From Anaeromyces robustus (lineage: Eukaryota > Neocallimastigomycota > Neocallimastigomycetes > Neocallimastigales > Neocallimastigaceae), in the NCBI GenBank assembly GCA_002104895.1, contig MCFG01000453.1, positions 1-49,975 of the forward strand: a DNA stretch of 49,975 nt, given 5' to 3'. Numbering within the stretch: the stretch's first letter is position 1; each line of letters starts with the position of its first letter. The notes beneath the pieces are model-generated. The model was not told the origin of the DNA, searched no databases, and was given only the letters and a program-made list of their open reading frames with translations. Positions 1 through 49,975 of the stretch are shown here, piece after piece. The position numbers and the translations under genes were made by a program.

Positions 1-112
1 ATTATAGGTAAAAGAGAAAACGTTAATATAACTATTAATTATTTAAAAAAGAATTTTGAAGCTACTGATATGGGCGAAGTAGACTTCATAATCGGTATAA
101 AATTCGTAAAAT
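1..112 (+). mobile_element. Ty1/copia element, left part (reverse transcriptase segment)
   Basis: Frame 1 is open from the first base and encodes a Ty1/copia reverse transcriptase segment around LKKNFEATDMGEVDFIIGIK, the part just before the conserved RNase H connection. It is interrupted at 112/113 by the insertion of element A; the rest of the same element lies at 12600 onward. The five bases before the junction (AAAAT, 108-112) recur at 12600-12604. The upstream part of the element is outside the window. It is a fossil, broken by at least this one insertion. Confidence 0.85.
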
Positions 113-827
113 TGTAACGGAACGGTAGTTCCAATATTACAATTGACACCAAAATCTGAAGTAAACACAAACAAAATAAAATTTAAAATAAAAGATACTT
201 ATTGCAATATCAGAACACCTTTCCTTTGTTAACCTGAAAGGTCGGTGTCGAGATATATATATTAGTAAGATTTAGTTTTAAGTTTTATTTTATTTTTATT
301 TAAAATATGTTTTATTAGAATTTAGTTTTATTAATTATTAAAAATTAATAATAACTAATCTTTGTAGTATTTCAAACTACTTATGAATTAATTATTACTA
401 ATATATATAAAGTTATAAAAGAATAAAAGCACAAAGAAAAATATTTTAACTAAAAGTTTTACACCTATTTATACTTTTTGCGGAAAAATAGTTTTAAAAA
501 TAAAAGTTCATAAAAAATAATAAAAATTGCTAGAAACTAAGATATTTTGTTATAAAATGAATCTCATAGAAAAATAAAGAAATATTATATAATTTTTTCT
601 TAAAGTTTCTAATTTTATTCCATGTAATTCTATAAAGAAATACAGAAATAAAATACAGAAACAAATACAGAATAAAATACAGAAATTTATAATAAATAAA
701 TTTAAAATAAAATTTTTATAAAATTTGGAACAAGGTGTGAGTCGAACCCAGAGTGTTCGCCCAGATGGTCATAGTTACTAACCACTAGACCATGGTTACT
801 ATTTTACTGATTGAGAGATTCGTTACA
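113..827 (-). repeat. 3' LTR of element A
   Basis: Direct copy of 11885-12599 at a constant offset of 11772 with no visible gaps. Ends are TGTAACGAAT (element 5' end, at 827) and CCGTTACA (at 113). A tRNA-like block lies near its 5' end (727-799). It abuts the polypurine tract at 828-838. Confidence 0.92.
727..799 (-). promoter_or_regulatory. tRNA-like sequence with A and B boxes in the LTR of element A (copy 1)
   Basis: On the minus strand the A-box-like TGGTCTAGTGGTTA (792-779) is followed after 30 nt by the B-box-like GGTTCGACTC (748-739). This is the spacing and sequence of a tRNA-Glu-type gene. The acceptor stem does not pair and the T stem is imperfect, so it is not a functional tRNA. 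It begins about 28 nt inside the LTR. A T4 run follows about 20 nt downstream. It could act as an internal RNA polymerase III promoter; that is inference. Confidence 0.6.
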
Positions 828-862
828 TGGTCCTCCTTCAGGATTCGGATACCAGACGAATC
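828..862 (-). other. Polypurine tract and hairpin at the 3' end of element A
   Basis: On the minus strand, AAGGAGGACCA (838-828) lies directly against the 3' LTR, as a plus-strand priming polypurine tract should. Just upstream is a hairpin with stem GATTCG/CGAATC (862-857 and 847-842) and a 9-nt loop. Element B has the same arrangement at 9657-9691. Confidence 0.75.
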
Positions 863-1160
863 TTAAAACTAGGCTAAACTATACTAAAAAAAAATTTTAA
901 CTAAATTTTTAAACTATACTAAAACTATACTATATAGGTGTAAAAATAATATAATTTGATATTAATAAAAATACATGAATATTAATTAAAATACATGAAT
1001 ATTAATAAAGTTTACATGATATTGATAATATTATGACTAAACTAAACTAAGCTAAGATTTTAAACTTAATAATAATAACAATAAGTTTGATATTAATAAA
1101 GAATAAAATATTGATAAAATAAATTTAATAGTTGAGATTCATTATTTAAGTTTTTCTTTT
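863..1160 (-). other. 3' untranslated part of element A
   Basis: AT-rich sequence between the Gag-protease stop and the 3' hairpin. It has short repeats of TAATATTAATAAA and ACTAAACTATAC type. No coding signal is seen in either strand. Confidence 0.6.
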
Positions 1161-2778
1161 TCATTTTGGTTTATTTTTAACAAAGTAACAGAGTAAGTTT
1201 TCAGGTGGTTTATCTTCATAAGGGAGATATGCATCAAGTTTAAATTCTTTAAATTTGTTGTTTTGCTTTCTTTTGTATTTAATTGATTTTGAATTGCTGA
1301 TTGCAAAGAATGAAGAGTTATTAATAATTTCTTTTGAATTTGCTAAGGAAAAATTTTGACATGTAGAATATTTATATATTTTTGAACGAAAATTTGACTT
1401 TAATTTATTATTATCGTTCACACTCTCCTTCGAAAAGATTGGATTAATGGGTTTTGAAAAATTATTATTTTGAATATGTTGATTTGAAGAATTAGATTTT
1501 AGGCAAGAATTAAGATTGCCAGATTTCAGATTATTGTTAAAAGAATCGTTACTAAGATTAACAGAGTTACAAGGAGAATTACTAGAGTTAACAGGATTAC
1601 AAGAATTTGTACTAAGATTAACAGAATTATTACAAGAATTTTTTCTAGGAAGTACACAAGAGTTAGAAACATAAGTTGGTTTATTATTATTTTTCAAAGG
1701 TTGTGAATTAATTGATTTTGTACGTTCTGAGTGGAAACAAGAAGTATTACAGAAAGATTTATTGCCAGAGTGATTATCAAGATTATTATTATTTTTAGAA
1801 TGAGGTTTACAAGATTTATCAGATTTTGTATTTTGAGAATTCGTCACGAATGAATTTGGGAGTATTAAACAATTTGAAAGACAGTAATTTGAATTGAAAG
1901 TTATTTCTTTAGTTGTAAAATTGATAGTGGGATTGTGAGTTACGAGCCAATCTATTCCAAGAATACCGCAATACGAAGGTAGATCCACAATATAGAATTC
2001 TGTTTTACAAAGGTGATTTTTATATTTCAACGAGATGGGAAACGTTTTACCAAAAATTGTTTGATTTCCGGCTACTCCAGAAACGGCAGGAAAAGTAGAA
2101 TCAGAATCAAAAGGAATATTGTTTTCTTTAGCAAAGTGTATATCCATAAGATTTAATTGAGAACCTGAATCGATGAGTAGTTTAGCATTGCAAGAAGAGT
2201 TTAAAGTTTGTAGATTGAATTCGGCAACTGGAGCATTCAAAGATGGATCATCAGAAAGTCTAGGTCTTGATTTTGGTTTGGATTCTGGATTAGAAATAAA
2301 AGCATTGCTGGAAGAGGGTTTGTTGTCATCTTCATTTACTTTATTCTTTAAAGGGCAGTTATTAACTTGATGGTTTTTTGATCCACAGTAGAAACAAAGA
2401 TGTTCTTTTCTTCTTCTTTCTTTTTCATCACGAGTTATTGTTTCATTAGATTTATTCGAAGCAAATTGAAAAGAGTTAGCATGACGACCAAAAGAATGAT
2501 TACTTGAATTATTCGATTTAAAGTATTGATTATGAGTAGAAAGTCTTAAATCTATACGAGAAGCTATGGTTTGAAGAGAGAATAAGGATTGTGGTCCAGG
2601 AAACATTTCTAAGATTCTAGTTGCAATATTGTCGTTTAATCCTGCGAGAAAAGCATCCATTTTAGCAGCTTCATTCCAAGAAGAGTCATCTGCGTATTTA
2701 TTGAACTCCAGGATGTAGCTTCTTACATCTCCAAGACGTCTCTGTTTAATGGTTCTGAGCTTTTGGTTTGCTATGAAG
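1161..2778 (-). CDS. Gag-protease of element A (Ty3/gypsy type)
   Basis: Minus-strand open frame, with the first internal ATG at 2660; the same frame continues upstream to the junction with element B at 2778. The upstream part (EFNKYADDSSWNEAAKMDAF and following) matches the Gag of element B closely. A zinc knuckle CFYCGSKNHQVNNC (C-x2-C-x4-H-x4-C) lies about 90 residues after the ATG. A retropepsin motif LLIDSGSQLNLMD lies about 70 residues further on, then the conserved GILGIDWL. The last 230 residues are a low-complexity Asn/Ser/Lys stretch ending in LLCYFVKNKPK. No polymerase domain follows, so the frame encodes particle protein and protease only. It is a fossil, interrupted by the nested element. 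Confidence 0.85.
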
Positions 2779-3255
2779 TGTAACGAATACTAGAAATTAT
2801 AGAGTTGGCTTACTCGTTAAGCTCTAGAACTCTGCTCAGTATTCCTGGGTTCAATACACAGGAATGCCTTTTGTTAAAATTTATATTTTTATTTTTTACT
2901 ATTTTATTATTTTATTTTTTTTTTTATTATTATTTTATTATATATTAATATATTATAAAGTGTATTAAATGATAATATTATTTTATTATAAAAAGGTTAA
3001 TAGACCAATTAGATTTAGAATATAATAACTCATGAAAAATGTAATTAAAATATTTTGAAATAATGTTTTTAAATATTCAAGAATTTTCTCATTTGAAAAT
3101 TCGAGTTTTTATTAACAAAGAAATAATAAAATAAATAAAATTATTTGATACTAACCTGTTGTTTGTTTGTGTCCAATAATTCTTGTTTATTTTCTAATAT
3201 TGAGGTGTTTTTAAGTTTATTAAGAATTATTATTGTTGGACTTCTGTTCTTTACA
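2779..3255 (+). repeat. 5' LTR of element B
   Basis: 477-bp copy of 9692-10165 with TG...CA ends. It begins with the same ten bases (TGTAACGAAT) as the LTR of element A. A tRNA-like block lies at 2798-2868. Confidence 0.93.
2798..2868 (+). promoter_or_regulatory. tRNA-like sequence with A and B boxes in the LTR of element B (copy 1)
   Basis: A-box-like TGGCTTACTCGTTA (2806-2819) and B-box-like GGTTCAATAC (2848-2857) lie 28 nt apart. The D-arm region is flanked by TAGAG/CTCTA. The T arm forms a good stem, TTCCTG/CAGGAA. A TTTT run, the usual polymerase III terminator, follows at once (GCCTTTTG). No paired acceptor stem is seen, so it is tRNA-derived rather than a tRNA gene. It starts about 20 nt inside the LTR. 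Confidence 0.6.
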
Positions 3256-3339
3256 ATAAAAACTCCTATAAAATTTTTTAAACACCTTAGTATCAAATAA
3301 TCAAATATAAAATTTTTAAAGACTACTTAAGTAAGTCAG

Positions 3340-3409
3340 TAAAAATTTATATTAAAGGAAAAAGGACGCTGAAAAAATAGAAAAGTCCGTATACTAATAT
3401 AAATTTTTA
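3340..3409 (+). repeat. Perfect 15-bp inverted repeat in the leader of element B
   Basis: Arms TAAAAATTTATATTA (3340-3354) and TAATATAAATTTTTA (3395-3409), with a second inner pairing GGAC/GTCC. It starts 85 nt after the 5' LTR, where packaging or priming structures usually lie. A role is inferred only from position. Confidence 0.7.
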
Positions 3410-3772
3410 CCTTTTGGCGCTTAATAGTAATAAAAAATTTTATATAATAATTTTTATAAAACAAAATTTTTTTTAATGACAATTTCAATTTCAGTTCAAT
3501 TTTAATTTCAAATCTCAATTTCAATTTCTATCACAATTCAATTAAAACTTCAATTTCAGTTCAATTTTAATTTCAAATCTCAATTTCAATTTCAATTTCA
3601 ATCACGATTCAATTAAAATTTCAATTTCAATTTAAAATCTCAATTTCAACTTCAATTATAATTCAATTAAAATTTCAATTTCAATTTAAAACCTCAATTT
3701 CAATTTCGACTACAATCCAATTAAAATTTCAATTACAATTTAAAATTTCAATTCAAACTTCAATTACAAATC

Positions 3773-3805
<33 letters not shown>

Positions 3806-3810
<5 letters not shown>

Positions 3811-3945
3811 ATTTCAATTTCAATTTCAATTTCAATTTCAATTTCAATTTCAATTTCAATTTCAATTTCAATTTCAATTTCAATTTCAATTTCAATTTCA
3901 ATTTCAATTTCAATTTCAATTTCAATTTCAATTTCAATTTCAATT
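3806..3945 (+). repeat. Hexanucleotide array (CAATTT)n
   Basis: About 23 uninterrupted copies of a CAATTT unit, preceded by a poly-A run and by about 300 bp of degenerate copies of the same unit. It lies within the transcribed leader of element B. Confidence 0.9.
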
Positions 3946-4006
3946 TATTCTTAATTTTAAATCCAATTTAAATTTAAATTTTGATTACAAATTCCAATTT
4001 AGTATT

Positions 4007-4041
<35 letters not shown>

Positions 4042-4804
4042 TTTTTCTTATCATCAAATTTAAATTCAATTGCAAATTGAAATTTCAATCTCAAAATTTC
4101 AAAATCAATTCTGTCAAAAAAAAAAAAATCTTTTTTTATTTAAAACAATACCAAACTAGAAGAGAATAAAACATTACAATTAAAGTAAACTTGACTAAAA
4201 TATACAAAAAAGGAAAAAAATATGAAAAAAAAAATAAATAAATACAAAGAAATTTAAATAAATCCAATAATAAAATTTAAATATATAAGTGAATGAATAA
4301 ATATTTTTTAAATAAATCAATTAATAAGTGAATAAAAATATAATATTTAAATAAAACACATAATAAAAAATAAACGAATAATTGTAATAAAACAAATAAA
4401 AAAAAAAATAATATAAAATATTTTTCTTTTTAATAAAAGAAAAATAAATATTTTTATATAAATTGTTATAAATTTTCTTTAAATCAGCTTCCTGTGACTT
4501 CCTACGCGAGGTAGCTTAATCAACTGCCGATACGTAATACTTTTGTTTTCTGGGATATTTGACAACTGAGGTAGCTCATATAATTTTTTTTCTTAAGGCT
4601 AATTAAGTTAGTCGTTAAAAAAAGAAATTAATAATATCCTACCTTTTATTAATTTTTAATTAATATTAACAGTCGAATATCTTAGCGTTTATATAACGGT
4701 TATAACAAAAGAGCTAAGGGTTCTATCACCTGAAGTTATTTAATAATTTATAAATAATTTGTTATAAAAATATTTAATTTTAATTATTAAAAAGAAAATA
4801 TTAT

Positions 4805-4860
<56 letters not shown>

Positions 4861-4959
4861 CTTTAAGAAAATTTATTGTTGATTTATATAAAAATTTAAT
4901 ATTGATAATTGAAATATCCTTTTCTTATTGATATTGAATTTAACAGTTTAAATCAGCAT

Positions 4960-5110
4960 AGACGAGCCTTACTAATCAATCAACAGAGGTATAGTAAGGG
5001 TGGTAATAAGATCCTGAAGCGCGTGACGGAACATAGATCGCGTGAATAGGGTGACGGAAAACGTTTACCATCGGATGAAAGACTCTTGATTAGTAGTCTA
5101 TTATATTTAA
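4960..5110 (+). other. Structured block in the leader of element B
   Basis: A G+C-rich island in AT-rich leader. Several complementary pairs are visible: CCTTACTA with TAGTAAGG, ACTAATCAA with TTGATTAGT (long range) and AGACT with AGTCT. CGCGTGA and GTGACGGAA each occur twice. This looks like a folded RNA domain, perhaps for packaging or dimerisation of the element's RNA; that role is inference. Confidence 0.5.
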
Positions 5111-5190
5111 ACTGGTCGGAAATTCAATTTCGATAATAACAATATTAAATTTATTTTTTTATAAACTTATATTACTTGAAAACTCAAAAG

Positions 5191-5223
<33 letters not shown>

Positions 5224-5295
5224 TTATTCTGAAGATATAAATTCGTTTTAATAAATTAAATTTCTCTTATTATAAATAAAGTAATAACTTTTAAT

Positions 5296-8200
5296 ATGGA
5301 CGAAGTAAACATCGACAATGCAATCCTGAAAGATGGATTTGCTGGGGATAGACGATACCTTAAGGGCTTTCTCGCTAAAATTAACTTGATATTCTTATTG
5401 TACCCAGATCGTTACCCAGATGACACGACCAAAGTAATTTATCTTATATCAAGACTATATGGTAACGCTATGAACTGGGCTGCTACCCTAATTGAAAGAT
5501 CAGACCCTTGTCTCAATGACTATCAAGCTTTTACTTCCAAATTAAAATCCTTTTATGGTGACAATGATGCTAGCTACGTCGCTAACCAAATGCTCAAGAG
5601 GATCAAACAAAAAAGTCTTGGAGGAATTAGAGGATACATATCCGAGTTCAACAAGTATGCCGATGAATCCAACTGGAATGAAGAGGCAAAAATGGATGCC
5701 TTCATTGATGGCCTACATCAACAAGTAGCTTTGAAAGTTTTAGAATTATTCCCTGGCCCAAGAGATTTAATCTCTCTTCAAACAATTGCTTCCAGAATCG
5801 ATTCAAGACTTAGTGCGAAAAGGACTTTCTTTGACAGTAATAATAATAATAACTCTACAAGAAAGAAAAATAACTATAGAAAAACTTATAATAAAGATAA
5901 TTCTCAAGCTAAATATCATGGACCCCTAAGTAATGAAGAGAAAGAAAGAAGAAAGAAAAATAATCTATGCTTATACTGTGGTTCTTCAAAACATAAATTA
6001 GACAGTTGCCCTAAGAGAACCAAAAAACCAACTGAGAAGACTTCTTTTATGTCTGTTCCTACTACTGTACCCACTCAGAATGAAAGAAGTAATAATCGTA
6101 GAAATGAACAAGCTACGTCTAATTTCAAATTATCATATGAACTGGATACCGAAGTATTGATTGATACTGGCTCTGCTCTCAATCTTATTGATGTCGACTA
6201 TTGTAATGATCATAACATTCCATATAGCTGTGATGAAGAACTTCCAAAGATTCTTGGAATAGGTGGTCGTCAAGCTTTATTCGGAATTACAAAACCACTT
6301 AATCTTCGTTACAAAGATCATTTGTGCAGAACTCAATTCTATGTCACAGATTTACCATATTATCATTGTATACTTGGTTTAGACTGGCTCAGAGAACACA
6401 ACCCCGACATTGACTTTACTAATAATAAAATCTCTTTTGTCTCCGAACATTGTCTTACATACTGCGTAACTTTACCGACTAATGTTCCAGAGTTTCCAGA
6501 AGAGAATTCTGCTTTTCCCCGAATAGAAAATAACTCTACGCAAAATAATGAAATAACTACTTTGCCCGTTTTTCTTGAAACTGAAAAAGAAACTTCGTGT
6601 AAATCCTCTTCTCAAGAATCAAAAACAAAAACCGAGAATCCAAAAGACAAGTCTTCAAAAGAAATATTAACTACAAAAGAATCTCTGATACAACTTGCAT
6701 TCTTGGTATCCCAGGAAATTCTGCCAAAAGAACTAATTGAATTTATTGATGTTTTTAGCGAAACATCTGCTGAAAAGCTTCCGCCACATCGTCCTTATGA
6801 CTGTCAAATAAACCTTATTGAAAACGCGAGACTCTTTTATGGTCCAATATATCCCTTAACTGAACTTGAATCCAGAATTCTTAAAGAGTACATTGAAGAA
6901 AATTTAAAAAAGGGCTTTATACGTAAATCCAAGTCTCCTGCTGGCGCTCCAGTTCTTTTTGTCCCTAAAAAGAATGGTGAACTACGTCTATGTCAAGATT
7001 ATAGAGAACTGAATAAAATTACTATCCGAGATTCGTATCCACTTCCATTAATTCAAGACATGTTAGAACATTTAGGAAAAGGCAAAATATTCTCTAAATT
7101 AGATCTACGCTCGGCCTATAATCTAGTTAGAATCAAAGAAGGTGACGAATATAAAACCGCCTTCACTTGTAAATACGGTCATTTCGAATACCTGGTTATG
7201 CCATTCGGTCTTAAAAACGCTCCCGCAGTTTTCCAACATTTCATTAATGATGTTTTTGAGGATATTATTGGTGACTTTGTCTATGCATACATAGACGATA
7301 TTATTATATTTTCTCTTGATAAAGAATCCCACATAATTCATGTTAAAGAAGCTCTTTCTCGTCTTCGTCATGCCGGTTTATATGCTAAACTGGAAAAATG
7401 CCAATTTTTCGTCTCGTCTATCGACTTCCTTGGTCATCGAATTTCTTCGGAAGGTTTATCTATGGATCCAAACAAAGTTTCTTCTGTTGTAAATTGGCCT
7501 GTTCCTACTAACGTTAAAGAACTACAATCTTTCCTTGGTTTAGCAAACTACTATAGAAGATTCATACTTGGTTTCGCTAAATTGTGTCAACCTCTACACC
7601 ATCTTCTTCGCAAAAATGTTACTTTTAATTGGTCTTCTGAAGCTCAATCCGCTTTCAATACACTTAAGTCTAAATTTTCCTCTTATCCTGTCCTTGTTCA
7701 TCCAAATAGAGAATTACCTTTCATAGTGGAAACTGATTCAAGTAATTTCGCTATTGGTGCGGTATTATCTCAGAAATCTCTTTCTGATAACCACATTCAT
7801 CCAGTAGCCTTTTACTCAAGATCCCTTTCTCCTACTGAACGTAATTATCCTATTTATGACAAGGAACTTCTTGCTATAATTTCTGCTCTTGAAAATTGGC
7901 GTCACTTTCTAAAAGGCGCTTCCGAACCTTTTGTTATTTACTCTGATCATCGTAATCTCTTATTCCAGAAAAAACCTGAGAAAATGACTCAAAGACTCGT
8001 TCGTTGGTCTCTATTCTTATCCGAATTTAACTTTAAAATTCTTTACCGTTCTGGTTCTTCTAATGGCAAGCCTGATGCACTCTCTCGTCGTCCAGACTAT
8101 ATTCCTTGTTCTAATACTTCTGACAACTCTCAATTTTCTGTTCTCCGTCCTGAAAATTTCTGTACTCTCATCTGTTCTAACACTTCTTTGTATAACGATA

Positions 8201-9606
8201 TTCTCTCTGACTACAAAAATGATTCATTTTACTCTGATATCTGCAATTACCTTGAGTCTAAAAAACCTCCCGTTCCTCACCAACATATTGATAAATTTTC
8301 TTTAAGCAACGGATTTCTCCTTTTTAATAATAAAATCTATACTCCTCCAAATTGCCGTTCTTCTGTTATTAAAATCTGCCATGATTCTCCTTCTGCTGGT
8401 CACTTCGGTATTAGAAAAACAACCTCTCTCATCTCTCGTGATTTTTGGTGGCCATATATTTCGTCTGATGTCAAAGATTATATTCGTTCTTGTGACATAT
8501 GTTGCCGTGCTAAATCTTCTCGTCATAAACCTTATGGTTTCCTGCATCCTTTAGAAATTAGTGATCGTCCCTGGTCTTCCATCTCTATGGATTTTATCAC
8601 CGACTTACCTAATTCTGAAGGTTATAATTGTATTCTTGTTGTCGTTGATCGTCTTACCAAAATGATTCACCTCTTTCCCTTTAATAATATTCCTTCTGCT
8701 TCTGAAACTGCTTCTGTTTTCCTTAACAATATTTTCAAACTTCACGGCTTTCCTTCTGAAATCATCTCTGATAGAGGTACTCAGTTCACCTCTAAATTCT
8801 GGAAATCTCTCTGTAAATCTTTCAATATTGACTTAAAATTCTCTTCACCTTATCATCACCAATCAAATGGGCAAACGGAGAGGGTGAACTCCGTTATAGA
8901 ACAATATCTAAGATGCTTCACCAACTATAAAGGAACAAATTGGAATCAATTTCTTTGCCTCGCTGAATTTAGTTACAACAATTCTTTACAAGACTCAACT
9001 GGCTTCTCACCATTTTATCTCAATTATGGATATCACCCAAGACACTCTCCAGTAATTCCAGATCAAACTTGTATTCCCAGAACCGAAGAAATGACAAAAG
9101 ACTTCGTAGACCTAAACAAGAAACTAAAAGAAAACCTGAAAAAGGCTATAGAAACACAGAAACTACAAGCAGATAAACGTAGATCCAAACCTCCTGAATT
9201 TAAAACTGGTGATAAAGTATGGTTGGACAGCTCACTAATAATCCACAAAGGCAATAAAAAATTTAAACCCAGAAAATTAGGACCCTACAAAATTTTAGAA
9301 AAAATTTCTGAAGTTTCTTATAAATTAGAATTACCAAAAACAATCAAGATACATCCAGTAGTTCATGTTTCTAGCTTAGAGCCATATTACGAAGATAGAT
9401 TTAATAGAAACCCTCCTGCTCCACCTCCCATAATAATTAACGACGAGCAAGAATATGAAGTAGAAGAAATACTCGACAAGAGAAAGTATTATGGAAAAAC
9501 TCAATATTTAATCAAATGGAAAGGCTACCCTATATCTGAAGCTTCTTGGGAACCTGTCGAAAATCTGAACTGTGATCAACTTCTTAAGGAATTTAATAAA
9601 AAATAA
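5296..9606 (+). CDS. Gag-Pol polyprotein of chromovirus element B
   Basis: One 1436-residue frame from ATG 5296. In order it encodes Gag (about 1-200), a zinc knuckle [14 protein letters not shown] (about 224-237) and a retropepsin with [12 protein letters not shown] (about 287). Next come a reverse transcriptase with [10 protein letters not shown] (about 662), RNase H with [17 protein letters not shown] (about 808) and integrase with an H-H-C-C zinc finger (about 1030-1080) and catalytic core from SMDFITDLP (about 1097). A C-terminal chromodomain begins [20 protein letters not shown] (about 1385-1436). Domain order RT-RNaseH-IN defines Ty3/gypsy; the chromodomain defines chromoviruses and is known in related elements to guide integration to modified histones. 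Base composition is clearly less AT-rich than the surroundings. It looks whole. Confidence 0.95.
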
Positions 9607-9691
9607 AAATTTTTATATTAGATAGTTTTAAATTTATTTTAATAAAATTTTATCTAGATTCGTCTGGTATCCGAATCCTAGAGGAGGACCA
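9607..9691 (+). other. Hairpin and polypurine tract at the 3' end of element B
   Basis: After the Gag-Pol stop, a GATTCG/CGAATC hairpin (9657-9662/9672-9677) is followed by the tract AGAGGAGGACCA (9680-9691), which abuts the 3' LTR. The hairpin sequence is the same as in element A. Confidence 0.78.
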
Positions 9692-10165
9692 TGTAACGAA
9701 TACTAGAAATTATAGAGTTGGCTTACTCGTTAAGCTCTAGAACTCTGCTCAGTATTCCTGGGTTCAATACACAGGAATGCCTTTTGTTAAAATTTATATT
9801 TTTATTTTTTACTATTTTATTATTTTATTTTTTTTATTATTATTTTATTATATATTAATATATTATAAAGTGTATTAAATGATAATATTATTTTATTATA
9901 AAAAGGTTAATAGACCAATTAGATTTAGAATATAATAACTCATGAAAAATGTAATTAAAATATTTTGAAATAATGTTTATAAATATTCAAGAATTTTCTC
10001 ATTTGAAAATTCGAGTTTTTATTAACAAAGAAATAATAAAATAAATAAAATTATTTGATACTAACCTGTTGTTTGTTTGTGTCCAATAATTCTTGTTTAT
10101 TTTCTAATATTGAGGTGTTTTTAAGTTTATTAAGAATTATTATTGTTGGACTTCTGTTCTTTACA
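9692..10165 (+). repeat. 3' LTR of element B (with second tRNA-like block)
   Basis: 474-bp copy of 2779-3255, with a slightly shorter T run. The tRNA-like block recurs at 9711-9781 with the same boxes and the following TTTT. Confidence 0.93.
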
Positions 10166-10199
10166 TTGTTAATAATCGTTTATTTTAAATTATGTTTTT

Positions 10200-10233
<34 letters not shown>

Positions 10234-11028
10234 TGGTTTTAGATTTTTCTGTTCTTTAAACGTTCATTTTTGAAAGCTTAAAGAAAGTCTCCAATCTTCT
10301 TTGTTCATTTTATTGTTTTTGTTATTTGTTTGATTAATTTATTATTGGTCTCGACTAGGAATTCAAATTGTTTATTAAGGTAAATTTAAATTTTAATTTC
10401 GCTTTTTATGCCTTACAACTCAAAAATAAACCGGCAAAAGCTACTAACTAGAGGTATATACTAGACCTCGAAATAAATATTAAAACTATATAATTAAAGT
10501 CGCTTCACCTTCACGACCAACCTCCAGCCTTCGGTGACTGAAGTTCCTTATTTGCCAGAGCTTACGAAGATATTGAACTTGAACGTCCGATATTGCAGTG
10601 CTTTTTATCACACAACAATTCCTTCCCCCAAGAAAGCGTGCTTTTCACACTACCCACTTTTATCAATACCTAAGTAACTAATTGACTATAGTTTCTTAAC
10701 CTACTAGAAACTAGTTACTTACGCCAAACACTCTGTATATGAGCTCTAAACGCTCCTAGTATATTTTACAAATAATTTACCTTAAAAATTTAATAATATT
10801 TATTACACAGAAGTTTACAAAGATGTTTTTTCTTTTAATAATTTTTTCTATTTCACACTGCTGTTCTTTCAGTTTATCAACTTACTCGAGCTGAATGTAG
10901 GACTTACGTCTGAGCCTACCAGCGAGGGCCAATGTGAAACTCGAAATTTAATTATAAAAAGAAAAAAGACAGTATAAAAATAAGGATCCTCAGAATGATT
11001 CTCCTTATTAAAAATTTTATTAAATTTA

Positions 11029-11065
<37 letters not shown>

Positions 11066-11884
11066 ACTAGAAAAAATTTTTTTGAAAAATAATTTAATTT
11101 ATCTATTCTATAATTTATTCATTCACTTAATTTTTTATAATAATTTATTTAATTTATTAATATTCATTCACTTAATTTAATTTATTTAATTTTTTTAATT
11201 TAATTTTATTAATTTTCCGAAAATATCACTGGCAAGGTAGTACAAAATCTTTTTCAAATGCTATGGGGTACACTATTTTTATCTTTGGGTAGTACAAGGA
11301 AAATTTTTCAAAATGTTACACAAGGAAAATTTTTTAACTATTCTAGGGTGGTACAAAATTTCCAATAACTAAGGTTTCTAAGTAATTCAAAGGCAATCCA
11401 AGGTAAAGTAGCTAAGACTAAGGAGAGAAACTAGGCGGTAGTTCTAAGAACTTGGTTAAACTAAGGACGGGTGGAATCTGGGTGCTTTATTTTTTTACTT
11501 TATCAAGAAAAATTTTTATTCGAGAAAGATACTTGATAGGATGGATACTAGAATTATTCAAGAAAAGTAGACAAAGGGTAAACAAGAAGTAGACAAGACT
11601 AAGACAAGACTAAAACTAAGAATTATACAAGGTAGATAACTAGGAATCAAAGACTAAGGTAGAAGTATCCAAAAACTAAGGCTAAAAGATTATTGCTAGA
11701 AAAGGTAGTATCCAGAAACTAGGAAAAGTAGTATTCTAAGATTAGACTAAAAGAAGTAGTATCCAAAGGTAGTTCTAAAAGGCGGTAGAATCCAATAAAA
11801 GGTAGAAACTAAAAATTGGTAGCAGATTCCAAAATTTTCGACACTAAGGTTCCAGGCGGTGTTTCTTTTGTTGGGTGCTTTTAT
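10166..11884 (-). other. Leader region of element A
   Basis: Sequence between element B and the 5' LTR of A. It has T runs (A runs on the element strand) at about 10201-10230 and 11035-11064. A G+C-richer block at about 10430-10990 has nested inverted repeats, including AAGTAAC/GTTACTT enclosing TAGTTTCT/AGAAACTA, and GAGGT/ACCTC. From about 11390 to 11880 it has imperfect repeats of a GTAGTATCCAAA and ACTAAGG type. No coding frame is seen. The layout parallels the leader of element B. Confidence 0.65.
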
Positions 11885-12599
11885 TGTAACGGATCGGTAG
11901 TTCCAATATTACAATTGACACCAAAATCTGAAGTAAACACAAACAAAATAAAATTTAAAATAAAAGATACTTATTGCAATATCAGAACACCTTTCCTTTG
12001 TTAACCTGAAAGGTCGGTGTCGAGATATATATATTAGTAAGATTTAGTTTTAAGTTTTATTTTATTTTTATTTAAAATATGTTTTATTAGAATTTAGTTT
12101 TATTAATTATTAAAAATTAATAATAACTAATCTTTGTAGTATTTCAAACTACTTATGAATTAATTATTACTAATATATATAAAGTTATAAAAGAATAAAA
12201 GCACAAAGAAAAATATTTTAACTAAAAGTTTTACACCTATTTATACTTTTTGCGGAAAAATAGTTTTAAAAATAAAAGTTCATAAAAAATAATAAAAATT
12301 GCTAGAAACTAAGATATTTTGTTATAAAATGAATCTCATAGAAAAATAAAGAAATATTATATAATTTTTTCTTAAAGTTTCTAATTTTATTCCATGTAAT
12401 TCTATAAAGAAATACAGAAATAAAATACAGAAACAAATACAGAATAAAATACAGAAATTTATAATAAATAAATTTAAAATAAAATTTTTATAAAATTTGG
12501 AACAAGGTGTGAGTCGAACCCAGAGTGTTCGCCCAGATGGTCATAGTTACTAACCACTAGACCATGGTTACTATTTTACTGATTGAGAGATTCGTTACA
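11885..12599 (-). repeat. 5' LTR of element A
   Basis: 715-bp partner of 113-827. Its tRNA-like block is at 12499-12571 on the minus strand, identical to copy 1. It is followed by the target duplication AAAAT at 12600-12604. Confidence 0.92.
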
Positions 12600-13419
12600 A
12601 AAATGTAAAGATGGATATTTTATACATCAAAGAAAATATCTAGATGAAATATTCAGAAAATTTGATATTGAAAAATACAATAGTGTTTCTAATACAATGC
12701 CTATAGAAAACACAGAATTTAGGAATAGGAAATTCAATAAGAAAAAATATCAACAAGCAGTAGGAAGCTTACTATATTTAGCATTATGCACTAGACCAGA
12801 TATCTTATTTTCGGTAAGTAAAGCATCCAGATATTCAAAAGAACCTAATTACGAAAACTGGTATAACTTAATGAAAATATTTAGATATTTAAAAAGATAT
12901 CCAGATTACGGAATTATGTTTAAAAAAAACAATAATATGGATTTAAAAATATACGTTGACGCAGATTTAGGTAGTGATAAAGAAACAAGAAGATCTACCA
13001 CCGGTTTTGTTATGACCATAAACTCTGCACCAACAAGTTGGTTTTCAAAACTTCAACACACTGTAGCTGTATCTACTATGGAAAGCGAATATTATGGTAT
13101 TCACGAATGTGCTAAACATGCATTATGGTATAAAAATTTATTCGAAGAATTAAATATTAAAATGAATAAAATGATAATAAATAGTGATAATAAATCAGCT
13201 ATTTACAATTGTTTAAACAAAACAATAAATCCAAAATCTAAACACATGCAATTAAGATATCATAGTATCAAAGAACATGTAGATAACGGTGACATTGATC
13301 TAAAGTATATAAAATCAGAAAATAACATTTCAGATGGTTTTACGAAATATTTGAATTCTAGCTTAATGACTAAATTCAGAAATAATCTTTTATTAAGCAT
13401 AAACGATATTAAACTTTAG
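12600..13419 (+). CDS. Ty1/copia Pol, C-terminal part (reverse transcriptase end and RNase H)
   Basis: Open frame from the A-element junction to TAG 13417-13419. It shows the usual copia features: KKYQQAVGSLLYLALCTRPD (connection), IYVDADLGSDKETRRSTTGF (RNase H core with the ADxG...T/S-GF pattern), AVSTMESEYYGIHECAKHAL, then IKYIKSEN-like and DGFTK terminal motifs. RNase H as the last domain is diagnostic of Ty1/copia. It continues the element whose left part lies at 1-112. Fossil, interrupted by nested elements. Confidence 0.9.
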
Positions 13420-13425
13420 GAGGAA

Positions 13426-13790
13426 TGTCAGAAATAAAGTTTAATATATATTAAATATATATTACTATAATAATAGTAAATGACTTAGAATAATATTTTA
13501 TATTTATTATAAATAATATTTATTACGTAATGTATTAGTGGCGCATGAATAATGTATATTAAATTACATACGTTAAATAAATGTATTAAAAATTTATTTA
13601 GTCTAATTAATTGTATAATTAAATAGACATAATCTCTCTTAATAAAAGTTAAATAAAATATATAAAGTAAACAATAATTTTAATAATAATTTATATAAAA
13701 AAGTAAATGAATTGTCATTTTATTATTTTTATATTTTTTTATATTAATTATTAATATATTCTTATAAATAATTTATATTAAATATAAATA
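13426..13790 (+). repeat. Probable start of the copia 3' LTR
   Basis: A purine tract (TTTAGGAGGAA) directly after the Pol stop is followed by TGTCAGAAATAAAG at 13426, as expected for polypurine tract plus LTR start. The matching 5' LTR lies outside the window, so the right end cannot be fixed; the end given is approximate. Confidence 0.5.
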
Positions 13791-15127
13791 AATGTATTTA
13801 TTAATCATAATGTATTATTTATCTATTTATTTATTTATTTACATTTATTCATTTACTTATTTATTTATAGTTTCTATCTATCTATTTATTTATTTTATAT
13901 TTACTCATTTATTTATTTATAGATTAAAAATATTTTTTTATTGTAATATTATATTTATCATATATAGTAATATTATTATATATTTCATTTATTTGTGAAA
14001 GTTACGTAATAAAATATATCAAATAAAGTAATATAGTAATAATGACTAAATTTTTAAAGACAACTATACATTATAAAGAAAAAGAAAAAAAAAAAAGAAT
14101 TAATATTTTATTCTTTAATATATAACGATTATCTATATAAATAAATATTTCTACAGAAAATAAATAGTAAATAAATTCGATATTAGTTTTTATATAAAAC
14201 AAATAAGAGGGTATAATAAAAAAATTTGAAAATATATAATACTAAAAAAAAATGCATAATAAATATATAAAAATAATAATTAATAATCCTTGTACAAAAA
14301 TGATAGAATATTCATTAAAAAAAAAAAAAAATATTATTGAAATTATAAATTAAATAATATATTGTTTTATACATCAATATATTATAAAATATATTATATT
14401 ATTATTCTATCTATTTTTTTGTGATACAAAATTTTCCAAAATGTAATTTAAAAAATTATTAATTCTTATTTGATAATCAATCCTATTCGAAATTTATTAG
14501 TTGTAATTTTCTTTTAAAGAAAAATTAAATAATATACGTTATAAGAAATATTTAAATTTTATTAATAAACATTTCATCATTAATATTACATTACTATTAT
14601 TATTATTATTAACATTAAACTATAAATGTTTATATTTATTTAAAGAAAAACCTTGTTAAATATTTTTTATTTAATATTTTTTTACCTTTACTTTACATTT
14701 TAATATTATTTTATTTATATTAATTTTATTAATATTTTATTTATTCAAAAAGTTGAATAAATTCATCTTATTTTTTTTTCATATTGATGTATTCTTTATA
14801 TACATTTTCATTTTAAGTTTTCTATATGATTAATTTAAAAAATTCAAATATAAATTACCTTATTTTCTTTTTCTTTTTTTTTTATTCTTTCTTTCTTTTA
14901 TTTTTATTATTTAAATATTTTTCCAATTTTCAATTTTTAATTATCTTTTTTTTATTTTTCCTTTATTTTGATATAAAACCTAACACTTAAACATAATAAT
15001 AAATATAATATTATAATTATTATATTTATTATTATGTTTAAGTTATTTTTCAGGTACTTTTATAGAAAATTTTGTTTTTTATTTATTTAAACTATATTAC
15101 TATTATTTATTACTATTATTTAAAAAA

Positions 15128-15197
<70 letters not shown>
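15128..15197. repeat. (ATT)n microsatellite
   Basis: About 23 uninterrupted ATT units. Confidence 0.95.
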
Positions 15198-15200
<3 letters not shown>

Positions 15201-16389
15201 TTTTTTTTAAATAAATAATTATTTACTAATCATTTTTATTTTTATTGTGTAAAATATATAAATAATTCTTTTATGTTTGTGTAACCTATCAATATGAAAT
15301 GTGTTTGGAGATTGTTTAGTGTAAATGTTTTTTGTTCAGTTCTCTCTTTTTAATTATTTTAATATTTTATTATATTAATAATAAAAATTATGTAACATAA
15401 TCAATGTAAATGATTTAAATTAATAATTTAATTCAATTACATTTTATTACAATTATTAATATTATTATTATTATTATCATAAGAAAATGATTTTATATTA
15501 AAATAAAATTATTTCTATTTAATAAATATAAAAACTTTAATATTAATCATATTAATTATTATAAAATTTATTTATAGAGTATAAAAATATAATATAAATA
15601 TTATATAATAATTTAAATATAATATATATATAATATATAATAATATATAATAATATATATTATATTTATATATTTATATATTATTTTTTAATTTAATAAT
15701 AGGATTGTTTTTAATTGTTTATGTCTTAATATTGTGGATAACTAAAATGGGAATTATATAGAAATATTTGTGTTTGAGTTAATATACAATATTAAAATAT
15801 AATTTTATTTCATTAGAATATAATAGTAAGTTAAAAAGTCATTTAATAAGTAATCCCATGAAAATGTTTTTTTTTTTATTTATTCTTTATTTTATTTATT
15901 ATATTATTAAAAAATTATAATTAAAAAAGTTGATATTAATAAAAAAAATAAAAATAAAAATAAAAATAAAAATAAAAATTAAATAAAATTTTACCCAAAA
16001 GAAAAAGAATAATACTTATCTTTAATTTTTAAATTATGAGCAGCAACAAATAATATAATTGATTTTTTAATTTTTCTTATTATTATATGTATTTTAATAG
16101 TATAATAGTATCATATATATACATTAATGGATAATAGAATTATTGAAATTATGGAATTGATATATAATATACCTATTTTTTAATATTATTTAACTAATAA
16201 ATAAATATATATATATATTATAAATTTAATTATCATTTATTTTTCTTTTTTTTTTTTTCCTTTCCATTTATTAATAGATTAATTTCATTCTATTTTTTGT
16301 TTTCTTTTATTTTTTTTTATATTAGAAACACTGCTATTGTATTTTTTTTATTCTATAATAATAACAATTAATAATAATTAATAATAATA

Positions 16390-16673
<284 letters not shown>

Positions 16674-17087
16674 TTTTTTTATGATAAATAATTCATAAAT
16701 CGGAAAATGGAAAGATAAATAATAATTGAATTTCAAATTTTAATATTTTGTACTTTTTTCAATAAATTGTATTTTCTGTATTTTTTTTTTATTATTATTA
16801 TTATTTATTATTATAATTAATATATAAGCATTATAAAAGAATTTTTTTTAATTTTCTCTCTATTTATTATTTATTTTATTATAATATTCATAAATTCTAT
16901 TGTGGTTTGAAACAGTAAGTTCTAAAAGTTCTAAATCATAAGATAATAAAAAAAAAAAAGAAAGAAAAAATATTTTTTTTATATTTTATTATTTATTAAT
17001 TAATTATCTGTATTATTTATAATACAATATATTATATTAATATACTTTTTTTTTTAAAACTTATTTTTTAATTATTAAAAAAATAAA

Positions 17088-17126
<39 letters not shown>

Positions 17127-18023
17127 ACAAATACAAAATATTTATATTTTATTTATATTTAATATTTGTATTTTATTTATATTTATATTTATTATAGATG
17201 AATTTAAATATATATATTTTTTTCTATTTTGCTTTTGTTCTACTTTATTTTATATTCTATTATAGAAACTTTGGAATTTAAATTTTGTTTTTAATAAATA
17301 TATTGTTATTATTTATATAAAATTTATTAATATATTTTAGTTATAAAACTTTTTTTTTATATTTTTATTTTACTTTTGTTTTGTTTTATTATTTAAATAG
17401 ATTATTTAACAATTATATATTTAAATAATTCTTTTTCATTTTTTACTAATTATATAAAATCTGGTTTATAAAAACTTAACACTTTAGAAAAGATTAGTAT
17501 TGAAAGTGTTAAGAGATAATGAGAATGTAAAAAAAATTTTAAATAAAACAAAAATTTTAAGAGATTTTTATAATTATAAATAATATCTATTTTTATTTTT
17601 TTTTCTTTTTTTTAATTTTTATTATGCTCCTTTTATTTTTATTTTAATTATAACCATTACTTTTGTTTTTCTATACATATAATTAAAATTGTAATAGATA
17701 GTTTATAATTTTATTAATACTATAATTTTTTTTTTTTTAAGATTAATATAATATTAATAATTAAATCTATCATTTGAATATATGTCAAAATATGTAACAT
17801 AATAAAATCTTTGACATATACTTTTTTGATACTTTTTATAAAAATATTATTAATTTAGATATATGTATTTATATAAATATTAAATATAAAAAATTTTTTT
17901 TTTTTTTTGAAATATTATTATTATTATTTTATGTTTTTATTAAAAAAAAAAATTATAAAAAAGAATAATATAAATAAATAAACTTTTTTTTTCTATATAA
18001 TTTTCTTTCTTCAATATCAAATT

Positions 18024-20054
18024 CTAAATAGTAAATTTCAGTTGATTTTTGCTTTCCATTCTAATATACATTAATTTACCACTTGAATAAACTATGATTT
18101 GAGAACAATACTTATAAAAATTGATATATTTTTCAATAACATCATATTCACTATTACTTTTGTTACAACCACATAAATATGATTTATGAATTAAACATTC
18201 TTCACATTTCAGAGAATAAAAATATTTATCTACATTATTTCCTTCCTTTTGTGAAATAAAATATATTTTATCCCATACAAATAATATTAGTATAAAACTA
18301 TAACACAAACTATTTATTAATGTATTAAATAAATTATATGAATAATTATCATCATAAAGAGAAAGATAACTAATTAACTATTATTATTATTATTAAAAAG
18401 TTTAATTAATATAAAATTAAAAATATTAATATAAAAATTAATTAATATATGAATTATATCTATATTATTTATATGATTTATACTATTAATATTTTATAAT
18501 ATATATTATATATAAATAAATATTCTTAATTACGTTAGGTAAAGGACCCATAGTAATCCATATGATAGAAGAATAACCAATATATCTTAAAACTTTAAAT
18601 ACATAGGTATAATGTAAAACTCTTATAAATAAAACAATTAAATATATAATGATAATAAATTCAAAAAGATTCATGATATTTTCCATATTTGTTAAAGAAC
18701 ATTGATACCTCCATTTTCCATCCAATTCTTGATAATATTTAATATCTTTATATTTACAAATAATTACAGAAAATAAAATTATTATACAAGTTATAAAATA
18801 CATAATAGTAACTTCCATACAAATATTATGAACTTCAAAAACATTTTTATTTAAATTAGATAATATTTCCATATCTGATTTTTTATCTACTGATACTTTT
18901 GAAGTACTCTTCTTTTTTTTATTATCATTATCATGATTAGTTCCAAAATTATTTAATTCCTTTTCAATATTAAATAATATACTTTCTCTAATAGTTTGTC
19001 TCTTATTTTTCGTTTGCACTCTTATTTCTTCATTATTACATATATTAGTTTCACTTTTAAAAATATTTAAATTTAATCTTTCTAATTCCTTATAATCCAT
19101 TCCTAATTCATATCCAGTATAAATATAGGTGAAAAACATAACATAAATTAATAATATTCCACTATGTTTTAATAAAAAATTCAAGGCACAATTTGAATAA
19201 TTAGAAAAAGTATCGAAAATTTGACTTATAAAATAGAGTAATATACCTAATAGAGTTAATTCACATTTTAAAAAACCTGTATCTTTAATAATTTTTTCTT
19301 CTTTATTAACCGTTATAAATATGATAATAAAAACTACAATAAATGCTAATGAAAATGATAATCCTCGATTTAATTGATAACTAAATTAGATAATAATTCA
19401 AAAAATATATATATAAAATAAAATAAAATATAATAATAAAATAAAGTAGAATAATAAAAGAATAAAAATATATTTAACAATTTAATAAATAAATATATAT
19501 ATATATATAAATTATATAATTATATAAACATTTAACAAAATTATTTAAACTTTTATATATATATATATATAAATATTTTATATTTATTATTAATATTACT
19601 TAATTAAAACATAATCCATATATTGACATTTATCACCTGTATATCCTAAAACACATTGACAACTATTATATTTAACACTATTAACATTTTCAATATCTCC
19701 TTTAACACATACAAAGGTTGAATTATTATCGTTAATATCTACATTTGCACATTCTCCATTACATATAGGTTTTTCACAGTAGAAATAATTATCTTTAGTA
19801 CGTATTTTAATTTGTTCATCATCACATTCCATTATATTCATTTTTAAATTACCATTATTAAAAAAAATATTTCTATCATCACTTTCCAAGGTTAAATTAA
19901 AATAAATATTATTAGTAACATTTTGGGTATATACTTTAAAAGCATTAAATTTACATAGCCCTAAAAGAGAAAAAATATATATATAAAATTTAAATAAATA
20001 AAAAAAGTTTTTTTTCAAATATTTAATTATTTTATTATTAAGTATTTATTTATT

Positions 20055-20101
<47 letters not shown>

Positions 20102-21963
20102 AGTATAATATTAGATATTAAATATATATATAATATTATATATATGTATTATTTACCTGCTGTAAAATAGCCAACATTCCCACTAATTTTTACATTATTT
20201 ATATTATTATTTATATCTAATATAATATTTGAATAATATTTTGATATATCTTTAACAACATGATTAAATTTATCTACTAAAACAAAATCTAATGATATAA
20301 TTTCTCCACTTTTAACATTTATTTCATATGATTCATTATTTATTAGATTAGTTCGATAAGGACCTGTAGCAAAGTGATCTCCATGAGACTCTGATGTATT
20401 ATTTAAAAGTTTAAGAGTTTTATCTGAAGATGGATCAAATAATGTATTATTATTATTATTGTTATTATTAATATATAACAACCCTCCAGCATATGCATTA
20501 TTTCCAATAAAACTAACATTTTTAAAATTTGATAAATTAATATTATCACAATCAAGATATACAACACCTCCAAAATATTTTGCTTTATTATTAATAAAAG
20601 TAGTATCATGAACTGAAATACTTCTATCAATTTCAACATTATTATTCAATTTAATATTATTTTTATTATTATTATTATTAGAATCTTTATTTAAATAAAT
20701 AGCACCACCATTTATAGCTTGATTATTTTCAAAAATAGATGATGTGATATCAATATTCATATTTTCAATACTACTAATACATCTAATTGTTTTTTTATCA
20801 TATATAAAATAAATATAAAATATGTTCATTTATTAGTTAAAATATTAATTAAATATTAATATTATGATGATTTAAATACGATAATAAAAAGCTGTATATA
20901 AATATATTTATACATAATAAATAAATAAATAAGTAAATAAATAAATAGATAAATATATATGTAGATATATATGTAAGAAAACTATTTCAACATTTACAAT
21001 AAACCACCATTATTTCTTACTGTGTTATTTGTAAATATTGAATTATTAATAGTTATATTGATATTATTATAATAAGATATAATTCCACATATGGACTTGT
21101 TAATATTTTTATAATTCGAGATTAATGTATCATTAAGATGTAATTCGGACTAATAATAAAAATTTTATATATATAATAAAAATTAAATTTAAGTATATCA
21201 AAAAATATGAAAAAATATAAAATTCAATGTATAAAATAAATTGACTTTTATAAATCAAAATTTATAAATAAATAAATATATATATATATATATTGACTTA
21301 GTTTTTCTTTTTTTTTCTTTTTTATATAAAAATAATTCTTACAGAAAGTGACAAATCCTTAATAAAAGAACCATAAGAAAAAATATTATCTATTTTTGAT
21401 TTAAAAATTTTTGAAATAGATTTACTTCCTTTAATTAAAATAAAATCACCATTTGATTTACTATCTTTTATAACAATATTTGTTAATTCAAGGATATTTC
21501 CATAATCACTTGAAATAAAATCTATTAAAGAAGAATCTTCATTATCTCCATTACATAATATATTTAGGAAAGAACAATTTTCAAGATAAAGATTTTTATA
21601 AGTTGTACTGATCATACTTTTGGAATTTGTTGTAATATTCGTAAATATGGTATCTGTTATAATATAATCAGAATTTTCATTAAATAGTCCACTTCCTAAG
21701 GAACTTTTTTAATTATTTAATAAAATACATAATGAAATAACAACAATTAATTAATTAGTAATAATAATAAAAAAAATCAATATATATATATATTCTACAT
21801 TATATCATGGAAATTAGAATTAGTAATATAAACACTAGAATAATGAGTATCCAATATCACAGGAGAAGAAGCTCTATTTTTAATATTATTAAAATTGCAA
21901 TTGAATACCTTGAGGTGATTATTATACCCATTAATTAATGAGCTTATATCTTATAATAAATTA

Positions 21964-21997
<34 letters not shown>

Positions 21998-22249
21998 TAA
22001 AAAGAATAATACATATAAAAATAATACATAAAAAAAAGGAATAAATATAAAAAAAAATTAATTAGTTGATTATTTTTTAATTGATTTTTTTTTTCTTTTT
22101 TTTTAAAAAAAATTACTATTAAAAGTGGAATCCTTAATGATCATATAATCATTTTCTTTATAACGATTATGATCAATAGTTTTTAAATATATTAAATGTC
22201 CATAATCTGTAAAACAATTTTCAAATATTGAATTATATATTCTTTAATG

Positions 22250-22292
<43 letters not shown>

Positions 22293-23804
22293 TTTGTATA
22301 AAATTTTAATAAAATTTCCCTTATATTAAATTAAATAATTATTGATCTTATATATTATAAAAAAATAGTGCATATATTGTAAATAAATAATTACATATAT
22401 GAATATTTATATATATTTATATACTTACTCAATATGACTTTCATAAATATTAAATAAAGGTCGATTTAAATGAACATTTATATCTTTAAAAATCGAATTT
22501 TTTATCATTATATTAGTTTCATATCCTTTTGTATATAAAATTGTTGTTTCATAATCATCATCACCATATATTTTTGTAAAATAACCTTCAATATCATTTC
22601 AAATAAAATAAATTATAATATTATATATATTTTATCCATATAATACATACAAATACAATAAATATACATAAATTAGTTTATAAATAAATAAATAATTAAT
22701 TAAATAATTAAAAATTGATATTAATTTTGTATTAAAAATAAATTTGTATTATTTTTTGTTTTATTATAAATATATATATATATATATAGAATAATTCAAT
22801 TAAAATGATTATAATATTCACAATCTTCCATAGTTATATCTCCATAATAATCTCTTCCAACAGATTGAATATCTTGAAAAGTGCTATTCTTAAAAAATAA
22901 GTTAAAACAATTAGGGGTAACTATATTATTATAATACCTTGTAAAATGATAAGTTATAAATACTTTATGTGAATTACTATGTAAAATGAGTTTTCATGTA
23001 ATATTATGAGTATGTATGTGTACATGTGAATATTTGTATATGCAGATTTACAAATATATATATATATTGAAAATTAAATAATAAATATTTCAGACATTTT
23101 AACATTTTTAATATAAGTAATATTATATATATATATTGATATATTTTATAATTATTATTATTATTTTTTTTTCATAAACTTCAAATTATATATTTAATAA
23201 AATAAAAATATACTACTAACATAAATTGACAATTATTTATGATAATTTGTGGTTTAGTTTGTGTAGATTTTTTACAAGAAACTAAAAAATTTAATATATT
23301 GCTTTGAATATTTTTAAAAATACAATTTTCAAATTCTATTTGAAATCTATCGGTATCCTCGAAAGAATTGAAAATAAACATATCAAATTGTGTATCATCT
23401 GAATTACTAAAATTATAAAATGTTATATTTTGAAATTTTATATGTATATCAGATATTCCACTAACCATTTCAAAATATAAACGACTATTATGATCATTTT
23501 GAAAATTAAAAATAGTACCATTATTACTATAAAATGTTAATGAAGAATAAAGATAAAAATTATTTATTCCATTGGGTGCAATATTATAATTTTTTTCACC
23601 TAATTCAATTTGAACTTCGTTATCTTTTGATGTTGATAATATTTTACTAATGCTATTCCCTAAATCTTCCATAGTATTTTTATCATTGTTTAATTTAATT
23701 AGTACTTCTGCCAATGATTTTGTAATTAATAAATTTGAACATATTGAACAAAAAATATAAAGAAATAATAATTGAAAATGTATTTTCCACCTATAACATC
23801 TCAT
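18024..23804 (-). CDS. Receptor-like protein: Pmp/beta-helix repeats, EGF-like module and class C GPCR-type seven-helix domain
   Basis: Eleven exons (minus): 23804-23221, 22883-22822, 22585-22429, 22241-22117, 21949-21799, 21703-21343, 21149-20998, 20782-20157, 19960-19600, 19380-18534, 18377-18024. Together they give 3780 nt with phase kept at every GT-AG junction: 1259 residues. An N-terminal signal peptide is followed by beta-helix rungs of I-x-N-C-x-F type. Three Pmp-like repeats come next (FENNQAINGGAIYL, FINNKAKYFGGVVYLD, FIGNNAYAGGLLYIN). A Cys-rich EGF-like module lies at about 800-850 (CEKPIC...CQCVLGYTGDKC). Seven hydrophobic helices follow (about 866-1182), with a basic 90-residue loop between helices 3 and 4 and the motif IIWITMGPLPN before helix 7. 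Family resemblance is to class C (GABA-B-like) receptors; ligand and signalling are unknown. First junction could shift. Confidence 0.82.
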
Positions 23805-24533
23805 TTTTTTTTTTTTTATTTTATTTTTATTTTTTTTATTGCTTTATATTATATAATTATATAATTTATCTTATATATATTTAATAGATATATGTTTATA
23901 CATATTATATCATATATATTTTATTAATTATTCCTTTATTTAATTGGGTATCTTTTAAAAAAAATGAATTTTATGCTTTAAAGTTTAACTATAAATGTCA
24001 AGAATTTATATGAATATTCTAATACAATATTTTTATCTATTCTTTTTTATTTATATTTTATTTTAATTCATTATTACTATTATTACTATTATTAATTATT
24101 ATTATTATTATTATTATATTTTAAAAGAAAAAGTATAATCTAAAGTAATAATAATTTTAATAATAATAATAAAAATGAACATATATAAAAATTTATACAT
24201 GGAATTTACTTTTATAAGATAATAGGATAAATTAGAATAATAAAGTTTTCTTTTACCTAATAAAAAAATAAATATTTAGTATATTTTATACTTTTTATAT
24301 TTATTTTGTTTCATTTTATTTTATTTGAGATTTTCTTTTATTCAAAACTATAACTTTATCAGAAATTATAAATATATATATATTAAAGTTATTAATAATT
24401 TTTAATTATTATGATCATCTTTGTTATTTTATTAAATTTAATTAAATATTATTTTTTAATTTTTTTTTTCTTTATATAAAAGAGATGAATGAATCATTTA
24501 TATTTATTTTTTAACTCTTTATAAAATATTTAT

Positions 24534-24726
24534 CATTTCATGAAATAAAAGATATTTCTTTTATAATCACATATATTAGTCATTTCATGAAATAGAAGAT
24601 ATTTCTTTTATAATTACATATATTTTTCATTTCATGATGTAGAAGATATTTCTTTTATAATTATATATATTTTTCATTTCATGAAATAGAAGATATTTCT
24701 TATATTATATAATTACATATATTTTT
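24534..24726. repeat. 47-bp minisatellite, four copies
   Basis: Four tandem units begin CATTTCATGA at about 24534, 24581, 24628 and 24675. The first three are 47 bp, the last 52 bp. Each unit carries the palindrome TTTCATGAAA (altered in copy 3) and the block AGAAGATATTTCTT. Confidence 0.85.
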
Positions 24727-25147
24727 AATTAATCTATTACATAAAAATAATAATATTTATGGTTAAAGAATTATGTATATCCATTTTAAAATGATTTATC
24801 TTTATTATTATTATATAATTATATTTTAGTAAATACCATTTAAATATAATTATGATATATTTAAAAAAAATACATAATTGAAAGATAAGTTATTATCTCC
24901 AAATTTAATTTTTTTGAAATTCTTATTAATATATTAAGATTTAAAAAAGATATATAATTATTTATAAATACTTTCACACATTTAGTATAAATAAAATTAA
25001 TAAATAATTAATTAATAATTTTTTTAATTATATATCAATAAATATTATATTGGATTTCATTAGTTTCTATATCATATCTTAATACAATTTTTAATATAAA
25101 AATTAAATTTATTTTTATAATATATTAATTTTTAATAAAAAAAAAAG

Positions 25148-25206
25148 TTACAGATAAAATGAAACTACAGTTAAATTTCTTATTATTATTATTATTTATT
25201 ATTATA

Positions 25207-25237
<31 letters not shown>

Positions 25238-25325
25238 TTAAGATATTATAAATGTTACAGATAAAAATAAAACTACAGTTAAACTTATTATTTTTTATTA
25301 TTATTTATTATTATTAATTCCTTTA
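25148..25325. repeat. Degenerate direct repeat
   Basis: Two copies of GTTACAGATAAAA followed by AACTACAGTTAAA and an ATT-rich tail, beginning at about 25148 and 25254. Confidence 0.65.
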
Positions 25326-26225
25326 ATTTTTTTTTAAAATAACTAACATATATATTAAATAAAATAAGAATGATAAAAAAAAAAAAAATTGGTTTTTAAC
25401 ATTTCTTTTAATATTATATACTATTATATACTAAAATATTAGTTTTTTCTTTTTTATAAATTTTGATCATTATTATATTTATTTTTTCTTTTTTTTTTTT
25501 TTTTTTTTTTTTCTCTCTTTTGTTGGCTTATTTGTTTTTTGTTTAATCTTTAAACTTTATTGTCTAATAAAATAATCACAAAATAATAATAAATATTAAA
25601 TACTTTTTTGTATATATTTTTTTTAATTAAAATTTTCCAATCAACTTTTTATGAACATAAAACTTTAAAATAAAATAATAAATAAGTAAAAAACAAACAA
25701 ATATTTTTATTTTTTATAATTCACTTTTTAAAATAAAAGAAAAGTAATATAAAATAATATAAAATAATATAAAATAATCATAATAAAAAGTAATATTGAT
25801 TATTAAATAGTCTTATGTATTGATTATATAAGAGATTTATGAAAAAAAAAAAGAGTAAAAAAAAAAAAAAAAAAAAAAAACAGAAATAAAATGTTCTTTA
25901 TTAAAAATAATAATAATAAAATAAAAAAATAAAAACAATATATCTATTAATTAATTATTATTTTCTTTTCAATTCATTCAATAATATTTAAGTAATATTA
26001 TGTAAAAATAACTTAATATTATTACAAAATTACAAAATACAACATTTTATAATATTATTTTCGAAAAAAAAAATACCTTTTTTATATCTATAAAAAAATA
26101 ATATAAAGTAAAATAATAAAGATAAAATAGAAAAAATTTAAAATTATAAAAATTTAATAATACTAATACTACTAATAATAATAATAATAAAATAATAATA
26201 ATAATTAAAAAAAAGTGGAACCAAA

Positions 26226-27453
26226 ATGAGGAAAAGTAAAATAGCAACTTTATTACTTGTGGGAACGATACTCGCTATTCCAACTGTTACCATATATTAT
26301 TTTGTAAATAATAATAATAATAAAAGTAGTAATAATAATAAAGTATATGGTAATTCATTTTCTTCTATTGAAGGATCTTTTGATAATTTATATTGTGGCC
26401 GCTGGCAGGAACAATATACTATGTATCATAGAGAAATGGAAAAGTCATCTCAAAAAAAATATCTCATATTAGATGCTTGGAAAAATGGTTGGGGAGATCG
26501 ACTTACTCAAATTATTTCAGGATTTTATATTGCTTTATTATCTAAACGTTCTTTTAAAATCATTGGTATAGATTTAGAAGATATTTTTGAAAAACCAAAT
26601 ATTGATTGGAGTATAAGTAAAGAGGAATTAGAAAAACTTGAAAATAATAATTCTGTTAAAAAATTATATTATACTGAAATTGATAAGAAACAATGGAATG
26701 AAGGATTCTTATATACCAATTTTACCAGTAATTATGAGGTAAAAATTTTTTTGTCAATTTAAATTTTATTAATTTACAAAAAAATATTTTCAATATTATT
26801 ATTGTAATATTATAATATCGAAAATCCTTTTTTCTCATTTTAAAAATGAATAATATTAAAGACAAAATAATTAATTAATTAATTAAAAAAATATTAAATT
26901 TCATTTATACATTGTATCACTTTAATATAAATGTTTAAATGCAATTTTATATTCTTTTATTTATTATCGTTATTTTTTTAATATTTAACTATTACTATTA
27001 TTATTTTTATTATTATTCTAATAGTTATAGTAATGTAATAATAGTATTAATTATTCTTTTTATTATTTATAATTACTATTTACGAAACTGTTTTATAACA
27101 ATATTTATTATACTTTTTTTCTTATAATTATTTTATTAATATTAATATTAATATTATTATTATTATAATTAATATTTTTTTATTCATTATTTTTTATTTT
27201 TCATTTTTTATTTTCATTTTATTATAAGGATGTTGAAACATTAATTTACAGAATTCAAAATGGTAAACTTCAAAGAATCTTTGAAAATGTGTTTCATAAG
27301 GAACAACTATATAAAATGGGTATAAGACCTGATACTGCTTTTGGTTGTGCTTTTGAATATCTTTTTAAACCTAAACCAGAAGTAATAAATATTGTTCAAG
27401 AAGCTTATCAAGAAATGAAAATAAAAAGGAATTACTATATGGGAAATATATTC

Positions 27454-27489
<36 letters not shown>

Positions 27490-28293
27490 GGAAATAACTA
27501 TTTACCATCAGAAAATGGTTTAGAACCATTAAGAATTGGTTTACAATTAAGATTAGGAGATAATACTTTTTCTGAAACAGGATCATATATATGTGCAGAA
27601 AATGTTCTTTTATTTAATCAAATTAAACAATTTTTTGATTGTGCAGAAGAATTAGAAAAAGAAATATTAGAAACACCATATGAAAAAGATGAAAATAGTT
27701 TATCCTCACATAATAAGAAAAAGGAAAAGAAACGTGAAGTTTATTGGTTACTTTTAACCGATTGTAAAGTTTTAAGAGAAAAAGCAAAAGAATATTGGCC
27801 AGAAAAAGTTATTACTATAACCGATAAAACAATTAATCATATAGAAAAAACAAATGATAAAGAAGCTTTAGGTTTAGCCTTTGCTGAACATTGGTTATTT
27901 GGTGAAATGGATTATCATATTATAAGTCATAGCTCTTCTTATGGTCGTACAGCTGCTTTAAGAAGAAAAATATTCCAGTAAGTAAAATAATATGAGAAAA
28001 TAAAAAAAAAAACTATATAAATATATATATAATTTTATTTCTATTCATTATTTTAATTAATTAATTATTATATTTTATTAATTAATTATTAATTTTTATT
28101 ATTTATATAAATATTTCAAATTAAAAATTGACTTATTTTATGAAATAAAATAATTATAATAATAATAAAAAAAAAAAAAAAAAGTCATATATTTGATATG
28201 GATATAAGTTCTGCTCGTTCATCTGATAAAAAATGTAGTTTATTAACATATAATACTTTTGAAGAAACATCAAAACATTGGGTAGAACTTTAA
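26226..28293 (+). CDS. Type II membrane glycosyltransferase, fucosyltransferase-like
   Basis: Three exons: 26226-26738, 27229-27977, 28185-28293. They give 1371 nt in phase, 456 residues, with donors GTAAAA and GTAAGT. The short basic N terminus and one hydrophobic helix (about 7-26) fit a type II Golgi enzyme, followed by an Asn-rich stem. Conserved-looking blocks are KNGWGDRLTQIISGFYIALL (about 89-108), RPDTAFGCAFEYLFKPKPEV (about 200), GLQLRLGDNTFSE (about 273) and ISHSSSYGRTAALRR (about 402). The G-x-GDR-L start, the R-x-GD motif and the S-x-GRTA end resemble GDP-fucose-using GT-B enzymes such as the GT37-like group. Substrate and acceptor cannot be told. A 12-residue poly-Asn run lies near 246-257. 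Confidence 0.72.
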
Positions 28294-29335
28294 AGTTAAT
28301 ATAAAATAAAAAAAATAAAGAATGAAGAAAAAAAAAATTAAATATAAATAATTAATATTTTTAATTCATATTATATTAATAATTCATATCTAAAGTAAGA
28401 AGAAAAAAAAAATAGTTAAAACTAATTAAAATTTAAAACTATTTATAATTGTAAAATAAAATCAATCAATAAATAATAAAATCATATATAATAGAAATAA
28501 TAAAAAAAATTTATATTTTTTAATACAAGTTTATTATTTTTATCTTCCCTTTATTCTTAATTAATAATAATAATATTCAAAACACATCAACAATCAAAAT
28601 AACGAAAAAAAAAAAAAAAAAAAAAAAAAGAAAAAAAAGAAAGAAAAACACACAATATACACAACATTTTCTTAATTTTTACATAAAAATTATTTTTGAA
28701 CATTTCTATTTATTTATTTATTTTTATTATATTTTTTATTTATTTATTTTTATTATATTTTTTTTATATTTTTTTTTTATATTTTTTTTACATTTTTTAT
28801 TATATTTTTTTTTTTTCATTTTTTATTATATTATATTATATTTATTATTTTATTTTTATTTGTTATATATATTTATATTTTATAGTATTATTATATTTTA
28901 TAGTATTATTATATTTATATTTATATTTATATTTATATTTATATTTATATTTATTATTATTATACTAAATATATTATTACCTATATCCTTTGAATGTTGG
29001 TCTTTTGTTTTTGCTTATTATATCTATAATATTAAAAAAAATAAAATACGTATTTCATTTTTATATATAAATTGTAAATTATATTATGTTTATTATGTAT
29101 ATTATGTATATTATATTATTGCTATATATTATTACTATATAAAATTATTATATTTATTAAAACTATATAAAATAAATATATATAATACTATATTAAATAA
29201 TTATATTAATACTATACATATAAGAAAGCTTATGAATTTTTTCTTTTTATCTATTAATTACATTAAATCAAAATATTTATAATATTTAAATTTAAATATA
29301 ACAAATATGGATGAAAAAATTCATATACTTTCTTA

Positions 29336-29683
29336 TTATACTTTACTCTTATTCTTTTATCTCAATTTTTTTTACTATTTTTTTTTTCTTTATTTTTTTA
29401 TTTTCTTTTATTTTATTTCTTTTTTTTGTTTTTTTCATTTTTTTACTTTTTTTCTTTTTTACTTTTTTCTTTATTTTTTCTTTTTTATTTTTTTTTATTT
29501 TTTTTTCTTTTTCTTTTTTTTTTTTTCTTTTCTTTTTTTTTAGTTTTAAAAAGTTAATTATAATAATATTGATTTTTCTTTATTCTCTTTCTTTTTCTTT
29601 TTATTTTTATTTTTCTTTTTATTTTTCTTTTCTTTTTTTTTTTTTCTTTTTTTACTTTTTTATTTTTTTCATATTTTTTTAAC
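29336..29683 (+). repeat. 350-bp polypyrimidine tract
   Basis: Runs of T broken mostly by single C or A bases. It opens long meaningless Phe/Leu/Ile frames in several phases. No gene is inferred. Confidence 0.8.
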
Positions 29684-30415
29684 ATATTAATTGATTATAA
29701 TATTAACAGTTAAAAAAATATTATTTTTATATCTTCATTTCTCTCCTTTTTTTTTTATCAATATTATTATTTTTCATTTCTCTCCTTTTTTTTTTTATCA
29801 ATATTATTATTTTTAACTATTATTACTAAAAAAAACGTATTTTATTTCATTAACTTTTAAGAATAAATATATTCTAAAAAGTCTAACTTTTGTATAATAT
29901 ATATTACTAACAATTAATCTTTTCTATCCCTTATTTTTTTTTCTAACTTTAATAAAAAATATCATATAAAATATATTTATAATTTTATTTCTTTAAAAAT
30001 AAATACAATAAAATTAAAATATATTTTATTTTAATATCTTTACTAAAGTTATTTAAATATATTGTCAAATTATATAATATAATTATAATTTCAGAAAAAT
30101 TCTTTCATTATAAATATCTATTTAATTTAACAATATATTCTTTTTTTTTTCTATTCTTTTCTTTTTTAATCCTCTTTTTTTCTTTTTTTTCTTTTTTTTC
30201 CCCTTTTTTTTATTCTTTTTTCTTTTTTTTTTATTTAGTTAGTAACATATATTTTTTTTTCTAAAATATAAAAAAATTATTTTATGTCATATAATATAAT
30301 AAAAGAATAAAATAAGTTTTTTTTTCTTATTTTATACTATATAAAATAAAATAATTTTAATTTCTAATACTATTTTTACTATTTTTAAAGTAATGTTAAC
30401 AAAATTAATTTTTGA

Positions 30416-30466
30416 AGGTATGATCCATCTATGAAACCAAGAAGAAAACAACTTTCTAACTTTTAA
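30416..30466 (+). pseudogene. Orphan exon-like patch
   Basis: A short stretch less AT-rich than its surroundings reads YDPSMKPRRKQLSNF then a stop, preceded by a T-rich run ending in AG. It looks like the last exon of a gene, but no upstream exon is visible within about 2 kb. It may be a relic or chance. Confidence 0.2.
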
Positions 30467-30730
30467 TAAAATTTATTACAAATATAATATTATTTTATTA
30501 AATAAAGGATTATATGATATATTTAATTGAAAACCAAAAAAATATAAATAATCTATTACTAATAAAAATAATTAATTATATTTATAAAGTTTATTACTAA
30601 AAAATTAAAAAATTTTGTCATTTATTCCTATTACTAGTAATAATATGGTTTTCATTAGTTTCCAGATCATATCCTCATTTAAAAAACAATTAATTTAAAT
30701 GCAATTTTAATATAAAATTAAAATTATTAT

Positions 30731-30876
30731 TGCACATTAATGACTCAACACTGCAAAATCCCGCAGCCTTTTGAGCTAGGGAAAAATGGTTAATTCATAT
30801 AATAAAATATTTTTTGCAAAATATTTTATTATATAAAAAAGAGCATTTTTCTTTGCAGGGATCTAAGGAATGTGCG
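30731..30876. repeat. 146-bp foldback element
   Basis: The ends TGCACATT (30731-30738) and AATGTGCG (30869-30876) are complementary over seven bases. Inner TCCC/GGGA and TGCAAA/TTTGCA blocks also pair roughly. The centre is a perfect 17-bp inverted repeat (30797-30813/30818-30834) with the 4-nt loop TTGC. The flanks of the centre are much richer in G+C than the region around. It could be a small MITE-like repeat or a structured RNA. Confidence 0.55.
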
Positions 30877-32208
30877 TTTTTTTTTTATTCTAATATTAAT
30901 TACTATTATTATATTTTATGATTTATTATATTTATTACTTTTATGATTTTTTATATTTATTATTTTCCTTATTTTATTTTTCTACATATTATTAGAATAA
31001 TATTTTATATTATATTTTTCACTAATATGTATACTTTTTTTTCACTAATAATAACTTTTCATATTTTTTTAATACTTTTTTTCTATTATTACTGTCTTTT
31101 AATGTTCTACCTCAATTTTTAATTTTTTTATACTATTTTAACATTTAACTATTCTTTCATCTTTTATACTACTTTACTATTATAATATTATTATAATATA
31201 TTTAAACTATTTTTAAACAGAGAGAAAAAAATAAATTTTTTAAGAAAATCAAGTCTATTTATATTTTTTTAAAAATTCATATAATAAAAAAAGTTTATTA
31301 TAATTAAATTATAAAAAAAATGTTTAAATTTAAATAATCATATTATTATTAAATTAAAAAAAAACAATAATAATAATTTAAATATAATAAATAAAAAAAA
31401 ATTTTTTTTTGAAAAAATTTTTAAGCCAATCATATTCAAATATAAATTGTAGTTGGCTTAAAATAATAATAATATTAAAAATAAAAAATACTTTTCTTAT
31501 ACCCTTTTTCATAATGTATTTTGTTTTTTTTACATTGTTATTTATTATTATAAATAACAATATAAATTATATAGTGATATTGTAATAGTTAATATGATTT
31601 TATAAAAAAAAAAAAAAAGAATTATTATTATAGAAAATATAAAAGAATTTATAATAAAATAATAAAACACATATAGGAATAAAATATTTATGAAAAAAAA
31701 AAAAAAACTTTTTTTAAAATATACTAAGAAAAAAAGAAAGAAAGAAATTATACAGAAAATAAATAAAAACTGTTTTGGAATAAAATAAAAAGTTGTTTAT
31801 ACTTCTCTTTTTGTATTCATAATTAATAAAAAATATTGTCCTTAAAATCCTTCTATGTACATAAAATGTAAAAATGTTATGTATACAAATTAAAAAATGG
31901 TTGTTATATATACAAAAAAGGAAATTTTATTGAAATAAAAATTTTAATTTTAATTTATTTTAATTAATAAAAAGAATAAAAAATTAAAATATAAATAATT
32001 AAAAACTTTAAACATTAAAATAAATGAATTAATAAATAATAAATAAATAAACTAATATAGAAAAAAAAATTTAAAATAAATAAAATAAAATAAAAATTTA
32101 AAGGAAAACTATACATATACATATTAAAATATTAAAAACTATATATTAAAAATTTTATAGATTTATTATACATTAAATATATTAATATTAATTTATTTAA
32201 TTAATAAA
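30877..32208. other. Intergenic region, nothing recognised
   Basis: AT-rich, homopolymer-rich DNA downstream of the 16-exon minus-strand gene. No exon, RNA gene or long repeat supported. Confidence 0.55.
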
Positions 32209-35200
32209 TTAATTTATTAATTTATCCAAATTTTTGACAATCTCTTTTAAACGTTCATTTCCACCAATGTTTCTCTCATAATGATTTAAAAGTACATGAA
32301 CATTGTCCTATATAATATATATAAAGTTAAATAAATAAAAATTATTATTTTTCTTTTTTTCTTTTTTTAATTCAAATGAAAGCAATCCATTATAATTTAA
32401 AGTAATAAAGTAATAATTTACCTTTTTCAATTTCTTCGATATAATATAAGAACGTCTTAAAATAAAATCAACAATATGACATATTTCATTAACAAGATAA
32501 TTATATGGTTTAAATATTTGATCTTTATAAGACTGAGAAATGATTTGAAACAATTTAGTAAAAATATTTGTTTTTTCACAATCCTATATATATAATTAAT
32601 TATTTTGGAAGAATAATATTTAATAGAAGAAAAAAAATTAAATGAATAATTATTAACATTAATTTTTTCTTTTTTTTTTTTTTTTTTTTTTGTATTGTTT
32701 TGTTTTTTAACAAAAAATTAAAATGAATATTTAATATCAATAAAATTTACAAACCTTAATAAAGGAAAATTCGGTAAAACATAAATTTAAAAATTTACAA
32801 ATTATTATCATAATTTTTGGATTATCTAATAAATAATCTGTAAACTTTTCCAGAGTAATACTATTTATGTACAATATATATATATATAATTTAAAAAAAA
32901 AAAAAAAAAGAGTTATATTAATATATATATCAATTAAAAATCTATTGATCTTTTCTATAATTTAATTAAATAAATATATAATTTATTTTTTTTTAACATT
33001 AATGAATATAAGTATATATTCATTAATGTTAAAAAAAAAAAAATAACTTACATTTTTTCTATAATTTGAGCAAACTTTATATTAGTATTTTTATTATTTG
33101 TCTCAATAGTTGTATTAGGTTTTGATTTTGATTGATAGTTATAATTAACAATTCGTTTAATAATTTTAGAATTTAAATTTATTTTAGAATTAGTATGATT
33201 TCTATGAATATCATTAGTTGGTACTTCCTCTTTTAAATGAAGAGAAAATAAATATAGAGTATCCAAGGAACTATCTATAATTGAAAAATATTTCTTTATA
33301 TTATCAATATATTGATTCATTTTTTCATTATTTTTATCTTTTTCTTTTTCTTCAGGCATTGATGTCGAGCTTCTATTATCATGACTATTTTTTGTATTAT
33401 TATTATTATTATTATTATTATTTTCATTAGTACTGATAGTATTATTATTTTGATTATTATTATCATGGTCAATTTCTATTATTTCAATTTCATTTGATTG
33501 AACTTTATTTTTATTATTATTTTCTTTTTCATTATTTAAATCAAGGACTTCAATAATTTCAATTTCATTATTGTCTTTATTATTATTATTATCGGTTTCA
33601 TTTATTACTTTGTCTTCTTTAATTTTTTCTTCTGTTTTATTATTTTTATTATTTATGGTAATATTTAATTCCTTCAACTTATTTTCAATAATATTTATAT
33701 TCTTAATGGAATGAATTAAACCACATTCTAAAATAGATTCTATAAGAGTACAATCAATTAATTGATTTAACAATTGTCGTTTTGATTCAGCTAAAATATA
33801 TATATATATATTTTTTTTTGTAATATAATATTATATATATCATATAAAAAAAATAATTAAATATATTTTAATTAATAAAAATTTTATGATAAATATAAAT
33901 GAAAAAAAAAAAAAAAAATTGTTTTCTTCTAATTCTTTTTTTCATATTTTATTATTATTATTATTACATTGCTTTCTAGAAATTGATTGAATAATCATAC
34001 TACATATAATTAATATATTTTGTGGAATGGAATATGGATAATCTTCGAAGGATATTAATGAAACATTTATTAATATACTATCAAAACTTTTAAATATTGG
34101 ATAAAATGCAATTATTTGTACTATTGCGCTTTAAATAATTAATATAAAAACAAAAACAAATATTAAATTTATTTAATATTTAATAATATATAATTAAAGA
34201 TATTTATATTCATATAATTTAATATAATATTATCACTTAAAATATTTACTTATAATAAGTAAAAGAAGAAATTAAATGTAATATCGAATTAATTAATGAT
34301 TTTTTATTTAAAACAGAATCATTTTTATGATTGAGTAAGCTTAATAAAACATTCAAATCTTCTTCAAAAAAATGTTTATTTTCAGGAATAATCTTGTAAA
34401 ATCATATGTGAGATAGAAAAAAAAAAAATAAATTTAAATATTAATAACAATATTATAATTATAAAATTTTTTTTTAATTTTACTTTATATTAAAAAAAAT
34501 ATAAATATATATACTTTTTGAAATAAACGTTTAAAAGCAATTTCATTTTCAAAAAGAGTAGCAATCCTAATGAAATAATTTTTTAAAATTAATAATATAT
34601 ATTAAAAAAAAAAAAAAAAAAACATATAAATACTATTTTATTCAAAAAAAAAAAAAAAAAAGGATACTTACTGATGAAAATATTGGGATCCACTTTCAAT
34701 ATTATTTAGAATTTGAACAATACCTATTCTTACTAAACCACTAAATAATGTATATTGGTGATCTCCTTCAGAAGGTAATAAAACTTCAATGTATTTATTG
34801 GCATGATTAATACAAACTTCTATAACATTTTTAAATATAACTCTATTATTAATTGATTTTATTTTTGTTTCATTCTGATACTTAGTTATTTTCTTAATAA
34901 CATCTATTGTCAGATAATATTATATACAATAAAATATTTAATATTTATAATATTTCCATTATATATATAAGAAATATAATATATTTTTATTTTTTCTTAT
35001 ATATATAATATTTTCATTTTAATTTATATATATATTTACCTTTTTTATTAAATAAATAATAATTAGTAAATGGGAAAAGATACCATTCCAATAATTTTTT
35101 TTCTAATTTTGGACTATCAATATAATTAATAAAAATTTCTAAAAATGTTTCAATAAAAGAAATCATAAAAAATTGAATTCTATTATTGATTTGAAGTTTT

Positions 35201-38200
35201 TCAAAATTAATAAATATTTGAAAGATGTGAGGTAATTTAGTTTTTTTGATATTATAAAATATATCTTCTGAATCAATAATATCACTAGTATTAATTCTTT
35301 TGTGTATATTAAATTATAAAAAAAAACATTATTTACATATATAAAACATAAAAAATTAATTAAAATTTCTCTATTATAATATTAAAATATATAATAATTT
35401 ATATATTAATATACATATTTTTTTAAAAAAAAAAAAAAAAAAAAAAACTAACTTCCATTGTAGTATATCAAATAAACAATTATAATCTTCAGATTGATAA
35501 CGTAAAAATTTCGTTAAAAGAAATAATACAGAACGTATAATATAGGTTTGAATTTGTTCCCTTTTTATATAAGATAAATTAAGTATAGGATTATCTGAAG
35601 TAATTATTAATAGTTTAAGTAATGACTATTAATGATAAATAATATTAACAATAATAGAAAAAGAATAATTGTTTGTATTAATATTTATATATTTATATAT
35701 TTATATATATTTATATATTTGTTAATATAATTATTATATAAAATATTAATATAATAAAAAATAATAATAAAAAATTAAATTATTTATATAATAATATTTA
35801 TATAATAATATTTATATAATAATATTTACAGTAGTTTCAATTTGAGATTGACTAATAATACTTTGAGTTTTGTCAGAATTAACAATAAGATCTATGAAAT
35901 CATTAATAATTATATTTGTTTCATCATATGTAAGTCGAGTTAAACAGTAAAGCCATAATGGGAAGATATGTAATAACTTTTTAGTAACATTTTCTTGTGA
36001 AGCAGAACCATCCAATAGAACTTTTAATCGATAGAATAAATTTTGACTTTGATCTCCCTTACTCATAACAAAATTTTCATAAAATAATTTATAAAACCAT
36101 AATGTATTTGACATATTAATAAGTTGAGTAATAAATTCTTTTGGAAATTTAAAATCATCTACTTTAACTTCTAAATTATCTTTATCAGTATAATAACAAT
36201 GTATGACCGTTTTAATTGTGTATATAATTCTTATAAATAAATTTGGATACTATTATTCAATTATTCGCGTTGTTTGTATGAAAAGAATATATATAATTAT
36301 ATATCAATAAAATATAATTATAATATATATATATTATATTAATATTAGTATATATTAAATATTATAAAATATTGTAATATTTAAAATGGTTAATTGTCAT
36401 ATTAGAATTTTTTTTAATAAATCAGTATATATATTATAGATAATAAAAATATTTCATTATAATTAATATAAATATTACTTTATTAATAAAATCTTGATAT
36501 GGTTTAAAACTTGGATGATATGTTCTCAATTCTTTTGTTAAAAATGGTGATATATTTTCTTCAATGAAAATAATAACATCAGTAGATAATGAAAAATTTT
36601 TCAATTCATCTACATCAACTAAAGAATCAATTTCTTTTAATTTTTTAATAATTTCATCTAATGAATTGAATATTTTCTTCTCATTTTTCTCTTTTCTAAG
36701 AAATTGATAATTTGTTGAAATTAATTCCTTTTCTTTTCCTTTTTCTTTCTCTTTATTTTTTCCATTTTCCTTACCCTTCACTTTTTTCACATCAGAAGAA
36801 TTTAAATAATAAGAATTACTTAATGGTATACTTGATATTAATACTTCATCCTCTTCATCATAAATTTTAAATTTATGACGATGACAAAAGTATCTTTTAT
36901 TATTATTGTAATTATTACTATTATTATTATAAATGGTACTAGAAGAAGAATTAAGATCAGAATTAAAACTGAAATTAATATTGGAATAATTAGAATTAGA
37001 ATTAGAATTTCTTAAATAATTTGTTGATGTATTTAATAAATCTTTCATAAATAATGCCATTTTATGGATCTTTAATAATAAAAACTCGTGATCATAATTA
37101 TTATTATTATTATTATTTAGATTATTTTCTATGCTTGATTCTTCTCTAAATCCTTCTTTATTTTTATAATTTATTAAAGATTGATTTTCATTAAAATACT
37201 GAAATATATCTTTGTAATGTTTTTCAATAAATAAATAATCAATAGTATATTCTAATTTAGATGTTTCATAATAATATTTATATGAAATACCAAAAGATTG
37301 TTTTAGCCATAATAATAAATAATCAATAGGACATCTTTTATTATCATAATTTTCTTGATTTTAAAAATAATAACAATAATAATAAGAAGAAGAAGAAAAA
37401 GAATCAAATTTAAATATAAATATTAGTAAATAAAATATATATATATATATTATACAATAATTCAATAATTTTTATATTTTATTTTATTCAGTATTATTAT
37501 TCATTAATAATTATTATTATCATTATTATTAAAAATTATTACTTTTTTTATTTATATAGTTAGTTAATATGAAAAGAATAACAAACAATATTGTTATTTA
37601 TTATTTAATAATTACCTTTATCCTTTTCAAAATATTCTTCATCGATTACTAATAAAGTAGATATAGCATATTCCTTAGTAATATCAATAAAACCAAAATC
37701 CTTTATAAAATTAGGGTATAAATATAAATTTTTATATTCTAAAGATAATGAAATTTGATGAATTTTATTGAGTAAATGTAAAATATCATGAATAATTTCA
37801 AAATGATGATGATCAACATTATCATCATCATTGTCATCATTATTAATATCCATCTTGAAATTTTCTTCATCAATATCCATATCTACTTTATCCTTATCAT
37901 TATCAATTTTCTCTAATTCTTGATCCTTTTTTTTACCTTTAACTTTCTCTTTTAAAATTGAATCTTTATTATGAAAACTATTTTTTGGATATTTCTCAAA
38001 ATGAATATTATGATTTTCCCAATTATCATTATCATTAAAATCACTATATTGATTTAAAATATCATCCTGAATTAAAAAATGTTTATGATAAGGAAAATTA
38101 TAATCTTTTTTCAAATTTTCATAATCCTTAACATAAACTTCTTTTGATAAATAGATAAATATAAATTTAAGAAATCCTTGATATAGATAAAAATAATGAT

Positions 38201-40341
38201 GTTTTAAATAATTTAAATAAATATGAGGTTGAATAGAATGAATAAATAGATTGAGAATATGACTTAAAAAATAATTTTTACTTTCATTAGTGATATTTAG
38301 TAAATAAATTAAAAGAATGGAATTAAAAAGATTATTATCAATGCTTATGGGATTATTATTACTATCATTATTATTATTATTTTGAAAATCATCTGTAAAG
38401 CTTAATAGATTATCTCCATATATTTCTTGAATTATATTCCATTCTTTAAAATAATTTTGTAACTTTTCAAAATCTTTATTTTTTGGAAGATAGATAGGAT
38501 AAATAATATTTAATGAAAAAAAAGCATTAAATAAATTTTTGATTTTTATTAAAGAACTATCCTGTTGATATTGTTGAAGATTATGTTGTTGGTGTAATTC
38601 ATTAATATTGATATTATTACTATTATTAATATTACTAATAGTATTACTATAATAATCAAAAAAACAAATAAAATGTTTATAAAATGTATTTAAAAAAATA
38701 ATTATCCATTGTTCTTCTTCTACTCTTGAATTTAAACTAAATTGAAATGTATCATCATCACAGGAAGTTGGTAATGAATTAGTAGAAGTAGATAAAAAAA
38801 ACTTTAAATATAATGAAAAACCTTGTGTATATTTAATTTGTTTCAAAGTTAAAATATTAATTATAGTGTCGATTGGTATATATTGAAAGAAAATACAATA
38901 AATAGAATTAACTAATAACGAATCATTCATTTCAAAAAATGATGGTATATTGTTATTATTATTACCAGGATCACTAGTATAATAGCAATGATGATGATAT
39001 ATACGATGAATAAATAATGATGATGGATTTAATTTTTTCTTTTTATTAAGATGTATATCATCTTGAAAATACTCATTTTTATTTTTATTTAATATATAAA
39101 TTTCCTTTTTAATCATTTTTATAATACAAGTTGAAAATTTTTGAATAGCCATAAATAATACCAAAATACTTAAATAGGAAAATGATTTCAAATTTTCACT
39201 TTCCTCTATAGTAAATAAAGACAAAAATAATAGAAAGCAATAATAAAATAGATATAAAACAAAATAAAAATAAAAATAAAAATAAAAATAAAATATAAGA
39301 AAAATGAAAAAATAAGAAAAAGAAAAGATAAAAAAAAAGTAATTTTTTTAGTAAAAAGAAAAACATAATAAATTAATGACACTGATATTAGTATTAATAT
39401 TTTCAAGTAATAATTATTGGGAAAAAAATAGATATATTAATTTATAAAATTTTACCTTCTATATAATAAAGTATCATACATATATATATAGGATAACTTA
39501 ATATGTGGTTGTAAATTTCACTTTTAAGTTTATAAAATAAGGCAACTTCTGAAATACTACTGTTTCTTTTTCCAAAATTTAAATATTTATTATCATTAAA
39601 AGTAACTGCATTAAATAGTATAATTTCTTCGAAAAACAATTCATTTCCATTTTCAAGTTCCTCTATATCTTCTTTTCTCATATTTAAATAATATTGAAAG
39701 GAATGTATAATAAATTTTGAAAATTCAAACTCAGTAGAATTTAAAAAGGAATACAATTTTCCTTTCAACATAATTAATATATCTATACAATATATATATA
39801 TATATAATTTTAAATTTAAAATTAATAATACAAATAAAACAAATAAAATGGAGAATCAATCTTTTTTTTAGCATTTTAAAATATAAAAATTTATTATTAC
39901 AAAGAATTTCAGCATGAGATAACAAGTCATTATGAATAAGAATTTTCAAATATTCAACTTTTTCAATTTCAATATAAAAATTTAAAATATTTTTTCTTAA
40001 TAAAATAAATGATTCCAATGCATTTCCCCTATTGTCTAAATTATTATTTCCATTCTCTTTAAAGGTTTTAATTTTATCATTTAATAATTTAAAAACATTT
40101 TTTAAATCATCTTGGTTAAGTTCTTCTAAGTATACATCAACCTCCTTTTATTTATGTTTGTTATTTTAAAAAATTTAAAAAATAATATATAAAAACAATT
40201 ATATAATAAAATAAATAACTAAATTTTTTTTTTTTTTGTTCTTTTTTTTTTTAATGAATTAAAAAAAATTTAGACAGATTATATATGTATATATACTTCT
40301 CTTTTTTCAATGCATGTAATTATATGTTGTAAAACATCCAT
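32209..40341 (-). CDS. Large 1897-residue protein of uncertain family, mostly helical, 16 exons
   Basis: Exons (minus): 40341-40297, 40144-39832, 39782-39456, 39205-37616, 37353-36479, 36249-35830, 35625-35453, 35296-35040, 34903-34672, 34566-34515, 34392-34250, 34128-33968, 33790-33052, 32860-32755, 32583-32422, 32307-32209. They total 5694 nt with phase kept throughout and good GTAAGT-like donors. It starts MDVLQHIITCIEKRE and ends RLKEIVKNLDKLIN. No signal peptide or catalytic motif is seen. It has long amphipathic, Leu/Ile-rich segments typical of HEAT/ARM-like scaffolds, broken by low-complexity Asn, Asp and Lys/Glu stretches (in exons 4, 5 and 13). Size and overall layout would suit a Mus7/MMS22-type replication-repair scaffold, but that is a weak guess. 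The exon 2 end may lie at 39841 instead. Confidence 0.72.
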
Positions 40342-41069
<728 letters not shown>

Positions 41070-41360
41070 GTAGTAATAAAATCATTCAATATAATTTGAT
41101 GATTTTTTGTCATTTTATCAGTGTAATAGTTTACTTCATTTATATCATCTAATAAATCTTTAAATAATTATTATACATAATTACATAATAATCAAATATA
41201 TAATTAATATTAATTGATACATATTCAATAGCTCTTTCCACTGTATGTAAATTAAAAAAAAAAAATTATCTTCACATAATGAACTTAATTTAAGTTCTAC
41301 ACTTATATTTAAATTATTATTTCTAAAAAAAAAAGTAATCTGGTAAAGTTATGAAATCAC
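41070..41360 (-). pseudogene. Relic of a multi-exon gene, unknown family
   Basis: On the minus strand several short coding-like patches lie between plausible splice sites. They are FGDFITLPDY (near 41355), NNNLNISVELKLSSLCEDN (near 41320-41265), VERAIEY (near 41240) and LLDDINEVNYYTDKMTKNHQ followed by IILNDFITT and a stop (near 41160-41072). Codon pattern and composition differ from the pure AT noise around. No start codon or continuous model can be made from 41497 down, so it is probably a decayed host gene fragment, or the end of one I cannot assemble. Confidence 0.3.
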
Positions 41361-41496
41361 CAAATAAAAAATAATATAATAATATAGTATAGTATAATAT
41401 ATATTGTAATATTATTTCATTTTTAATATTTTGATTATTATATATTTGTTATATAACTGTTATTTGAATAATTATATAAATTGTCTCCTTACATTT

Positions 41497-42435
41497 TTAG
41501 ACTTCCCACTTTTCAAGAAAGTCTAATATTCTTTTAATACTATCTTGTCTTGCTTCTTCACATTCTTTAGGATATTTTTTCTCGGCAGGAATCATATGTT
41601 TTATGACCCATTTTTTTAAACCAGTTATTTCGTCTGTTCCGTCGGCAAGTATATGACTTGCTTTTTCATAAATATGAAATTCTACTCGATACGGATAATT
41701 AGCTTCTTTAAGTAACTTATACATTCTCTCTACAGCTACATCCGATGGCCATTCATCATCATCTTTGACACCTAGAAGAAGAATATCAGCATGTATATTT
41801 TCAATTTTTATCCTTGATTCTTCTGTAACCGAATTTTGATCATAAATATACCGACAAACTCTTTTTAATCCGTATTTTTTGTCACGCATAGCACGAAAAA
41901 TAATCTTAAGGGTTCCTAAATCAACTATATCAAATGGAGAATATGGTATATCATTTCCATGCCATGTATAAACTGATTTTCTAAGACGTTTAAAATTTCC
42001 TGTAACACCTTCCATAACATAATCATACGGAACAACAGGAATAATACAAGAAATATCTGGAATAAGTGATGCTGAAATAAGTGTATAACTAGCACCTGTT
42101 GATATACCTGTCATAGCAATACCTTTAATTCCTTTCTCATTTTTGAGCCAAATAACTGCTTTCTCTACATAATCAATTGGAATAGAAACAACATCTTTTG
42201 ACATACCTTTCCATAAATAAAATCCAAGAACTAGAACATTATAACCTTCATTACGTAAATATCTGCTCGTTAAAACACTAATTTTTTCGTCACAAGAAGC
42301 ACCACCTACTACAATTATTGCTTTCTCTGGTGATTTAGTTCCAGGAAAATATATACCATTGAATCCATTTTTTTCTATTGAATATTTCTCTTGGTGTATG
42401 TCTTCATTGTTGTTATTAGCATTAGGATTTATCAT
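41497..42435 (-). CDS. Alpha/beta hydrolase, BAAT / acyl-CoA thioester hydrolase C-terminal type
   Basis: Intronless, 312 residues. After an Asn-rich start comes AIIVVGGASCDEK, where an oxyanion strand is expected. The nucleophile elbow GISTGASYTL (G-x-S-x-G, Ser near 111) follows, with the acid strand LLLGVKDDDEWPSDVAVERM and catalytic His in KASHILADG. The layout fits the BAAT_C / dienelactone hydrolase-like group, which cleaves thioester or ester bonds; the substrate is unknown. No signal peptide, so probably cytosolic. Lack of introns and less AT-rich codon use than its neighbours suggest acquisition from gut bacteria, where such proteins are common; this is inference. A TTTTA repeat lies about 25 bp upstream of the ATG. 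Confidence 0.82.
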   Translation of the reverse strand: MINPNANNNNEDIHQEKYSIEKNGFNGIYFPGTKSPEKAIIVVGGASCDEKISVLTSRYLRNEGYNVLVLGFYLWKGMSKDVVSIPIDYVEKAVIWLKNEKGIKGIAMTGISTGASYTLISASLIPDISCIIPVVPYDYVMEGVTGNFKRLRKSVYTWHGNDIPYSPFDIVDLGTLKIIFRAMRDKKYGLKRVCRYIYDQNSVTEESRIKIENIHADILLLGVKDDDEWPSDVAVERMYKLLKEANYPYRVEFHIYEKASHILADGTDEITGLKKWVIKHMIPAEKKYPKECEEARQDSIKRILDFLEKWEV

Positions 42436-42457
42436 TTTATTTATTTATTTATTATAT

Positions 42458-42528
42458 TTATTTTATTTTATTTTATTTTATTTTATTTTATTTTATTTTA
42501 TTTTATTTTATTTTATTTTATTTTATTT
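42458..42528. repeat. (TTTTA)n microsatellite in the hydrolase upstream region
   Basis: About 14 units of ATTTT. On the hydrolase strand it reads (TAAAA)n and ends about 25 bp before the ATG, so it lies in the 5' untranslated region or core promoter. Confidence 0.9.
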
Positions 42529-42838
42529 GTTTTGTTGTTGTTGTTTTATTATTTTATGATTACTATTATTATTATTATTCTTTTATTATTATTATTATTT
42601 TATTATATTATATTATATATTATAATTGTTTTATTATTATTGTTAATAATTTATTTAATAGATACTTATAAATATTAGATTATATTTTAATTATATATAA
42701 CAATAATTAGAGGTCCAAACTCATAATAAAAATCGAAATTTAAAAAAAAATTTATCTTTGAAATTTAAAATTCAAAAAAAAAAAAAAAAAAAGTTAACAT
42801 TCTTAAAAATCTTATTATAGATATTAATCATAAATAAA

Positions 42839-42875
<37 letters not shown>

Positions 42876-43685
42876 TAATATAATATAAGATGACGATTAA
42901 AGCATCAAATTTGTACTAGTCAGTCATTCCGAACTTTCAGATTATAAGACAAATAAACAAATAAGAAATATTATTTACATTCTATTTTTATTTTTATATA
43001 TTATTATTTAAATCTTAATTATTATTATTTTATTTGTGTAACACAATTAAAAATATATTCTTTAAAAAATTTTATAACTACAATAATGAAATTATTATTG
43101 TTATATTTTTAAAGAACTTTCGTTAATGCTAAAAATAAATATTTAATAATAAATATTTAATATAGAAAAAAATTTTTATTTAATTTATTATAAATAATAA
43201 AACTATATAATTATTATATTTATAATATATTTATATTTTTTTCAATATCCACAAATAAATATAACCTCTTTAACATTATTTAATAACATAATAAAATAAA
43301 TGCAGTAATATTATAATAACTACAACAGTAGCATAATAATAATCACCATTACAATTGTCATTATTATAACATTTTCATATCTATATGTATTATTAAGTAG
43401 ATTATATATTATATAGATTAACAATATAATAATTCATTATTTCTATTTCATATTGTTTGTAAAATGAGTAATAGGAAATAATTGAATTATTTGAAATAAA
43501 AATAATAAATAAGTAATAATAAAAAACTACATAAATAATAATAAAAATTATAAAGAATATTTATTTTTATTTTATTAATTTATATACAATTTATAAAGAA
43601 TAATTTTTTAAAAGTTTTTTTTTTTCATTTTATTTATGATTTATTAATTATTATTTTTTTATTTATCATTATTATTATTTATTAT

Positions 43686-44050
<365 letters not shown>

Positions 44051-44059
44051 TACTATAAA

Positions 44060-44235
44060 ATATGTAACAAAATTCTTAAAATATTTATACCTAAATTTGG
44101 TAAACCTTACGGTAATCTTAATTTAATATATTTTATATTAATAAATAATATTTTAGAGAATTTTATAAATGATGAATCATATAAAATACAAAAGAAATAC
44201 CAAGAATATAAAAATATTTGTTCAATATCAGAATT
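44060..44235 (+). pseudogene. Exon-like patch, unknown family
   Basis: Directly after the TTA array a frame reads CNKILKIFIPKFGKPYGNLN and, further on, NFINDESYKIQKKYQEYKNI. Its amino-acid mix is normal, unlike the low-complexity frames around. No start, no partner exon and no recognised family; it may be a gene relic. Confidence 0.2.
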
Positions 44236-44317
44236 TTTTTTTTTATTTTATATTATTATATTAATTATATTTTATTTTTTTTTATTTTATTATTTTATTA
44301 TTATATGTATTATTTGA

Positions 44318-44830
44318 TCTCTCTCTTCTTTAATTAATATGATTTTATGATAACAATATGTATTATGAGTCATAAGCTTAATTATAATTTTAATTAATAT
44401 CATGATAAATTACTTATTTTGTATTATTATTTTATTATTTTATTATTATTTTTGATATCATTTTTATTATTATTACTTTTCCTAATTATAAAATCTTTTT
44501 TGACTTTTTTAATATGAATTATGTTCTAAAAACTTGACTCATATTAATATGCTTAATATCTTTGCTACTATTTTATTATCATTTATTCATAATTAGAAAT
44601 ATCTTTCTTGGCTTTTATGATAAAAATAAAAATATAAAAGTTTTATTTTTAAAAAAATACGAAAAGTTTTAGTTTAAAAAAATACAAATTGAGTCATATT
44701 AATATGCTTTCTCTCACTAATTAATATGATATAATGATAATAATATGTGTTGTGACTCATAATTTTAATTAATAACATGATATTAATAAAATTTTTATCA
44801 TGATAAATAACTTTATATGAATATATTAAA
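44318..44830. repeat. Diverged duplication with four TGASTCA sites
   Basis: Blocks beginning TCTCTC...TTAATTAATATGAT and containing ATGATAANAATATGT then TGASTCATAA occur at about 44318-44420 and 44709-44800. A second pair, TTGASTCATATTAATATGCT, occurs at about 44534 and 44689. The TGASTCA core, the known binding site of Gcn4/AP-1-type bZIP factors, lies at 44366, 44535, 44690 and 44753. Confidence 0.6.
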
Positions 44831-45588
44831 TTATTTGATTTACTACTTTATATTTTAAAGTTATGAATCATATTTTTTAATAAAAAAAATTTTAGTAAAT
44901 GGAAAATTTACATTTTTTTTATCCAATAAAAATTTTTGTTTAATAACTATTATTCAAAAAAATTAATTACAAAAAAACTATTCTCATTTAATAACAAAAA
45001 ATATATATATTATACAAAAAAAATAAAAATAATTAAGATTATATATATAATAAATACTTTTTTTAATTAAGATATACGCTAATATACTTATACCTTATTT
45101 AAAAAAAGTTTAATATATTTTTATATATAATTATATTATTTGTCAATTCATAGTTCATTATTTATCTTTAATTATTAAATTCATAGTTGTTTTATATATT
45201 AGTCTTCAATTACTTATTAAATAAAATCTATATATATTATATTAATACCATAAATATAATAAATCAATTAACTATTCTTTCACAATAATTTTTTCATTGC
45301 TTCTCCACAAGAAAATATATTATAATTTTAATTTATATATTGAACTATTGAACATAAAATACCAAAAATATATATATAAAAAAAGGATATATATATTATA
45401 CAATTATAAATATTGTAATTAAATCTTTGTATTACTTTGTTAAATTAATATCTTTTTATCTTTCCAAAAATAGATAAATTTTTGGTTTACATATTAATTA
45501 TATTTTTTTTCAAAAAATGGTAAGAAAAAAATTTTTATTAAATTAATTTTAAATTGAACTTAAATGAAATGTAATAATAATTTTTTAT

Positions 45589-45623
<35 letters not shown>

Positions 45624-46088
45624 CAAAAATTTTATTAATTTTACTTCTGTTTGATATTTAAAAAATGTACAATAAATCTTAATATTTAAAAAAAAAAAAA
45701 AAAAACAATAACAATTTTATATGTATAATATATAATTAATTAATATTCAAAAAAAAAAAAAAGTAATAACAATTTTTAACAATATAAAAAAGTTTTTTAT
45801 ACCTTATGATTATAATTAAATTTAAAATAAAGAATATTAATTATTGAATTATATATTATATGTAATATATATATAATAACAATGTAAATAATAATATATT
45901 TAATTTTAATCTTATTTTTTCAATTTTTTATAAATACTGAGCTTTTTTTTCAACATTTTTTTTAAAATCAAATAAAGTATTGTAAATAAATTTATAAATA
46001 GTTTTTTTTTTTTTCTTTTTGTAATATTTATTTAATTTAAAATAACTTATTAAAAAAAAAACAAATAATAATAATACAAATAAATAAA

Positions 46089-47066
46089 ATGAAATCATTA
46101 TCTGTTTTACCAATAGTTGCCGCTATTTTAGCTACAAAAGTTTCTGCTGATTGTTTTTCAGAGAGACTTGGCTATCCATGTTGTGTATATACTACTAAAG
46201 TTGAATACGTTGATGCCGATGGTGACTGGGGTGTTGAAAACGGTAATTGGTGTGGAATGCCAGACGTAGAAGAACCACCATCTTATGAACCTGAACCATG
46301 GCAACAAACTGGAGGCTTCGATATGGGAGGTTTCGATATGGGTCAATGGGGAGGTCAAGGTGGTTTTGACATGGGCCAATGGGGCGGCCAAGGTGGCTTC
46401 GACATGGGTCAATGGGGCGGCCAAGGTGGCTTCGACATGGGTCAATGGGGCGGCCAAGGCGGTTTCGACATGGGAGGTCAAGGTGGCTTCGACATGGGTC
46501 AATGGGGCGGCCAAGGTGGCTTCGATATGGGCCAAGGTGGTTTCGACATGGGTCAATGGGGCGGCCAAGGTGGCTTCGATATGGGCCAAGGTGGTTTCGA
46601 CATGGGTCAATGGGGCGGCCAAGGCGGTTTCGACATGGGAGGTCAAGGTGGCTTCGACATGGGTCAATGGGGCGGCCAAGGTGGCTTCGATATGGGCCAA
46701 GGTGGTTTCGACATGGGTCAATGGGGCGGCCAAGGCGGTTTCGACATGGGAGGTCAAGGTGGCTTCGACATGGGTCAATGGGGCGGCCAAGGTGGCTTCG
46801 ATATGGGCCAAGGTGGTTTCGACATGGGTCAATGGGGCGGCCAAGGTGGCTTTGATATGGGAGGCCAAGGTGGTTTCGATATGGGCCAATGGGGAGGTCA
46901 AGGAGGCTTCGACATGGGTCAATGGGGAGGCCAAGGTGGCTTCGATATGGGTCAATGGGGAGGCCAAGGTGGCTTCGATATGGGAGGTTTCGGTGGATTT
47001 AATAATTATGGTGATGTTGAAAAGAAAGAAGATGATAAGAAAGAAGAAGACAAAAAAGAAGAATAA
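46089..47066 (+). CDS. Secreted dockerin protein with GGFDMG-type repeats
   Basis: Single exon, 325 residues. A signal peptide ([20 protein letters not shown]) leads straight into a fungal dockerin, [11 protein letters not shown]...[16 protein letters not shown] (about 22-57). This is the Cys-rich module that attaches proteins to anaerobic-fungal cellulosomes. After an acidic/Pro linker comes a domain of about 24 GGFDM units in three forms: [18 protein letters not shown] and GGFDMGGQ. The last two alternate with the first in a higher-order 37-residue unit. The C terminus is a charged Lys/Glu/Asp tail ([15 protein letters not shown]). No catalytic domain is present. I infer a structural, adhesive or spacer part of the cellulosome. 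The gene is far richer in G+C than its surroundings, and the repeat leaves other frames open too. Confidence 0.9.
46307..46990 (+). repeat. Coding tandem repeat array of the dockerin protein
   Basis: Repeats of 33, 21 and 24 bp, almost identical in sequence and arranged in a 111-bp higher-order unit (11+7+11+8 residues) present about three times in the middle. The uniformity points to recent unequal exchange or gene conversion. Confidence 0.88.
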
Positions 47067-48159
47067 ACATCTTTTTTTTTTTAAGTCTTACCGAAAAACT
47101 GAAAATTGAAACAACTTGAAAGGTTTTCCATTTTAAGTCGATTAATTATTTTAATTAAGTATTGATTTAAAAAAACAAAAAAAAGAAAACTCTTTTGATT
47201 AATATTGATTATTAATCTTAAAATAGAATTATTTAATATATTTATCAAATAATTGATAATATATAAAAAATAATCTAACATCAAAAAAAACTATATATAT
47301 TGAGCAAAATAAATAATTTTTACTTTTCAAAATAATATAAAAATTTATAATATTTAATTTTTTTTATTTATATTATTTTTGAATTGTTAATAATTATTAA
47401 AAATTATTAAATTTTTGACTTTTTTTTTTTCATTTAAAAAAAAAAGAACAAAACTTATTTACAATACGAATTTATTACAATACTTTATAAATAAATAAAA
47501 AAAAATAAGAAAGAAAAAAAAAATGAAGAAAATAAAAACTAGCAAAAATAAATTAGTTAGTTAGTTAAATATTGAGAGAAAAAAAAACTTTATATTTAAT
47601 ACTTGATGTATATATATATTAAAACGAAAAAAAAATAAAATAAACGAGTTAACTCACTCACATAAATTTAAAAAAAAAAAAAAAAAAAAATTAAAACATT
47701 GTTTCCTTTTATTATAATTTTTTGTGTTAAATTTTTTGTCTATTAAATTAATTTGTCTTGTCGAATATTTTAATTTTTTGATTGAATTGAATTAATTATT
47801 AGTTAAAAATTAAATTTTATTAAAATCTGTTTATTATTCTTTTTATAATTGTGTTCCTATATATAATTGATAAAAAATTAAGATATTTGTTAACATTTAT
47901 TCTTAAATTTAATTCTATACTTTTTTATTATATGTACTTTTTTTTTTTCAGTTAATGTATATATAATTGTTTTTCTTTTTTTTTTTTTCATTTATAAACT
48001 TTAATTTTACAACAATAATTAAATTATATTCAGTTCAAGAATACTTTAATTTTTCCAATTAATTCAATTATAAAAATTAAATTATTCTTGAATCTGTCCA
48101 CTTTTTTTTTTTTCTTTCTTTCTTCAACACTTATATTAAATACAAATTACTTTAAAAAA
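47067..48159. other. Intergenic region, nothing recognised
   Basis: 3' side of the dockerin gene, with a T run just after the stop. The rest is AT-rich with homopolymer runs and no exon-like patch. Confidence 0.55.
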
Positions 48160-48765
48160 TAACCTCTTCTGAGGACCTGTACTTCCATTCATTTGGAATG
48201 CTCAGAAGAGGGTAAATGCCTGTCGATACATGGCGACGTTAAGGGCATTTTATGAAGTCTCCTCAATAATTGTTCTTTTTTCTAATAATATGTATAAGTT
48301 GGATATGCAGGAAATGAGTTATTTGTATTTTCTTTTAAATTTACCTTTCATGTATTTCTGTATATTATCACTGTATGAATCCATTGTAATTGCTTTAATT
48401 ATTGTATGAGCTTGATTCACTCAAAAGCATGTGCTTATACTTTATTAGAATTTAGAATAGTTATTTTTGAGTTCTTCACCTTTAACTTTTTTTTTAATTT
48501 TCATGAATTTAAGAATTTACAAGATTTCAAATATATTTACATTCGCAAAAAGAGATTTTTATAACAACTATCAATATTCTACAAGTGTTTTTATAATAGA
48601 GTAAAGAAGATAAACAATTGATAAATTTAAACAAAAGAAAAAAAAAAAAAAAGAAAAAATTTACATTCAGTTATTACTAGTCTACATTTTTAACTCGATT
48701 TTTTTAGTTTAGTACTTTCATTTTACTTTTTTTATTTTTTTCATCAATATTAAATATAGATCATA
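48160..48765 (+). other. 5' leader of the LINE with two hairpins
   Basis: Hairpin 1 has perfect 11-bp arms CCTCTTCTGAG (48163-48173) and CTCAGAAGAGG (48201-48211) with an inner TTCCA/TGGAA stem. Hairpin 2 pairs AAATGCC (48214-48220) with GGCATTT (48244-48250) around an inner GTCG/CGAC stem. The block is markedly G+C-rich for this DNA and probably marks the 5' end of the element. The following 500 bp to the ATG is AT-rich with no other frame. Confidence 0.55.
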
Positions 48766-49975
48766 ATGGTACGAAATTTTTATAATAGTAACGAAAATAG
48801 CAATGTTTTTGTTCGTGGATTCCGCTGTTATGGAACTGATATTAACAACACTAGCATTATCTTCATCAATGGCCTTCACTCATGGACCAATGCATATATG
48901 ATGGATTTTCTGGAATCAAATCTTAAGGAATTCAACAAGTACATTCTTTCAGTTAAACGATCTATGTGTTCTAGAGGTTGGTATTTTAGGATCAAAGTTT
49001 TATCATCTGACTTTAAATTCGATGATTTCAAAAAGAAATTTGTATCATATATCTCAAATGCTAGCTTGTCGTATAGTAATTGCACTCATTATATTCGTAA
49101 AAGGTCACTTCAACAGATCAGAAATCAACTATTTTCTCCTTCAACAAACTTTAATGATTCAATTAATAACCAAAGTAATTCTACAACAAACTTAAATGAT
49201 TCAATTAATAACCAAAGTAAGTCTACAACAAACTTAAATGATTCAATCAATAACCAAAGAAATTCTACAACAAACTTAAATGATTCAATTAATAACCAAA
49301 GTAATTCTACTACAACATCCTCACAATCTAATACTTCAGATTCTTTCCAACGCAACTCATTAGTTAGTATACACTCTAATCTCAACTCTCTTAATTCTAT
49401 CAAAGATAAGTTTACTTTTTGTCTCAGTTGGAATACCAATGGATGGAACCACGAAAAGAAAGATAGTATCGAATACTTTATCACATTATTCAAACCTCTT
49501 TTTCTCTGTTTTCAAGAAACAAAGAACGGTTCTGGTGCCAATAGTAGTCAACCATGTAAAGTCACTATTCCCAATTACCGATATTTTGTTAGAAGAGCCG
49601 TTGATAGTATTCCAGGCATGAGAGGTTTATTTTTAGGTTATCATAAATCTTGTCAAGCAATACTTGAAGAGAATTCATTTAATTACATTATTTCCTTAAC
49701 TAATTATAATATATACGACTCTAAATGCTCTGTTGGAAATGTATATATCCCTGTCAGCTCTCATTCTACACAAGTGAAGTGTGCTTTAGCAGAAGTTATT
49801 GAATGGCTTAATATTCATCGTGATCATGCTTCTATTCTTGTTGGGGATTTTAACATGAAAACAGTGGACCTTGAAGAAAAAATATCACCGATTAATGGTT
49901 GGATAATTTTACCTCTCAATAGTTCAAGAATCTCTTGGGTTCAAGGTAATTTATCTTCAGATATTGATTCATTGC
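48766..49975 (+). CDS. LINE (non-LTR retrotransposon) ORF with APE-type endonuclease, partial
   Basis: Open from ATG 48766 to the window end (403 codons, no stop). The N-terminal 120 residues are not recognised. Four 14-residue repeats (STTNLNDSINNQSN) follow. Then comes an endonuclease/exonuclease/phosphatase-fold domain with the LINE endonuclease signatures LSWNTNGW, LCFQETKNG, VGNVYIPVS, SILVGDFNMK and, at the very end, SSDIDSL. This domain nicks target DNA to prime reverse transcription; the reverse transcriptase should lie just beyond the window. Codon use is far less AT-rich than the host genes here, and no break is seen, so this copy may be young. The clade cannot be given without the polymerase. 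Confidence 0.88.
   Translation, partial: MVRNFYNSNENSNVFVRGFRCYGTDINNTSIIFINGLHSWTNAYMMDFLESNLKEFNKYILSVKRSMCSRGWYFRIKVLSSDFKFDDFKKKFVSYISNASLSYSNCTHYIRKRSLQQIRNQLFSPSTNFNDSINNQSNSTTNLNDSINNQSKSTTNLNDSINNQRNSTTNLNDSINNQSNSTTTSSQSNTSDSFQRNSLVSIHSNLNSLNSIKDKFTFCLSWNTNGWNHEKKDSIEYFITLFKPLFLCFQETKNGSGANSSQPCKVTIPNYRYFVRRAVDSIPGMRGLFLGYHKSCQAILEENSFNYIISLTNYNIYDSKCSVGNVYIPVSSHSTQVKCALAEVIEWLNIHRDHASILVGDFNMKTVDLEEKISPINGWIILPLNSSRISWVQGNLSSDIDSL
49139..49310 (+). repeat. 42-bp tandem repeat inside the LINE ORF
   Basis: Four in-frame units of 42 bp (14 residues, NLNDSINNQSN core), the first slightly diverged. They form a flexible Asn/Ser/Thr linker before the endonuclease. Confidence 0.9.

What the first reader, a model, noticed from the sequence alone, without database searches (positions are those of the whole stretch)
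2779..2872. tRNA-derived A/B boxes and T4 terminator at the start of LTR B
The first 95 nt of the LTR hold an A-box-like and a B-box-like sequence at tRNA spacing, a well-paired T arm and an immediate TTTT. This looks like a complete internal RNA polymerase III unit inside an LTR, repeated at 9711-9781. LTRs are normally polymerase II promoters, so a tRNA-like polymerase III cassette at the U3 edge is unusual. It could yield small RNAs, attract TFIIIC-linked integration or regulate the element.
Basis: partly seen in the sequence, partly recalled or inferred. Interest (0 to 1): 0.75.

Follow-up and report, generated by a model that had tools for sequence, protein, structure and literature searches.

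The report
tRNA-gene-like promoter boxes in retrotransposon LTR
The first hundred bases of the long terminal repeats of several related jumping genes in a gut-fungus-like genome keep the two control boxes normally found inside transfer-RNA genes, at the right distance from each other, which suggests that RNA polymerase III or its assembly factor is recruited to these repeats.

Summary
LTR B (2779-3255, 9692-10165) has an A-box-like sequence (2806), a B box (2848) 42 nt on, and TTTT (2869). It is not a tRNA gene (ARAGORN, Rfam: none; acceptor stem 2/7). The TTTT says little: 78% of 41-nt stretches of these LTRs hold one.

The best evidence lies in relatives. A second Ty3-like element of the window (minus strand, 12599-113) has perfect boxes (16/16, spacing 44) at the same place. 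So do 3' LTRs beside RT genes 76-81% identical to B's: all six located carry boxes (five scored, 14-16/16, spacing 43-44). A short, ORF-less LTR-like element met by the box scan (L027, at least 40 copies of its head) has 16/16 at LTR position 36, though its head is otherwise little like the others. Shuffled heads reach these scores in 0-2 of 4000 trials. Outside the boxes six of seven heads show no tRNA similarity. Three more distant families gave no boxes; their LTR starts are uncertain.

The boxes lie upstream of the 11-nt self-primer marking the inferred Pol II start, so a Pol III RNA would be about 80-90 nt, not the genomic RNA. Helenus TRIMs (Kojima 2024) have tRNA-like LTRs but are non-autonomous. 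Transcription is untested.

The parts
2779..3255 (+). 5' LTR of element B, TG...CA, 477 bp; U3 about 2779-3102
   Evidence: direct repeat with 9692-10165; ends, 473/474 identical plus one 3-nt gap
2806..2816 (+). A-box-like TGGCTTACTCG (6/8)
2848..2858 (+). B box GGTTCAATACA (8/8), 42 nt from the A box
2869..2872 (+). TTTT, possible Pol III terminator (uninformative by itself)
3103..3113 (+). GAGTTTTTATT, inferred start of R and self-primer
   Evidence: exact reverse complement of 3255-3265; this 11-mer occurs in 13 of 5000 shuffled LTRs
3255..3265 (+). primer-binding site AATAAAAACTC (last LTR base plus 10)
5296..9606 (+). single gag-pol ORF, 1436 aa
9692..10165 (+). 3' LTR of element B, preceded by purine tract AGAGGAGGACCA
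9719..9729 (+). A-box-like, 3' LTR
9761..9771 (+). B box, 3' LTR
11885..12599 (-). 5' LTR of element A (715 bp)
12554..12564 (-). A box TGGTCTAGTGG (8/8), element A 5' LTR
12510..12520 (-). B box GGTTCGACTCA (8/8), spacing 44
12194..12204 (-). GTGCTTTTATT, self-primer and inferred R start of element A; TATAAAT begins 41 nt upstream
113..827 (-). 3' LTR of element A
782..792 (-). A box, element A 3' LTR
738..748 (-). B box, element A 3' LTR

Best explanation
The head of the LTR (about the first 95-105 nt of U3) is a conserved tRNA-type (type 2) Pol III promoter module: an A box and a B box 42-44 nt apart, carried by several Ty3/Gypsy families, some with an intact gag-pol frame, and by a short ORF-less LTR element of the same genome. 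Shown: the boxes, their spacing, their like position in the LTR, and their place upstream of the self-primer that marks the inferred Pol II start (in A, B and L027). Inferred: TFIIIC binds the boxes and Pol III makes a short RNA of about 80-90 nt that ends in the T-rich stretch behind the B box, while a separate promoter makes the self-primed genomic RNA. The module would then be an accessory element that keeps the LTR accessible, insulates it or regulates it, through bound TFIIIC or through the small RNA, and not the source of the genomic RNA.
For: Scores of 16/16 in A, L108, L109, L110 and 14/16 in B, L105, L107 at spacing 42-44 (11 tRNA sequences of this genome: 15-16 at 43-45); 0-2 of 4000 dinucleotide shuffles reach the score. 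A scan of 394,174 bases (both strands, overlapping loci) found 4 places of 14 or more that were not sorted as known heads: two are tRNA genes (L015, L025), one (L017, 14) is unexplained, and one (L027, 16/16) sits at position 36 of a repeat that begins TGTAACGG: the 110 nt from there on recur at 40 scored places of 61 candidates, five pairs of them 1085-1089 nt apart, while the 110 nt before occur once; it has an 11-nt self-primer and no ORF over 54 aa in the 912 nt held. Box columns are more often invariant than other head columns (15 of 25 against 11 of 47, p 0.0025, rows not independent). No tRNA similarity outside the boxes in 6 of 7 heads.
Against: No RNA or factor-binding data. B's A box is degenerate (6/8) although the family looks young (45 of 50 heads identical). 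T runs are expected by chance. In L105 and L107 a second B-box word stands only 28 nt from the A box and scores as well (14) or better (15) than the one at 43. Both boxes lie in predicted hairpins; 5 of 7 heads have z of -2.5 or less, so an RNA element may be what is selected. The heads of A, B and L105-L110 share ancestry (about three clades). Three more distant RT families (L111 64%, L112 59%, L113 43%) showed no boxes, with LTR starts uncertain.
Confidence: 0.6

Rival explanations
1. TFIIIC-only site: the boxes bind TFIIIC as a boundary, tethering or chromatin element without Pol III transcription (like the extra-TFIIIC sites of yeasts; recalled).
For: The B box is 8/8 in B although the A box is degenerate; terminators cannot be told from chance.
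Against: The A box is retained as well, at tRNA spacing, which a site for TFIIIC alone may not need.
Confidence: 0.18
2. A structured RNA or DNA element of the retrotransposon (packaging, plus-strand priming next to the polypurine tract, integrase end) whose hairpins merely contain box-like words.
For: z of -2.5 to -3.9 in 5 of 7 heads; a two-hairpin consensus, 4 of 18 pairs with changes on both sides; position next to the polypurine tract.
Against: Heads A and L110 fold hardly better than shuffles (z -0.16, -1.16); the covariation term of the consensus fold is unfavourable (+1.41); B's second hairpin differs from the others, yet GGTTCRA stays; the tRNA spacing and its recurrence in the L027 element are unexplained.
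Confidence: 0.13
3. Relic of a tRNA or SINE captured once in an ancestral LTR, now without function.
For: Head B aligns collinearly with tRNA-Cys, 0 of 300 shuffles; outside the boxes 8 of 2000.
Against: A relic should decay evenly; in 6 of 7 heads only the boxes are tRNA-like and box columns change least.
Confidence: 0.06
4. Chance match in a locally GC-richer patch.
For: LTR B alone scores only 14/16, as does one place in gag (5754) and one in a flank (L017).
Against: 16/16 in A, L108, L109, L110 and L027 with 0 of 4000 shuffles each, at LTR position 36.
Confidence: 0.03

Closest known systems
Helenus (TRIMp3), Kojima 2024, PMC10886601
   [quoted passage not shown] occurs in fungi; 5-bp target duplications. 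The short L027 element resembles it in lacking ORFs
   Different: Helenus are 311-1263 bp, non-autonomous, and the fungal ones are tied to Copia and primed by tRNA. Here families with gag-pol carry the boxes, priming is from the LTR itself, and the boxes lie upstream of a separate inferred Pol II start. The paper reasons that autonomous partners must use a Pol II promoter and hardly share LTR stretches with TRIMp3
Cassandra and Ajax (5S-derived TRIMs; from Kojima 2024 and search listings)
   Same: Pol III promoter inside an LTR
   Different: 5S rRNA-derived and non-autonomous; Rfam reports no 5S here
Tf1/Tj1 self-primed Ty3/Gypsy elements of fission yeasts (PMC4600332, abstract and passages)
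   Same: PBS complementary to an LTR-internal stretch; Tj1 is linked to Pol III genes by where it integrates
   Different: No A/B boxes in the LTR in the passages seen; our B insertions are not next to tRNA genes
Foamy-virus Pol III microRNA units in U3 (recalled, not read)
   Same: Pol III units upstream of the Pol II start in the LTR of an autonomous retroelement
   Different: Animal retroviruses; no sequence relation tested

Membership tests
type 2 (tRNA-type) Pol III promoter | A and B box at tRNA spacing | tested here: met
   14-16 of 16 at spacing 42-44 in 7 of 7 heads, 16 at 43 in L027; for B the A box is only 6/8
type 2 (tRNA-type) Pol III promoter | T4 terminator behind the B box | tested here: inconclusive
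   present within 35 nt of the B-box start in 7 of 7, but 78% of 41-nt LTR windows hold one
type 2 (tRNA-type) Pol III promoter | transcription by Pol III | not testable with these tools
   no RNA data
tRNA gene | cloverleaf recognised by tRNA models | tested here: not met
   ARAGORN 0 in the window; no Rfam tRNA up to E=10 around the heads of B, A and five relatives; acceptor 2/7 in B
Helenus / TRIMp3 | tRNA-like boxes in the LTR | tested here: met
Helenus / TRIMp3 | short, non-autonomous, no coding region | tested here: not met
   element B has a 1436-aa gag-pol ORF; the L027 element would meet it in part
Cassandra / Ajax | 5S rRNA-derived sequence in the LTR | tested here: not met
   no Rfam 5S match
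self-primed Ty3/Gypsy chromovirus (Tf1-like priming) | PBS complementary to an LTR-internal stretch | tested here: met
   11 nt in B and, with other letters, in A and L027; not established for L105-L110, whose 5' LTR ends were not fetched
self-primed Ty3/Gypsy chromovirus (Tf1-like priming) | gag, RT, integrase and chromodomain in one ORF | tested here: met
   Pfam accessions of P0001, identical to the window protein (meanings of the accessions recalled)
self-primed Ty3/Gypsy chromovirus (Tf1-like priming) | 5-bp target duplication | tested here: met
   5 of 9 solo LTRs and 3 of 5 full pairs of family B; not at the window's copy of B; element A has ATTTT

The most novel reading that the evidence does not exclude
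Ty3/Gypsy elements of an anaerobic-gut-fungus-like genome have two-polymerase LTRs: a selected Pol III unit at the start of U3 makes a short RNA in addition to the Pol II genomic RNA, was kept while RT sequences diverged to about 76-81% identity, and is shared with a short ORF-less, self-primed element that has little else in common with them in the LTR head.
Probability: 0.37. Interest if true: 0.78.

Novelty: new variant of a known kind. Interest (0 to 1): 0.63.

Why it matters
In the literature found (an open-access library only) Pol III promoters inside the LTRs of retrotransposons are described for short non-autonomous elements, where they are thought to make the template RNA; retroviral Pol III microRNA units are recalled but were not read. 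Conserved boxes upstream of the inferred Pol II start in elements that code for gag-pol would mean another role, and give a testable system for how TFIIIC or a small RNA serves a retrotransposon. The LTRs also scatter possible TFIIIC sites over the genome: the purine-tract/LTR junction alone occurs at 184 places against 7 in the reversed control.

Tried and rejected
Full tRNA gene: rejected. ARAGORN with its threshold relaxed gave five calls in the same 600 nt, so it was not used. Conservation within family B: uninformative. TTTT as evidence: dropped. Plainly scored local alignment of B with other heads picked mostly AT-rich tails; composition-aware scoring was used instead, where B matches L108 and L110 (0 of 1000 shuffles each), L109 (1), L105 (7), A (22) and L107 (50). 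Whole heads against tRNAs, boxes included: shuffles as good in 0 (B, L109), 1 (A), 2 (L107), 3 (L105), 4 (L110) and 17 (L108) of 300. Integration near tRNA genes: not seen. Viral contigs: no relative and no junction motif. A contig binned to a Methanosphaera MAG (L114) encodes a 69% relative, but no LTR head was found in it. Distant families: L111, L112, L113 gave no boxes.

Full report
What is there. The window lies in an unnamed 70.2-Mb, 769-contig genome. Among 36 protein matches to element B (residues 1-500), P0028 bears a label read as Orpinomyces (Orpsp1, 46% identity; the reading of the label is recalled), so an anaerobic gut fungus is likely but not proved. Element B runs from 2779 to 10165: two nearly identical LTRs (473/474 plus a 3-nt gap), one 1436-aa gag-pol ORF, a purine tract AGAGGAGGACCA before the 3' LTR, and a PBS whose 11 nt are the reverse complement of 3103-3113 inside the LTR. 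That is the Tf1/Tj1 kind of self-priming (PMC4600332, abstract and passages seen) and puts the start of the genomic RNA near 3103.

The feature. A-box-like TGGCTTACTCG at 2806, B box GGTTCAATACA at 2848, TTTT at 2869-2872. With a recalled consensus of 8+8 positions the head scores 14/16 at spacing 42; 2 of 4000 dinucleotide shuffles reach that. Five places of the window, both strands, score 14 or more: the two LTR B heads, one place in gag (5754), and two 16/16 places at 12564 and 792 on the minus strand; the reversed control reaches 13.

The second element. Those two places lie in the LTRs of element A (minus strand, 5' LTR 12599-11885, 3' LTR 827-113; 716 of 717 aligned positions alike; target duplication ATTTT). 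A's LTR starts with the same TGTAACGAA, its 3' LTR follows the same kind of purine tract, the boxes are 44 apart, TATAAAT stands at LTR position 355 and an 11-nt self-primer at 396, with letters different from B's.

Other families. From the RT matches I fetched nine further places. In six (L105-L110; RT 76-81% identical to B's) the 3' LTR was located and shows the boxes. Five were scored: 16/16 at spacing 44 in L108-L110, 14/16 at spacing 43 in L105 and L107; L106 is nearly the same as L105 and was left out of the statistics. In L105 and L107 a pair at spacing 28 scores as well or better (14 and 15). The open frames around these six RTs are 1388-1508 codons long. In the other three places (L111, RT 64%; L112, 59%; L113, 43%) no boxes were found; the LTR start is uncertain in L111 and not located in L112 and L113. 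The purine-tract/LTR junction motif, up to 3 mismatches, has 184 matches in the genome against 7 for the reversed pattern. Heads like B's: 49 exact and 4 with 1-2 mismatches in a 29-nt core; like A's: 40 of 368 candidates scored, all 99-100%; like L105's: 40 of 54 scored, 96-100%.

A short element found by its boxes. A scan of the fetched loci (394,174 bases, both strands, overlapping) gave four places of 14 or more that were not sorted as known heads. Two are tRNA genes (L015 Trp, L025 Ser), one is unexplained (L017, 14), and one (L027, 16/16) begins 35 nt behind TGTAACGG. The 110 nt from TGTAACGG on recur at 40 scored places of 61 candidates (99-100%), five pairs of them 1085-1089 nt apart; the 110 nt before occur once. 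So TGTAACGG is the edge of a repeat. In the 912 nt held, the element has a likely LTR of 572 nt that ends in TTACA, followed by a PBS that is the 11-nt reverse complement of LTR position 404, a GAGGAGGA tract, and no ORF over 54 aa. Its second LTR was not read. Apart from the boxes its head is little like the others (23-923 of 1000 mononucleotide shuffles score as well). Its exact purine-tract junction was not found in the genome (25 matches with 1-3 mismatches, all but one printed and none exact). This looks like a short non-autonomous, self-primed LTR element with the same boxes at the same place.

tRNA or promoter boxes? ARAGORN and Rfam see no tRNA in the heads tested. Cloverleaf stems are incomplete: acceptor 2/7 in A, B, L105, L107 and 4-6/7 in L108-L110, 1/7 in L027. 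With the boxes left out, six of seven heads match the 11 distinct tRNA sequences at hand (five isotypes) no better than shuffles; B alone does, to tRNA-Cys (8 of 2000). In the alignment of seven heads 15 of 25 box columns and 11 of 47 other columns behind the LTR tip are invariant (p 0.0025; 0.02 with one row per clade). So the conserved thing is the pair of boxes at tRNA spacing. The seven heads share ancestry, in about three clades.

Structure. Heads also fold: z of -2.5 to -3.9 in five of seven, not in A (-0.16) and L110 (-1.16). RNAalifold gives two hairpins, one with the A box and one with the B box; four of 18 pairs show changes on both sides, but the covariation term is unfavourable. 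A role of RNA structure is a live rival.

Copies of family B. 50 distinct LTR copies, 15 distinct sequences; 45 share the first 93 nt; 12 of 93 head columns and 30 of 384 others show substitutions. This neither supports nor refutes selection on the boxes. 5-bp duplications flank 5 of 9 solo LTRs and 3 of 5 full pairs.

Mechanism proposed. The boxes would bind TFIIIC, and Pol III would make a short RNA that ends in the T-rich stretch behind the B box, some 230 nt (B) or 290 nt (A) before the inferred Pol II start; it cannot be the genomic RNA. Whether the RNA, the bound factor or both matter is open. Shown: boxes, spacing, position, sharing among families. Inferred: binding, transcription, effect. 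TATAAATA-like words lie between the boxes and the start region in A, L105 and L107-L110; B has only TATAAA further upstream.

Known kinds. Kojima 2024 (PMC10886601; abstract, sections 3.2, 3.5 and 4, and search passages seen) describes Helenus, short non-autonomous LTR elements with tRNA-like LTRs, in fungi tied to Copia, and reasons that autonomous partners must use Pol II. Here several families with long gag-pol frames keep the boxes next to a separate inferred Pol II start. Whether any of them is active was not tested. The searches that showed me no report of such LTRs in autonomous retrotransposons were made, of which only listings were seen, apart from PMC10886601, PMC4600332 and passages of PMC2864245. 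Foamy-virus Pol III microRNAs in U3 are recalled, not read.

Noticed in passing
window 113-12604, minus strand: Element A (target duplication ATTTT) shows a gag-protease-like ORF (1161-2660, by eye) but no RT ORF of its own, and stands at a copia-like ORF (12583-13419, by eye). Many A-type heads elsewhere lie about 4.4-4.6 kb apart in pairs, which suggests a group of elements without RT.
   Followed up: partly
L027 1-912, minus strand (G000 C273): Short ORF-less LTR-like element, starts about 1086 nt apart, with perfect A/B boxes and an 11-nt self-primer; at least 40 copies of its head.
   Followed up: partly
window 2774-2778 and 10166-10170: Element B has no target duplication here (TGAAG / TTGTT), and the right flank does not seem to continue A's gag: deletion, recombination or misassembly.
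   Followed up: partly
window 9658-9680 and L105-L110: GATTCGTCTGGTATCCGAATCC, able to form a hairpin, stands just before the purine tract in B, A and L105-L110.
   Followed up: no
window about 46438-46840: Tandem units of about 54-57 nt with TGGGTCAATGG words (background hits).
   Followed up: no
L114 (SUTP01000073.1): A contig in a Methanosphaera stadtmanae MAG encodes a 69% relative of element B's RT, perhaps a fungal contig binned wrongly.
   Followed up: partly
G000 C219 and C378: tRNA-Arg(TCT) genes in many near-identical copies, a few hundred to a few thousand bases apart.
   Followed up: no
L005 1606-1684 (C571): An extra piece of LTR end close behind a B-family 3' LTR.
   Followed up: no
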